Origin: Lachnospiraceae bacterium
GTDB lineage: Bacteria; Bacillota; Clostridia; Lachnospirales; Lachnospiraceae
NCBI GenBank assembly: GCA_015057405.1
Contig: SVEK01000004.1
Span: forward strand, 1 to 64,000
Direction: 5' to 3'
DNA: 64,000 nucleotides
Within the stretch, counting starts at the first letter, position 1. Every line of letters starts with the position of its first letter. A model generated the notes under the pieces. The model saw only the letters and a list, made by a program, of their open reading frames with translations. It did no database searches and was not told the DNA's origin. Made by a program: the position numbers and the translations under genes. Shown here piece by piece: positions 1 to 64,000 of this stretch.

Positions 1-633
1 ATCAAGATACATATTTTCATCATAACCCTCGTTATGAGCTGTAACAATCGCATGAAGACTCATAGCATAATTAAGACCTGCTTTAATATGTCCTGTTCCG
101 TTAGGAGCTGCACGGTCAAAATCACTCACTTTAATTGTAATAGGTTTAGCTCCTCCCTTAAAATACGGACCAACCGGTGTAGAGAATACTCTAAACTGAT
201 AATCCTCCGCAGGTTTAACACCAATTACCGGAGAAATACCAAACATATATGGTCTGATATATAAAGTTGCGCCGGAACCATACGGCGGAACATAACTTGC
301 ATTAGCAACCACAACCTTATCAATAGCATCAACAAATCTATCTTCAGGGAACGTAGGCATCTCAAGTCTTTTTGCTGAATCATTAAGTCTTGAAGCATTC
401 AAATCAGGACGGAATGTAACAATACGTCCATCCTCAGTCGTGTAAGCCTTAAGACCTTCAAATATAGTCTGGGCATACTGAAGAACTCCTGCGCATTCGC
501 TCATAACAATCATGTCATCAGCTGTCATACGTCCCGCATCCCATTCTCCGTTCTTGTAATCAGATACATATCTCATATCCGTCTTCTGATATCCAAATCC
601 AATATTAGACCAATCCATGTCCTTCTTTTCCAT
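1..633 (-). CDS. ilvE: Branched-chain amino acid aminotransferase, partial (C-terminus beyond window start)
   Basis: Minus-strand translation from ATG at 633 (MEKKDMDWSNIGFGYQKTDMRYVSDYKNGEWDAG...LQYAQTIFEGLKAY...) matches class IV aminotransferase BCAT; SD GGAGG just upstream; runs off the window. Confidence 0.9.
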   Translation of the reverse strand, partial: MEKKDMDWSNIGFGYQKTDMRYVSDYKNGEWDAGRMTADDMIVMSECAGVLQYAQTIFEGLKAYTTEDGRIVTFRPDLNASRLNDSAKRLEMPTFPEDRFVDAIDKVVVANASYVPPYGSGATLYIRPYMFGISPVIGVKPAEDYQFRVFSTPVGPYFKGGAKPITIKVSDFDRAAPNGTGHIKAGLNYAMSLHAIVTAHNEGYDENMYLD

Positions 634-757
634 AATTAATTACCTCCATCCTGCCGGCACTTTGTCAGCTAGTTTATCATCTTATTAATGATACACCCAC
701 AACATTTTTACGTCAATATTTATATTGGCGCAATATGATATGTATAGGGTTATCATT

Positions 758-1612
758 TCAATTCAACTTCGTTCTCATTCTCTGATAAAAATTAGTTTTC
801 TCCATCATTATAATATCTGTTGAAATTGTGTCCTTAGCTATATATACCGTATCACCGCTAATTATCTTTGAAACGACTCTTCCGTCTGCTATTACAAGGG
901 CTGAATCGTTGTCAAAATTCTTACCTTCCATGAGTCGTATATTAATTCTGTTTTCACCTCCTATAACAAAACTTCTGTCATTAAGTGAATGAGGACACAC
1001 AGGTGTAACCGAAATCGCTTCCATACGCGGAGCAATAACAGGACCGCCCGCAGACAGATTATATCCTGTTGAACCGGTCGGGGTAGATATAATAATGCCG
1101 TCTGCCATAAATGTATCCAACAAAACATCATTTATATATACTTCAAAACGAATAAGTTTTCCAAGCTCTCGTTTAGAAATAACAATATCATTAAGAGCCC
1201 TTGTGGAATATTTTGCGCCTTTAGATTCTCCATATCCTTTAAGCATCATGCGCTTTTCTACACGATATGAGCCATTTATCAGATTATCTATATCAGACCA
1301 CATGGTATCTGTATCTGATTCTGTAAGGAATCCAACACCACCAAGGTTTATCCCGTACAACGGAATATTATACTCAGCAAGATCTGTAGCCGCGTTAATC
1401 ATTGTGCCATCACCACCAAGAACGATAACACATTCAATGCCGTTTGGAACATTAGCCGGACTTGTGTAACAGGCTTCACTTTCTACAACTTCATTTTTAT
1501 CAGGTAAAATATAGCATTGACAATCTTTATTATTAAGATATTCCTGAATTTTCATCGCAAGAGACTGGGCATTACATTTGCCCCTATTAGCTATGATACC
1601 AAATTGTCGCAT
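758..1612 (-). CDS. nadK: NAD kinase
   Basis: GGDGT motif (VIVLGGDGTMINAA), TPTGSTGYNLSAGGP; start moved to the internal ATG at 1612 preceded by GGAGG. Confidence 0.93.
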   Translation of the reverse strand: MRQFGIIANRGKCNAQSLAMKIQEYLNNKDCQCYILPDKNEVVESEACYTSPANVPNGIECVIVLGGDGTMINAATDLAEYNIPLYGINLGGVGFLTESDTDTMWSDIDNLINGSYRVEKRMMLKGYGESKGAKYSTRALNDIVISKRELGKLIRFEVYINDVLLDTFMADGIIISTPTGSTGYNLSAGGPVIAPRMEAISVTPVCPHSLNDRSFVIGGENRINIRLMEGKNFDNDSALVIADGRVVSKIISGDTVYIAKDTISTDIIMMEKTNFYQRMRTKLN

Positions 1613-1650
1613 ATCTTTTTCCTCCATTATTAGCGGGGTTAATTAACATA

Positions 1651-2487
1651 TCAGACTGTAGCTCCAAGTGCAGTCTCAACCAGTTCCCCTACACCTTCCA
1701 AATAAGCATTCCATATTTCTTCATCAGCTTCCCGGTTTATGTTACTGTCGGCTGCAGATTTTTTCTTCATGTACAACAAATATTCAGTATTTCCCTCAGG
1801 TCCCTTTATTGGAGAATAATCCAGACCAAGAATATCATATGGCATTTCATGCATGTAATTAAGAATGTCCTCAATAACTTCAACATGCACTTTAGGTTCT
1901 CTTACAACACCTTTTTTGCCAACTTTTTCCCTGCCGGCTTCAAATTGAGGTTTAATAAGACACACAATATGCGCATCATCTTTCATAAGATTAAAAACTG
2001 CCGTCATAACCTTTTTCAAAGAAATAAAAGCAACATCGATAGAAACAAAATCAACCTTTTGAGGCAGGTCATCTTCTGTTACATATCTTATATTAGTTTT
2101 TTCCATACTTACAACGCGTGGGTCCTGCCTTAATTTCCACGCAAGCTGGTTAGTTCCCACATCTATGGCATACACAAGTTTTGCACCGTTTTGAAGCATA
2201 CAATCAGTAAAGCCGCCTGTTGACGAGCCTACGTCCATACAGACCGCACCTTCAACCGGTGGCTTCCATACTTTTATTGCTTTTTCAAGTTTAAGTCCGC
2301 CACGACTGACATACGGAAGCTTACTGCCTTTAACAGTTATCTCCACGTTATCGGCAAACATAGTTCCTGCCTTATCTTCTCTTTGTTCTTTAACGTAGAC
2401 GTTTCCGGACATAATAAGTGCTTTTGCCTTTTCTCTCGATTCAGCAAGCCCTCTCTTTACAAGAAGTACATCAAGACGCTCTTTCAC
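1651..2487 (-). CDS. tlyA: TlyA family rRNA 2'-O-methyltransferase (S4 + FtsJ domains)
   Basis: N-terminal S4 domain (RLDVLLVKRGLAESREKAKALIMSGNVYV), FtsJ motif CMDVGSSTGGFTDCML; GTG start overlapping the dxs stop (TAGTG). Confidence 0.93.
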   Translation of the reverse strand: MKERLDVLLVKRGLAESREKAKALIMSGNVYVKEQREDKAGTMFADNVEITVKGSKLPYVSRGGLKLEKAIKVWKPPVEGAVCMDVGSSTGGFTDCMLQNGAKLVYAIDVGTNQLAWKLRQDPRVVSMEKTNIRYVTEDDLPQKVDFVSIDVAFISLKKVMTAVFNLMKDDAHIVCLIKPQFEAGREKVGKKGVVREPKVHVEVIEDILNYMHEMPYDILGLDYSPIKGPEGNTEYLLYMKKKSAADSNINREADEEIWNAYLEGVGELVETALGATV

Positions 2488-4361
2488 TACAATGCTCTCC
2501 TTATCTTATCTATAATCGAATCAGTGTTAATTGCATATTTATCTTTAAGTTGATTAACATTACCATGTTCAATAAACATATCCGGAAGAGAAACCGGAAT
2601 ACAGGTTTTTTTCTCATTTCCTGTCCATTGTATATATGCGGCAATACGTTCCGAAACTCCGCCCGTCACACTGTTTTCCTCCATTGTAACAATTATGTCA
2701 TGGTCATCTATTGAAGAATCTATAATATCCTTGTCAAATGGTTTTGCAAATCTCATATTAACAAGGGTTGAAGTTATTCCTTCTTCAAGAAGTCTGTTGT
2801 ACACTTCTTCTCCCGTCTCTGTCATACTTCCCAATGCAAGGATAAGCACACGACTTCCCTTGTGAATTATCTCTGATTTACCGTATTCAATATCAGCATT
2901 ATAATCTGCAAGGCCTTCATACGCCCTGCCTCTCGGATATCTTATGGCTACCGGTCCGTCATATTCATTGACGGCAAAATCTAACATACTATCAAGCTCA
3001 AATTTATTCTTAGGACACATAACTGTCAGTTCAGGAATACTGCTAAGATAAGACAAATCATATATTCCCTGATGAGTTCTGCCGTCTGAACCTACAAGCC
3101 CGCCTCTGTCTACAGCAAAAACAACATGTTGCCTGCTTACACATACATCATGAAGTATCTGGTCGTAAGCCCTTTGCAAAAATGTAGAGTAAATTGCCAC
3201 AACCGGAATCATACCGCCTGCCGACAATGCCCCGGCAAATGTAACTGCATGTTCTTCTGCAATCCCCACATCAAAAAACCTTGCAGGATACAATCTGGCA
3301 AAATCATTCAAACCGGTACCTAAAGGCATAGCAGCACACACAGCTGCGATTCTATCATTTTTTTCAGCAAGCCTGCATAAAGACTCTCCAAATACCGAAG
3401 TATAACTGCAAACTCCAGGTTCATTTTTTTTCTTAAGTTCGCCCGTTCGTTTATTAAACGGGTCAACTCCATGGAAAAATGAAGGATTATCCTCAGCGAG
3501 TCTATACCCTTTTCCCTTAACTGTCTTAACATGCACAAGAACAGGTTCATTAAGTTTCATTGCATCGTTAAATGCAGACACCATCTCCGTAACGTTGTGT
3601 CCGTCCACAGGGCCAATATATGTAATACCCATCTCTTCGAAAAACATTCCCGGAATTACAAGCTGTTTAAGCGAGCTTTTTGAACGTTTCACTTTATCAA
3701 CTACATTTTCTCCAATCAAAGGCATTTTTTTCAAAACATCTTCCACGCTATTTTTGAAATTCTGGTACTGGCTGGCTGTTCTTAGTTTTGTAAGATATTT
3801 TGACATTCCGCCTACATTTTTTGAAATGGACATCTCATTATCATTCAATACAATAACCATGTTAGACTTAAGAGCCGCCGCATTATTTAATGCTTCAAAT
3901 GCCATTCCGCCCGACATCGCACCGTCACCGATAACTGCGCAAACTTTGTTGTTTTCTCCTGTCAATTGTCTGGCAAAAGCATATCCTAATGCCACAGAAA
4001 TGGAAGTAGACGCATGACCGGTATCAAAAGCATCATTTTCATTTTCTGACATCATAGGGAATCCGCTTAATCCTTCATATTGGCGAAGTGTGGAAAAATC
4101 ATTCAGCCTTCCGGTTAATATCTTATGCACATATGACTGATGTCCCACATCCCATATAAGCTTGTCCTCCGGAAAATTCATACAAAGGTGGAGTGCCATT
4201 GTAAGCTCCACTACACCGAGATTAGAAGCCAGATGTCCACCTGTTTTACTTACAGTATTAATAAGACATGCTCTTATCTCCCTTGCAAGTTCTCTGTATT
4301 CATGTGCCGGTATTTTTTTTATGTCATTAGCCTTTTTTATACTCTCTAATACTCTGTACAT
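2487..4361 (-). CDS. dxs: 1-deoxy-D-xylulose-5-phosphate synthase
   Basis: Full-length TPP-dependent DXS (HLASNLGVVELT, GDGAMSGGMAFEALNNA, DRGGLVGSDGRTHQG). Confidence 0.97.
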   Translation of the reverse strand: MYRVLESIKKANDIKKIPAHEYRELAREIRACLINTVSKTGGHLASNLGVVELTMALHLCMNFPEDKLIWDVGHQSYVHKILTGRLNDFSTLRQYEGLSGFPMMSENENDAFDTGHASTSISVALGYAFARQLTGENNKVCAVIGDGAMSGGMAFEALNNAAALKSNMVIVLNDNEMSISKNVGGMSKYLTKLRTASQYQNFKNSVEDVLKKMPLIGENVVDKVKRSKSSLKQLVIPGMFFEEMGITYIGPVDGHNVTEMVSAFNDAMKLNEPVLVHVKTVKGKGYRLAEDNPSFFHGVDPFNKRTGELKKKNEPGVCSYTSVFGESLCRLAEKNDRIAAVCAAMPLGTGLNDFARLYPARFFDVGIAEEHAVTFAGALSAGGMIPVVAIYSTFLQRAYDQILHDVCVSRQHVVFAVDRGGLVGSDGRTHQGIYDLSYLSSIPELTVMCPKNKFELDSMLDFAVNEYDGPVAIRYPRGRAYEGLADYNADIEYGKSEIIHKGSRVLILALGSMTETGEEVYNRLLEEGITSTLVNMRFAKPFDKDIIDSSIDDHDIIVTMEENSVTGGVSERIAAYIQWTGNEKKTCIPVSLPDMFIEHGNVNQLKDKYAINTDSIIDKIRRAL

Positions 4362-4482
4362 ACTACGTCCTTCCGCAACTTTTGACTTTTTATTACAGCA
4401 AATCTATATTATGTTGCTCAATCATATACTTTTCTATTCAAATCTTGCATGCAAAACAACAGAAACAACATCATAAGTATAA

Positions 4483-5388
4483 TTACTTTATTCTGTCAGT
4501 CAGGCTCACAAGTAAATCTCTAAGAAAATCAGGTCCTTTGATTAAGTCTAATTCTTCTAACAGTGCTACTGCTTCGTTGGTATATGACTTAACTGCCTTA
4601 GTAGCATTGTCCAAACCGTTAAATGAAACATATGTGGACTTTTCATTTTTTTCATCACTTCCTACAGGCTTACCAAGCACCTCAGTTGTACTTGTAACGT
4701 CGAGAATATCATCCTGAATCTGAAAAGCAACTCCGATGTACTGAGCAATCTGCTTTAACGTACTTACGTCAGATTCTGAAGCCCCTGCAAGAACTCCGCC
4801 AATCATAAATGATGCCTCAAGAAGTGCACCTGTCTTCAATCTATATATAAAATCAAGCATATCTGCATCAGGTACCTTACCGTTCATCTTAACATCAACG
4901 ACCTGTCCGCCGACCATCCCATGAATGCCTGCTTTTTCTGTCAATATTTTCATAGCTTTTGCAGCTTTAATTATATCAACTTCTTCTTCAAAGCTTTTTG
5001 TTGCCGTTTCATATGCATAATTAAGCAGTGCATCCCCGGTAAGTATACCCATGTCTTCACCATATACTACATGCGTAGTCTTTCTTCCGCGTCTGTACTC
5101 ATCATTATCCATTGCAGGCAAATCATCATGCACAAGAGAATAGGTATGAATCATCTCAATCGCCGCCATAAATGGTTCTATAAGATTATTATTACTTCCA
5201 CCGTACAATCTATATACTTCTTCCATAATCATCGGACGAAGTCTTTTTCCGCCTGCCATTAAAGAATATTCCATAGCCTCAAAGATTATCTGCTGATAAC
5301 CTTCTGTCTTAGGCAAATATTTTTTTAGCACGTCCTCAATTACTGAGACTCTTTTCGTAATATTATCCGTTAAATCACTCTTCAACAT
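4483..5388 (-). CDS. ispA: Polyprenyl synthetase (geranyl/farnesyl diphosphate synthase)
   Basis: DDLPAMDNDEYRRG first Asp-rich motif, FQIQDDILDV second Asp-rich motif. Confidence 0.93.
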   Translation of the reverse strand: MLKSDLTDNITKRVSVIEDVLKKYLPKTEGYQQIIFEAMEYSLMAGGKRLRPMIMEEVYRLYGGSNNNLIEPFMAAIEMIHTYSLVHDDLPAMDNDEYRRGRKTTHVVYGEDMGILTGDALLNYAYETATKSFEEEVDIIKAAKAMKILTEKAGIHGMVGGQVVDVKMNGKVPDADMLDFIYRLKTGALLEASFMIGGVLAGASESDVSTLKQIAQYIGVAFQIQDDILDVTSTTEVLGKPVGSDEKNEKSTYVSFNGLDNATKAVKSYTNEAVALLEELDLIKGPDFLRDLLVSLTDRIK

Positions 5389-5569
5389 GTACGCCCTCTT
5401 TCAATACAATAAGCTTTTTCTCAACTTTATCAAGTTGCTCATTACAAACCTTAAGAAGTCGCATTCCCTTTTCATACATTACAAATGATTCTTCAAGAGA
5501 TACTTCATCACTTCCGAGGTCTGCTATAATCTTTTCCAGTTCTTTAAAGTTTTCTTCAATATCCGGCAT
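5375..5569 (-). CDS. xseB: Exodeoxyribonuclease VII small subunit
   Basis: Short acidic helical protein (FKELEKIIADLGSDEVSLEESFVMYEKGMRLLKVCNEQLDKVEKKL) directly after xseA. Confidence 0.92.
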   Translation of the reverse strand: MPDIEENFKELEKIIADLGSDEVSLEESFVMYEKGMRLLKVCNEQLDKVEKKLIVLKEGVHVEE

Positions 5570-5572
5570 ATT

Positions 5573-6778
5573 TTATTCCTCACTATATACTTCATTACAT
5601 TTTGCAACAATTTTACCATCTTTAACCGTAATCTCCAGCAAATCATCGTCGGAAATTTGTTTAACACTCGTTAATATTTCACCATCTTTAATACGTGCAT
5701 ATACGTATCCTCCGGACAATCTCTGTAAAGGCGAAAGCAGCTTCATTTTCTCAATGCATATGTGTTCCCTGTTTCTATACACAGCAATTTTATCTTCAAT
5801 AATTCTGTTAAAGCTCATTTCAATGTCCATAAGATATTGTCGCTTCTGTCTGATAAGTTCTTCCGGAGTATTATGACTCAGTTTAGTACTAAGTAATTCA
5901 TATCTGTATCTGAGTCCCGTCACTTTCTTAGTCAATACATTCAAAAGTTCACCGGCACTGTCTTTCATCCTTTTATATATTTCATTAATGTCTCTGACCG
6001 CAAGTTCTGCTGCCGCTGATGGCGTAGGCGCCCTAAGATCTGCAACGTAGTCAGATAATGATGTATCCGTTTCATGGCCAACAGCTGAAATAACCGCAGT
6101 TCGACATTCAAAAATAGCTCTGACAACAACTTCTTCATTGAAGGCGAATAAATCTTCAAATGAACCTCCGCCTCTTCCAACAATAATAACATCCATGTTA
6201 AGTTTGTCCATATATCGAATACCTTCAGCCACCTTAACGGCAGCTTCCGGTCCCTGTACCGGTACGGGATAAAGATACAACTGTACATACGGATTACGTC
6301 GGTGACTTATATTAATTATATCTTGTATCGCAGCTCCTGTTTCAGCAGTAACAATGCCCACATTTTTACAATAATACGGAATCTGTTTTTTATAAACACC
6401 ATCAAAGAGCCCTTCATCTGAAAGAGCCTGTTTTAATAATGCAAGCCTCTCATAAAGGGCACCTAAACCTTCTTTTGATATTCTATTAACATATATCTGA
6501 TACTTGCCATCACGTTCATATACACTGACTGAGCCTGTTACAATTACACTCATTCCGTCCTGCATCACAAAATCCAGGCCGAGTCTTCTGCTGCCTGCAA
6601 ACATCACGCAGGCAATTCTGCCGGCAGAATCTTTCAATGTAAAATAAATATGTCCTGTGGAATGGTATTTACAATTGGACACTTCACCCCGTATCGATAT
6701 ATTTTTCAGAACAGAATTCCCGTCAAATAACCCCTTAACATATCTGTTAAGCTGGGCTACAGTATAAACCTGCTCCAT
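5573..6778 (-). CDS. xseA: Exodeoxyribonuclease VII large subunit
   Basis: OB-fold N-terminus plus GRGGGSFEDLFAFNEE and SAVGHETDTSLSDYVADLRAPTPSAAAE; ATG at 6778 overlaps the nusB stop. Confidence 0.95.
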   Translation of the reverse strand: MEQVYTVAQLNRYVKGLFDGNSVLKNISIRGEVSNCKYHSTGHIYFTLKDSAGRIACVMFAGSRRLGLDFVMQDGMSVIVTGSVSVYERDGKYQIYVNRISKEGLGALYERLALLKQALSDEGLFDGVYKKQIPYYCKNVGIVTAETGAAIQDIINISHRRNPYVQLYLYPVPVQGPEAAVKVAEGIRYMDKLNMDVIIVGRGGGSFEDLFAFNEEVVVRAIFECRTAVISAVGHETDTSLSDYVADLRAPTPSAAAELAVRDINEIYKRMKDSAGELLNVLTKKVTGLRYRYELLSTKLSHNTPEELIRQKRQYLMDIEMSFNRIIEDKIAVYRNREHICIEKMKLLSPLQRLSGGYVYARIKDGEILTSVKQISDDDLLEITVKDGKIVAKCNEVYSEE

Positions 6779-7197
6779 TAGCAATCGCCACCAATTTCAT
6801 CAACAATACCGGCTAATATTCCATTAACAAATGCGGATGAGTTATCTGTTCCGTACTCTTTCGCAAACTCAACAGCTTCATTAATTGCCACCTTAACAGG
6901 TACATTATCATCATATTTTATCTCGTAAATTGCAATTCTTAAAATGTTCAAATCAGCATTACCGATTCTGTTAAGTTTCCAGCCCTTGGCAAATCGTTCA
7001 ATATAATCGTCTAATTCTGCCTTATTATCAATAATAGCCTTTATCTTAGCCTTAATCTCCTCATGTTCCTTATCTGTAGGCTCATCATCCTCAGTGCTCC
7101 AGTACATATCATACTGTTCGTCAATCTCCTGCACAGAGTGAAACTCTGTACCAAAAAGTATTTTAAATATATGTTCTCTTACTCTATGCCTTGTCAT
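6778..7197 (-). CDS. nusB: Transcription antitermination factor NusB
   Basis: NusB fold signature (RIGNADLNILRIAIYEIKYDDNVPVKVAINEAVEFAKEYGTDNSSAFVNGILAGI). Confidence 0.95.
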   Translation of the reverse strand: MTRHRVREHIFKILFGTEFHSVQEIDEQYDMYWSTEDDEPTDKEHEEIKAKIKAIIDNKAELDDYIERFAKGWKLNRIGNADLNILRIAIYEIKYDDNVPVKVAINEAVEFAKEYGTDNSSAFVNGILAGIVDEIGGDC

Positions 7198-7221
7198 ATA
7201 CTAACCTCACCTGTCAGAATA

Positions 7222-7605
7222 TTAATTCTCTGTTGTAACACCGGCCACACACACATTAACTTCCTTACAACATAAACCTGTCATACTCTCAACAGACTGC
7301 TTTACTCTGTCCTGTACCGCTTTACATGTTGTAAGTACATTATGCCCTACTGCCATACTTATATTAATATCAATAATTACATCGTTATTATTGATGTCAG
7401 CTTTGATTCCTTTTCCGTGATTCTTAACTCCGAGTTTATCAGCTATCTCATTTGCCATAGAACCAACCATCTGGCTTACTCCCTCGACTTCAAGAGCCGC
7501 AAGGCCGGCGATACTTGCAACAACTTCTTCTGATATCTGAACTTCACCCAAATTATTCTTATCACTCTCCAGAGTTTTGTAATTCTGCTCTGTATTCTTA
7601 TCCAT
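7222..7605 (-). CDS. Asp23/Gls24 family envelope stress protein
   Basis: GEVQISEEVVASIAGLAALEVEGV and NDVIIDINISMAVGHNV; sits between spoIIIAH and nusB as in many Clostridia. Confidence 0.92.
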   Translation of the reverse strand: MDKNTEQNYKTLESDKNNLGEVQISEEVVASIAGLAALEVEGVSQMVGSMANEIADKLGVKNHGKGIKADINNNDVIIDINISMAVGHNVLTTCKAVQDRVKQSVESMTGLCCKEVNVCVAGVTTEN

Positions 7606-7702
7606 ATCAAAACCTCCTATACGTACTTAATATATTTATTTCAGTAATTATATCAAATTTACTATATTTTGCAAATACCTAAATTCACTACGTCCAAAAC
7701 CA

Positions 7703-8479
7703 CTACTGTACACCCACCGGTGTGATTACAATGTTTTCTGCCTTTTTTCCGGTCTTACGTTTAACGATATCTTCTATCTGGGCAATATCTTTTTCCTGTA
7801 AATTCGCAGCACCGACTATTACATCCACACTTTCATCTACTATACTGACAATACTTTCTCCGTATCCCTTTGCTTCAAGCATATTCTGTGCTGCCGTTTC
7901 TTTTTCCTGGTCAGAAGTTATAGCAATTACTTCGTTAACAGCTTTTTCTTTCTGTTCTTCTGTTGTAGTAGTACTGTTAACAAGCTCCATCAATATTTCT
8001 TTATTCTTGGATCGTGTCTGCTCTCTCGACAGTTTTGCCTGCGAAAAATACTCAGCATTAATCGTTGATGAAACTAATACTGCTTCGCCTACATTTTCTG
8101 CATCAGCAGTAAGTTCATCTGTTTGCACCGTATCTAAAGATGCTCCATCTGCTTCTTCTGAAGTTACAGCCGCTGCATCATCTGTTGTTTCTGCTGTCAT
8201 GTCTTTGGTTGTTTCTGCAATCATATCATCAGTTAAGTCCGCTGTAATATCATCAGTTATTATTTCTCCCGTATCAGACAATTGATACCCCTCTTCAGAT
8301 ATATCATATGTTACATCTGCCTGTTCTTCATTTACCGGCTGTCCGTCAACAGTTTCCATACCGGCAAGATTTTCTGCATTATGCGCTTCATCCTTCGTTA
8401 CTGACAAATACCCGGCAACTGCAATCATAATTGCAAGTGCGGTTATTATCACCTGATTTTTACCAAAAACTTTCTTCAC
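7703..8479 (-). CDS. spoIIIAH: Stage III sporulation protein AH (SpoIIIAH)
   Basis: Single TM, YscJ/FliF-like C-terminus (SREQTRSKNKEILMELVNS...), last gene of the spoIIIA operon. Confidence 0.9.
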   Translation of the reverse strand: MKKVFGKNQVIITALAIMIAVAGYLSVTKDEAHNAENLAGMETVDGQPVNEEQADVTYDISEEGYQLSDTGEIITDDITADLTDDMIAETTKDMTAETTDDAAAVTSEEADGASLDTVQTDELTADAENVGEAVLVSSTINAEYFSQAKLSREQTRSKNKEILMELVNSTTTTEEQKEKAVNEVIAITSDQEKETAAQNMLEAKGYGESIVSIVDESVDVIVGAANLQEKDIAQIEDIVKRKTGKKAENIVITPVGVQ

Positions 8480-8504
8480 AATTAATCCTCCCCTAAAACA
8501 ATTA

Positions 8505-9104
8505 CTATTCTATCAGTTTCATTACTTTAATCTTATGAGATTCTATCCCAAATAATACCTGAATTGCTTCCATTATTTCTTTTTTTATTTCAGCCTTATC
8601 TCCATTTTGCGAAACCACCACCACACCCTTTACAACAGGTTCTTTTTCCTTTACGACATAAGGAATACTGTCACCATCTTTATTAACAAAAATAGTTGAT
8701 TGATTGTTCCTGTAACTTTCCTTACTCTGAATCTCTCCGCCGCTGCCTGTCTGGGTCGATTTGTCTGTTTCATAAGGAGTATCTTTTAATACAATTTTTT
8801 CTGCCGTACCCTCAAGAGTTATTAAAACATCTACCTTACCGATTCCTCTTACCCGGGCCAACACTTTTTCAACCTTCTTTTCAAGATCATCCGTATATCC
8901 CATATTGTAATCATCTACAGTTTTTTCTCCGTCAATATGAATATCATTTGTGTTTTGAAATAACACTTCTTCATCCTTAGTCCTAAACTCATCCACAGAC
9001 AACAAAATCAATACAACACCTGCCAACACAAGTAAAAGCAGTTTTGGAATACCAAATGTTTTGATTAATTTAGACATACCATCTTTAACTGACACTACCA
9101 TCAC
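8505..9104 (-). CDS. spoIIIAG: Stage III sporulation protein AG
   Basis: LEKKVEKVLARVRGIGKVDVLITLEGTAEKI... and VKGVVVVSQNGDKAEIKKEIMEAIQVLFGIESHKIKVMKL; operon position. Confidence 0.93.
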   Translation of the reverse strand: MMVVSVKDGMSKLIKTFGIPKLLLLVLAGVVLILLSVDEFRTKDEEVLFQNTNDIHIDGEKTVDDYNMGYTDDLEKKVEKVLARVRGIGKVDVLITLEGTAEKIVLKDTPYETDKSTQTGSGGEIQSKESYRNNQSTIFVNKDGDSIPYVVKEKEPVVKGVVVVSQNGDKAEIKKEIMEAIQVLFGIESHKIKVMKLIE

Positions 9105-9113
9105 CTATCCTAT

Positions 9114-9662
9114 TTACCTGATTATCACATTCTTTTCATCTATTCCGTAAAATGATGCAACATCCTTAATTAAACTATTATCACGTGTATATGTTCTTCC
9201 CATCTCATCGACACGAATGTTTTCAATTGTTCCTTCATCAAAATCAGATATAATACTAAACTCAATAGAAAGAATGTCTCCAAAGTGTTCATCTTCTACA
9301 TTTTCGTTTATTTCAAAGTTACACTCATCAAGGGAATATCCTTTTGATTTCACAAATTCTCTCAGAGATTCTTTTAACATATCAGAATAATACATAATAT
9401 CTCTGTCATTATTGTCTGTAATGAAACCTGACATTTCATAACCGTAATTGTTGATACTAAATTTTGTCATATAGTTGTTAAGATTACAGATATATTTTTC
9501 TCCCAGGGAAAATACATCCATAACCGGATGCAGCATAACCAAAGTTATCATAAGTCCGGATACAACTTTTATATACTTTCTATATACGCTACCGTTAAGC
9601 AGATTATTAATAACACTGGTCAGTATTATAAATACACACACATTTCGCACTGTTTCAAACAT
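9114..9662 (-). CDS. spoIIIAF: Stage III sporulation protein AF
   Basis: Two N-terminal TMs (KYIKVVSGLMITLVMLHPVMDVFS), operon position. Confidence 0.88.
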   Translation of the reverse strand: MFETVRNVCVFIILTSVINNLLNGSVYRKYIKVVSGLMITLVMLHPVMDVFSLGEKYICNLNNYMTKFSINNYGYEMSGFITDNNDRDIMYYSDMLKESLREFVKSKGYSLDECNFEINENVEDEHFGDILSIEFSIISDFDEGTIENIRVDEMGRTYTRDNSLIKDVASFYGIDEKNVIIR

Positions 9663-9680
9663 ATATTTTTCTCCCCATTG

Positions 9681-10724
9681 TCATTTCCCTGTGGCAACAA
9701 CCATAATTCCTATAGTAAATAAAAACATCATTGCAGCCATAACCATAACCATAAGTAATAACTTTGAGGCAAGGGCAGCAGAACTTATGCATTTTATCAT
9801 TCTGCTGTCTCCGGCCAAAGGTTGGGAAAGAGCTGCTGATGCATGACATGTAAATGTGTAGATTATTATTTTAACAACCGGTATTGCACATATGCCTGTT
9901 ATTACTATAAGTCCTGCCACCCCAACAGAATTTTTAACTATTACACCTACTCCGTACACAGACTGAAAAATTGTCTCACAGGCAGCTCCTGCTGCCGGTA
10001 TATTACTAACCAGTTTACCCAACATCCCTCTATGAACATTTCCTGTTGCCGGAATTACAATACTTTGAACAAAACTCATCCCGGTTACCAGTGCAAATAT
10101 TCCTTTTAACCCAAACGATATTATTTTTTCTATAAGTTCCAGTAATTTTGAAAAATAATCTTCTTCAAGAAGCGGATTAATCATGGAGAATAAAAAATAA
10201 ATGTTGATTGCAGGGATAAAAACTTTAAGAAGAACCACCTCTACCAATGCTATAACTGCTAAAGATGACTGATACATAACTATGCTGCCTTCTCCTGCAA
10301 CATAACTTACTGTCATTAAAAATGTCGGTAGCAGAGCTTTCATAAACTCTACCAATCCTGTTATACCCGAATTAGCAACACTTCCAAGCTGCTCAAAGGA
10401 TACCGACAAAATTATGAATAATATCATGTACGTAACATAAAACCCATTTTCTGATACTTGTCTGTTTCCGAATGTTTTCGATAAATTGATAAAAATTGCC
10501 GCAATGAGCATAATTAGCAGAATATTCGCAAACAACGATTTAATATCATTCAATTGAGAGCTAACTACATTTTCAATACTTTTATACACCCCGTCATAGG
10601 AAATACCGCCATTATTAATTATTTCATCCACATAATCTCCAAAGCCTTTATTATCACTTAGTATTCCGTCTAAAACTTTATCAATTCCGCTATAATCAAA
10701 TTCTTTGTATTTATATGAATCCAA
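9681..10724 (-). CDS. spoIIIAE: Stage III sporulation protein AE
   Basis: Multi-TM protein with SpoIIIAE signatures, operon position. Confidence 0.92.
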   Translation of the reverse strand: MDSYKYKEFDYSGIDKVLDGILSDNKGFGDYVDEIINNGGISYDGVYKSIENVVSSQLNDIKSLFANILLIMLIAAIFINLSKTFGNRQVSENGFYVTYMILFIILSVSFEQLGSVANSGITGLVEFMKALLPTFLMTVSYVAGEGSIVMYQSSLAVIALVEVVLLKVFIPAINIYFLFSMINPLLEEDYFSKLLELIEKIISFGLKGIFALVTGMSFVQSIVIPATGNVHRGMLGKLVSNIPAAGAACETIFQSVYGVGVIVKNSVGVAGLIVITGICAIPVVKIIIYTFTCHASAALSQPLAGDSRMIKCISSAALASKLLLMVMVMAAMMFLFTIGIMVVATGK

Positions 10725-10760
10725 AAATAATCACCCCTTATTAAAACAGCAAAATACGCC

Positions 10761-11141
10761 TTATCTAATCATCAGAAACACGGTGTCAAACAACGCTTCA
10801 ATAATCGGTGTGCTAATTAGCAATATGCTGAATTTTCCTATCATCTCAACCTGAGATGCAATTGCAGCATGTCCCGCATCTTTGCAGATTCCGGATGTCA
10901 ATTCAGCCACATAAGCTATTCCAAGCATTTTTATTAAAAGGGTTATGTAACCGGAATTGCCTGACAAATAGCTTTTTAACTTATCAATAATACCTACTAT
11001 CCCTGAAAGTTTATCCATTCCCAGATAAACGAGTATAATGCATCCTGCAAATCCGGCAAAAAATCCATATTCTGATTTGATACTCTTAGACATTACAGCT
11101 ACTACTACCGTAATAAGACTGATGATTGCAATTTTTATCAT
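10761..11141 (-). CDS. spoIIIAD: Stage III sporulation protein AD
   Basis: MIKIAIISLITVVVAVMSKSIKSEYGFFAGFAGCIILVYLG...; start moved to ATG at 11141, giving an ATGA overlap with spoIIIAC. Confidence 0.92.
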   Translation of the reverse strand: MIKIAIISLITVVVAVMSKSIKSEYGFFAGFAGCIILVYLGMDKLSGIVGIIDKLKSYLSGNSGYITLLIKMLGIAYVAELTSGICKDAGHAAIASQVEMIGKFSILLISTPIIEALFDTVFLMIR

Positions 11142-11332
11142 AGCGAAAACAACTCCTGAATAGTATCGAATAATTCTGCTATATACGGAATTATCCACAT
11201 TAATACAAGCAGCAATCCTGCAAGACTGGTCAAAAATGCCTGTTCTTCCCTACCCGAATGTTTAAGAACCTGACTTAACACAGATACAAGTATTCCTACT
11301 GCAGCTATCTTAAAAATAAGATTTATTGTCAT
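11138..11332 (-). CDS. spoIIIAC: Stage III sporulation protein AC
   Basis: MTINLIFKIAAVGILVSVLSQVLKHSGREEQAFLTSLAGLLLVLMW, operon position. Confidence 0.94.
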   Translation of the reverse strand: MTINLIFKIAAVGILVSVLSQVLKHSGREEQAFLTSLAGLLLVLMWIIPYIAELFDTIQELFSL

Positions 11333-11342
11333 TCTTCATCCC

Positions 11343-11867
11343 TCATATAATTAGTATTGTGATAAATGCACCGAAAGCAATTCCGAGAACTCTGCAAAGC
11401 TTAACCCTGTCTTTTACTTCACGTCCAAGTTCATTAATTCTTATATCAACATTTTCTATATACAAATCCGTTCTTTTTAACAAGCTGTCAACATCACAGT
11501 TTCCGATATCTTTGCCAAATCTTAATAATCTTCTGTAATCTTCGTAATACATATGTTGTGAAAGTCCGGTTTTCTTCCCTGCCACTTCCCACAACCGCTC
11601 AATATCGTTGTCCTCATTTTGATTAATAAGTTCTGCTAATACGCCGAAATATTCACACCATTTTCCGTCACTGTACTCAATAACATACTCAAGAAGTTCT
11701 TTTATCGGTGGGGCCTGATAAACAAGTTCGCCCCGCATAATAACCAATAGCCTTTTTAATGACTCGAGAGATTTTATGCAATCCCTTGCCCGATCTCCCA
11801 ATATCATTCCTATCATTGTCGTTGCTGAAATAATCATAACTGCACCAACTATTTTAATTCCCATCAA
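11343..11867 (-). CDS. spoIIIAB: Stage III sporulation protein AB
   Basis: Type II secretion F-like (KSLESLKRLLVIMRGELVYQAPPIKELLEYV), operon position. Confidence 0.93.
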   Translation of the reverse strand: MMGIKIVGAVMIISATTMIGMILGDRARDCIKSLESLKRLLVIMRGELVYQAPPIKELLEYVIEYSDGKWCEYFGVLAELINQNEDNDIERLWEVAGKKTGLSQHMYYEDYRRLLRFGKDIGNCDVDSLLKRTDLYIENVDIRINELGREVKDRVKLCRVLGIAFGAFITILII

Positions 11868-12798
11868 AAATCACTCCTCTGTCCGCATCCCGAATTTCGC
11901 ATACATGTCCGGTTCTGCATTTATCCGTTAATAATACATACCTTTGAAATAAAGACCTGTCTATCATTTCAAATAACAAATGATTATTACATATATCTTC
12001 AACGGAGCTGCCATGAACCGTTGCAATAACCGCACATCCGCTTACTATGGCATACCTTACGGCAACCACATCTTCTTTAGTCCCAAGTTCATCTACAGCT
12101 ACTACTTTTGGTGACATGCTTCTGATTAACCGGTATATCCCTTCCGCTTTGCTGCAATTATCATAAACATCCGTCCGAAGTCCCACATCATTCTGAGGAA
12201 TGCCTCTATAACATGCACATATTTCGGAACGTTCATCAACAACCCCTACGCTAAGCCCCTGTTGACATTGTTTTTCATTACCCCATCCATCAGATAACTG
12301 TCTGGTAACATCCCTTAACAAAGTTGTTTTTCCACCTCCCGGTGGTGATATAATAATGGTATTCAGAATCCGTTCCCCATCAAACAGATAGGGAAGTATC
12401 CCATCAGCGCATCCTTTTATCTCTCTTGCAATCCTTATATTAATAAATGTAATATTTCTAATACTTTTAATTTTTCCGGCTTCTTTATTAACTTTTCCGG
12501 AAAAACCAATCCGATGTCCTCCTTTGATAGTAATAAACCCCTGACTTATGTTATCCTCATACGCATAAATTGAATATTCGCTGACTGATTTTACGCAGTC
12601 TCTCAAATTTTCAACAGTTAACCTTATCCCACCAAGTTTTTCCGTTAATACTATTTCTCTTTCATCACAATTAACAACAATCCATCTGTTTACCCTAAGC
12701 CTTATCTCTTTAATTCTATCAATGCTGTTTATTCCATTTTCAATAACTGAGCTTATACATTTTGGAAGAACTTTTAACACTTCATCAATATTTCTCAT
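11854..12798 (-). CDS. spoIIIAA: Stage III sporulation protein AA (secretion ATPase-like)
   Basis: Walker A SPPGGGKTTLLRDVTR, VDERSEICACYRGIPQNDVGLRTDVYD, VVAVDELGTKEDV. Confidence 0.96.
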   Translation of the reverse strand: MRNIDEVLKVLPKCISSVIENGINSIDRIKEIRLRVNRWIVVNCDEREIVLTEKLGGIRLTVENLRDCVKSVSEYSIYAYEDNISQGFITIKGGHRIGFSGKVNKEAGKIKSIRNITFINIRIAREIKGCADGILPYLFDGERILNTIIISPPGGGKTTLLRDVTRQLSDGWGNEKQCQQGLSVGVVDERSEICACYRGIPQNDVGLRTDVYDNCSKAEGIYRLIRSMSPKVVAVDELGTKEDVVAVRYAIVSGCAVIATVHGSSVEDICNNHLLFEMIDRSLFQRYVLLTDKCRTGHVCEIRDADRGVIFDGN

Positions 12799-12828
12799 AA
12801 CATCCCCCCCGTTCTTAATCCATACTCT

Positions 12829-12857
12829 AATATATGTACAAGCAATTTATTTATGAC
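12829..12857 (-). promoter_or_regulatory. Putative sigma-E-type promoter of spoIIIA operon
   Basis: Minus strand GTCATAA - 14 nt - CATATATT, starting ~30 nt upstream of the spoIIIAA ATG; resembles sigma-E consensus (-10 CATAxxxT). Confidence 0.5.
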
Positions 12858-13086
12858 CTTAATTTGACACCATCCTTTTTTTTATGGTAGACTCCCTAAT
12901 AAAACATAGCTTGATGTACTCGCGTAATCTATTAAATATAGACATTCGAGATAGATTTTTATTCGACAACATAGTTTTTGCAGTACGTACACGGTGTGTA
13001 CGACGAGAAAAATAAGACAGCCGAGTGAATATATAGCCGAAAATCAATGTTTTAAAATAAAGAATTAATGAAATGGAGGAAAGACT

Positions 13087-13866
13087 ATGCAGTATGGACT
13101 CATCGGAGAAAAACTGGGTCACAGTTATTCGAAAATAATTCATGAAATGATTGCGGATTATACATACGATCTGATTCCGCTTACGAAAGAAGAATTTCAT
13201 ACCTTTATTAAGGAAAAACCATTCAAAGCAATCAATGTTACAATTCCGTATAAGCAGGATGTTATACCGTATCTTGACAGTTTGGATGATAACGCAAAAA
13301 ATATTGGTGCTGTTAACACAATTGTTTGTGAAAACGGGAAATACATAGGTCATAATACTGATTTTGCCGGTTTTATGTATATGATAAAAAAATACAATGT
13401 AGAAATAGAGGGTAAAAAAGTTCTCGTGCTTGGTAAAGGCGGTGCTTCAAAGGCTATTATTGCTGTTTTGAAAGCATTAAATGCCGGAAAAATATATACC
13501 GTGTATTATAAACCGGCCGAAGACTCAATAACCTATGAAGAGTGTCTGCAAAATCACACTGATGCAGATGTCATCGTTAATACGACACCGGTAGGAATGT
13601 TCCCAAATATGGATGATTCTCCAATAGACCTTTCTTTATTTACTTCCTGTAAAGCGGTCCTTGACTTAATATATAACCCTTTAACTACCAAACTGGTTAG
13701 TCAGGCCAGAGCTCTTGGAATGACAGGGGCAACCGGACTTGAAATGCTTGTTGCCCAGGCTGTGTACGCATCTGAATTTTTCCAAAACAAAAAACTGTGT
13801 GCTTCCGACGAAGAATACACACAGTTAATTGACAAAATCACTTCAGATATTTCGGCTAACCTGTAA
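13087..13866 (+). CDS. aroE: Shikimate dehydrogenase
   Basis: MQYGLIGEKLGHSYSKIIHE, AINVTIPYKQDVIPYLD, GAVNTIV, NTTPVGMFP; SD GGAGG. Confidence 0.96.
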   Translation: MQYGLIGEKLGHSYSKIIHEMIADYTYDLIPLTKEEFHTFIKEKPFKAINVTIPYKQDVIPYLDSLDDNAKNIGAVNTIVCENGKYIGHNTDFAGFMYMIKKYNVEIEGKKVLVLGKGGASKAIIAVLKALNAGKIYTVYYKPAEDSITYEECLQNHTDADVIVNTTPVGMFPNMDDSPIDLSLFTSCKAVLDLIYNPLTTKLVSQARALGMTGATGLEMLVAQAVYASEFFQNKKLCASDEEYTQLIDKITSDISANL

Positions 13867-13927
13867 TTTCACCAGCGCTCTTGCATTTCAGCTAGTCCGC
13901 AATTTACAGTTACAAAAACCGACCTGA

Positions 13928-16222
13928 TTACAATATATTATATTTTTCTTCAAATTCATCTACCGGGATAGGCTTTGAGAAATAAAATCCCTGAAGGATA
14001 TCACAGCCTACTCCGGTGAGATACTGAATCTGTTCCTTCGTTTCAACACCCTCGGTTACAGTCACCATACTTAACTCCTTAGACATTGCAACAACCGAAT
14101 TCAAAATTATTTTACCGCGGTTACTATACATTGTTTCCCCAAGGAATCCTTTATCCAGTTTCAATTCATCTACCTTCATATCTTTTAACGTATTCAAAGA
14201 CGAATACCCACTTCCAAAGTCATCAATTGCAATACTGAAACCATAAGAACGCAGTTGCTCAAGCACCTGCAACATCTTACACGCATTAGTTATAATTGCT
14301 GTTTCTGTTATTTCCAATTTAAGTTCGTCAGGTGATATATCATATTTTTCAACAAGTTCTGTAAATGTAGTATATATGTCAATATAGTAAAAATCTTTTG
14401 GTGAAATATTTACGGAAATATATAAATCCTTTACACCCCGTTCTTTCCATTTTTTCAACTGTATACATGCCTGTTCCCATATATATTTATCTAATCGGTA
14501 AATATAGCCTGTCCGTTCAAACAAAGGAATAAATTCTCCCGGAGATATCATTCCCCGTTCAGGATGAATCCAACGCACAAGTGCTTCCCCGCCTAATAGC
14601 TTATGTTCAACAGTTGAAATCTGCGGTTGCAAAAACATCTTGAACTGACCGTCTGCAAGGGCACCTTCAAACTCATTTATCAAAATATTTTGATTTTGAA
14701 GTTCTGCTGTCATGGCATCATCATAATAACATACTGTCATTTCATAATTATCTTTGTTTTTTTCAATTGCCATTATCGCCTTATCGCACATAAGCGAAAC
14801 ATCCATAGCGACATCCTTTATCTCATATATTCCTAAATGAATATGCATCTTATACACGCTGTTTTTCGCCATATTAGCAAGTTCACCAATAATACAGTTC
14901 ATAACTCCTATATCAAATTCCTCTATTGGAACACACACTGCAAATTTATCTGCGGAAAGACGTCCGAATACAGAATCAGGAGCCAGATACTTTTTCATAA
15001 GTTCTGCCGTACGTATAAGAATACTGTCTCCTCTATTGGTACCAAACAACTCATTTACAAGCTTAAAATTACGAATATCCGACACTACCATATACCTTTT
15101 TATATCCGGAGCCCTGTCAATCAAATTTCTGACTTCTTCAAAAAAACCGAGTCTGTTAAGTGAACCTGTAAGCGGATCATGAAATGCCCTAAAACGTTCA
15201 GACTTCAGCTTATTAACAGAAGTGGTAATATCTTTCGTAACAAAATAACATCCGATGTACTCATTTTTCTTACCGTACATAGGAGAAAATGATGTTTCAA
15301 GAATATATTCCTGACCATCAATAGTCTTTTCATCCCGCCAAACAGTCTTCTGCAAGCCGGTAACGTCTTTTTCACCAATCCACTCTTTATAAAATGTTGA
15401 TGTATCTTCCTGGCTGTTTATTAAACCAAAATACTTTTCAAAAGCAGTGTTGTAATACAGACATTCTCCGTCCACATCAAAACATATAATCGAATCATCC
15501 AACCCCCGCACAGCATTTGCCAGCCCATTTACAAGCATGCCCGTCGGAACGTAAATGAATGTAAAATATGAAATTATCAAAACTACAACAAAATATGTTA
15601 TACTCGTTATATCCAATGGGAAATGAAGAATCTTATATAAAGAATTAGCCAAAAAAACTGAGGCAAGACCTATCAAAAGGGTACTGTATTTCCTTCTGTA
15701 TACAGAAACTGTATTAAAAATCTTGTACACAAATATCGAAAGAATCATAGCACCGATAATATATACAAATAAAAGATGAAGATAATATATAACCGTGAAT
15801 GAAGTAGCCGAATAACAATACTCCCCTTCCGCAACTCTGGTCCATTTCATCTCAAACATATGATGAGTCCAGTTATTTACAATAAGGGAGATTGAATCAA
15901 TCCCGGCAATTGCCGATATAATAATCTTAATACTATTCTTTTTATTTACTTTGTCAGCGTAATACTGGGAAAAAACCAGCACAGCTATAGTGAGCCAGTT
16001 ATTTGAAGCCAAATACAAACCATAAGTAAGTGCAGCTATGGTTTGATCTGATACAAATACAGAAACGGCATTCAAAAGAACACTCAACATGCCAAGTATG
16101 TATGCAACCTTCAAAGAATGGCTAAGCTCAGTTTTATGCTTTCTCAAATATAACAAACTAACAAACAAAATAACGACAAGAATTCCGGAAAGAATAACAA
16201 ATCCATTTACCACAACACTCAC
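13928..16222 (-). CDS. Membrane GGDEF/EAL protein (7TM sensor, PAS, degenerate GGDEF, intact-looking EAL)
   Basis: N-terminal multi-TM; PAS-like region; GGDEF position reads SADKF; EAL motifs GGEALVRW, LEITETA, IDDFGSGYSSL, LDKGF, TEGVET, QGFYFSKP. Confidence 0.9.
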   Translation of the reverse strand: MSVVVNGFVILSGILVVILFVSLLYLRKHKTELSHSLKVAYILGMLSVLLNAVSVFVSDQTIAALTYGLYLASNNWLTIAVLVFSQYYADKVNKKNSIKIIISAIAGIDSISLIVNNWTHHMFEMKWTRVAEGEYCYSATSFTVIYYLHLLFVYIIGAMILSIFVYKIFNTVSVYRRKYSTLLIGLASVFLANSLYKILHFPLDITSITYFVVVLIISYFTFIYVPTGMLVNGLANAVRGLDDSIICFDVDGECLYYNTAFEKYFGLINSQEDTSTFYKEWIGEKDVTGLQKTVWRDEKTIDGQEYILETSFSPMYGKKNEYIGCYFVTKDITTSVNKLKSERFRAFHDPLTGSLNRLGFFEEVRNLIDRAPDIKRYMVVSDIRNFKLVNELFGTNRGDSILIRTAELMKKYLAPDSVFGRLSADKFAVCVPIEEFDIGVMNCIIGELANMAKNSVYKMHIHLGIYEIKDVAMDVSLMCDKAIMAIEKNKDNYEMTVCYYDDAMTAELQNQNILINEFEGALADGQFKMFLQPQISTVEHKLLGGEALVRWIHPERGMISPGEFIPLFERTGYIYRLDKYIWEQACIQLKKWKERGVKDLYISVNISPKDFYYIDIYTTFTELVEKYDISPDELKLEITETAIITNACKMLQVLEQLRSYGFSIAIDDFGSGYSSLNTLKDMKVDELKLDKGFLGETMYSNRGKIILNSVVAMSKELSMVTVTEGVETKEQIQYLTGVGCDILQGFYFSKPIPVDEFEEKYNIL

Positions 16223-16285
16223 CCCTATTCTTTTTATTATATTTCGATAATAGCATATTTATACTTTTTAATCAAGTTTTTATAT

Positions 16286-17602
16286 TTATTTTATATCCGA
16301 CAGCTTTGATATAATCATTTGTCTCGCAATTCGTCCTGAGTAGCCACCGCCTGATACGCTCCATCTGTTTGCTTCTGCCAGAAGCTCCTCTTCGCTTATA
16401 TCTAACTCAGGATACTGCTTTGCAATACCTTTAACAATCATATCATACTCTTTTTTCCCGGGTCTTCCGAAATAAATTGTAAGACCGAATCTTGCAGCCA
16501 AAGACAACTTTTCCTGTACCGTATCACTATGGTGAATATCCATGTCCATATCATCTCTGTCTTTCCAAGTCTCTTTTACAAGATGACGTCTGTTTGAAGT
16601 TGCGTATATTAAGACATTGTCCGGTTTCGTCTCCAAACCGCCTTCAATTACAGCCTTTAGATATTTATACTCTGTCTCATATTCTTCAAAAGACAAGTCA
16701 TCCATATAAATAATAAATCTGTAATTCCTGTCCTTTATTGCCTCTATAACCGTAGATAAATCCTTAAACTGATACTTATATATTTCAATAATCCTTAGAC
16801 CTTTGTCATAATACTGATTCAAAATTGCTTTAATACTTGTCGACTTTCCTGTTCCGCTGTCTCCGCAAAGAAGTACGTTATTGGCATTGTATCCGTTTAC
16901 AAATGCTTCTGTATTGTTAATAAGCTGCTCCTTCTGAAGATCATAACCTATAATATCATCAAGAGTTACCGACGAAGTATTGGTAACAGGCACAAGCTTA
17001 GTTACTTCATTTCCGTTTTCAGTTATTATTTTCTTTATTCTAAACGCTTTATTAAGTCCGTATATGCCAACACCATAGTCCCGGTAAAATTCCGTTACGG
17101 TTTTATATAATTCTTCCGGACTGTCACAATCTTTTAATTTGTCCGAAAGAAGCCTTACACAGTTACTGACATTTTTATTAAATCTTCTTTCAGGTTTAAC
17201 TAAAGACTTATAATCAGTTATCAGACTAAAGCAATTAATATTAAGTGCTTTTTCTATATTGGTAAAATCATAATTTAATATATTGTGAAAACAAGCCATA
17301 TCTCCTTTCACGAATATATTAACAGTTCCCTTCTGTGCTTCCGTTTTTTCACAAGTAATTGAAAAAGGATTTTCTGCGGTTGCAAGGATATAGGCAATAT
17401 AATTCTGCCACAAGTTACCGTCAAATCCATAGTCCGTTGCAACATCCAGCAATCGGTTAATCTGAGTATAAATCCTTCCGATAAGCTCGTCTTTCTGATA
17501 TTTACCTATGGCAAATGAACAGAAAATATCTCCCATTTCACTAAGAATTGTATCTTTAATATTGTTACGATATATGATTAGCTTTTCTAATTCTCTATAC
17601 AT
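16286..17602 (-). CDS. DUF815-family AAA ATPase
   Basis: LLCGDSGTGKSTSIKAILNQY, FIIYMDDLSFEEYETEYKYLKAVIEGGLE, ATSNRRHLVKETWKDRDDMD. Confidence 0.88.
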   Translation of the reverse strand: MYRELEKLIIYRNNIKDTILSEMGDIFCSFAIGKYQKDELIGRIYTQINRLLDVATDYGFDGNLWQNYIAYILATAENPFSITCEKTEAQKGTVNIFVKGDMACFHNILNYDFTNIEKALNINCFSLITDYKSLVKPERRFNKNVSNCVRLLSDKLKDCDSPEELYKTVTEFYRDYGVGIYGLNKAFRIKKIITENGNEVTKLVPVTNTSSVTLDDIIGYDLQKEQLINNTEAFVNGYNANNVLLCGDSGTGKSTSIKAILNQYYDKGLRIIEIYKYQFKDLSTVIEAIKDRNYRFIIYMDDLSFEEYETEYKYLKAVIEGGLETKPDNVLIYATSNRRHLVKETWKDRDDMDMDIHHSDTVQEKLSLAARFGLTIYFGRPGKKEYDMIVKGIAKQYPELDISEEELLAEANRWSVSGGGYSGRIARQMIISKLSDIK

Positions 17603-17623
17603 AATTAGTATCCTCTTTCTGAA

Positions 17624-18991
17624 TTACAAACTGTTTAAATCTATTAGAATAACATTATTTATCTGTTTACAACTTATTTCAAAGTCCTCTCTAAAACCGG
17701 ATTTTGAAAACAGATAATAGTATTCACAATCAATCTTTGCATATTCAAGCTTTTCAATCATAGCTGCAAAATCATCATCGCTATATGGCTCATCACTCCA
17801 TTTACACATTCCTGCAATTAATTCGCCTGTCTCAATATCTTTTGCAATGATGTCAATATTATGCTCTTTGCCGTTCCAACTTTCACATATTTCATAATTC
17901 ACCGGCAATCTCTTGTATTGATTCATAAGGTTAAGATACTCCTTACAAACTTTCACAAAGTACGGATGCATATAATCCGAAAGTTGCGGTTCTATAATAT
18001 TGTCATACACATACTCTGTATGTCCCATTTCTAAAAGACCGGTATTAGGAAATACGAATTTATACCAAAAATGCATAAACGGGTCTTTTATACAATACAC
18101 ACCCTTTTGTGTACGACTGTAATCCCCTTCATCACTACTAAACCTTTTTTCAACAATATCAAGCTGAATAAGGTTCTTAATATAAACACTGATTTTTGCT
18201 CTTGAAAAACCTGTCCTTGCATGAAGTTCATTGAGTTTAACTCTTCCGGCAGCAAGATTGGCAAGTATGGTATTGTAAAAACTCAGTTCACGTAACTCTG
18301 ATTTTAGGAATCTTTCCGGTTCACGATAGAACAATCCGTTTTTATCAAGGAAAAGGTTAATTATGTTGCTTTTTACTGAAGATTTGTCTTTCCACATATC
18401 AACATAACCCGGTACTCCGCCAAGAATTCCGTATATATACACACATTGTCTTGAGGAAAGACTTTCAAATCTGTTTACTATATCAACAAAATCAAGTCCT
18501 GAGAGCTTATTAAATGCAGTAATAGACATTGCGAGCTTACCCAAATCTTTTACCATATGATTCTCAACCCACCAGACGGAAGAACTTGTAAGAATAAACA
18601 TAACACTTTTGTCTTCATAGTTTTCCAAAACATCAGCAATAGCATCACGAAGTGCCGGTCCTTGTTTAAGCTCATTATATATTTCATCAATAACAACCAC
18701 TACCTTGTCGGCACCGGAAAATGAGTTTAGCGAATCTTTAATAATGTCTGCAAATTCAACTCCGTTAATCTCTGCTCCGGTACTTTTTTCCAGTTCCTCC
18801 TTCATAAGAAACTGTTGTTCAGTTGTCTGACATTCTTTTGCAAGATAGTATATGTGCGACTTATCCTTTAAAAACTCATTAATCAGCGTTGTTTTGCCGG
18901 TTCCCTGTCTGCCATATAATATTACAAGCGAATTAGCTCCAGCATTATACTGTTCATTAAGAAAACTAAGTTCTTTTTTCCTTCCTACCAT
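17624..18991 (-). CDS. ATP-binding protein, archaeal-type AAA ATPase with C-terminal DUF234-like domain
   Basis: VGRKKELSFLNEQY, Walker A GRQGTGKTTLINEF, wHTH (ARTGFSRAKISVYIKNL), C-terminal NIDIIAKDIETGELIAGMCKW; ATG at 18991 has AAGGATGGGG upstream. Confidence 0.85.
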   Translation of the reverse strand: MVGRKKELSFLNEQYNAGANSLVILYGRQGTGKTTLINEFLKDKSHIYYLAKECQTTEQQFLMKEELEKSTGAEINGVEFADIIKDSLNSFSGADKVVVVIDEIYNELKQGPALRDAIADVLENYEDKSVMFILTSSSVWWVENHMVKDLGKLAMSITAFNKLSGLDFVDIVNRFESLSSRQCVYIYGILGGVPGYVDMWKDKSSVKSNIINLFLDKNGLFYREPERFLKSELRELSFYNTILANLAAGRVKLNELHARTGFSRAKISVYIKNLIQLDIVEKRFSSDEGDYSRTQKGVYCIKDPFMHFWYKFVFPNTGLLEMGHTEYVYDNIIEPQLSDYMHPYFVKVCKEYLNLMNQYKRLPVNYEICESWNGKEHNIDIIAKDIETGELIAGMCKWSDEPYSDDDFAAMIEKLEYAKIDCEYYYLFSKSGFREDFEISCKQINNVILIDLNSL

Positions 18992-19021
18992 ACAACCCCA
19001 TCCTTTCATGCAAAACACAAT

Positions 19022-20788
19022 TTACATCTTTTCAGGTGCATCAAACCCAAGCAAATCAATACACTGTTCTAACACTCTCTTAACAAGAATGACAAGGGCA
19101 ATCCAAGAATTCTTTCTCTCCTCATTTTCTTCGGATAATATTTTATTTCCGTGATAGAAACTGTTAAATGCATCTGACAATTCGTAAATATACTGGCATA
19201 TCTTATGAGGAGCCTTATCAGTTGCAGCCTGCATAATTACTTCATTGTAACGAAGAAGCTGAAGCATCACGTTAGTTTCTGACTCATTAGCCGGTTCTAT
19301 AATGTTAGTTTTGGCAAGACTGCCTCCTTCATTAACGAATTTGTTAAGTACTGATTTAATTCTTACTATAGAATACAAAACATATGGTCCTGTATTACCT
19401 TCAAATGATACAAAACGATCAACATCAAATACATAATCCTTTGATGCCTGATTGGAAAGATCACCGTATTTAAGAGCAGATAATCCTACAGTTGCAGCAA
19501 TACTGCGAGCTTCTTCCTCTTCCATTTCTCTATTTTCCATTATTCTTGCATATACTGCATCATTTATTTCCTTAATCAGGGTTTCAAGTCTTAAAACTCC
19601 GCCATCTCTTGTTTTAAATGGCTTTCCGTCCTTACCGTTCATTGTACCAAATCCAATGAAAACAAGATCTGTATCATCGTTAACAAGGCCTGTTTTACGG
19701 GCACATCTAAACACCTGGTCAAAGTGAAGTTCCTGACGCTTATCAACAACATATATTATCTCTTCCGCATTAAATAATTTAATACGTTCAATAATTGTTG
19801 CAAGGTCTGTTGTTTCGTAATTAGTTGCACCGTTTGATTTCAGAATAATACACGGCGGAATCTCCTTCTTATCTTCCGGTTGCTTAACATCAACAACTAA
19901 AGCACCGTCACTTTCATAAGCATATCCCTTTTCTTTCATCATTTTAACCATGTCAGGGATATACTCCTGGGCATCACTTTCCTTCTTCCAGAGGTCAAAT
20001 TCTACATTAAGCTTTTCATAATTCTTCTTAATATCAGCAACAGATACATCAATAATATGCTGCCACAAAGCCCTGTAACCCCTTCTGCCGTTCTGCAAAT
20101 CTGCAGTAGCCTGTCCTGCCTTTGCAAGATACTCCGGATTCTGCTTTGAAAAGCCGCTTGCATACGGATATATCTGTTCAAGTTCTTCCATGGTAAATGG
20201 TGCCTCTGTAGGATAATCTCCTTCATATGCTTCATCAAAATAAGGAAGCTCAGGTTTTCTGACTTCTAACTCTGTAATAATAAGTCCTATCTGTAATCCC
20301 CAGTCTCCAAGATGAACATCTCCGATAACACTATTACCTGTATACTTCAATATACGTTTTATACTTTCTCCGATAATGGCAGCACGCAAATGTCCTACAT
20401 GAAGCGGCTTTGCCACATTAGGTCCGCCGTAATCTATAACAATTTTCTTTGGATTACTTGTTTTTTCAAACCCCAGATTATCATCTTCTGCCATTCCTTT
20501 TACATATTCAGAGATATATGCAGGCGCCAGAGTTATATTGATAAATCCCGGTTTAACAGATTCCACTGATTCAAACATTGAATCATCCTTTAATAATGCA
20601 ACAACATCGTCTGCGATCATAAATGGTGCTTTATGATATGCCTTAGCAGCTGACATTGCTCCGTTACACTGATACTGGCACAAATCAGGTCTGTTAGATA
20701 TTTGAACCGTACCATAACTTTCTTCATATCCCGCATTCTTAAATGCAGATTTAACAACCTCTTCAATACTATCAGTTATCTTTTTCAT
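19022..20788 (-). CDS. argS: Arginyl-tRNA synthetase
   Basis: VIDYGGPNVAKPLHVGHLRAAIIGESI, FKTRDGGVLRL, DALR-type anticodon domain. Confidence 0.96.
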   Translation of the reverse strand: MKKITDSIEEVVKSAFKNAGYEESYGTVQISNRPDLCQYQCNGAMSAAKAYHKAPFMIADDVVALLKDDSMFESVESVKPGFINITLAPAYISEYVKGMAEDDNLGFEKTSNPKKIVIDYGGPNVAKPLHVGHLRAAIIGESIKRILKYTGNSVIGDVHLGDWGLQIGLIITELEVRKPELPYFDEAYEGDYPTEAPFTMEELEQIYPYASGFSKQNPEYLAKAGQATADLQNGRRGYRALWQHIIDVSVADIKKNYEKLNVEFDLWKKESDAQEYIPDMVKMMKEKGYAYESDGALVVDVKQPEDKKEIPPCIILKSNGATNYETTDLATIIERIKLFNAEEIIYVVDKRQELHFDQVFRCARKTGLVNDDTDLVFIGFGTMNGKDGKPFKTRDGGVLRLETLIKEINDAVYARIMENREMEEEEARSIAATVGLSALKYGDLSNQASKDYVFDVDRFVSFEGNTGPYVLYSIVRIKSVLNKFVNEGGSLAKTNIIEPANESETNVMLQLLRYNEVIMQAATDKAPHKICQYIYELSDAFNSFYHGNKILSEENEERKNSWIALVILVKRVLEQCIDLLGFDAPEKM

Positions 20789-20822
20789 ATATATCATCCT
20801 TCCTTCTAAATAATCATCTGTT

Positions 20823-22103
20823 TTATGTTGTTATTGAATCAAGAATGTTAAAATACTCCGGGAAAGTCTTTTTACAACATTCCGGATTATCTATAATTAT
20901 TCCATCAGACATAAGACCCGTTAATGCAAATGCCATTGCCATTCTGTGATCTTCAAATGTATTAATATGACAAGGCGACGGTTCCCCCGGAGTTATCCTG
21001 ATTCCGTCATCGTTTTGTTCATGAACAATATTCATTCTGTCAAGTGCATCAGATATCGCTGAGAGTCTGTCTGATTCCTGTCTTCTGATATGTTCAACAC
21101 CTTCTATAATTACATCCTCGGATGCGAAAGGTGCTATAGCTGCCAAGGTCATAGTCTGATCCGAACAATCGCTCATATTAACACTTATTCCCTTAAGTTT
21201 GTCCGGTCCTTCCACAGCAACCCCTTGTGACGTATCATATACTTTACAACCCATTTGTTCCAATATATCAAGAAATCTTATGTCACCCTGCATACTTGTC
21301 CTATATACATTTTCAACAATAGCTGTTTTTCCGGTTATAGCTGCTGCTCCGTAATAATAACATGCTGCTGACACATCGGGTTCGCACATATATTCTTTGG
21401 CAATATAATTCCCACCGTCAACCACATAAACATCCTCACTTAACATTGTAACCAAAACTCCGAAATCTTTCATCATATTGGTTGTTATTCCAACATATGA
21501 CCTGGCTTTCCTTGTTCCGGTAAGGGTTATCGTAAGTTTGCCATCAAGCATTGGTGCCGTCATAAGAAGAGCACTTAAATACTGACTTGATTTATCTATA
21601 TTAAGTGATATCTCATACTCACTTTTGGAAATATATTTTCCACACTTTCTTCCCTTCACAACAAATGGCAAAGAATATGGTTCGTTTAAAAAAGAAAACT
21701 CTGCACCTAACTGTTCAAGGGCAACAAGTAATTCCGCCATTGGACGTTTTTGCATCTGAGGAGAGGCATTAACAACATACTCACCATCAGACATTGCAAG
21801 CATTGCCGTGAGAAATCTTGCAGCAGTACCCGCACTCCCCACATCAATAGTTGCCTTTTTTTTCGGAATCTCTCCACCCATACCAACTATGTTAATTACA
21901 TCACCTGCAACCTCAATATTATATCCAAGCGAAACAAGACTATTAATAAAATGAACGGAATCATCGCTACTAAGAGTTCCTCTTAATACCGACAAACCGT
22001 TCCCCAATGCTGCAATCAAGAGCGCCCGGTTCGTAATACTCTTCGAACCGGGAACCTTAACTTTTATATCACCAATCAAACGTCCTACAACATATTCCGA
22101 CAC
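20823..22103 (-). CDS. aroA: 3-phosphoshikimate 1-carboxyvinyltransferase (EPSP synthase)
   Basis: PGSKSITNRALLIAALG, GSAGTAARFLTAMLA, HRMAMAFALTGL. Confidence 0.96.
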   Translation of the reverse strand: MSEYVVGRLIGDIKVKVPGSKSITNRALLIAALGNGLSVLRGTLSSDDSVHFINSLVSLGYNIEVAGDVINIVGMGGEIPKKKATIDVGSAGTAARFLTAMLAMSDGEYVVNASPQMQKRPMAELLVALEQLGAEFSFLNEPYSLPFVVKGRKCGKYISKSEYEISLNIDKSSQYLSALLMTAPMLDGKLTITLTGTRKARSYVGITTNMMKDFGVLVTMLSEDVYVVDGGNYIAKEYMCEPDVSAACYYYGAAAITGKTAIVENVYRTSMQGDIRFLDILEQMGCKVYDTSQGVAVEGPDKLKGISVNMSDCSDQTMTLAAIAPFASEDVIIEGVEHIRRQESDRLSAISDALDRMNIVHEQNDDGIRITPGEPSPCHINTFEDHRMAMAFALTGLMSDGIIIDNPECCKKTFPEYFNILDSITT

Positions 22104-22174
22104 CTTAACACCATCCTAACTGCTTAATATCTTATTCAACCTATTACTTAAATTAGGATATAATTTTTTGGTTT

Positions 22175-25100
22175 TTATGTCAAGTCTGTTAAATCAAGTG
22201 CATCATCTAAATCTTCACCCACATCAATCACTGTAGGTTTTTTTCTGAACAAGATGTCATACATTATTGGTACAATAAACAACGTCATCAATGTTGAATA
22301 TAACAAACCACCCGAAATAACTATTGCCATTCCCTTTGACATAGCTGCGCTGGCATCCTGTGTAAATATCATATTACTCATTGCAAGTATAGTTGTCAAA
22401 GCTGTCATAAGAATCGGGCGAAGCCTTGACTTACCGGTGGCAATAAGCGCCTTTCTCTTATCAAGTCCCTGAATTCTAAGCTGATTAACATAATCAACAA
22501 ACACGATTCCGTTATTAACAACAGTTCCCATAAGTACCATAAATCCCATAAGAGACATAGCTGATATCTCTTCTCCGGCAATAAATAGTCCCACAAATCC
22601 ACCTGTAAAAGCAAGTGGTATTGTAAACAATACAATAAACGGAGATAACAAACTCTGGAACTGAGCAACCATTACAAGGTAAATAAACAACAAGCCAAGA
22701 ACAATTGCAAGTAACATCTGGGATAACATATTCATAACTTCTTCTGATTCTCCGGCAATTTCAATTGTATATCCCTCAGGAGTCTGATATTTTTCCAACG
22801 CCGGTTCTATATCTCTTGATAATAAGGCTGCATTGGCATCTGCATCAACAGAAGCAGTAACAGATATATAATTTGTCTGATTCTCTCTTGTTATTACTTT
22901 TGCAGTATCTACCAACTGTTCCGTTGCAAATTCGGAGAGTTTATACTTCTTAACCTTACTTGTTCCGTCTGCATTCATCTTAGTTGCTTCAAGTTCCATA
23001 TCAAGAAGATTCTCTCTCTTAATTGAATTGGTTTCATTTATTATGTTGATACTTGCGTTTGTACCATCTAAGCTAAGTTTTGCTGCATCCTTCTCAGTAG
23101 TAAGTTTTTCTGAAATAGCCGCATAGATTTGGGCAACAGTAAGACCTTTTTTAGCTGCTTTATCCTTATCAATACTAAGATGAATTGCTTTATCACTTTC
23201 TTCTATTCCATTAGATATTTCACTTAATCCTTCAAAGCCTTCCAATAAATCCATTACATCATTACTGATATCAATGAGCTTATTTTCATCCTCGCCATAT
23301 ATATTAATCTGAACACCGCTTGAAAGGAACTGGGAAGCAGATTCTTCTGAAGCCACCATAACATTTCCGTCAAAATCCTTGGTTTTCTCTTCTATTTCAT
23401 CAATTATTCTGTTAAAATCACCAACACTTTTTATATCCTTATCAGGAATAACAAATAATGAAAAAGTTGAAAATTCAGATTCTGATTCAGTACCGGCTGC
23501 ACCACCTACAAACATGTTAAGTGAGGAACGCATATCAATTGCTCCCACATCATTTACACCATCAACACTCATTACTGCTTCAATTACCTTATCAGATAAT
23601 TCAACTGCTTCTTCACCCGTTGCACCTTCCGGTGCCTCTACAGTAACAGAAATCGTATCTCCCGTCATAGGAGGTATCATTACAATTCCCATTCTGAACA
23701 CTTCGTATATACTAAATACCAATAACCCTATTGCAATAATAAGAGCAATAAACTTATATTTTAGGCACACCTCAAGTGCTTTCCCATATGCGTTCTGCAA
23801 CTTACTGAATATAGGCTGCTTAACTTCTTTTGTATTTTTTAGGATTGCCGATCCTATAGTCGGAACAACAATAAGTGCCACAATAAGCGATGCTGTCAAT
23901 GCATACGATATAGTAAGCGCAAAAGGAACAACCAAGTCTCTAACAAGACCTTCTGTAAACACCATCGGTAAGAATACGCAAATTGTCGTTATTGTAGAAG
24001 CCGTTATTGGCCCTGCAACCTGTTTTGCCCCCTGAACAGCCGCTCTTGGAGCAGCAATACCCTTTTCACGTAAAGAACATATATTTTCAATAACAACTAT
24101 GGAGTTATCAACAAGCATTCCTATGGCAAGACCAAGTCCCGCAAGAGACATTACATTAATATCAATTCCCGTAAAATACATAATAATGATTGCAAACAAC
24201 ACACTGAACGGAATACTGAATGCAACAACAATTGTTGGCTTTACTCTCTTTAAGAATAAAACCAGTACGAGAATTGCCAGTATAGCACCAATAGCAATAC
24301 TTGACAACACACTTTCAAGAAACATTGCTATGTATTGTGATTGGTCGCTGAATGAAACCATTTTCATGCCCTGATACTTTTTCTCAAGATAATCCATTGC
24401 ATCATAACACTCATCTGATACGTCACTTGTATTCGCCGTACTTGCTTTATATATTGCAAGAAAAATTGCGTCGTTGCCGTTATATTTTGAGTATGCTTCA
24501 GCAGAATTGTCTATTAATGTTACATCAGCAACATCCTTTAACTTAATAACACCCACACCCGGTGTTTTGCACAATACCATATTTTGGATATCTTCATAAG
24601 AATCATACTCTTCGCCAACTTTTATTAGCCACTGATTATCATCCTTGTCATTAATATATCCGGCCGGCATAGAAAAATTCTGAGCTTTAACAATACCTGA
24701 TAAAGCTTCAAGAGACAACAATGCATCAAGATTAGCATTCTCTTTTGCAGTTTTCTTTGATTTATTAAACTGCTTAATCGCTTCATCAAGTTCTTTCTTA
24801 GCTTTTTCTATTTCACTTTTTCCTGATGCAATCTGCGCGCTGGCAGAACCAAATCCTGCAGAAGCTGACAAACCACCTTCATATGCCTCCTGATAACCGG
24901 CATCAAGCTTATCCATTTTCTTATTCATTGCATCAATAACAGCCTTAGCCGCCAGTATTTCTGTATTAAGATTAGCAAGTTCGGTATCAATCTGCGGTAT
25001 TCTTACATTGACAATATCATAAACCTTTGAAACACCGTCATAGGATATAGCCTTTACCTGCTCTTTGTATCCCATAGTTTCCATCCATTTCAGAAAGCTG

Positions 25101-26089
25101 TTAAGCTTCTTTTTATTAGATGCCGCATCTTCAATACCGTTAGGAATCTCTATTCCCGCCATACCGGCAAACTGTCCCATTGATGCATTAAGTGACTTAA
25201 ACATTCCGTCTATCTGATTATAGCTTTCCTGTATTTTATTTTCAGTATATGCCTTTTTCTCAGCTTTAAGAGCCTGCTTGCTGGCCTTAAGACTATTCAA
25301 AGATGCCTCGTAAGCTGCTTTTGAAGCTATAGCTTTGTCTAACTGAAGCATTGCATCAGATACACCCTGGTTAGCATCATTTTGTTTATTTTCAAGAGCC
25401 TTTTGTTGCTTTTCAAGTTCTTTTTCAGCTTTATCAAGCTTCTTTTTACCTTTATCTATTTTCTCCTTTGCATCGGCTAACTTGTCGTTAGTGTACACTA
25501 AAATATCATCATTAAGTTTATCAACACGTTCTTTATTCAATCTCACTTCAACAGTCTGGGTAACCGAACCTATTTGTGTAATACTTGCAACACCGGTCTG
25601 TCTTTCAAGATAAGGAACAACTACTTCATCTGTAAATTCAGTCAGCTCAATAATGTCCTTTCCTTCATAACTTACGGAAGCATACATAGTTGCCATCATA
25701 TCCATACCTATTTCAAGAATATTAGGAGTTCCGCACAATTCAGGAAGAGAAAGTTTATTAATTGCAGCTGATACTCTGACTAAAGCCGAGTCCATATCAG
25801 TTCCCGAACTGAATTCAAGCATAACAAGACTGTAATTCTCCGCAGAATTACTTACAACATTCTCCACACCGCTGATTGTACCAAGAGCATTTTCCATCGG
25901 CTCCGTGACATCTGACTGAACCTTCTGAGGACTGGCTCCCGGTTCTGTAGTAATAACCATCATGTATGGCATACTAATATCCGGTAAAAGATCCGTCTTC
26001 ATTTTTCCCAAAGAAACATATCCTATAATAAGAATAATTACAACTGCGATTACTGTGAAATAAGGTTTCTTAACACTGAACTTTATCAT
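22175..26089 (-). CDS. Efflux RND transporter permease (AcrB/Swr type) with coiled-coil insertion
   Basis: 1304 aa; two 6-TM blocks, GLAIGMLVDNSIVVIENI, QPIFSKLQNAYG; long Lys/Glu/Ala coiled-coil in the first extracytoplasmic loop. Confidence 0.93.
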   Translation of the reverse strand: MIKFSVKKPYFTVIAVVIILIIGYVSLGKMKTDLLPDISMPYMMVITTEPGASPQKVQSDVTEPMENALGTISGVENVVSNSAENYSLVMLEFSSGTDMDSALVRVSAAINKLSLPELCGTPNILEIGMDMMATMYASVSYEGKDIIELTEFTDEVVVPYLERQTGVASITQIGSVTQTVEVRLNKERVDKLNDDILVYTNDKLADAKEKIDKGKKKLDKAEKELEKQQKALENKQNDANQGVSDAMLQLDKAIASKAAYEASLNSLKASKQALKAEKKAYTENKIQESYNQIDGMFKSLNASMGQFAGMAGIEIPNGIEDAASNKKKLNSFLKWMETMGYKEQVKAISYDGVSKVYDIVNVRIPQIDTELANLNTEILAAKAVIDAMNKKMDKLDAGYQEAYEGGLSASAGFGSASAQIASGKSEIEKAKKELDEAIKQFNKSKKTAKENANLDALLSLEALSGIVKAQNFSMPAGYINDKDDNQWLIKVGEEYDSYEDIQNMVLCKTPGVGVIKLKDVADVTLIDNSAEAYSKYNGNDAIFLAIYKASTANTSDVSDECYDAMDYLEKKYQGMKMVSFSDQSQYIAMFLESVLSSIAIGAILAILVLVLFLKRVKPTIVVAFSIPFSVLFAIIIMYFTGIDINVMSLAGLGLAIGMLVDNSIVVIENICSLREKGIAAPRAAVQGAKQVAGPITASTITTICVFLPMVFTEGLVRDLVVPFALTISYALTASLIVALIVVPTIGSAILKNTKEVKQPIFSKLQNAYGKALEVCLKYKFIALIIAIGLLVFSIYEVFRMGIVMIPPMTGDTISVTVEAPEGATGEEAVELSDKVIEAVMSVDGVNDVGAIDMRSSLNMFVGGAAGTESESEFSTFSLFVIPDKDIKSVGDFNRIIDEIEEKTKDFDGNVMVASEESASQFLSSGVQINIYGEDENKLIDISNDVMDLLEGFEGLSEISNGIEESDKAIHLSIDKDKAAKKGLTVAQIYAAISEKLTTEKDAAKLSLDGTNASINIINETNSIKRENLLDMELEATKMNADGTSKVKKYKLSEFATEQLVDTAKVITRENQTNYISVTASVDADANAALLSRDIEPALEKYQTPEGYTIEIAGESEEVMNMLSQMLLAIVLGLLFIYLVMVAQFQSLLSPFIVLFTIPLAFTGGFVGLFIAGEEISAMSLMGFMVLMGTVVNNGIVFVDYVNQLRIQGLDKRKALIATGKSRLRPILMTALTTILAMSNMIFTQDASAAMSKGMAIVISGGLLYSTLMTLFIVPIMYDILFRKKPTVIDVGEDLDDALDLTDLT

Positions 26090-26169
26090 AGTTTACTCCT
26101 TCATTTTATTATTGATAAGCTACCGTTACACAAACAAATTTTCCGTTGATTTTACAACAACAAAACCCA

Positions 26170-28092
26170 TTAGTCAAGTTCTAACATTCCGGTATAAAGT
26201 TTATAATATCTTCCCTTCATATCCAAAAGATCTTTATGGGTTCCTCTTTCAATTATTTCTCCATTTTCCAGAACCATAATTGCATTGGCATTACGTACAG
26301 TTGACAATCTATGTGCAATAACAAACGTAGTTCTGTTCTTCATTAATCTGTCCATACCATGTTCTATATGTTTCTCCGTTCGGGTATCAACAGAAGACGT
26401 AGCTTCGTCAAGAACAAGTATCGGAGCATGTGACACCGCTGCTCTTGCAATATTAAGAAGCTGTCTTTGCCCCTGACTCAAATTAGAACCGTCTCCCTCT
26501 ATTACTGTGTCATATCCGTCTTCAAGTCTCATTATAAATGAATGGGCACTTGCCACCTTGGCTGCTGCTTCTACCTCTTCATCGGTTGCATCCAGGCGTC
26601 CGTACCTGATATTCTCACGTATGGTACCGCTAAACAAATGTGTATCCTGAAGTACCATTGCTATATTCTGTCTTAAACTTTCTCTTGTATAAGACTTAAT
26701 ATCTTTTTCATCAATTGTTATTGAACCTGACTGAATATCGTAAAAACGATTAAGAAGGTTAGTTATAGTTGTTTTTCCGGCTCCGGTTGAACCTACAAAT
26801 GCAATCTTTTGTCCCGGTTTTGCATACAACGAAAGATTATTAAGTACAACCTTATCCGGATTGTATCCAAAAGTCACATTTTCAAACACAACCAAACCTC
26901 TAACTTCCTTTTCATTCATATTCACGGCATCTTCCATATCACCTTCTTCAGGTTCAAGATCCATCACGGCAAAAACTCTTTCAGCACCTGCCAATGCGGA
27001 AAAAATAGTATTTACCTGCATCGATAATTCGTTAATCGGTCTCGAAAACTGTCTTGAGAAATTTACAAATACAGTTACACCACCAATATCGAACTTTTTA
27101 AGTATACAAAGAATTGCCCCTACCGTTCCTACAACTGCATAACTGATCTGGCCTAAGTTACCCATTACAGGTCCCATAATTCCGCCAAAGAACTGAGCCT
27201 TTATCTGTTTTTCTCTTAAAGTATTATTATATTCCCTGAATTCCTCAATTGCTTTTTTCTCATGGCAGAATACTTTTACAACATTTTGTCCTGTAACTAC
27301 TTCTTCTATATATCCGTTAACATCACCAAGAGCTGCCTGCTGGGCAGAAAAATACTTTCTTGACCTTTTTGCTATCATAGAACCGGCTTTAAGCATAAGG
27401 GGAACAAACACTATTGTAATGATAGTAAGAATCCAGTTAGTATATATCATTAATACCAAAGTTCCCACAACAGTAATTATTCCGTTAATAAGCTGAGTTA
27501 TCGTATTATTAAGAAGTTCTCCCACAGTATCAACGTCATTTGTAAACCGACTCATAACTTCTCCGGTACTTCTTTCATCAAAAAATCTTATAGGAAGGGA
27601 TTGAACTTTTGTAAATAGCTCCTGTCTAATCTTATATATAGCTCTCTGGGATACTCCAATCATAATTCGCGACTGTGTATATGTTGTAATAATACCGGCA
27701 GCATACACAATTCCCATTTTAATAAGCCCTGTTATAAGATGCAAAATGCTATCCTTCATTGCCACACCGTAATCTGCGGAATCAGCAGATAAACTCATCA
27801 GCACCTTTAAATCGTCGCCCAATGTATTAACAATCGGTCTTAACATGTAAGCACCTAACAATGCTGTAACCGAACTTGTTATAACACATAAAAATACAAT
27901 AAATAATGCTGCTTTTTCATGGGCAATATATCCAAACAAACGCTTTATAGCCGCTTTGCCTTCTTTTGGTTTCTCAAATTTGCGTCCGTGTCTTCCCGGA
28001 CCCCTTCCCGGTCCCGGACCAATTCCCGGACCTCTTCCCATTCCATTTCCTTCTTTATTCATAGTGCGAGGTGCTGTATCCGCTTTGCTCAT
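26170..28092 (-). CDS. ABC exporter subunit (TMD-NBD), consensus ATPase site
   Basis: Walker A GSTGAGKTT, LSQGQRQL, Walker B PILVLDEATSSVDTRTE; overlaps the upstream ABC gene. Confidence 0.95.
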   Translation of the reverse strand: MSKADTAPRTMNKEGNGMGRGPGIGPGPGRGPGRHGRKFEKPKEGKAAIKRLFGYIAHEKAALFIVFLCVITSSVTALLGAYMLRPIVNTLGDDLKVLMSLSADSADYGVAMKDSILHLITGLIKMGIVYAAGIITTYTQSRIMIGVSQRAIYKIRQELFTKVQSLPIRFFDERSTGEVMSRFTNDVDTVGELLNNTITQLINGIITVVGTLVLMIYTNWILTIITIVFVPLMLKAGSMIAKRSRKYFSAQQAALGDVNGYIEEVVTGQNVVKVFCHEKKAIEEFREYNNTLREKQIKAQFFGGIMGPVMGNLGQISYAVVGTVGAILCILKKFDIGGVTVFVNFSRQFSRPINELSMQVNTIFSALAGAERVFAVMDLEPEEGDMEDAVNMNEKEVRGLVVFENVTFGYNPDKVVLNNLSLYAKPGQKIAFVGSTGAGKTTITNLLNRFYDIQSGSITIDEKDIKSYTRESLRQNIAMVLQDTHLFSGTIRENIRYGRLDATDEEVEAAAKVASAHSFIMRLEDGYDTVIEGDGSNLSQGQRQLLNIARAAVSHAPILVLDEATSSVDTRTEKHIEHGMDRLMKNRTTFVIAHRLSTVRNANAIMVLENGEIIERGTHKDLLDMKGRYYKLYTGMLELD

Positions 28093-29846
28093 ACTGCTTC
28101 CTCCTTTTCTATCTGGGAATAATATATTTCTTTATAAGTATCACACGAAGTCATCAATTCATCATGAGTACCTATTCCAACCACATAGCCATCATCAAGA
28201 ACAACTATCTTATCTGCATCAATTACGGATGATATTCTCTGAGCAATAATAAGCTTCGTTGTATCAGGAATTTCTTTCAGGAAATTCTTTCTTATTATAG
28301 CCTCTGTTGCTGTGTCAACTGCACTCGTACTATCATCTAAAATAAGTATCTTTGGATGTTTAAGCAATGCTCTTGCAATACATAATCTTTGTTTCTGACC
28401 GCCTGAAACATTAACTCCGCCCTGATTAAGATATGTCTGATATCCATCAGAAAATGATTTGACAAAACCATCAGCCTGGGCATAATCTGCCATTCTTTCT
28501 ATTTCACTTATGTCTGCGTTCTCATCACCCCATCTGAGATTATCTTCAATCGTACCGGAGAACAGTATATTTTTTTGAAGAACCATAGCAACACTGTCTC
28601 GCAAATCATTCAAAAGATAATTCCTGACATTAACTCCGTCTACAAGAACTTCTCCTTCATCTGCGTCATATAATCTTGGAATTAATTGTACGAGACTGGT
28701 TTTTCCCGAGCCTGTGGAGCCGATGATCCCGACAGTCTGCCCGGATTCCACCTTAAATGTTATATCATTCAACACATTATTCTTTTTCTTCTTGTAGTAT
28801 TTAAAACATACGTTACGAAATTCTATACTTCCTCCCGTTACTTTAGGCACATCGACGCCTGATTTGACCAATTCCCTTACCTTATCATCATTAAGGTCAA
28901 TCTCGGTTGTTAACACTTCCTTAATTCTGGCTGAAGAAGCAAGTGCTCTCGAACCATTAATCATAATCATTGATACCATCATTAAAGACATAAGAATCTG
29001 AACCACATAAGTTGTAAATGCCGTCAATTCACCGATAGGCATATCACCAACTAAAATCTGATTACCTCCAAACCACACAATTGCAATAGTGGTAATATTC
29101 ATAGCAAGGGTCATTACAGGCATGGTGAGAATAACAAGTTTTATTGCATTTACCGTATTATTCTTGAGATCAGAATTAGCAGTTTTAAATTTCTCAATCT
29201 CATGTTCCTCTCTCACAAAAGATTTTACAACTCGCGCATTTGTTATGTTTTCCTGAACTACGGAGTTAACATTATCAATCTTTTTTTGCATAACGTTGAA
29301 TCTTGGAAATGCATTTTTCATAATCAAAACAATTGCCAGAGTAAGAAGCGGGATTACTACAAGAAGCACCGATGCCAAACTTGGGTTCATCACAAAAGCC
29401 ATAATCAACGCACCAATCAGCATTCCGGGTGCACGTAACATCATTCTTAACGCCATTGCAACTGTATTTTGCAGATTAGTTACATCGTTAGTAAGTCTTG
29501 TTACTAAAGAACCTGTAGAAAACTTATCAATATTGGCAAAAGAAAAACTCTGAACCTTTTCAAATAAATCCTGTCTTAAATCACCTGCAAAATTAACAGA
29601 TGCCCTTATTGCAAAAAATGCGCCGAGCACACCACCAATTAACATCAAGACAGCAGTAATTACCATTGCAATTCCGATACCTATAATATATGGTATGTTA
29701 CCGTCTTCGCTACCAAGTCCGTTGTCTATTATCATTTGTAAAAGTTTAGGCATCATTATTTCACCTATTACTTCCACTATCATAAATATCGGTCCCAAAA
29801 TAAAAGCTGATATATATGGTTTAATATATTTCATATATATTTTCAT
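28089..29846 (-). CDS. ABC exporter subunit (TMD-NBD), Walker B with Asp in place of catalytic Glu
   Basis: Walker A GSTGSGKTS, VSGGQKQR, Walker B ILILDDSTSAVDT. Confidence 0.95.
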   Translation of the reverse strand: MKIYMKYIKPYISAFILGPIFMIVEVIGEIMMPKLLQMIIDNGLGSEDGNIPYIIGIGIAMVITAVLMLIGGVLGAFFAIRASVNFAGDLRQDLFEKVQSFSFANIDKFSTGSLVTRLTNDVTNLQNTVAMALRMMLRAPGMLIGALIMAFVMNPSLASVLLVVIPLLTLAIVLIMKNAFPRFNVMQKKIDNVNSVVQENITNARVVKSFVREEHEIEKFKTANSDLKNNTVNAIKLVILTMPVMTLAMNITTIAIVWFGGNQILVGDMPIGELTAFTTYVVQILMSLMMVSMIMINGSRALASSARIKEVLTTEIDLNDDKVRELVKSGVDVPKVTGGSIEFRNVCFKYYKKKKNNVLNDITFKVESGQTVGIIGSTGSGKTSLVQLIPRLYDADEGEVLVDGVNVRNYLLNDLRDSVAMVLQKNILFSGTIEDNLRWGDENADISEIERMADYAQADGFVKSFSDGYQTYLNQGGVNVSGGQKQRLCIARALLKHPKILILDDSTSAVDTATEAIIRKNFLKEIPDTTKLIIAQRISSVIDADKIVVLDDGYVVGIGTHDELMTSCDTYKEIYYSQIEKEEAV

Positions 29847-30322
29847 GAGTCCGCAACCTCCTTATTTGCCTCTTCATTAAATCTTTCCATTGAACATTCA
29901 CTTAAATTATGGTAAATCTTTTCCAGATATTTCCCGAACGAATCAATATCAGATTCACTAAATCCCAAAAACATAACATCATCAAGCTTATCAAATATTA
30001 TTTTGCTCTTTTGTAAAACCGCTCTGCCACTATCGGTTATCTCTAACACATTATATCTGCAGTCATTTTCTTTAATATACCGGACAACATATCCTGACTT
30101 AATCAGTTTTTTAATACTGTTAGTCATCGTAGCTCCTGAAACCTGAAGCATATTAGCAAGTTCTTTCTGACTTGCTCCCGGCGACTTGACCAGTTCCATA
30201 AGTATTCGGTGTTGTGCCGGATATAAATTAATACTATTACCCGTAAGACTTTGTTCTAGAATGCATCTGCGTTTGTGAACAACCGTTAACAACCGTCTGG
30301 TTGTTTCCAGAAATTTATTCAT
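29843..30322 (-). CDS. MarR family transcriptional regulator
   Basis: wHTH (LVKSPGASQKELANMLQVSGATMTNSIKKLIKSGYVVR); 4-nt overlap with the ABC gene. Confidence 0.93.
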   Translation of the reverse strand: MNKFLETTRRLLTVVHKRRCILEQSLTGNSINLYPAQHRILMELVKSPGASQKELANMLQVSGATMTNSIKKLIKSGYVVRYIKENDCRYNVLEITDSGRAVLQKSKIIFDKLDDVMFLGFSESDIDSFGKYLEKIYHNLSECSMERFNEEANKEVADS

Positions 30323-30369
30323 AATATATTCCTTTCATATACATACACTACTTGCAAAAGAAAAAAACC

Positions 30370-30402
30370 AATAATTAACAGGTTAATTATTAGTCTGCTA
30401 AT
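30370..30402. promoter_or_regulatory. Two overlapping palindromes, candidate MarR operators
   Basis: Perfect inverted repeat AATAATTAAC-AG-GTTAATTATT (30370-30391) overlapping ATTAG-TCTG-CTAAT (30389-30402), ~48 nt upstream of the marR start. Confidence 0.65.
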
Positions 30403-30490
30403 CAACTGATTCAAAATTATAACACAATAGGATTATATTTCAAGTCACAAATCAATAAACAATTAAACAAAGTCTCTGTATATATAAAAT

Positions 30491-30590
30491 AGAATCTCGC
30501 CTGCGAGATTCTCCGCCTGCGGCGGGTTGGGTTGCATTAGCAACATTTTCCTCTCCGCCGCAGTGCGATCCTTAGCGGAGCGTTGTTAAT
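30491..30590. other. GC-rich multi-hairpin intergenic element (repeat or structured RNA candidate)
   Basis: AGAATCTCGC-CT-GCGAGATTCT palindrome; CTGCGGCGG paired with CCGCCGCAG; internal GTTGC-ATTA-GCAAC; outer CTCCGC/GCGGAG. Confidence 0.6.
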
Positions 30591-30610
30591 TTATAAGAAA
30601 GTAACAAAAA

Positions 30611-30641
30611 TGTCCTTATGTGCATATAGCACATAAGGACA
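30611..30641 (-). terminator. Rho-independent terminator of NUDIX gene
   Basis: 13-bp perfect stem TGTCCTTATGTGC-(5 nt)-GCACATAAGGACA followed on the minus strand by TTTTTG. Confidence 0.85.
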
Positions 30642-30661
30642 CTACCTTTGCTGTTATTGTG

Positions 30662-31114
30662 TTAGAAATACTTTCTGCAACCCCAGAGATTACTCTTTTT
30701 CAAATCAAGATATTCTGCATACGCTTTTTCTAATATCTGTTTTTCATTAACAAACTTAAGTAAATGATATGCTTCATGATACTTGTAAAATCCAGAGTCC
30801 ACAAAAAATTCCTCGCGTTGTGGTTTGCTGTAGTAACTGTCAGCCATCATAAGATACCAATGAACATCCTTCACAACTGTATCGTTCTGAGCGCTGAACG
30901 TATACTGGCTTTTACCAACATACTTGATAATTGATGCATCTGCACCTGATTCTTCCTTGACTTCACGGAGCGCCGTTTCCTTATACTCCTCGCCTTCTTC
31001 TACAGTGCCTTTCGGCAATACCCAGCCTTCGTACCTGTTTCTGTAATTCTTATACAGTAACAACACCTTGCCTCGGAATATAACCACACCACCACAGCTT
31101 GTTGCTTCAATCAT
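30662..31114 (-). CDS. NUDIX hydrolase
   Basis: Nudix box GTVEEGEEYKETALREVKEESGA; start at MIEATSCGGVV with AGGGGG SD. Confidence 0.92.
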   Translation of the reverse strand: MIEATSCGGVVIFRGKVLLLYKNYRNRYEGWVLPKGTVEEGEEYKETALREVKEESGADASIIKYVGKSQYTFSAQNDTVVKDVHWYLMMADSYYSKPQREEFFVDSGFYKYHEAYHLLKFVNEKQILEKAYAEYLDLKKSNLWGCRKYF

Positions 31115-31257
31115 TGCAATTCCCCCTGTTAGAGTTATCTTTCGACAACTTTTGGTGTGTATCAAAAAACTAGATAACATTATACCACATTTTGCAAAAA
31201 CATTTCAAGTTATTTATTGTCCGAGACACAATTTTAAAAAACCGCAGTTATTTCCCA

Positions 31258-33195
31258 TTACTTGGTTTCATCCGGTGTTTCCGTTTCACCCGGAGTTTCA
31301 ATCTCAGTAATAGGTTCATATACTGTAAGTACTACTTTACTAAGCACAAGATTTCCAATTGTTGAATTGTAACTTGGAGCTTTAATCATAAGGGCATCAC
31401 TTGTTCCGTCACTTACGTAACCATCGTCTCCGGCTTTATCAGGGCCGTTAGCTTTAAATGCTCCGTTGTAAACAAACTTACCATCTTCAGCCTTAATCTC
31501 ACCATAGGTTATTGATAACGGATTTGAAACTGTTACAGGGCTATCTCCTAAACGTTTCTTATCGTTACTATCAACAAGCCATGTTCTGAATACAGTTGAA
31601 CTATCTGACATTTCAGTTGTACCTGTTGATGCATCTCCTTCTGCATCTTCATCAACTACAGGAACTGTATATGTACCTTCGATTCTTACTGCTGCCTTTT
31701 CTCCCATATAAACCTTAAGACCCTCAGGGAAGTAAATAACTATATTATTCGCAGTTTCACAATATACAAGACCATTTTCACTGTCGTATCTTGCCTTAGT
31801 ATTCATAATACCGTCACTGGCTTTACGATTACCTATTGGCTCATCAATAACATTACCATCCTTATCCTTATAAATAATCGTAATCTTACCTTCATCATCT
31901 ACTTCTGTGTAACGTTTTGATACTACTTCATTATTCTCATCATAGTATGCAACATATTCTTTACCGTCCTCATCAATTTCTTTTATTGAGAACTGGTCCG
32001 GAAGCTGCATGTTAGTACTTGCAGGGTTAGAGAAATCAAGGTCAATTTCCTTAGGTCTTCTCTTAATTCCATACTGGCATTCGCCAAATACTAATGTTGA
32101 TTCGTATGGGGTTTTTGATCCTTCAGCAATATTTGCAAACAAGTTCCATGTTCCGTTTTTCTCTCCATCTGCTGCATCGTTAATCTGAATTTCGATACCT
32201 GCAAACTTCTCTTCAACAGGAGCCTCGTGAAGTTTAATAGAATACTCTACTGCATATCCTTTATCAGTTTTGCCAATGGCAGTCTTAACATCATCTTTCT
32301 CGCCATCCCACTGATTTTTGTCTGTAAAATCTCCAACTTTGTCTGCTTCAAAATCGAGAACAGTACGATAGTTGAACTCATTCTTTTTCTTTTCAGCACC
32401 CCACTCTTCTTTGTTATTGTATTCATCAAAGAAAAGATCTACCATATCCTGATTGGAAACCTCAGATGCTGTAGTATCAATCTGAGAATCTTCTGCCTCT
32501 ACAAGTATGTACATATATGATTCTGTCCACATAACCTTTGCATATGCATTAGAAGTTTGCGCTGTTTTTCCTTCTTCACCCTTCCAATAGCTGATTGGCA
32601 TCTTTTCAACAAAATCCCATGCCAACTCTACATTACCGTCAACTACAACATCAGTATAGGTTTTATATATCTGGCAATCTGCTGATGGTGTAGGCTTTGC
32701 AGTAGGTTTTGGTGTCTTAGTTGGACCCGGTGTATTAGTCGGTCCCGGTATATTAGTTGAAACTGCAGCTGTAGGTGCACCGGTTTGAATATCTGCTATA
32801 GGTGTTGCAGTTGAGTTAACTCCCGGAGTTGTTGTAACATCTGTCGATGTATTATTCTTTTTCTTAACACTAACATTACACGTAAGTTTCTTTGTTTTCT
32901 TACCAAGCTTAAATACAGCTGTAATTTTAGCATTTCCCGGCTTTTCGCCTTTGATAGTTACATAATTTTTCTTGGTCTTTTTCTTAACAATTGACGCAAT
33001 CTTTTTCTTGTTTGTCTTCCATGTCACCTTAGTTTTTTTACTAAGATTTTTAACTGTAACTTTGGCAGTTGTACCTACCTTAACATTAACTTTAGACTTG
33101 CTAAGCTTTGGCTTCTTAGCTGCGTCTGCTTCTGCGCCTGTTAACACAGACACTACCATTGCTGCACATAATACAGCAGAAACTAATTTTTTCAT
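31258..33195 (-). CDS. Secreted Ig-like (BIG2-type) / CBM9-like carbohydrate-binding protein
   Basis: Signal peptide (MKKLVSAVLCAAMVVSVLTGAEADAA), Lys-rich Ig-like domain, PT-rich linker, CBM9-like region (VDGNVELAWDFVEKMPISYWKG...YVVEYSI-type core). Confidence 0.8.
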   Translation of the reverse strand: MKKLVSAVLCAAMVVSVLTGAEADAAKKPKLSKSKVNVKVGTTAKVTVKNLSKKTKVTWKTNKKKIASIVKKKTKKNYVTIKGEKPGNAKITAVFKLGKKTKKLTCNVSVKKKNNTSTDVTTTPGVNSTATPIADIQTGAPTAAVSTNIPGPTNTPGPTKTPKPTAKPTPSADCQIYKTYTDVVVDGNVELAWDFVEKMPISYWKGEEGKTAQTSNAYAKVMWTESYMYILVEAEDSQIDTTASEVSNQDMVDLFFDEYNNKEEWGAEKKKNEFNYRTVLDFEADKVGDFTDKNQWDGEKDDVKTAIGKTDKGYAVEYSIKLHEAPVEEKFAGIEIQINDAADGEKNGTWNLFANIAEGSKTPYESTLVFGECQYGIKRRPKEIDLDFSNPASTNMQLPDQFSIKEIDEDGKEYVAYYDENNEVVSKRYTEVDDEGKITIIYKDKDGNVIDEPIGNRKASDGIMNTKARYDSENGLVYCETANNIVIYFPEGLKVYMGEKAAVRIEGTYTVPVVDEDAEGDASTGTTEMSDSSTVFRTWLVDSNDKKRLGDSPVTVSNPLSITYGEIKAEDGKFVYNGAFKANGPDKAGDDGYVSDGTSDALMIKAPSYNSTIGNLVLSKVVLTVYEPITEIETPGETETPDETK

Positions 33196-33399
33196 TTGAT
33201 ACACTCCTTGTGAATTTTTATCGGATATATTATAACAGTTTATATCATCCAATTACATTGTCAAAACTCGCTCATTACTTTGCAATTATTATCTTCTTAT
33301 GGAATTATTCATTCCTTTAGAAATAATAACCTTTGCTTAATTCAAAAAGCCTTACATATACGGCAATAAATATCTTTATAAGGTTACCGGCTTAGCTTA

Positions 33400-36141
33400 C
33401 TAATTAAATGCGTTAACAAATGAATCATATCCCGGCTTCATATCATATATCGTATCTCCAAATAGCAATGGAAACTCATTCTTAACACTACTGTTTCCGC
33501 CTCTCCATGAAAATGCATCACATAACCCCCACCATGTAAAACCTTTTATTTTTCCGGTACGGTTCTGAATATCAATGAGGCCCCGGGTAAGGTCTCCGAT
33601 GTACTTTGATTGAATACTGTATCCGTTGGCCGCATCAGCATCTGTAGTAGTAATATCCAACTCTGTTATATGAACATCAAATCCCGCGTCAATAAAATTC
33701 TCAACTGTATTAAGATAGTTATCAACGGATGGGTATGTTACCGCAAGATGACTTTGCATACCAACGCCATCACATATTTTCTTGCCGGAATTAATATAAT
33801 TAATCATTTCAATGATATTGTCCTGACAATCAAAGTATGTATTAAAATCGTTGTAAACCAATGACACTTTTTTGTCTAATCCATATTCCTCAAGACAGTC
33901 ATAAGCAATTTCAAAAGCATATTTGATATATTCAGGTTTATTTTTAATATCCGAACGATTACCATATACCGCAGACCAGTTACCGTCGTTTTTTCCACCG
34001 GCAGGATCATACTCATTATTGTGCATATATTCATTGGCTACATCCCATGTATATACAACATCTTTGTAGGCTCCGTCAGAAACAGTATAAACATGATGCA
34101 TAACACTGCGTATAAACATTTCAAGTCTGGCATTCATTACTGCCTTGCTTACATATTTTCCGTTTCTGTTATAACCTTCTCTAAAGAATTGTTCCGGTGT
34201 CTGGGAGTGCCATACAAGGGTATGAGCTCTTACCTTTATTCCCGCATCTTTTGCAAGTTTTAATATGCCATCTATATTGTCAAAATTAAGCGTAGGAATT
34301 GTACTTTCTGTATATGAATCAGGGATTACATAATCCTCTGTATTCTTTTTTGCTTCCTCAGTACTAATAAGATTATTAACTCCAAGTATAGCATCAGGCT
34401 TCATTTCATTTTCCATGGTAATACTTGAATAATGCTTAGCAATATATTGAAGAGTCTTGTATTGTTTTAACTGACTGTAGGTAACACAGGAACCAAATTC
34501 GTTAAATACCGGTGTAACCATTTCTTTCATACTCGGAATATCAGGCACCGGATCACTTTTAATGAATTTGATTGATTTGATGGTAATGGAATAGTTATTA
34601 CCACTCTCCCATCCTCTTATTCTAAATCCAATTCCATACAAATCTCCTACACGGTCAACCCCTTCTATTTTGTCAAGGTCATATTCAATCGTAGTTAATT
34701 TTCCTGCCGTCTTTGAAGTATTAAACCATGAATCTGATAATGACATGGTATTACCCCACACATCAGGTTTTTCGGCCTTGTAAAATCCAATAGACATAGG
34801 CACGTCAGCAGAATCCGAAGATATCTCTAACACCATCTTCCCAAAGTGCGAAAGGTTAAGAGGTTCACCGGCTGTATTAGCCCACAAAACAAGTCCACCA
34901 CCACCATAACCCGGCTTTGCTACATATTTGACGCCTTCATCGGTGTATGTAATGTTATCCACTTCAATTTTACCATACTCATTATTTGAATTAATTGATA
35001 CATTCCATTCTGACTTTATATCGTCATATTGTATCTCTCCGTACCTTGAATGTGAAAATGTAACAGACGTAATAGTTACCGTTGCCGGATTCTTACTTAA
35101 CAAATCATTAGAAGAATTATTAAACAACAGGCACTTGTTCACAAACCAGGCATTAGTTTCGTTTCTCCCTTGTATGGTTGCAACGTATTCACCACTTTCT
35201 TTGTCCGCAAATAAACCGCCCCAAGCAACTACATCTTCTGAATTTTTATCATCATCACGCCACAATCCGCATCCGAATCCTGACGCCACATTCTTTGCAT
35301 CTTTGTATGTAATCGTTACCGTATCAAAATTATTCTCTACGACATTCTCCGGCAATATAAATGCAATACCGCTATACTGTTCCTTAACATTAATGGTAAC
35401 ACTTCCGTCATTACCCATCTCGAAAGAACTGTTCCCCTGAACCTTTACCGTATCCTGATTTAACTCCAGCGAATACGGTGCGGAATAATGATCAAGCATT
35501 CCTATCTCAGGTGGAACCGTAGCTGTTGGCACAGGTGTAGGACTAGGTTTCGGTGTTTGAGTCGGCTTCGGTGTTTGAGTCGGCTTCGGTGTTTGAGTCG
35601 GCTTCGGTGTCTCGGTTGGTTTTGGTGTCTGGGTTGGCGCTAATGTTGGTGCCAAGGTCGGAGCCGGTGTTAACGTAGGTGCTGATGTTATCTCAGGTAT
35701 GTCATCAGACTCCGGTGCTTTAGTAGACTCTCCATCCTGATTAATGTCCCGTATCGGAGTACTAACAGGATTATTATACTTATCCGGATTTTCCGTAGCT
35801 GTTCCTATAGGTGTTGCTGTTACTAACTTTACTTTTTTTACTTTTACTTTACACACAAGTTTTTTATTCTTTACCTTAGCAGTTACCTTTGTACTTCCCG
35901 GTTTTTTCCCTTTAACAACTCCTTTGGAAGATACTGTTGCCACCTTTTTATTGGTAGATTTCCATCTTATCTTTCCTTTAAAACCTAATACCTTAAGTCT
36001 GAATTTTTTTCCAACTTTAATTGAAATTCTTTTTTTATTAAGCTTTATCTTTTTAGCTGCACTGCCATTGTCTGTATTGCAAAATAACGAAGCAAGCAGT
36101 ATGAAACACATGATAATTGATAATAATCTTTTATTTTTCAT
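33400..36141 (-). CDS. Secreted multidomain endo-1,4-beta-xylanase (GH10)
   Basis: GH10 motifs: ITMENEMKPDAI, HTLVWHSQTPEQF, acid/base WDVANEYMHNN, nucleophile VHITELDITTTD, GFTWWGLCDAFSWR; N-terminal Ig-like domain, TPKPTQ linker, two CBM-like domains. Confidence 0.93.
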   Translation of the reverse strand: MKNKRLLSIIMCFILLASLFCNTDNGSAAKKIKLNKKRISIKVGKKFRLKVLGFKGKIRWKSTNKKVATVSSKGVVKGKKPGSTKVTAKVKNKKLVCKVKVKKVKLVTATPIGTATENPDKYNNPVSTPIRDINQDGESTKAPESDDIPEITSAPTLTPAPTLAPTLAPTQTPKPTETPKPTQTPKPTQTPKPTQTPKPSPTPVPTATVPPEIGMLDHYSAPYSLELNQDTVKVQGNSSFEMGNDGSVTINVKEQYSGIAFILPENVVENNFDTVTITYKDAKNVASGFGCGLWRDDDKNSEDVVAWGGLFADKESGEYVATIQGRNETNAWFVNKCLLFNNSSNDLLSKNPATVTITSVTFSHSRYGEIQYDDIKSEWNVSINSNNEYGKIEVDNITYTDEGVKYVAKPGYGGGGLVLWANTAGEPLNLSHFGKMVLEISSDSADVPMSIGFYKAEKPDVWGNTMSLSDSWFNTSKTAGKLTTIEYDLDKIEGVDRVGDLYGIGFRIRGWESGNNYSITIKSIKFIKSDPVPDIPSMKEMVTPVFNEFGSCVTYSQLKQYKTLQYIAKHYSSITMENEMKPDAILGVNNLISTEEAKKNTEDYVIPDSYTESTIPTLNFDNIDGILKLAKDAGIKVRAHTLVWHSQTPEQFFREGYNRNGKYVSKAVMNARLEMFIRSVMHHVYTVSDGAYKDVVYTWDVANEYMHNNEYDPAGGKNDGNWSAVYGNRSDIKNKPEYIKYAFEIAYDCLEEYGLDKKVSLVYNDFNTYFDCQDNIIEMINYINSGKKICDGVGMQSHLAVTYPSVDNYLNTVENFIDAGFDVHITELDITTTDADAANGYSIQSKYIGDLTRGLIDIQNRTGKIKGFTWWGLCDAFSWRGGNSSVKNEFPLLFGDTIYDMKPGYDSFVNAFN
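35551..35640 (-). repeat. 18-bp tandem repeats encoding Thr-Pro-Lys-Pro-Thr-Gln linker of GH10 protein
   Basis: CGGTGTTTGAGTCGGCTT x3 plus two diverged copies. Confidence 0.9.
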
Positions 36142-36394
36142 ACAATACGCCCTCCAACCAATAATTATTTTAACTCTGATACATCTCTTATTATAACACG
36201 TTTTCAACTGACATTTCACTATTTATTTTATTACTTTTTATCCTTTTTTTATTGTTTATGTATTTATTCTTTCTGTGTTTTTACTATTCCCCCACTGCAT
36301 TTTCTGCTACCATTATCGGATTTTTGCAAATGTATTACATTGGTAAAGATAAACTCTTTTTGTCACAAAGAACAAAAGATTTCATACAAAGCAA

Positions 36395-36427
36395 AACACC
36401 GATTAGTAATACAAACCAATCGGTGTT
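36395..36427 (-). terminator. Terminator of aconitase gene
   Basis: AACACCGATT ... AATCGGTGTT 10-bp inverted repeat, short minus-strand T-run, just downstream of the stop at 36473. Confidence 0.65.
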
Positions 36428-36472
36428 ATTATTATATTTGATACCAAAATATTAAATTGATTGTTGCTTATC

Positions 36473-38764
36473 TTATGCTCTGTTGTAGTTAATCAAACAA
36501 CCTTTAAGGATAATTTCTCTTTCATCATCCGTAAGATTACCAAGTGTAAATTCACATTCCACAAGTGAATCCTTAACTACATATGCCTTGATAACATCAA
36601 TATGATTCTTAACTGCATCTGCAATTCCCGGAATGAAAATGTAATCACCGTTAGCAAACGGAAGCTGTTTGTCATCTCCTGCATATACAAAAGGAAGCAT
36701 ACCCCAGTTAATAAGGTTTGAACGATATCTCTTGGTTGCATATTCATTGGCAATATTAGCAAGTCCGCCAAGTACCCTCTGACATGATGCAGCCTGCTCT
36801 CTTGCCGAACCGTCTCCCGGCTTAACTGCAAAAATTGTACTTCCGATACCTACAGTGTCAGGATTGATGTCTGCAAATCTGGAATCTGCTTTAATAACAT
36901 CGTAAGCCTTTCCAAACTCACTGTCACACACAGAACCACCTTCCTGTCTGTCTGTCTCAACAGTTCTTACTTCCTTTGCTCTGCCAACATATTCAGGATC
37001 CTTACGTGAAAGAGCAAATTCAGCAAGTCCAAGCGGATTAGAACGATATGATGATGTTTCACCGGACGGAATAAGCTCATCTGTTGTTGTTACAGGGTCG
37101 TGAATCTCTGACACTACCTTAAGCATAATATTGTCTGTAAGCTCTATCATTGACGGCCAGTCCTTAATGTTTGGTCCGAGCTTAATCTCAACAGAAGGAT
37201 CTGCAACACCTTTACTGTCAAATACTCTGTTTGCATATATTGTACTGTCAAAATGATATTTAGGTGAAGAATATTCCACATCAATATCTGTTGCTGCTGT
37301 AAGATATCCTTTATTAGCTGCAGTTGCCGCAATAGAACGGGCATCCATAAGAGCAACTGAAGATATCTGACCATTTTGCAACTTAGAACCTTCCCTGTTA
37401 GGGAAATTACGTGTTGAATGTCTGATACTGAATGCATTGTTTGCCGGAGTATCTCCTGCACCGAAACAAGGACCACAGAATGCCGTCTTAACAATTGCTC
37501 CTGTAGCAAGCAAATCAGCAAGGCAACCGTTCTTCGCAAGTTCCATATATATTGGTGTACTTGCAGGGTAAACACTTAATGTAAACTCATCAGAACCAAT
37601 ACTTTTTCCTTTAATAATATCAGCTGCTGCACATATATTTTCAAATCCACCGCCGGCGCAACCTGCAATGATTCCCTGCTCAACATACAACTTACCGTTT
37701 CTTACTTTATCTTTGAGAGAATACTCAACTTGTCCGTCAAGACTTACGAGTGCTTTCTTCTCACAATCGTCAAGAATATCCATAAGATTAGCATTAAGCT
37801 CTTCGATTGTATATGCATTACTTGGATGGAACGGCATTGCTATCATTGGCTTAACCTTACTAAGGTCTACATATATCATACCATCATAGTATGCAACCGC
37901 TTTAGGATTAAGTTCTTTATAATCAGCAGTTCTGCCATGAATACTATAAAAATCCTTTATCTCATCATCAGTCTTCCAAATAGAAGAAAGACAAGTTGTC
38001 TCAGTTGTCATAACATCAACACCAATTCTGAAATCAGCACTCAAAGATGCAACTCCCGGACCAACAAACTCCATTACTTTATTATTAACATATCCGTTGG
38101 CAAATACAGCCTTAATTATAGCAAGAGCCACGTCCTGCGGACCAACACCCTTAACAGGCTCACCTGTCATGTATACACCAATAACTCCCGGCATCTTAAT
38201 ATCATATGTCTGAGAAAGTAACTGCTTCACAAGCTCAGGTCCGCCTTCACCTACTGCCATTGTACCAAGAGCACCATATCTTGTATGACTGTCAGAACCA
38301 AGAATCATCTTACCGCCGCCTGCAAGCATCTCTCTTGCGTACTGGTGAATAACTGCCTGATGAGGAGGAACATAAACTCCGCCATATCTTTTAGCACATG
38401 AAAGACCAAATACATGGTCGTCTTCATTAATAGTGCCACCAACTGCGCACAAACTATTATGACAGTTTGTAAGTACATACGGAATCGGAAATTTCTCAAG
38501 TCCTGATGCTCTTGCAGTCTGAATTATTCCTACAAAAGTAATATCATGTGAAGTAAGTTTATCAAATTTAATCTGAAGCTCCTTCATATTACCGGATACA
38601 TTGTGCTCACTTAAAATAGAATACGCAATAGTTCCTTTCGCAGCATCCTCTTTGGAAATATCACTACCTGTTTCTGCTTTAATCTGTTCTAAGACCTGCG
38701 GATTATCTTCAATAACTCTATCTCCGTTAATAAGATAAGCTCCGCCTTTACTCAATGTTATCAT
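36473..38764 (-). CDS. acnA: Aconitate hydratase
   Basis: [58 protein letters not shown]. Confidence 0.88.
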
Positions 38765-38988
38765 GACGTCCTCCTTTAAATATGTAAAAATGTACGATAA
38801 TTATTTACTCCGATGTAGTATACCATGTACATTTATTAAAATCAATGCAGTAAAGTAAATGTTTTTTTAGTTGAAAACAAATGTGAATAGGGGTATACTG
38901 TTGTAAATGTAGGGTTATCTATTTTTTTTTATTAACACCACGAAGTAATATGTAAGGAGAGACAAGCCGCAAGGCCTTATATTTATAT

Positions 38989-40371
38989 ATGAAAAATAAT
39001 AAATCAGACATTTTAACAGCAATTCTTACAACCACAACAGTATTAGTATTTATGCTAATGCTATATTTTGTGAAATTAGGTTCTATAAGCAATAAATATC
39101 CCCTGTACACAGGCATATTTATTGTTCTTATGTTGTTTATAATTACATCCGCATACCTGAAACAAAAAAATCATTTTACAAAAAAAGGCCGAAAAAAAAC
39201 AAATCACAAACAAAAGTATAATATAATTCTATTGGCCGTATGGATAATTACCGGTCTTTTTATGTTATACTCAGACATAATTGTTTTTAAAAAATACTGG
39301 TTGTTCAGTCTGATACTCTTGCTTTTATTCACTCCTCTGTTTATGATATTCAAACGTTTTTCTACTGACTACAGAGACAAGTTATGGCACTGGTATACTG
39401 CCGGCATAGAAATTGCATTTGTTATAGCTGCAGTAATGTGTTTCCTCTTTAGACCACAAATGGAAGGCTACCGCTATTGCGGCTTAACCATCAACCCTAA
39501 TGTATTTGCAAGATTTCTTCTTTCGGTGTGGATATGCCTTCTTTTCAGAATTAATGAAAATGTCCATAAAGTAGCTGATATGAAAAAATATATTCGAATC
39601 GGAATTGAAGGTGGTATGGTTTTATTTTTTATGTATGCAACAGGTTCAAGAACTTCATTTCTTGCTGTAGCAGTTATCTCCTTCATATGGTTTATTGTGC
39701 TTGTTTACTATTCAAGAAAAAACAACAAAATATTCCTGCGCCACCTAATACTTGCTATTGCAATTTCTATTCCGTCATTCGCAATGTCTCATATCGCTCT
39801 AAACACTATACCGGATATAGTTAACCGTCCCATTACATATGAAAATGACAAGTTATTTGTTTCAAACAACGACAACTGTACCATATGTTATGCTGCCGGT
39901 ACCGACCATATTGACAATACTATCCCGTCATCTGCTCAAGCAGGAGTATCTGCAATTGACCGCATAACTTCCATATTTGACGACAATACAACTCTTGACA
40001 CAATTCTTAACGGACGACTCGAAATATACAAACACTACATTGAAGACATTGATTACGAAGGCCATATAAAATACAGTAAAAAGTTTAACCACAAACGTGT
40101 ACCTCATGCTCACAACAGCTGGATACAGGTCGCTTATACTTATGGTTTATTAGCCGGGATTGCATATACTCTACTTACAATTCTTGCATTCATTTATTCC
40201 ATAAGATATCTTATAAAATTCAATAATAAAAGAAGCACTGCCGTGCTTCCATTACTTATTGTGATTGCATTTGGAATCACTTCTCTTACGGAGTGTCTTA
40301 TTCTTCCAATACAATCATTACTTGCTTTTTCCTTTTATTTTACTGTTGGTGAACTTATTAACTCCAAGTGA
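38989..40371 (+). CDS. O-antigen ligase-like (Wzy/WaaL) polytopic membrane protein
   Basis: Multi-TM protein with large loop ending VPHAHNSWIQVAYTYGLLAGIAY, typical of the Wzy_C family. Confidence 0.78.
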   Translation: MKNNKSDILTAILTTTTVLVFMLMLYFVKLGSISNKYPLYTGIFIVLMLFIITSAYLKQKNHFTKKGRKKTNHKQKYNIILLAVWIITGLFMLYSDIIVFKKYWLFSLILLLLFTPLFMIFKRFSTDYRDKLWHWYTAGIEIAFVIAAVMCFLFRPQMEGYRYCGLTINPNVFARFLLSVWICLLFRINENVHKVADMKKYIRIGIEGGMVLFFMYATGSRTSFLAVAVISFIWFIVLVYYSRKNNKIFLRHLILAIAISIPSFAMSHIALNTIPDIVNRPITYENDKLFVSNNDNCTICYAAGTDHIDNTIPSSAQAGVSAIDRITSIFDDNTTLDTILNGRLEIYKHYIEDIDYEGHIKYSKKFNHKRVPHAHNSWIQVAYTYGLLAGIAYTLLTILAFIYSIRYLIKFNNKRSTAVLPLLIVIAFGITSLTECLILPIQSLLAFSFYFTVGELINSK

Positions 40372-40803
40372 TACCAACATTCCAATTGCAGCACCCAGAG
40401 AATCTATTAACACATCTGTTATATTCCCGTCTCTTCCCGGAGTAAATGTCTGATGAAATTCATCTGACATGGCGAATAATACACATATTAAAAATACAAT
40501 CCCAACAATCTTTTTATTCATTCCGAATAGCACTGCCGACGGTATAATCAGCAGTACATATAATATGGCAAATTCCGTCATATGGGCAAGTTTTCTAACA
40601 GGAGCATGAAGTAACTCAACCACTTCATAAAATTCCTGTTCTGACATAGGCTCTCCTATATCAATTATCTCCACTAACCTTTCCGTTACATCAAGACTAA
40701 GCGAAGATGACTGTTTTGCATCACTTCCCGAGAAACCGCCTATAATAAGCATCCAAATTAGCGCAGGGATATACGCAAGATACCAGAGCATTTTCATCTG
40801 CAT
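40318..40803 (-). CDS. VanZ-like family protein
   Basis: FSGSDAKQSSSLS, RKLAHMTEFAILYVLL, SDEFHQTFTPGRDGNITDVLIDSLGAAIG. Confidence 0.92.
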   Translation of the reverse strand: MQMKMLWYLAYIPALIWMLIIGGFSGSDAKQSSSLSLDVTERLVEIIDIGEPMSEQEFYEVVELLHAPVRKLAHMTEFAILYVLLIIPSAVLFGMNKKIVGIVFLICVLFAMSDEFHQTFTPGRDGNITDVLIDSLGAAIGMLVSLGVNKFTNSKIKGKSK

Positions 40804-40836
40804 ACTCTCCTAATACAAAATCATTATACGTAGTTC

Positions 40837-41940
40837 TTAATTATTTTCCGACAAAGATTCCACTGTTTCTAATGCCGCCTCGATTACATTATGCATGTCA
40901 TAATACTTATACATACCGAGTCTTCCGCCAAAAACGACTTTGTCATCTTTATCTGCAAGAGCTTTGTATTTTGCATATAACGCATTATTTTTTTCGTCAT
41001 TCATCGGATAATAAGGCTCATCTCCCCGTTTCCATGACGCCGGGTATTCTCTTGTTATAACAGTTTTTTCTCCTATTCCGTATTCAAAATGTTTATGCTC
41101 AATAATCCTTGTATACGGCACTTCATATTCCGTATAATTAACTACTGCATTACCCTGATAATTATCAATATCCATAACTTCAGTTTCAAATCTCAAACTT
41201 CTATATTCCAACTCGCCGTAACAATAGTCATAATACTCATCAATCATACCTGTATACACTATTTTATCAGCGATAGAATTGTATTCTTCTTTATTATCCA
41301 AGTAATCTTTTCCAAGTTCAACAGTTATTCCGTCAAGCATCTTTTCAATCATTTTTGTATATCCGCCAATAGGTATTCCCTGATAACTGTCATTAAAATA
41401 ATTGTTATCATATGTCATACGCACCGGCAATCTTTTTATTATAAATGCCGGCAATTCAGTTGCTCTTTTTCCCCACTGTTTTTCTGTATAACCCTTAACA
41501 AGCTTTTCATATATATCTTTTCCAATCAATGACAACGCCTGTTCTTCAAGATTAGTAGGATTATCTATTCCGGCTTCCTTAATCTGCTCATCAATTTTCT
41601 TTTTTGCTTCACAAGGAGTAACAACTCCCCACAATTTATTGAATGTATTCATGTTAAACGGAAGATTATATAATTCATCCTTATATCTTGCTACCGGAGA
41701 ATTAGTATAACGATTAAACTCCACAAAAGAGTTAACATAATCCCATATTTTCTTATTACTTGTATGAAAAATGTGTGCACCGTATTGATGAACGTTTATA
41801 CCCTCTACATTTTCTGTGTATACATTTCCGCCTATGTGACTGCGCTTATCTATAACAAGGCATGTTTTCCCTTTCTTAGACATTTCGTGGGCAAATACTG
41901 CACCAAATAATCCGGCACCAACAATTAAATAATCGTACAT
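40837..41940 (-). CDS. glf: UDP-galactopyranose mutase
   Basis: YDYLIVGAGLFGAVFAHEM, RSHIGGNVYTE, VHQYGAHIFHTSN, WGKRATELPAFIIKRLPVR. Confidence 0.96.
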   Translation of the reverse strand: MYDYLIVGAGLFGAVFAHEMSKKGKTCLVIDKRSHIGGNVYTENVEGINVHQYGAHIFHTSNKKIWDYVNSFVEFNRYTNSPVARYKDELYNLPFNMNTFNKLWGVVTPCEAKKKIDEQIKEAGIDNPTNLEEQALSLIGKDIYEKLVKGYTEKQWGKRATELPAFIIKRLPVRMTYDNNYFNDSYQGIPIGGYTKMIEKMLDGITVELGKDYLDNKEEYNSIADKIVYTGMIDEYYDYCYGELEYRSLRFETEVMDIDNYQGNAVVNYTEYEVPYTRIIEHKHFEYGIGEKTVITREYPASWKRGDEPYYPMNDEKNNALYAKYKALADKDDKVVFGGRLGMYKYYDMHNVIEAALETVESLSENN

Positions 41941-42025
41941 ACAATTTTCTCCTTCTTAAATCAATTCCTTACTTATGGCATTTACTAATTAATAGTCATC
42001 TTTAATTGAAATACTTCAACTCATC

Positions 42026-42155
42026 ATTTTAAACATACTAAATCTTATGTCTGAATAACTGGATCTTATGTATAATAATACATTTATGTCTGACCATCTG
42101 AATCTTATATCTGATAATATATTTATGTCAGGTGCAGATAAATCCACACCTGACA
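42026..42155. repeat. Degenerate AT-rich tandem repeats ending in a strong hairpin
   Basis: Two imperfect ~38-nt units (gATCTTATGTatAATAATACATTTATGTCTG / AATCTTATATCTGATAATATATTTATGTCAGG), then TGTCAGGTG-(12 nt)-CACCTGACA at 42126-42155. Confidence 0.55.
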
Positions 42156-42218
42156 TATAAATCAAAACTATAATTCTTAACTATACGATAAAATTAAATC
42201 GTAATCACCTTACTGTAA

Positions 42219-43187
42219 TCAAGCCTTACCGTTACTTCCAAGAACGTTAACGATCTTATGAGCAACCATATCCTTAACTGCCTGACGAGCAGGTTTAAGG
42301 TACTGACGTGGGTCAAAGTGTGATGGATTCTCATTGAAGTACTGACGCATAACAGCAGTCATAGCAAGACGGATATCTGAATCGATATTAATCTTACATA
42401 CAGCAAGCTTAGCAGCTTCACGAAGCTGATCTTCAGGAATACCAATAGCATCAGGCATCTGTCCGCCATTTTCATTAATAATCTTAACAAAATCCTGTGG
42501 AACTGATGATGAACCGTGAAGAACGATTGGGAAACCAGGAATCATGTCAATACACTCTTTTAATACATCGAAACGAAGTGGAGGTGGAACAAGGATTCCC
42601 TTCTCGTTACGTGTACACTGAGCAGCTGTAAACTTGTAAGCACCATGTGATGTTCCGATTGCAATTGCAAGAGAGTCACATCCTGTCTTATCTACGAATT
42701 CAGCAACTTCTTCAGGACGTGTATAACTTTCCTGTCCTGCTTCTACTACTACTTCATCCTCTACACCGGCAAGTGTTCCAAGCTCAGCCTCAACTACAGC
42801 ACCATGAGCATGAGCATATTCTACAACCTGCTTAGTAATAGCAATGTTCTCTTCGAATGGCTTTGAAGAAGCATCAATCATAACTGATGTAAATCCACCA
42901 TCGATACAGCTCTTACAAAGTTCGAAAGAATCACCATGATCAAGATGAAGAGCAATTGGAATATCCGGATTCTCAGCTACAGCAGCCTCAACTAATTTAA
43001 CAAGGTATGTGTGGTTAGCATAAGCACGTGCTCCCTTAGATACCTGAAGGATAACAGGACTGTTAAGCTCGCCTGCAGCCTCTGTAATACCCTGTACAAT
43101 TTCCATGTTGTTAACATTGAATGCACCGATAGCATATCCGCCATCATAAGCTTTTTTGAACATTTCTGTCGTTGTTACTAATGCCAT
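42219..43187 (-). CDS. fba: Fructose-bisphosphate aldolase, class II
   Basis: LHLDHGDSFELCKSCIDGGFTSVMIDAS, VEAELGTLAGVEDEV, VLHGSSSVP. Confidence 0.96.
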   Translation of the reverse strand: MALVTTTEMFKKAYDGGYAIGAFNVNNMEIVQGITEAAGELNSPVILQVSKGARAYANHTYLVKLVEAAVAENPDIPIALHLDHGDSFELCKSCIDGGFTSVMIDASSKPFEENIAITKQVVEYAHAHGAVVEAELGTLAGVEDEVVVEAGQESYTRPEEVAEFVDKTGCDSLAIAIGTSHGAYKFTAAQCTRNEKGILVPPPLRFDVLKECIDMIPGFPIVLHGSSSVPQDFVKIINENGGQMPDAIGIPEDQLREAAKLAVCKINIDSDIRLAMTAVMRQYFNENPSHFDPRQYLKPARQAVKDMVAHKIVNVLGSNGKA

Positions 43188-43258
43188 TTTACTATCTCCT
43201 TTTCATATTATTATAGAATTCATTATAAAGGGTAAATAACCCACTATATAATCATTAA

Positions 43259-44482
43259 TTATCTTACAAGATGTGCAGGAACTCCATCTACATACATTGG
43301 AGTAAGCTCACCCATAATAAGTGGTCTTGCATAATTTACATAATCATCTGTAAGTCCGCAACCATCTTCTGTAATCCACTCATCCGGTACTTTACGCTCA
43401 ACGTTAGCGATGTCATGAATGTCATGAGCACTTGTACCACACTGATATGGATCTTCTCCGTTACGGTCAAGTGTAATCATCATTGCTGTCTTACCTGCAT
43501 CAGCAGCCTTAACAGCATCAGCACCAACCTGGAATGCCTCATTAATATCTGTAAGTGATGCAATATGAGTTGCAGCTCTCTGAAGAGTTGAGAACTCAAT
43601 TGCTCTTGTCTTAAGTCCTGTCTCAGCAGCAACAAGCTCAGCAAGTTTAACAGCTGTTCCTGACATCTGCTTATGACCAAATGCGTCAACAGCTACTTCT
43701 CTACCGATCTCACATACATAACGTCCATCAGCAATCTTAACACCTTCTGATACAGCAATTACAACAGAAGACTTAACTGCTGCAAGTTCTTTAACTTTCT
43801 CTACAAACTTGTCCATATCAAATACTTTCTCAGGAAGATATATAGCATCCGGTCCTTCGCAATCAGCAGTCTTTGAAAGAGCAGCTGCAGCTGTAAGCCA
43901 TCCTGCATTACGTCCCATAATTTCAACGATACATACAGTAGGTTTCTTAGCACCAAATGAAGAGTTATCACGAATAATCTCTTTCATTGATGTTGCAATA
44001 TACTTTGCAGCAGAACCATATCCAGGACAATGATCTGTTATAGGAAGATCGTTGTCGATAGTTTTTGGAACACCAACAAATCTCTGGCTCTTTCCGTGAG
44101 CAGCCGCATAATCTGAAAGCATCTTAACTGTATCCATTGAGTCATTACCACCACAATAGAAAAGATACTCAATGTCATGCTTTTCCATAACTTCAAATAT
44201 TTTCTCATATACTTCTTCATTGCCTTCAATCTTAGGCATCTTGAAACGGCATGAACCAAGGAATGCAGATGGTGTTCTCTTAAGCATCTCTACACCAGTT
44301 GGTGTTGCAAGATAATCATCAAGATCACAAATCTTGTCATCAAGGAATCCTTCAATTCCGTGAACCATTCCATATACTTTGTCAATTCCAAGCTTCTTAG
44401 CCTGAGAATACACACCCGCAACTGATGAATTGATAACAGCTGTAGGTCCGCCAGACTGTCCAACAACGATGTTCTTACCCAT
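43259..44482 (-). CDS. pfp: 6-phosphofructokinase, probably diphosphate-dependent
   Basis: VVGQSGGPTAVINSS, YCGGNDSMDT, VPKTIDNDLP (Lys at the PPi-type position), IMGRNAGWLTAA. Confidence 0.9.
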   Translation of the reverse strand: MGKNIVVGQSGGPTAVINSSVAGVYSQAKKLGIDKVYGMVHGIEGFLDDKICDLDDYLATPTGVEMLKRTPSAFLGSCRFKMPKIEGNEEVYEKIFEVMEKHDIEYLFYCGGNDSMDTVKMLSDYAAAHGKSQRFVGVPKTIDNDLPITDHCPGYGSAAKYIATSMKEIIRDNSSFGAKKPTVCIVEIMGRNAGWLTAAAALSKTADCEGPDAIYLPEKVFDMDKFVEKVKELAAVKSSVVIAVSEGVKIADGRYVCEIGREVAVDAFGHKQMSGTAVKLAELVAAETGLKTRAIEFSTLQRAATHIASLTDINEAFQVGADAVKAADAGKTAMMITLDRNGEDPYQCGTSAHDIHDIANVERKVPDEWITEDGCGLTDDYVNYARPLIMGELTPMYVDGVPAHLVR

Positions 44483-44593
44483 TATTACTACCTCCGATTA
44501 ATAAAATAATTTGATAATTAATTGATAATTATTCCATATACGGCAAATATTATATCAAACCACATAGCATATTTCAACAGAAATTTTATGGGG

Positions 44594-44767
44594 TTACTGT
44601 TTTCTTGCAAGTTTATATTCATCTTCCAATGTAAAAAATGAACATGAATCCATATTACCCCTCATAAACTTTGCCATATCATCCTCGTCAAGATTAACAT
44701 CACAATAATAATAATCTTCTAATTCGTCATACACGTAATTTGCACACATATCGCATGAGCCTGCCAT
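44594..44767 (-). CDS. Small Cys-containing protein, 57 aa (DUF6472-like)
   Basis: My translation: MAGSCDMCANYVYDELEDYYYCDVNLDEDDMAKFMRGNMDSCSFFTLEDEYKLARKQ*; SD AAAGGGGG upstream; below the 60-aa cutoff of the ORF track. Confidence 0.75.
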   Translation of the reverse strand: MAGSCDMCANYVYDELEDYYYCDVNLDEDDMAKFMRGNMDSCSFFTLEDEYKLARKQ

Positions 44768-45258
44768 AGTATTACCCCCTTTTTAATAAAAGAATACTCT
44801 ATCTTTTCCTCAGACTTAAGTCCGGAATATTCATTACTCTTTCTGAAGTTTTTCCATACATCGTTATAAACATTATGAAGCACAATTTTATCCGGATCAT
44901 CAATACTTACCATACAATGAGCTTCTTCAACAATCTGATTAGCCTGTTCTTTTGTTCGACAATGTTTAAGTTTTTCCTGAAGAATACGGCGTTTCATTTC
45001 TGTTCTTTCGGCATGCAGATACATTTCAGGATAATATACCCTTAAGTAATTCATTTCTTTTGCAGTTAATTTTTTGCCACTATAATAACGTCTGCATATT
45101 TCCTTAAAATAATCGTTCTTTTCCTCATCTGACATTGCCGATGTTTCGGTCACATATTCATCGATGTATTTTTTTATTATTACATTTTCCGTATTATTAA
45201 TATTATTCTTACAGTTGTAAACTAATGTTGCGTTTATTCCTACAGACTGATTGTTCAT
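44719..45258 (-). CDS. Hypothetical protein, 179 aa
   Basis: Long ORF with coherent helical composition; 3' end overlaps the 57-aa ORF by 49 nt; no family recognised. Confidence 0.6.
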   Translation of the reverse strand: MNNQSVGINATLVYNCKNNINNTENVIIKKYIDEYVTETSAMSDEEKNDYFKEICRRYYSGKKLTAKEMNYLRVYYPEMYLHAERTEMKRRILQEKLKHCRTKEQANQIVEEAHCMVSIDDPDKIVLHNVYNDVWKNFRKSNEYSGLKSEEKIEYSFIKKGVILWQAHAICVQITCMTN

Positions 45259-45402
45259 ATAATACTCCCCTTCACCTAAAACTTACAATATGTTTATCTT
45301 TTATAGTATCGGCTTACATGGAAAATATACTTATGAATCAATATAAGTTTTTGGATAATCATATTTACAAACAACTCTGTAAATATATTTGCAATGAATC
45401 TC

Positions 45403-45444
45403 AAAAAAAACCGGAAACAACAGCAACACACTATCGAATCCGGT
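45403..45444 (-). terminator. Terminator of the rpe operon
   Basis: Minus strand ACCGGA-(23 nt)-TCCGGT followed by TTTTTTT. Confidence 0.65.
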
Positions 45445-45479
45445 CAATTATCAATTGCAATCATCTAAAATATAAAGTT

Positions 45480-46169
45480 TTAATTGTCAGATGAGCAGCC
45501 ATCCATAATTTCATTACCTATAGAATAAAACTCTTTAACATTGGCAGCAACATCCCCTTTAAACACTCCGGTACCTGCAACAATAACATTAACACCGGCT
45601 TCAATAACATCGGAAACATTAGACAACTTAATTCCGCCGTCCATTTCTATATAAAGTTCCGGTTTATGGGAATCAGCATATTCTCTAAGTTTTTTTGCCT
45701 TATCAAGTGTAGACTCAATAAGAGTCTGACCTCCGTATCCCGGATAAACACTCATTAAAAGCACCATATAAATATCTTCGATATACGGATAAACAACCTC
45801 TACCGGAGTATCCGGATTGATGCTTATTGCAGCTTTAGCTCCTGCCTCTTTAATCTGTGCAATTGTATCTGCAAGATTACTACATGCTTCTGCATGAACC
45901 GTAATCCCATCTGCTCCTGCCTCAGCAAATCTCTTAACATATCTGACAGGTTCATTTACCATAAGATGTACATCAAAAAATCTATCTGAACATTTTCTTA
46001 TTGACCTTACAACAGGAATTCCGATTGAAATATTGGGAACAAATTCGCCATCCATTACATCTATGTGTACATACTCAGCTCCTGCCTCGTCTAACTTTTT
46101 AAGCTCAGCACCAAGGCACGAAAAATCGGATGCCAGTATCGACGGTGACAGTATGAACTTAGGTTTCAT
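45480..46169 (-). CDS. rpe: Ribulose-phosphate 3-epimerase
   Basis: LSPSILASDFSCLGAELKKLDEAGAEYVHIDVMDGEFVPN, VYPGYGGQTLIEST, MDGGI; start at 46169 with AAGGAG SD. Confidence 0.95.
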   Translation of the reverse strand: MKPKFILSPSILASDFSCLGAELKKLDEAGAEYVHIDVMDGEFVPNISIGIPVVRSIRKCSDRFFDVHLMVNEPVRYVKRFAEAGADGITVHAEACSNLADTIAQIKEAGAKAAISINPDTPVEVVYPYIEDIYMVLLMSVYPGYGGQTLIESTLDKAKKLREYADSHKPELYIEMDGGIKLSNVSDVIEAGVNVIVAGTGVFKGDVAANVKEFYSIGNEIMDGCSSDN

Positions 46170-46183
46170 CGTTAATCGTCTCC

Positions 46184-47062
46184 TTACCACTTCTTTCGCT
46201 GTTTTAATTCTTCCAGCATATATAAATAACTTTCATATCTCTCCCGGGGAATTAACAGATTCTCAACCATTGATTTAACAACACAATCCGGTTCATCCTT
46301 ATGAACACAACTCATAAATCTGCAGCAATTATTACTATGATTAAACTCCGGGAAAAATCTGTCAAGTTCAGTTATCTCCATATCCGGAACCTGCAACGAA
46401 GAAAATCCCGGTGTATCCATAAGATAACTATCCTGTCCTATAGAAAAAATCTCCGAATGTCTTGTTGTGTGCTTACCTCTTCCAAGCTTAACACTTATCG
46501 CACCGGTTTCCATTGCTGCTTCAGGACAAATCATATTCATAATAGTTGATTTACCCACTCCGGAAGGACCTGCAAGCACGGTAGTTTTACCTTTAAGAAT
46601 ATCAAATAAATCTTCTTTGCCTTGTCCGTCCCCGGCACATATAGTTAATATCTTACATCCACTGCCTTCATATATGGCACATAATCTCTCAAGGCGGTTA
46701 TCCGTATCTAAATCAGATTTGTTGAAACAAATAACAACGGGCACATCCTCATACCCCATCCTTAACAAAAAACAATCCAAAAGGTTAAGATTAGGTTCAG
46801 GATCATTTACAGCAAATACCACTAATGCCTGATCCACATTGGCAACAGCAGGTCGTATCAACCTGTTGTTTCTTGGCAATATTGCAGTAATATTACCAAC
46901 CGGAGGCGTTTCGCTTAAAATCTCTATATCAACCATATCACCCACAAGAGGTTTTTCGTTACGATTACGGAATATTCCTTTGGCTTTACATTCATAAGTT
47001 CCATTTTCACGGGTATGAACATAATAAAACCCTGCGATTCCTTTAATTATCTTACCTACCAT
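46184..47062 (-). CDS. rsgA: Ribosome small subunit-dependent GTPase A
   Basis: VVICFNKSDLD, LAGPSGVGKSTIMN, GKHTTRHSE, DTPGFSSLQ, Zn motif CRFMSCVHKDEPDC. Confidence 0.96.
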   Translation of the reverse strand: MVGKIIKGIAGFYYVHTRENGTYECKAKGIFRNRNEKPLVGDMVDIEILSETPPVGNITAILPRNNRLIRPAVANVDQALVVFAVNDPEPNLNLLDCFLLRMGYEDVPVVICFNKSDLDTDNRLERLCAIYEGSGCKILTICAGDGQGKEDLFDILKGKTTVLAGPSGVGKSTIMNMICPEAAMETGAISVKLGRGKHTTRHSEIFSIGQDSYLMDTPGFSSLQVPDMEITELDRFFPEFNHSNNCCRFMSCVHKDEPDCVVKSMVENLLIPRERYESYLYMLEELKQRKKW

Positions 47063-47065
47063 ATA

Positions 47066-49138
47066 TTATTGTGCAACCTTCGTAAAGCTAATTGAATAAG
47101 CATTATATCTTACGCCATTTACATACATAATGATTTCCCCTTCGGATTCACTCCATCCGTCAACAGTAAGTGACACTGGGAAACTATAGTAATCCATCTG
47201 GGTTTCACCGGAACCAACCACTTTAGATGCTCCGTCCTGTGACAACACAAACTTAATTGTTCCTGACTGGGTGTCATCAGCAAACGGATTGTCAGATATT
47301 GTAATACTACCTTCATATCTATAAGTCACTTCCGGTCCAAGACTTACTGTAATATCAACAGGAGTACCTTCTTCAAGTTCAGTTCCCTTTGACTGACTCT
47401 GACTAATTATTCCACCCTCTGCCACACTGTCTGAATAATTACTGGTTACAGTTCCAAGCTTAAGTCCTTGCTTTTCAAGCGCCTGCTTAGCCTGTTTTTT
47501 TGTCATACCTGTAAGGTTAGGTACTTTACCGTACTTAGTCTCTTTTCCTTTACTTACAATTATCGTTATCAGTTCTCCCTTAACAACTTCAGTTGCTTTT
47601 TCAGGATTGGTACCGATTACTTTTTCAATTTCGACAGTATCACTATAAGCATAATCTACCTTCGTAGTAAATCCGGCATCTTCAAGTGCTTTCTTAGCAT
47701 CTTCAACCGAATATTCTGTCACGTCAACTACCGGTACTGCTTCAGGACCCGAACTTATAATCAGGGTCACTGTATCTCCATCTTTAAGCAAAGAACCCGC
47801 AACAGGATTAGTACTGATAACACTACCCTTTTCTATAACATCCGAAGGCCTTTCTTCTGTCATAATACTAACTTCAACATCCAGCTCATTAAGATAATTC
47901 ATTGCCTGCTGCTTACTCATATCAGCAAGATCATCCAACTCATCACCCTCTTCTACCGGTTCTTCCGGAGAAGCAGTCGCTTCTGCAGCAACAGTTGCCG
48001 TAGGCATAACCTCATTGCTTTCTTCATTTGTCGAGCCACCTGTGAAAAACACCTTAATAACAATAAATATTACGATAAGAGCAAGAATCACTCCTGCCAC
48101 AATACTACCAATTATAACTGCTTTCTCAAGCTTAGGATCAATTTCCTGCTCATTTTCCGTTTCCTTTTCAATATCAGAAAGGTCTAAATCATTATCGTCT
48201 GATTCTGTTACTACAATTTTCTTAGTTCCTCTTCTGATACTTGCAAGTTCTTCGTCGGAAACATGCTTTGTCGGCGAGCCATTATCAACCAAAGGCTCAA
48301 TCTTAACAAAATCACCATCAGGATCTGAAAGAGCATGCTTCAGGTCGTTAATCAAATCAGAAGCTGATTTGTATCTAAGCTCCTGTTTCTTCTGCATACA
48401 TTTGCTGACAATCATTTCAACACCATTAGGTATTTCCGGAAGCAATGTGCTTAACGGAACCGCTTCCTCCTGAATGTGAGCAAGGGCTATAGCAACAGTA
48501 CTGTCTCCCGAAAAAGGAACACCACCACTCAACATCTCATACATTGTTATACCAAGTGAATATATATCACTCTTTTCATCACTAAAACCACCTCGGGCCT
48601 GCTCAGGAGAAATATAATGTACTGACCCCATCGCATTGGATGTTATTGTATTAGAACTTGTTGCTTTAGCAATTCCGAAATCAGTAACCTTTACTCTGCC
48701 TTCTCTGGATATGATAATGTTCTGCGGCTTAATATCTCTGTGAATAATATGATTATCGTGAGCCGCCTCGAGTCCCTGCGCTATCTGTATTGCAATTCCG
48801 AGAGCCTCTCTGATTTCAAGCTTACCCTTACGTTCAATATATCTTTTAAGAGTAATTCCTTCAACCAACTCCATAACAATATAATACAAGTCATTTTCAT
48901 CACCAACATCATATACTCCAACTATGTTAGAATGTGACAAACCTGCAACAGACTGAGCTTCTGCTCTAAACTTTGACACAAATTTTGCATCCGAACTATA
49001 CTCCTGTTTCAGTACTTTAATCGCCACAAAACGATTGAGCCGGTGGTCCATGGCTTTGTACACATCTGCCATTCCTCCGGCACCAACTCTGTCAATTATT
49101 TCGTATCTGTCACTTATCATCATACCTGTCTTAACCAT
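47066..49138 (-). CDS. prkC: Stk1/PrkC family PASTA-domain Ser/Thr protein kinase
   Basis: GAGGMADVYKAMDHRLNRFVAIKVLK, IIHRDIKPQNIII, VTDFGIAKA, single TM, three PASTA repeats, extra C-terminal domain. Confidence 0.96.
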   Translation of the reverse strand: MVKTGMMISDRYEIIDRVGAGGMADVYKAMDHRLNRFVAIKVLKQEYSSDAKFVSKFRAEAQSVAGLSHSNIVGVYDVGDENDLYYIVMELVEGITLKRYIERKGKLEIREALGIAIQIAQGLEAAHDNHIIHRDIKPQNIIISREGRVKVTDFGIAKATSSNTITSNAMGSVHYISPEQARGGFSDEKSDIYSLGITMYEMLSGGVPFSGDSTVAIALAHIQEEAVPLSTLLPEIPNGVEMIVSKCMQKKQELRYKSASDLINDLKHALSDPDGDFVKIEPLVDNGSPTKHVSDEELASIRRGTKKIVVTESDDNDLDLSDIEKETENEQEIDPKLEKAVIIGSIVAGVILALIVIFIVIKVFFTGGSTNEESNEVMPTATVAAEATASPEEPVEEGDELDDLADMSKQQAMNYLNELDVEVSIMTEERPSDVIEKGSVISTNPVAGSLLKDGDTVTLIISSGPEAVPVVDVTEYSVEDAKKALEDAGFTTKVDYAYSDTVEIEKVIGTNPEKATEVVKGELITIIVSKGKETKYGKVPNLTGMTKKQAKQALEKQGLKLGTVTSNYSDSVAEGGIISQSQSKGTELEEGTPVDITVSLGPEVTYRYEGSITISDNPFADDTQSGTIKFVLSQDGASKVVGSGETQMDYYSFPVSLTVDGWSESEGEIIMYVNGVRYNAYSISFTKVAQ

Positions 49139-49160
49139 ATTTTCTTTCCTCTCCTAACTA

Positions 49161-49916
49161 CTACACCTCTGCAAGTAATACAGTAATATTATCTTTGCCT
49201 CCTGCATCATTAGCTCTGTTAAGAAGCGTCATACCGGCCTGATTAAGGTCTGCTCTTTCTCTCTTAATAATATATTCAATCTCTGCATCTTCAACCATAT
49301 TGGTCAATCCGTCAGAGCACATAAGAATAATATCTCCACTACCAATTTTCAATTCAAAGAAATCAGGATTAATCGTGCTTCCGATTCCTAGTGCCCTTGT
49401 TATAATATTCTTATTAGGATGTATCCTTGCATACTCTTTCGCAAGTTCACCGGACTTAACCATCTCCTCAACAAGAGAGTGATCTTCTGTAATCTGGCTC
49501 AAAGAATCCCTAAGAAGATACAATCTGGAATCTCCTACATTAACAACATACAATGTATCATCAACTATCGTTGCGGCTACAAGAGTTGTTCCCATACCTT
49601 CATACTCAACATCTGATTCAGAAAGCTCAATTATTCTTTTGTGAGATGCGAGGACCGCCTCTTTGAGAATGCTTACCGGAGTTTTAAACTCACTGTTACT
49701 GACAGTTTCACACATCACATCAACACACACTCTTGAAGCCTTGTCTCCTGCTCTGTGACCGCCCATTCCGTCGGCTACAACAAACAAACACGGTAAATTC
49801 CCAATCTTATTCTCATTGCAATACACATAATCCTGATTAATTGTTCTTTTTAATCCGATATCTGTTACTGAAAATGTTCTCATTATATAGTCCGCCTTGT
49901 TCTCCTTCTCTGACAA
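49161..49916 (-). CDS. prpC: Stp1/PrpC family PP2C Ser/Thr phosphatase
   Basis: TVTDIGLKRTINQDYVY-type N-terminus (SVTDIGLKRTINQDYVY), VVADGMGGHRAGDKAS, VGDSRLYLL, MCSDGLTNMV, KDNITVLL. Confidence 0.95.
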   Translation of the reverse strand: MSEKENKADYIMRTFSVTDIGLKRTINQDYVYCNENKIGNLPCLFVVADGMGGHRAGDKASRVCVDVMCETVSNSEFKTPVSILKEAVLASHKRIIELSESDVEYEGMGTTLVAATIVDDTLYVVNVGDSRLYLLRDSLSQITEDHSLVEEMVKSGELAKEYARIHPNKNIITRALGIGSTINPDFFELKIGSGDIILMCSDGLTNMVEDAEIEYIIKRERADLNQAGMTLLNRANDAGGKDNITVLLAEV

Positions 49917-49955
49917 AATCTTATTCTGTCTATTTCATCCTATTTCTGTGTTGCC

Positions 49956-51038
49956 CTAACTTAGATTATCAGAAAGAGCTTTCCCCTGTTTAATATATTT
50001 CCTTCTTAATTGACCGCACGCAGCATCAATATCTGCGCCCATTCCTTTTCTAATTGTAACATTTATTCTGTTTTTTTCAAGATATTTTTGAAAATAGTGG
50101 ATTCCCTGCTCACTTGTCCTTGTATGACTTCTCTCCTCTACATCATTAAGAGGTATAAGATTCACATGACATAAAAGACCTCTCAAAATACTCACAAGTT
50201 GCTCTGCACACTCACCGGAATCATTAACTCCATTAATCATGGAATATTCAAATGTAACTCTTCTCCCGGTTGTATTTACATAATAATGACACGCCTTAAT
50301 TATTTCATCAATCGAATATCTGTTAGCTACAGGCATGATTGTTTTTCTTATTTCATCATTAGGAGCATGCAGTGATACTGCAAGAGTAACAGCCATATGC
50401 TCATTAGAAAAATCATACATTTTATCAACAAGACCGCAAGTAGAAACTGTTATACTCCTTTGGCTTATATTCAATCCTCTTTCATCTGAAATCATATGTA
50501 AAAACTTAATCAACTCATTATAATTGTCAAACGGTTCACCAATACCCATTACAACAATATTATCTACTCTTCTTCCCATATCCTTTTGAATAAGATATAT
50601 CTGCGCAAGCATTTCCGAAGCTGTCAGACTTCTTTCTAACCCCGCAAGTGTAGACGCACAAAACTTGCATCCCATACGGCATCCTATCTGTGAAGAAATA
50701 CATACACTCATTCCATAACTATATGTCATGGCAACACTTTCTATGATTCCACCGTCAGATGTCCCCATCAGATACTTTGCAGTTCCGTCAATTTCCGATA
50801 CGAGCTTATCAACAATCTTAAGAGGAAAAACCGAATAATCCTTTGCCAGTTCTTCACGCATCAATTTGGAAATATTGGTCATTTCATCCCAGCTTACCGC
50901 CAGTTTTTTATGCATCCATTCATATATCTGTTTTGCACGATAAGCTTTCTCTCCCTTTGCCAACAGATATTCAATCAATTCATCATAAGTAAATGACAAT
51001 GCATCTTTGTATTCTGAATACATATTTCTACCTCTCAT
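49956..51038 (-). CDS. rlmN: 23S rRNA (adenine2503-C2)-methyltransferase
   Basis: Radical SAM motif CRMGCKFCAST, GEPFDNYNEL, YSMINGVNDS. Confidence 0.95.
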   Translation of the reverse strand: MRGRNMYSEYKDALSFTYDELIEYLLAKGEKAYRAKQIYEWMHKKLAVSWDEMTNISKLMREELAKDYSVFPLKIVDKLVSEIDGTAKYLMGTSDGGIIESVAMTYSYGMSVCISSQIGCRMGCKFCASTLAGLERSLTASEMLAQIYLIQKDMGRRVDNIVVMGIGEPFDNYNELIKFLHMISDERGLNISQRSITVSTCGLVDKMYDFSNEHMAVTLAVSLHAPNDEIRKTIMPVANRYSIDEIIKACHYYVNTTGRRVTFEYSMINGVNDSGECAEQLVSILRGLLCHVNLIPLNDVEERSHTRTSEQGIHYFQKYLEKNRINVTIRKGMGADIDAACGQLRRKYIKQGKALSDNLS

Positions 51039-52448
51039 TTATTGTATATCAACCGCACATTTTTTTTGAAAAGCAGCCACAAAAAATCCATCCGACTGTA
51101 CATTTCCCGGAATAATCTTAATATACCCCTCATCCGTACATGATTTCGCAAGATTTTCAGGAATATTATCTCCCAGAAGGTCACACAGATTACATTTTTC
51201 AAAATCAGGATTGTTGTGAAGAAAATGTTTGGCATTATCTTCATTTTCCTGTTTATCAATAGTACATGTGCTATAAACAATCAATCCTCCCGGCTTAGTA
51301 TACGCCGCAGCATTACTAAGCATCTGTCTTTGAATACCGGCAAGTTCATCCAAAGCATCAATATTCGTATTGTACTTGATATCAGGTTTTTTTGCCAGCA
51401 CACCCAGTCCTGAACAAGGAAGGTCAGCAATCACAACATCGTATTGTTCACGTAATTTTTCATTGTATTTCAATGCATCCATAACAGAAGCAATAATATT
51501 ATGCAAACCTAACCTTTGCGCATTATCGGCAATTCTCTTTACCTTATAATCCGATATGTCATATGAGTCTACCTGTATAGGATAAGAAGACATCCCGGCA
51601 ACATGAAGTGTTTTTCCACCGGGTGCAGCGCACATATCCATAATACGTATACTTATATTCTGTTTTTTTTCACATTGTTTGCGACAGTAATTTAACACAA
51701 TATACCCCGGTATCATGGAACTTTCATCCTGAACCACAAATGCTCCCTCTAAAAAACCCGGAAGCTTGTCTATCCTTCCTGTTGTAGATAATCTATATGC
51801 AAAATCAAATATATTTCCCTGCCTGTATGTTATATTTTCTTTTTGAAATAATTCTAATAGTTCTGATTGCTTAATTCCCCTGTCTGTTAGGCGAACAACC
51901 GTATCCGTATTACTGAGATAGTATTCCATGGATTTAATAACTTCTTCTTTAGTCATTTCTTCCATAAAATGTTTGACTATCCATTCCGGCATAGAGTATT
52001 TTACAGAAATATAATCCACAAAATCCGACTCACAATCAGGATAAGTAATATTATCTTTATTTCTTGAAATATTACGAAGTATTCCGTTAACAAAGCCTCT
52101 AAGTCCGCCAAAACCTTTCTTAACCACAAGTTTAACAGCCTCATTAACTGCAGCACTTTGCGGGACTTTATCCATATACATAATCTGATAAACAGACATC
52201 CTCAAAACATTTCTAATATAAGGTTTTAACTTATTCACCGGTTTTTTTGAATATTGGTTGATAACATAATCAATTTCTATACGTCTTTCAACAGTTCCTT
52301 CTACCAGTAATGTAAGAAAAGCCCGCTCTTTATTATCAAGGGCGGACCACTTTCCAAGACATTCGTGCAATGCAGTGTTACAAAACACTCCATTTTCAAA
52401 TATATTAATCAATATCTCTATGCTAAGTTCTCTGGCACTAACCAACAT
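51039..52448 (-). CDS. rsmB: 16S rRNA m5C methyltransferase RsmB
   Basis: NusB-like N-terminus, MDMCAAPGGKTLHVAG, VIADLPCSGLGVLAKKPDIKY, YSTCTIDKQENE. Confidence 0.94.
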   Translation of the reverse strand: MLVSARELSIEILINIFENGVFCNTALHECLGKWSALDNKERAFLTLLVEGTVERRIEIDYVINQYSKKPVNKLKPYIRNVLRMSVYQIMYMDKVPQSAAVNEAVKLVVKKGFGGLRGFVNGILRNISRNKDNITYPDCESDFVDYISVKYSMPEWIVKHFMEEMTKEEVIKSMEYYLSNTDTVVRLTDRGIKQSELLELFQKENITYRQGNIFDFAYRLSTTGRIDKLPGFLEGAFVVQDESSMIPGYIVLNYCRKQCEKKQNISIRIMDMCAAPGGKTLHVAGMSSYPIQVDSYDISDYKVKRIADNAQRLGLHNIIASVMDALKYNEKLREQYDVVIADLPCSGLGVLAKKPDIKYNTNIDALDELAGIQRQMLSNAAAYTKPGGLIVYSTCTIDKQENEDNAKHFLHNNPDFEKCNLCDLLGDNIPENLAKSCTDEGYIKIIPGNVQSDGFFVAAFQKKCAVDIQ

Positions 52449-52490
52449 TAGTTTTTCTCCTAATTTGATATTCTGTTCATCGATAAAAGT

Positions 52491-53243
52491 TTAATCATCA
52501 TTTCTTCCAAACAAAAGAATAAGTCTTAAAAGCTGAAGTACTGCAGCAGCTGCGGCTGCAACGTAAGTAAGCGCCGCGGCATTTAATACTTTACGTCCTT
52601 TTTGAACCTCATCATCATATAATATACCTGTTTCAGACAATGCAACAAGCGCTCTTTTTGAGGCATTAAATTCCACAGGCAATGTTACAATTTGAAATAA
52701 CACGGCGCCAGAAAACAAAATGATACCCAGATTTACAAGCCAGGAAAATCCGCCTAAAAACAACCCGGCAAGAATTAATATCCATGATATCGATGAACCA
52801 AAATTAGCCACCGGTACAAGTGAAGCCCTAATTGATAATGGGGCATATCCATTGGCATGCTGTATACAATGACCAACTTCATGAGCAGCTACTGATACTG
52901 CTGATATACTTGACTGATTATATACCGAATCCGACAATCTTAATACTTTCCTTGAAGGATCATAATGGTCAGTAAGACTACCTGAAACATGTTCAACTCT
53001 CACATCATATATTCCGTTTGCTCTCATAATACGTTCAGCAACTTCTGCTCCGGTAAGTCCACATCTTGCTCTTTCGCGCTGATATCTTGCAAATGTAGAT
53101 TTAACTCTTGCTGAAGCAATCAATGAAATAACAACACCTATCAACACAAGAATGTATGTCGGATCAAAATACATTCTAAATCCTCCAAGGCCGTAACCTC
53201 CGATATAACCATTCTTTGTACTTGCCAAAACAATCTCAAACAT
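52491..53243 (-). CDS. Zinc metallopeptidase (YugP family)
   Basis: VSVAAHEVGHCIQHANGYAPLSIRASLVP, multi-TM. Confidence 0.94.
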   Translation of the reverse strand: MFEIVLASTKNGYIGGYGLGGFRMYFDPTYILVLIGVVISLIASARVKSTFARYQRERARCGLTGAEVAERIMRANGIYDVRVEHVSGSLTDHYDPSRKVLRLSDSVYNQSSISAVSVAAHEVGHCIQHANGYAPLSIRASLVPVANFGSSISWILILAGLFLGGFSWLVNLGIILFSGAVLFQIVTLPVEFNASKRALVALSETGILYDDEVQKGRKVLNAAALTYVAAAAAAVLQLLRLILLFGRNDD

Positions 53244-53410
53244 AAACATTCCCCTTTCTGCAAAATACATTCAAGAAAATCAACCATGTCAACTCTAAAA
53301 CAAAGAAGGAAACTCCCTCAAAGCAAATCGTTCCTCCAAAATAAAGCAAATTACCCGTTAAAAGTAAAACAGATTATTCATTCATAAACATACCTTTTTC
53401 CTGAAATGAA

Positions 53411-54364
53411 TCATTCTTCCGATATAAACATATCTCCTACACTCACTTTACAACCACGCAAATAATCGGAAGCCGGCATTCTTCGCTTACCTTCAGGCTG
53501 TAATTCCTTAATGCCCAAATAGTCTTTACCGGTTGCAACATAAATTGTATCAGTAGTCACATGCACAACCATTCCGGGTTTTTGAATGGATGTATCTACA
53601 ACTTCTGGAATATCAGTTACAACCTCCCCTTTCCATATTTTTAACAGTTTTCCATTATAATATGTGAAAGCGGCCGGCCATGGATTAAGTCCTCTTATTA
53701 AACATTCTATACGTTCTGCAGGTTCAGTAAAGTTTAATAATCCCATTTTTTTATGAAGTTTTGTTGCATAAGTGAATTCATCAGACTGCGCAATTTTATT
53801 AACAGTCCCTTTCTCAATTGACTTCATACAATTAACAATAAGCCTTCCACCAATATCTGCAAGCTTATCATGAAGGCTTCCGCCGGTCTCATCTGCTTCA
53901 ATAACAACCTTTTCCTGCATAAGCATATCACCGGTATCAAGACCTTCATCCATTTGCATAATTGTAATTCCTGTCTCTTTATCTCCCTCTATTATTGCAC
54001 TCTGAATAGGTGCTGCACCTCTCCATCTTGGCAACAACGAAGCATGTATATTAACACAGCCATACTTAGGAATTGAAAGTATCTCTTTAGTCAATATCTG
54101 ACCAAAGGCTGCTACTATGATAATATCCGGGTTGCAATCCCGAATTATCTTTACATTTTCTTCTTCCCTAACCTTAACAGGCTGGAAAACTTCTATCCCA
54201 TACTCAAGTGCTTTTTCTTTTACAGGCGTAAATAACACTTTACCACCTCTACCCTTGGGTTTATCAGGCTGTGTTACAACAAGTGCAACCTCATGTCCCG
54301 CTTCAACAATAGCACTAAGTGCAGGCACAGAAAAATCAGGGGTTCCCATATAAATTACTCTCAT
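53411..54364 (-). CDS. fmt: Methionyl-tRNA formyltransferase
   Basis: MRVIYMGTPDFSVPALSAI, VNIHASLLPRWRGAAPIQSAI, GLNPWPAAFT. Confidence 0.96.
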   Translation of the reverse strand: MRVIYMGTPDFSVPALSAIVEAGHEVALVVTQPDKPKGRGGKVLFTPVKEKALEYGIEVFQPVKVREEENVKIIRDCNPDIIIVAAFGQILTKEILSIPKYGCVNIHASLLPRWRGAAPIQSAIIEGDKETGITIMQMDEGLDTGDMLMQEKVVIEADETGGSLHDKLADIGGRLIVNCMKSIEKGTVNKIAQSDEFTYATKLHKKMGLLNFTEPAERIECLIRGLNPWPAAFTYYNGKLLKIWKGEVVTDIPEVVDTSIQKPGMVVHVTTDTIYVATGKDYLGIKELQPEGKRRMPASDYLRGCKVSVGDMFISEE

Positions 54365-54365
54365 A

Positions 54366-54854
54366 CTATTCCTCTTCCTGTTCGAATTCATCAGCATCGC
54401 AGAGTCTTCCCTCTACTTTATCTACATATAACATTCCTTCAAGATGTTCTATCTCATGAACTAATGCTCTGGCAAGCAAATCCGTTCCTTCAATTTCAAA
54501 TAATTCCATGTTTTCATCATAAGCTTCTGCCTTAACATATTGCGGTCTTGTCACCGTTCCAATCTTACCCGGAACTGACAAACATCCTTCGCCACCTTTT
54601 TGTTCTCCATCAGTTTCAATAATTCGAGGATTAATCATTATTATTGGCGAATCTCCTTCCGGTGATACATCAATAACTACAACTCTCTTAAGTATTCCTA
54701 CCTGGGGAGCCGCAAGACCTACACCTTGTGCTTCATACATTGTTTCAAGCATATCGTCAATTAATGTTCTGATTTTATCTGTCATTTCATTAACCGGCTT
54801 TGATTTTTTAGTTAAAACATCATCTCCGATTGTTCTTATATTTCTAAGTGCCAT
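54366..54854 (-). CDS. def: Peptide deformylase
   Basis: GVGLAAPQVG, EGCLSVPG, HEIEHLEG. Confidence 0.97.
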   Translation of the reverse strand: MALRNIRTIGDDVLTKKSKPVNEMTDKIRTLIDDMLETMYEAQGVGLAAPQVGILKRVVVIDVSPEGDSPIIMINPRIIETDGEQKGGEGCLSVPGKIGTVTRPQYVKAEAYDENMELFEIEGTDLLARALVHEIEHLEGMLYVDKVEGRLCDADEFEQEEE

Positions 54855-54969
54855 CTTACTTCCTCCACCTTCTCTTTTTATGAATTAAAAATATGCAACC
54901 ACACTAGTTTATATCATACGCATACTTTAAATAATCGTCAAGTGAGATTTAAATGTAGAAAAAACGATA

Positions 54970-56523
54970 TCATATACGCGTTGACCATTCACTACAATCC
55001 CAAACCTTTGATACAACATCCCGATAAAACTCCGGTTCATGACAAATCAAAAGAACACTACCTTTGTATGCCTGCAAAGCACGTTTTAATTCATCTTTTG
55101 CATCCTGATCCAAATGATTGGTCGGCTCATCCAACAACAAAATATTGGTTTCTCTGTTAATGAGCTTACACAATCTTACTTTGGCCTGCTCGCCTCCGCT
55201 TAAAACACGCACCTGACTTTCGATATGTTTTGTTGTCAAACCACACTTGGCAAGCGCTGAACGAACTTCATACTGAGTTAATGACGGAAATTCTTCCCAA
55301 ATTTCTTCAATACAAGTTGTACGATTATCATAGTTACCTTCCTGTTCAAAATAACCTATGTAAAGATAATCACCAAGAACTACTTTCCCGCTTAATGATG
55401 GAATTAACCCAAGAATACTTTTCAATAAAGTAGTTTTTCCAATTCCGTTAGCACCAACAAGAGCTATTTTTTCCCCGCGCTCCATACGCAAATTCAATTC
55501 CTTTGACAATGGTTCTTCATACCCAATAACCAAGTCGGTAGTTTCGAATATAATTTTTCCGGAGGTACGTGCTTCCTTGAAATTAAACTCCGGTTTTGGT
55601 TTTTCTGCCGCAAGTTCTATCACATCCATTTTGTCCAACTTCTTTTGACGTGACATTGCCATATTTCTTGTTGCTACTCTCGCTTTATTCCGTGCAACAA
55701 AATCTTTCAATTCGCTTATTTCCTGCTGTTGTTTCTTATATGCAGCTTCCAGTTGGGATTTCTTCATAGCATAAACTTCCTGAAACTTATCATAGTCACC
55801 AACATAACGGTTTAACTCCTGATTCTCCATATGATAAATCAGATTAACCACACTGTTTAGAAACGGAATATCATGAGATATTAAAATAAAAGCATTCTCA
55901 TATTCCTGTAAATAACGCTTTAACCATGCAATATGTTGTTCATCCAAATAATTAGTTGGCTCATCAAGAAGCAATATATCAGGTTTCTCAAGCAAAAGCT
56001 TTCCTAACAACACTTTAGTTCTCTGACCACCACTAAGTTCTGTCACATCTTTATCTAATCCGACTGCATCCAAACCTAATGCCCGACCCACTTCATCCAC
56101 TTTTGAATCAATATTGTAAAAATCCAAAAGCATCAGCGTATCCTGAATAGTAGCCATTTCATCCATATATTGTTCAAGTTGTTGTTCATTTGCATCACCC
56201 ATTTTATCGCAGATTTCATTCATACGTTCTTCCATATCAAAAAGAAATGAAAATGCTGATTTCAAAACATCCGCTATTGTCATTCCTTTTTCTAACACCG
56301 CATGCTGATCCAAATAACCAACACGAACATTTTTAGACCATTCTACTTTTCCTTCATCCGGTTGCAAACGCCCCGTAACAATATTCATAAAAGTAGATTT
56401 TCCTTCTCCATTTGCACCAATCAGACCAATATGTTCCCCTTTTAATAGTCTGAATGAAACATCATTAAAAATTGCACGGTCTCCAAAACCATGAGATAAC
56501 TTTTCAACATTTAATATACTCAT
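54970..56523 (-). CDS. ABC-F family ATP-binding protein
   Basis: Two NBDs without TMDs (GANGEGKST, LSGGQRTKVLL, LLLDEPTNYLD; GANGIGKTT, LSGGEQAKVRL, LLLDEPTNHLD); SD GGAGG before ATG 56523. Confidence 0.93.
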   Translation of the reverse strand: MSILNVEKLSHGFGDRAIFNDVSFRLLKGEHIGLIGANGEGKSTFMNIVTGRLQPDEGKVEWSKNVRVGYLDQHAVLEKGMTIADVLKSAFSFLFDMEERMNEICDKMGDANEQQLEQYMDEMATIQDTLMLLDFYNIDSKVDEVGRALGLDAVGLDKDVTELSGGQRTKVLLGKLLLEKPDILLLDEPTNYLDEQHIAWLKRYLQEYENAFILISHDIPFLNSVVNLIYHMENQELNRYVGDYDKFQEVYAMKKSQLEAAYKKQQQEISELKDFVARNKARVATRNMAMSRQKKLDKMDVIELAAEKPKPEFNFKEARTSGKIIFETTDLVIGYEEPLSKELNLRMERGEKIALVGANGIGKTTLLKSILGLIPSLSGKVVLGDYLYIGYFEQEGNYDNRTTCIEEIWEEFPSLTQYEVRSALAKCGLTTKHIESQVRVLSGGEQAKVRLCKLINRETNILLLDEPTNHLDQDAKDELKRALQAYKGSVLLICHEPEFYRDVVSKVWDCSEWSTRI

Positions 56524-56656
56524 ATTTTCCTCCATCAGTTATACCGTGTGCTTTCAATAATCTGTGTTAAAAAATTTTGAAATCACATATGCTTAATTAT
56601 TCGTAGTATAAAACAAAAGCAGGCACTGTTATCCGAAGGGGAAAAAATGGTTGAAA

Positions 56657-57259
56657 TTATTTGCCAGCAAAACGATTCACATCAACATAATAAAGTCCGT
56701 CTTTATTACAATAATAAAACAACTTTTTTACACCTCTAATCGAAAAACGCGCCTCTGCATTTCCCTCCGGATATAATTTTTTAATACTGATTCTGTCATA
56801 CGAAAGAGCCGCTACAAAGGATATATAATGAGTTTTGGTCATATCATGGTTCATACATACATAATACTCATCTTCTACCCTTTCCACAGAAATCACATGA
56901 CTCTCATCCGGTTCTTCTGCTTCACATGGTGCAAGCGTTATTCCGTGACAACTAATCACAGCGACGCCCATACTGTGTATTATATTTCCGCAGACAGGAC
57001 ATACATAAAATTGCGAACGCATCATATTGGCGGACAAATTGGCATTACTAACCGGATTACCCGAAATCAGTTCGGTCACGGATATATGAAATACCTTTGC
57101 TATCGGTTCTAACAACGAAATGTCCGGATAGCCCTTCGCAGTTTCCCACTTAGAAACTGTCTTATCAGACACTGATAATCTTTCTGCTAATGCTGCCTGC
57201 GTCAAATTATGTTTCTCTCTTAAGTGCTTAATTACTGTTCCTGTAACATATTGATTCAT
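56657..57259 (-). CDS. XRE family transcriptional regulator with C-terminal zinc-ribbon-like domain
   Basis: HTH (LREKHNLTQAALAERLSVSDKTVSKWETAKGYPDISLLEPIAKVF), CPVCGNI; SD AGGAGG. Confidence 0.92.
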   Translation of the reverse strand: MNQYVTGTVIKHLREKHNLTQAALAERLSVSDKTVSKWETAKGYPDISLLEPIAKVFHISVTELISGNPVSNANLSANMMRSQFYVCPVCGNIIHSMGVAVISCHGITLAPCEAEEPDESHVISVERVEDEYYVCMNHDMTKTHYISFVAALSYDRISIKKLYPEGNAEARFSIRGVKKLFYYCNKDGLYYVDVNRFAGK

Positions 57260-57513
57260 TTTTTTACCTCCTATGCACATTATCATAATGCATAAAAGAA
57301 TAATTATATACCTACGCTAAGTAGAGAAGACTTTTCAGGATTAATATATTTTAACACTGTATAAAACATACATGTATAATGTTTTCAAACCATTTTACAA
57401 TATAAACTCCCATTTTTCAAACACTATTCCACGAACATCCCGGTATAATGTTTAACATATATTCATATAAAACCGTTATGCTATGCCTCATAGTAGCCTG
57501 TTAGAAAACTGCA

Positions 57514-59343
57514 TTAAGTTCCAAAGTATGAAAAATGCATATAATCCTTACGGCTTCCCCAAAAACCACGGGAAAATCCATACTTTTCAAATGCTTTCTC
57601 TATATCCCCATAACGTTTAATTGAATATGCATATTTTTTCGGATTCCAATAGCTTCCTGCCGTAGGTTTCCCATTATCAAACATCGCATTATAGTTAGAA
57701 TTAATATCCACAGCCATTCCGTTGCCATGTTCACCCGAACGTCTTGAATAACACCCCAATTCATATATTGGAGCTTTTTCTTTTCCTTTATATATCTCGC
57801 TAAAAATCTTTTTTAAGGTTGGCGCAAGACGCTTATGACATGTAAGATATTTTGTTTTCGTAACTTTTTTCCCGGACATGCCGGACGCAAAATCCCATAC
57901 CTTTACAGATATGGTCGTCATACGTTTATCAATCACGCTCCATGAAGAACTGTTCTTAAATCCTTTATAAACACGGTTCCATTTACTATCATAGGATTCA
58001 TTATAATAACCGTAATAATCACCGTACGGTTCATATATTGATTCATAACCGGTAAGTTCAGTACCGTTTATTGTACCATACGCAACAATTTTGACTCCGT
58101 ATTGTTTGCCGTTAATGACTTTCATATTGAACGAACGTTTACTTTTCTTAAAGTTCTTATAAAACTTAAACTTAGTTTTACCGGGTTTTCTAAGATACAC
58201 CTTATAACCATTTGCTTTAGGAACCTTCTTCCAGCTTATTTTCATATTTGTCGGAGTACTTGTCTTATGGGTAATCTCAGCCGGTTTGTATGTGCACATA
58301 ATCTCTGCAATAGAAACAATTTCTGCAAAATCCGTTTCACAAACAACAATATAATAATACGTTTTACCCAAAATAACATTTTTGTCCGTCCACTCACATT
58401 TTGTTGTATCTTTAAGCGTTTTTACCTTAACGTATGAAGAATCACCTTTTTCAGCTCTGTATATAGAATATGTCTCTTTATAGCCGTATCCTCCGCCATC
58501 GTCCCATACTAATTTTAAATATCCCTTATTTGTAACAAAATGTGATATATTATCATCTGTTGTAGCAGTACCGGATACTATATTGGAAAATGTATCATAA
58601 TGAACCACACCGGCATCATCTTTTGTGTATGCCTGAACACGATAGTAATATGTCACACCCGGAACTGCATTTATATCAACATAGGGTTCTTCTTCATCAT
58701 AAATAAAATCACCAACTTTGACAAAATCAGTTGTATTACCAACACTTCTGTACAAAGTATATCCGGTTCCATCATCAATACCTTCAGCAGATAACATAGG
58801 AGCTCTGGTTCCCTCATTAATCTCATTTAATGTAACATGTTTAGAATAAGTAATAGAATCTGAAGATGCTAATATATTACCGTTATTATCAATAATATGT
58901 ACTATTATTGAATAATCACCATACATATTTAAACCTATTGTGCTTAAATATACACTGCTGTATGTTGGTGAGTAATTAATGATTTCTGTCGGATTATTAA
59001 TGTTGGTAACTGTTATTCTATATGTTTTACTATAATAAAAATTGTCAATTATCAACTGAGAGCCGGAATAATAGTCTTCGATTGATACTTTAGGGTTTGC
59101 TATCGGCATCATTGTCGGCATGGGTGATGCTGATGGTTTCACCGGGTTTACTGTAGCCTCCGGAATAGTTCCCTGTTCAGTAGGCTGTGGAGATTCTGAT
59201 ACATCTTCTAATACCGCATCAGTAAGTCCCATCGCCCTTTCTGACACAGTCGAACCAGCTGCAGAATAATCCATATTAATAATAAAGCATCCCATAATGA
59301 TAAAAAAACTTGCAAAAACAAATCTCTTAATCAATGATTTCAT
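57514..59343 (-). CDS. Secreted M15-family (D-Ala-D-Ala carboxypeptidase-like) peptidase with Fn3-like repeats
   Basis: Signal peptide, PT-rich linker, Fn3-like domains, C-terminal SGEHGNGMAVDIN...KDYMHFSYFGT (VanY/M15-type). Confidence 0.85.
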   Translation of the reverse strand: MKSLIKRFVFASFFIIMGCFIINMDYSAAGSTVSERAMGLTDAVLEDVSESPQPTEQGTIPEATVNPVKPSASPMPTMMPIANPKVSIEDYYSGSQLIIDNFYYSKTYRITVTNINNPTEIINYSPTYSSVYLSTIGLNMYGDYSIIVHIIDNNGNILASSDSITYSKHVTLNEINEGTRAPMLSAEGIDDGTGYTLYRSVGNTTDFVKVGDFIYDEEEPYVDINAVPGVTYYYRVQAYTKDDAGVVHYDTFSNIVSGTATTDDNISHFVTNKGYLKLVWDDGGGYGYKETYSIYRAEKGDSSYVKVKTLKDTTKCEWTDKNVILGKTYYYIVVCETDFAEIVSIAEIMCTYKPAEITHKTSTPTNMKISWKKVPKANGYKVYLRKPGKTKFKFYKNFKKSKRSFNMKVINGKQYGVKIVAYGTINGTELTGYESIYEPYGDYYGYYNESYDSKWNRVYKGFKNSSSWSVIDKRMTTISVKVWDFASGMSGKKVTKTKYLTCHKRLAPTLKKIFSEIYKGKEKAPIYELGCYSRRSGEHGNGMAVDINSNYNAMFDNGKPTAGSYWNPKKYAYSIKRYGDIEKAFEKYGFSRGFWGSRKDYMHFSYFGT

Positions 59344-59533
59344 AATTGTACTCCTCTCCCCGTATTACTTAACCATAATGTTAACGTTCTTTCCTCCACA
59401 AAACTTGTACACTACATCAAACATAGATATTCATCATAGACTCGTTATTTCCATCTGCATCTGATTAACCTTTCAGTGTAATTTCCTATTTTGTGGTAAA
59501 TATATATTCCAAATCATAAATACATCTGAATTA

Positions 59534-59875
59534 TCACACCCAGGTCTTCCAAACCTCCGGCGCATATCCTGCCGTCGCCAGCTTTCCATTCCCCACTATC
59601 GGTGTTTTTATTACATGCTGATTTGCCAGCAGTTTCTCTTCGCGCTCCTCCGCAGAATTATACTTTACCGAGGCCAAGGCATCTTTATTATCCTTGCAGG
59701 CATCATTAATCATTGAATTAATACCGCCTACTGCTTGGCAAACACTACAAAATTCTCCTTTGCTGATTTCCTTTTTATTCATGTCAACAAATTGAAACCT
59801 GATGCCACTCTCTTTAAAATAACGCTGGGTTTTCTTTGTACCGTTGCACTTTTTAGTGCCGAATATTCCAAACAA
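59534..59875 (-). CDS. ArsC/Spx-family (arsenate reductase-like) protein
   Basis: FGTKKCNGTKKTQRYFKESGIRFQFVDMNKKEISKGE, VIKTPIVGNGKLATAGYAPEVW. Confidence 0.88.
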   Translation of the reverse strand: MFGIFGTKKCNGTKKTQRYFKESGIRFQFVDMNKKEISKGEFCSVCQAVGGINSMINDACKDNKDALASVKYNSAEEREEKLLANQHVIKTPIVGNGKLATAGYAPEVWKTWV

Positions 59876-60524
59876 CAGTTACAGTATCCGATACCTTAAT
59901 ATCATCCGGATCAATATCTATATCGTAAGTACCATCTGTAATTGCCTCGTTCAAGCAACAATCCTCAAGCATCATTCTGTCCATCGGACGACTTACAAAT
60001 TCAATTTCTCCCCACGAATAATCAATTGTCAAAATATCTCCAAGGGATACATCTGCAGCTTTCGCAAGGACTTCTGCTTTTGCCTTAGAATCCTTAACAG
60101 CTTCTGCAAGCAGTTCATTTTTACATCTTTCCGGTTCCGCTACAGTATACTCAATCCTAAATTCAGGACATACGCAAGAGTGTCCCAGTGCATATAGAAT
60201 CCTGCCTAATCTACTGTTATCAACCGGGAACTCTATTTTTGTTCTATGAATAAACTTATAGCCCTCGAATCTTCGCTGCCAGCTTTTATCACTTGCCTGA
60301 TAGCTCTCATACACCGCATTTATGTCAAATTGCAGCGTCTTTAAACTATTTCTCTCAAAATCAAGATTCTCAAACAGATTCTTAAGTTCTTCCGTCATAA
60401 GAGCCGACTGTTCCAACGTCTCATCATACTCATCTTTCATTCCTTCAATAGTCATTATTAATCTGACAGTATCAGGCTTTACTGATAAAATCCCCTTTCC
60501 TGTCACTCTGATTGTTCTTTCCAT
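59853..60524 (-). CDS. SIMPL domain-containing protein (DUF541)
   Basis: IRVTGKGILSVKPDTVRLIMTIEG, DSKAKAEVLAKAADVSLGDILTIDYS. Confidence 0.9.
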   Translation of the reverse strand: MERTIRVTGKGILSVKPDTVRLIMTIEGMKDEYDETLEQSALMTEELKNLFENLDFERNSLKTLQFDINAVYESYQASDKSWQRRFEGYKFIHRTKIEFPVDNSRLGRILYALGHSCVCPEFRIEYTVAEPERCKNELLAEAVKDSKAKAEVLAKAADVSLGDILTIDYSWGEIEFVSRPMDRMMLEDCCLNEAITDGTYDIDIDPDDIKVSDTVTVVWNIRH

Positions 60525-60724
60525 TATATATTCTCCTTTTCATATTCTATTCAACTTCTAATCCCTCACACGAAACTTTAATCGATTCTTATCCATTATG
60601 ACCTATCGGACCAAAAGAGCGATTATAAAATCTGACATCATATTATTTCCATAAAACCGATATGAGTTAATTAAATCGTAATTCAACGTCCAACAGACCG
60701 GGATAACTCCTCATCTTCTCCAAA

Positions 60725-61528
60725 TTATGTTCTACCAATTGTTTTATCAAACAGTTCCATAATTTCAAGAATAGCACTACTTACTCGATTTCTGCATTCT
60801 GATCTCAACACTGCAGGCATATCATAATAAGCTTCAGCAATACTTCCTGCAATCGCTGCTAAAGTGTCCGTATCTCCACCCAAAGATACTGCATTTCTCA
60901 CTGTATCCTCATAATCTTCAGCTTCCAAAAATGAGATTATAGCTTCCGGTACTGTTCCCTGACAGGATACATCCATATGAAATGTTGGTCTTATCTCATC
61001 AATCATGCGATTCAGATTATATCCAAACTCTTTAGAAATATATTCCTTTATCTGCTCCTTATTAGCTCCGTGTCTTGCCATAAAAATACAACTTGTTGTA
61101 GCTTCAGCCCCCTTAATCCCCTCCGGATGATTATGAGTTACCTCTGCTGTATATCTTGCAACTTCTCGTACTCTATCCAATGTCGGATATAGCCAACCAA
61201 CAGCAGATACTCTCATTGCAGAACCATTTCCATAACTGTTGTATGGTCTTGGATTATCAGCAATCAGCCAATATATGAATCTTCCTCCATATCCGGCATA
61301 AGGATATCTGCTACCCCATTCTCGCATAGCAACAGTCACAACCTCTTTAATCTTATCCTCAGTTGCATCCGCCCCAACTTTAATCAGAGCCTCTGTAATT
61401 GCTACTGTCATTACTGTATCATCTGTAAAATTGCATCCTGTCGTAAACAGCTCAAAATCTTTTGTCTTTTTTCCCCTGTCAAATTCAAAAGGACTTCCTA
61501 TAATATCTCCTAAAATAGCTCCGTACAT
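60725..61528 (-). CDS. ADP-ribosylglycohydrolase family protein
   Basis: GAILGDIIGSPFEF, FTDDTVMTVAI, GNGSAMRVSAVGW, SLGGDTDTLAAIAGSIAEAYY. Confidence 0.95.
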   Translation of the reverse strand: MYGAILGDIIGSPFEFDRGKKTKDFELFTTGCNFTDDTVMTVAITEALIKVGADATEDKIKEVVTVAMREWGSRYPYAGYGGRFIYWLIADNPRPYNSYGNGSAMRVSAVGWLYPTLDRVREVARYTAEVTHNHPEGIKGAEATTSCIFMARHGANKEQIKEYISKEFGYNLNRMIDEIRPTFHMDVSCQGTVPEAIISFLEAEDYEDTVRNAVSLGGDTDTLAAIAGSIAEAYYDMPAVLRSECRNRVSSAILEIMELFDKTIGRT

Positions 61529-61603
61529 AATCCCTCCTTATCTTTACCAACTACCAGTGTCATATCTACTTCTTTCTTACAAACACACTATATAACCAAT
61601 CGA

Positions 61604-61640
61604 AAAAGAAAAGGTCGCTTAACCGGCGACATTTTCTTTT
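61604..61640. terminator. Terminator-like inverted repeat downstream of the PD-(D/E)XK gene
   Basis: AAAAGAAAAgGTCGC ... GCGACaTTTTCTTTT; A/T tracts on both sides. Confidence 0.7.
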
Positions 61641-61663
61641 GTTCAAATATTTCTCCAAAATAA

Positions 61664-62560
61664 CTATAGTTGACTTATCATCATCTTCCTTTGTGATTCC
61701 GGGATTTCTAACAAATCCATTGCCTGTTCCGCTGTAAAGGAAAGCTTTTTCATTATGTTTTTTATAGCCGCCAAATTACTCTCCTTTCTGCCTTCACGCA
61801 TTCCTATATTTACTTTTTCTTCTATTTTGTCATGCATCAATCTTTCCAAAGCTTCACACATAACATATTCCTCCCTTACACTTTCATACAATTCGTAATT
61901 TGCCGATATACTCGCCTGCAAAACTGCATCAATATTATCTCTGTCTTCTTTTTCAGTATACTTTTCTGCTTCTTTCAGGAATAGTTTTACATCTTCCTTT
62001 TTAACATGTTTTGACAGTATTCTTAAACTACTGTGTTTATCCTGTGACAACTGACTGATAACAACTATCTGTACCGCAGGAAACATAGTAGTATTCTCTG
62101 TTAAATAGTATATTCCGGGATAACGCTCCTTTATTTCAAAGCCGATAATCTTCAATTCATCAAACAACTTCCACGGATAACCTTCCCTGAATATTGAAAC
62201 TGACATTTCTTCCAACGGTATCTCATTAACCTTCTTACCATACCCTTTGTATAAACAGGCATATCCGACTGTTTTATAAAAACTGTCTATGGTCAATGCA
62301 TCGTCCGGACTTTTGTACTCAATTACATTATACGTACGCATAATATGTCCTATCTCATTATGCATCGTAGCTGTCTTATTAGTAATTCTGACAATAAGAA
62401 TATCTATACGTATGGGTTCCTTGCTAAGATTATACTCAATCCTGTACTCCAGTTCTTCCTTATTATCATTCAATTCAAGGCTCGTTGCCGCATAAAATGC
62501 CGGATGCCACTGAATCTTGTTTGGTAAATCATTCAAATTAATTGTTTCCCTTTCACACAT
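61664..62560 (-). CDS. Rpn-like / PD-(D/E)XK nuclease-fold protein
   Basis: RIDILIVRI...YNVIEYKSPDDALTIDSFYKTVGYACLYKG core; C-terminal REGRKE...AMDLLEIPESQR typical of Rpn/transposase-derived family. Confidence 0.75.
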   Translation of the reverse strand: MCERETINLNDLPNKIQWHPAFYAATSLELNDNKEELEYRIEYNLSKEPIRIDILIVRITNKTATMHNEIGHIMRTYNVIEYKSPDDALTIDSFYKTVGYACLYKGYGKKVNEIPLEEMSVSIFREGYPWKLFDELKIIGFEIKERYPGIYYLTENTTMFPAVQIVVISQLSQDKHSSLRILSKHVKKEDVKLFLKEAEKYTEKEDRDNIDAVLQASISANYELYESVREEYVMCEALERLMHDKIEEKVNIGMREGRKESNLAAIKNIMKKLSFTAEQAMDLLEIPESQRKMMISQL

Positions 62561-62989
62561 TATATACTACAACTTTTCGTTTTACAACACTTTTATTGTA
62601 ATATAAATAATATATGATTTATCATTTAAAATCTATTGACTTTTTAGCCTATATTTTTATATTACATCCGTATATTCTGCACAAAAAATCGTATCCGGGT
62701 AACTATATTTTATGTAATACCATACAACAATCAGGCGTATATTTTGTGCAAATTGTCGGAATACCTAATATGACCGCACAACGCTTTTTCTGAAAATGAT
62801 TTCGCAGCCTGTTACATAATCAGCCTCTGATATTCTCTTATATTATTTTATTATCCGACAAAAAAGTTACACCGATGATATATTTTTTTCCACCTTGACA
62901 TCTTACCTTTTGGATTTTATAATATATTTATTATCATTTAACCTTTTCAACACATTCATTTAGTTATTTTTTTAGAGAGGGGTTTTAAT

Positions 62990-63388
62990 ATGTCAAAGAA
63001 AAATGGTGCACAGACAGTAGATGTAGTTTCCGGAAGAAATATTGTCGTTTCTGCAGGTAAAGGAAAAACAAATATTGATGAAATCAAGTGGCTCACTCAA
63101 ACTGTACTTGATTATGCAGCAGCCTGGAAAACGAAAGGCTGGGCTTACATTGCGGACTGTTCTGAAATGGATCCTGTTTCTATTACAGAAGGTAATGAAT
63201 TAGTTGTAATGACACAAAAATTTGTTGACGCAGGATGCAAAGCTATCGGATTTGCGGAAGGTTTTTCCATTATGTTAAAGGTTCAAGCTAAAAGTAATAC
63301 ACAGCGTTCCAATACCGGTATTCTTGAGGGACATTTTGCAACAGTTGATGAGGCCTTAAAATGGTTAAAGGAAGAAGTCAACATCTAA
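62990..63388 (+). CDS. Small STAS/SpoIIAA-like protein of unknown function
   Basis: 132 aa, SD GAGAGGGG; WAYIADCSEMDPVS...FVDAGCKAIGFAEG...HFATVDEALKWLKEE resembles SpoIIAA-like folds. Confidence 0.65.
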   Translation: MSKKNGAQTVDVVSGRNIVVSAGKGKTNIDEIKWLTQTVLDYAAAWKTKGWAYIADCSEMDPVSITEGNELVVMTQKFVDAGCKAIGFAEGFSIMLKVQAKSNTQRSNTGILEGHFATVDEALKWLKEEVNI

Positions 63389-63398
63389 ACAAACACAG

Positions 63399-63423
63399 AA
63401 ATGCCTGCACAAAGCAGGCATTT
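63399..63423 (+). terminator. Terminator downstream of STAS-like gene
   Basis: AAATGCCTGC-ACAAA-GCAGGCATTT perfect 10-bp stem. Confidence 0.7.
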
Positions 63424-63450
63424 CCCTATGCATTTTTAAACTTTTTCTTA

Positions 63451-63890
63451 TTAACCCCGATAAATTTTTATGTAAAATGTACTACCTGTTCCTAGCTGAC
63501 TTTCTACTGTTATATTGCCATTTTGTCTCATAATTATTTGTTTTGACATTGCCAAACCGATTCCCACGCTGTCTGTTGAAGCTCCTGCAGTCTTACAGAA
63601 TCGTTCGAATATATACGGAATATCTTCTTTTTTTATACCTTCACCGATATCTTTTATTACTATTTCTGTGGATATATTGCTCTGAGTTACAAATATGTCT
63701 ACTTTTCCCCCATGTGGAGCGTGCTCGATGCAATTTTTGACTATATTTGAAATTGCCTCTGTAGTCCACTGCCTGTCACAGTTAATATTTATTTCCTGAG
63801 GTACATTTACAGAAAGAGTAATGTACTTAATTCCAACATATTTGCCTCCAGTTGGGAAAGAGTAAGAAGGTATATTTTACTTTTTATTAA
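63451..63890 (-). pseudogene. Decayed sensor histidine kinase (HATPase_c domain plus DHp fragment in another frame)
   Basis: Frame 1: ...VNVPQEININCDRQWTTEAISNIVKNCIEHAPHGGKVDIFVTQ...KDIGEGIKKEDIPYIFERF...SVGIGLAMSKQIIMRQNGNITVESQLGTGSTFYIKIYRG*. A different frame upstream: LIKSKIYLLTLSQLEANMLEL. Stops in both frames, no N-terminal half. Confidence 0.75.
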
Positions 63891-64000
63891 TCACAGAACT
63901 ATATACCCTGCTATCCCATTTCATGTAATAAGCCATTCTCGCATACATCAGCAAATACTCAATACAGTGTGCCCTTGGGAAAACATATGCATACATCTTT

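Follow-up and report, generated by a model that had tools for sequence, protein, structure and literature searches.

The window analyzed here is a stretch of 64,000 nucleotides from a Lachnospiraceae bacterium (contig SVEK01000004.1, assembly GCA_015057405.1). Two minus-strand open reading frames delimit the locus of interest: a NUDIX hydrolase gene (30662..31180; Pfam PF00293, E = 2e-15) and, as the next gene downstream, a MarR regulator gene (29843..30322; Pfam PF01047, E = 9e-13). The intrinsic terminator of the NUDIX gene (30606..30641, minus strand) was recovered as an inverted repeat about 20 nt from the stop codon, and comprises a hairpin with a 13-bp stem (30611-30641) and a T-tract (30606-30610). 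Between this hairpin and the MarR gene, which starts at 30322, lies a repeat element for which the terminator is the candidate insertion target. An initial annotation had described a GC-rich, self-complementary patch at 30491-30590, outside the NUDIX terminator and upstream of the MarR gene. This location is borne out, Pfam confirms both genes, and all the named pairings are present where they had been placed. The G+C content of the patch is 56% vs 36.7% for the whole window.

The natural reading strand of the window copy is the minus strand, i.e. that of the neighboring NUDIX gene. The whole copy spans 30485..30605, with ends set by alignment with copies of the host genome, and reaches the T-tract of the NUDIX terminator (~30605); its BLAST-alignable portion is 30485-30590. 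Four minus-strand features were delimited besides a remnant of hairpin 3 (30581..30605), which has lost its left arm and loop and where locus L002 and others have TTATATAGGAAAGTTCTCGAAAAGAACTCTCCTATATAA. The core helix CTGCGGCGG/CCGCCGCAG (30517..30563) pairs 30517-30525 with 30555-30563 and contains the apical hairpin GTTGC-ATTA-GCAAC with its 4-nt loop (30531..30544). A CTCCGC/GCGGAG pair (30511..30580) joins 30511-30516 to 30575-30580; it is present in many, not all, relatives and is missing from G012-type copies. Hairpin 1 (30491..30512) forms the distal end and reads AGAATCTCGC-AG-GCGAGATTCT followed by the T-rich run ATTTTATA, the two arms occupying 30491-30500 and 30503-30512 as read directly from the sequence. 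The long palindrome, with up to 3 mismatches allowed, occurs once in the window and never in shuffled sequences. Folded as RNA, the region 30460-30620 reaches -54.2 kcal/mol (z = -5.9), and none of 200 shuffles was equally stable.

A search of the host genome and of related Lachnospiraceae, as proposed in the initial annotation, recovered the repeat in both. The host assembly (2.83 Mb, 73 contigs, ~94% complete) contains 47 matches at unrelated loci, the weakest with E = 4e-8, and four of these are identical across the aligned 85 nt. Several copies lie at contig ends, which is expected for repeats that break an assembly. The copies fall into two subfamilies whose hairpin 1 arms, GAATCTCGC/GCGAGATTC vs GAATGTCGC/GCGACATTC, differ by compensating changes, and hairpin 3 differs as well. 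The first subfamily includes the window copy, which retains a 5-nt stretch missing from the others and whose hairpin 3 has decayed. The partial copies examined in this genome are truncations only. At one host locus (L015:1501-1640) hairpin 3 is inverted relative to its siblings and its loop reads the opposite way, a pattern that flipping of the hairpin or template switching would produce.

Across the family, the element was found in 111 of 299 Lachnospiraceae-level genomes, each of the 111 representing a different genus, often with at least 10 copies. These copy numbers are lower bounds, as the covariance model, built from 28 copies, scored 13 candidates per genome. The single, unconserved sequence that the initial annotation had kept in mind is incompatible with these counts and with the 47 host matches. 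The same scan found 0 copies in G001, a genome of the host's own genus. In a class-wide sample, the 7 of 391 genomes which matched are all Lachnospiraceae. Exact-pattern matches include [Clostridium] symbiosum, Diplocloster, Eisenbergiella, Lacrimispora and Roseburia, and further matches come from a single plasmid record of Roseburia and from 33 faecal contigs labeled 'Bacteriophage sp.' without annotation, the latter possibly bacterial DNA. In a pattern scan of IMG/VR, a 16-mer gave 29 matches; the element was present in none of them. Rfam searches of the window and of eight loci gave no family for the element, and a literature search found no such repeat described for Lachnospiraceae; the family is apparently uncatalogued so far.

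The copies share a common anatomy which, on the gene strand, runs from the terminator and its U-tract through hairpin 3, an A-tract, a core of nested helices and hairpin 1 to a T-tract. The arms of hairpin 3 enclose TAGGAAA...TTTCCTA, with the T-tract on one side and the A-tract on the other. A small CTCCG segment follows, then the core CTGCGGCGG - GGAA - GTCGC(4)GCGAC - CCGCCGCAG and finally hairpin 1 with its T-rich tail. The element measures ~135-145 nt, has no coding capacity and occurs in many similar copies at unrelated intergenic sites, in the manner of a MITE. Solo copies of hairpin 3 are rare (3/115). At six loci (L102, L209, L221, L208, L201, L270), all selected by the near half, hairpin 3 and this half are kept and the end away from the terminator is cut off. 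A second core type (GCGCACTCGCGCG... / CGCGCTGCGGCGCGAG AGTCCGGC...) has hairpin 3 and the placement behind terminators in common with the first type, and the two sometimes stand in tandem (L159 and L160 in G280; L037, L048 and L054 in G004; L049 and L053 from the same genus).

Covariation among homologues, a further check which had been suggested, was assessed on 63 diverse cores with five measures and 500 shuffles. The helices do covary: 93.8% of helix cells are paired, double changes occur in 16 of 24 pairs, and no shuffle matches the observed value on any of the five measures. By helix, 94.5% of cells are paired in the core helix (helix 1 of the alignment), 88% in the apical hairpin (helix 2; double changes in 4 of 5 pairs) and 96% in hairpin 1 (helix 3; 9 of 10 pairs). 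The arms of hairpin 3 are hypervariable (170 types in 213) yet complementary, with 92.5% Watson-Crick pairing to their own partner vs 40% to swapped partners, a difference that is partly built in since the arm finder favors pairing. The idea that these arms are copies of target DNA does not fit, as they are constant within a host subfamily.

Conserved pairing of this kind in three helices, together with the stable fold and the placement of several relatives' copies shortly upstream of start codons, would suit a structured non-coding RNA, one of the two readings offered in the initial annotation, whether as an sRNA or as a riboswitch-like family. An RNA under selection is expected to favor G·U on its own strand. 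However, the fixed helix columns contain G·T (38) and A·C (43) at equal frequency, and neither strand shows a wobble preference. This equality points to a constraint which would act at the DNA level, or only during spread, although neutral decay of inserted copies would give the same picture. In addition, the element has no Rfam match, near-identical copies stand behind unrelated genes, a common downstream gene was not noticed, and both the position behind a terminator and the patchy distribution resemble those of insertions. We consider an RNA family very unlikely.

Among 254 distinct copies collected, 227 with a near-complete core and a scorable hairpin 3 were used to examine the flanks. An intrinsic terminator stands directly upstream in 188 of these 227; the controls gave 9 among shuffled versions of the same sequences, 17 among downstream flanks and 16 among random positions. 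With a stricter cut-off (score 14) the numbers are 168 upstream vs 0, 5 and 6, respectively. The contrast is large even though the scorer is our own simple measure of stem and T-tract and the copies are not phylogenetically independent. The terminators upstream of different copies are unrelated to one another. In 138 of 169 cases the gene upstream is oriented towards the element, as it is for nearly all host copies. tRNA genes precede some copies (L105, L107). The element exceeds the initial description in size and, by a wide margin, in distribution; hairpin 3, the strict placement behind terminators and the fixed orientation go beyond that account as well.

Regulatory terminators are among those concerned. 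Of the 227 copies, 11 have a T-box-type motif in the 130 nt upstream and one has it downstream, and Rfam T-box matches end directly before the element at L033 and L045. At these two loci and at L087, L088, L040 and L270, a copy sits between the terminator of a T-box (or T-box-like element) and the gene it should control. There, hairpin 1 and its T-tract would form a second terminator ahead of the controlled gene.

Such strict adjacency raises the question whether the repeat serves its host as a terminator accessory, i.e. an insulator, a back-up or bidirectional terminator or a 3′-end processing element that recombination would have spread and selection retained. Hairpin 1 with the T-tract behind it does resemble a second terminator, the helices are conserved, and hairpin 3 is retained at orthologous sites. 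These points have to be weighed against the patchy presence of the repeat, including its absence from the same-genus genome G001, against tandem arrays and truncated copies, and against the equal frequency of G·T and A·C exchanges. Where a copy lies between a T-box terminator and the controlled gene, a second terminator would be harmful, which also speaks against this reading. A beneficial accessory role is therefore an unlikely explanation in our judgment.

Orthologous sites were compared between the two Diplocloster genomes, that of D. agilis (G024) and a second one (G331), apparently D. modestus. D. modestus carries the element at L250; the orthologous D. agilis locus (L404) lacks it and shows the terminator, T5 and a downstream sequence that matches. 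In the reverse direction, D. agilis carries the element at L348 and D. modestus (L364) keeps the terminator and T7, followed by ~80 nt of unrelated sequence instead. A third pair (L258/L401) is not a clean empty site, as the sister species lacks both the element and an adjacent weak terminator-like hairpin. Three further orthologous terminators are followed in each species by element sequence of that species' own subtype, or by a solo hairpin 3; repeated insertion or concerted evolution could account for this. The element's ends, GCTTACTAGG... and ...CATTCTTTGTTC, are not inverted repeats, and the loci compared show no clear target duplication apart from the T-tracts. As terminal inverted repeats and target-site duplication were not seen, the element is MITE-like in behavior, but it is not a classical MITE.

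Its dispersal, orientation, placement and covarying hairpins, together with the comparison at L250/L404, make it likely that the repeat is a non-autonomous mobile DNA element which inserts in fixed orientation directly behind the U-tract of intrinsic terminators. Among the points against mobility, the core is conserved across genera more than a decaying element might be expected to be. Insertion directly behind the U-tract would place the element between genes, with little harm to the host. The moving enzyme may recognize the folded single strand of the element's DNA, or else its transcript, and may read the target as a hairpin with a T-tract. Since the distal end, hairpin 1 with its T-tract, has the same form as this presumed target, such mimicry would explain the tandem copies, in which the second copy stands directly behind hairpin 1 of the first.

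Which enzyme would move the element was addressed through transposase and reverse transcriptase families. REP sequences are associated with Y1/RAYT transposases. A REP/REPIN-type element mobilized by a Y1 enzyme (RAYT, IS200/IS605) would likewise be palindromic, intergenic, abundant and free of terminal inverted repeats, with a similar way of working. However, Y1_Tnp shows no association with the element: it occurs in 175 of 299 genomes (59%) and, among the 24 genomes with 10 or more scored copies, in 14 (58%), which leaves 10 of these 24 with no match. The host's single Y1 gene was rejected as the mobilizer, as it is an IS200-type copy whose end hairpins are unrelated to the element. Of the REP/MITE-like assignment made in the initial annotation, the dispersed palindromic character is strongly supported and the filing under REP is not; we regard mobilization by Y1 as highly improbable. 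The published REP/REPIN and RAYT families (GTAG- and CGTC-tagged) are short, high-copy intergenic palindromes with tandem clusters and covarying stems (PMC3733652). Our element shares these traits but differs in being three-part and ~140 nt long, and no GTAG or CGTC foot was noticed by eye at the feet of its hairpins.

A different precedent exists for the target itself. Group IIC introns are inserted into intergenic DNA right after a Rho-independent terminator (PMC8919778), which is the position observed for 188 of the 227 copies. The repeat could in principle be a degenerate or trans-mobilized group IIC intron, or another retroelement, inserted by target priming behind terminators; its A-tract could pair with the T-tract of the target, and some copies are shortened at the end away from the terminator. 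This tally of truncations is biased, however, as the loci were found via the near end. Moreover, the element measures only ~140 nt, encodes no intron protein, has no Rfam group II intron match and displays no visible GUGYG start or domain V. RVT_1 has no match in the host and is absent from 7 of 25 high-copy genomes, namely the host and six others. A retroelement origin thus appears very doubtful.

Y2_Tnp is absent from 19 of the 25 high-copy genomes, and four genomes (G120, G207, G270, G289) lack all three families. No mobilizing gene was found, as each of the families Y1_Tnp, Y2_Tnp and RVT_1 lacks a match in several high-copy genomes; the mobilizer may have been lost in some genomes. An autonomous version, in which a gene would split the near and far halves of the core, was not found in the fetched loci, where the largest gap is 64 nt and holds no gene.

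We class the repeat with the miniature mobile palindromic repeats, with an unusual target. In the part of the literature consulted on pneumococcal repeats, BOX, RUP and SPRITE are small multi-hairpin interspersed repeats of a Firmicute, SPRITE being terminator-like and RUP carrying terminal inverted repeats like those of an IS630 element (PMC3049150). BOX and SPRITE, as described there, resemble our element in size and folding. The pneumococcal repeats differ in sequence and in host family, a fixed site behind terminators does not appear in that description, and the inverted repeats given for RUP have no counterpart found in the Lachnospiraceae element. More tentatively, the repeat might represent a new class of structure-directed mobile DNA, spread through a third of Lachnospiraceae genera by a recombinase, not based on Y1, Y2 or reverse transcriptase, which would recognize a hairpin with a T-tract both as target and as the element's distal end; we rate this broader proposal as possible but not probable.

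The repeat family occupies about a third of the sampled genera of a major gut-bacterial family. Its target appears to be a structure, the terminator hairpin and U-tract, and not a sequence, a safe-site strategy which is otherwise documented for group IIC introns and would be pursued here without the known enzymes. The mobilizer would define a new targeting mechanism. The copies are also relevant to annotation and regulation, as they break draft assemblies and separate T-box terminators from the downstream gene.

The repeat may itself be a target for other mobile DNA. An insertion sequence with the end GGTTAGGGTGTCAAAA lies at 11 host contig ends (L058-L068, on C5, C9, C11, C13, C32, C36, C42, C49, C55, C58 and C66). 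In 7 of the 11, it abuts hairpin 3 of the element at one and the same place (CTAGTAA / CTATATA), which suggests that this insertion sequence prefers the palindrome as its target, with a possible 7-bp duplication.
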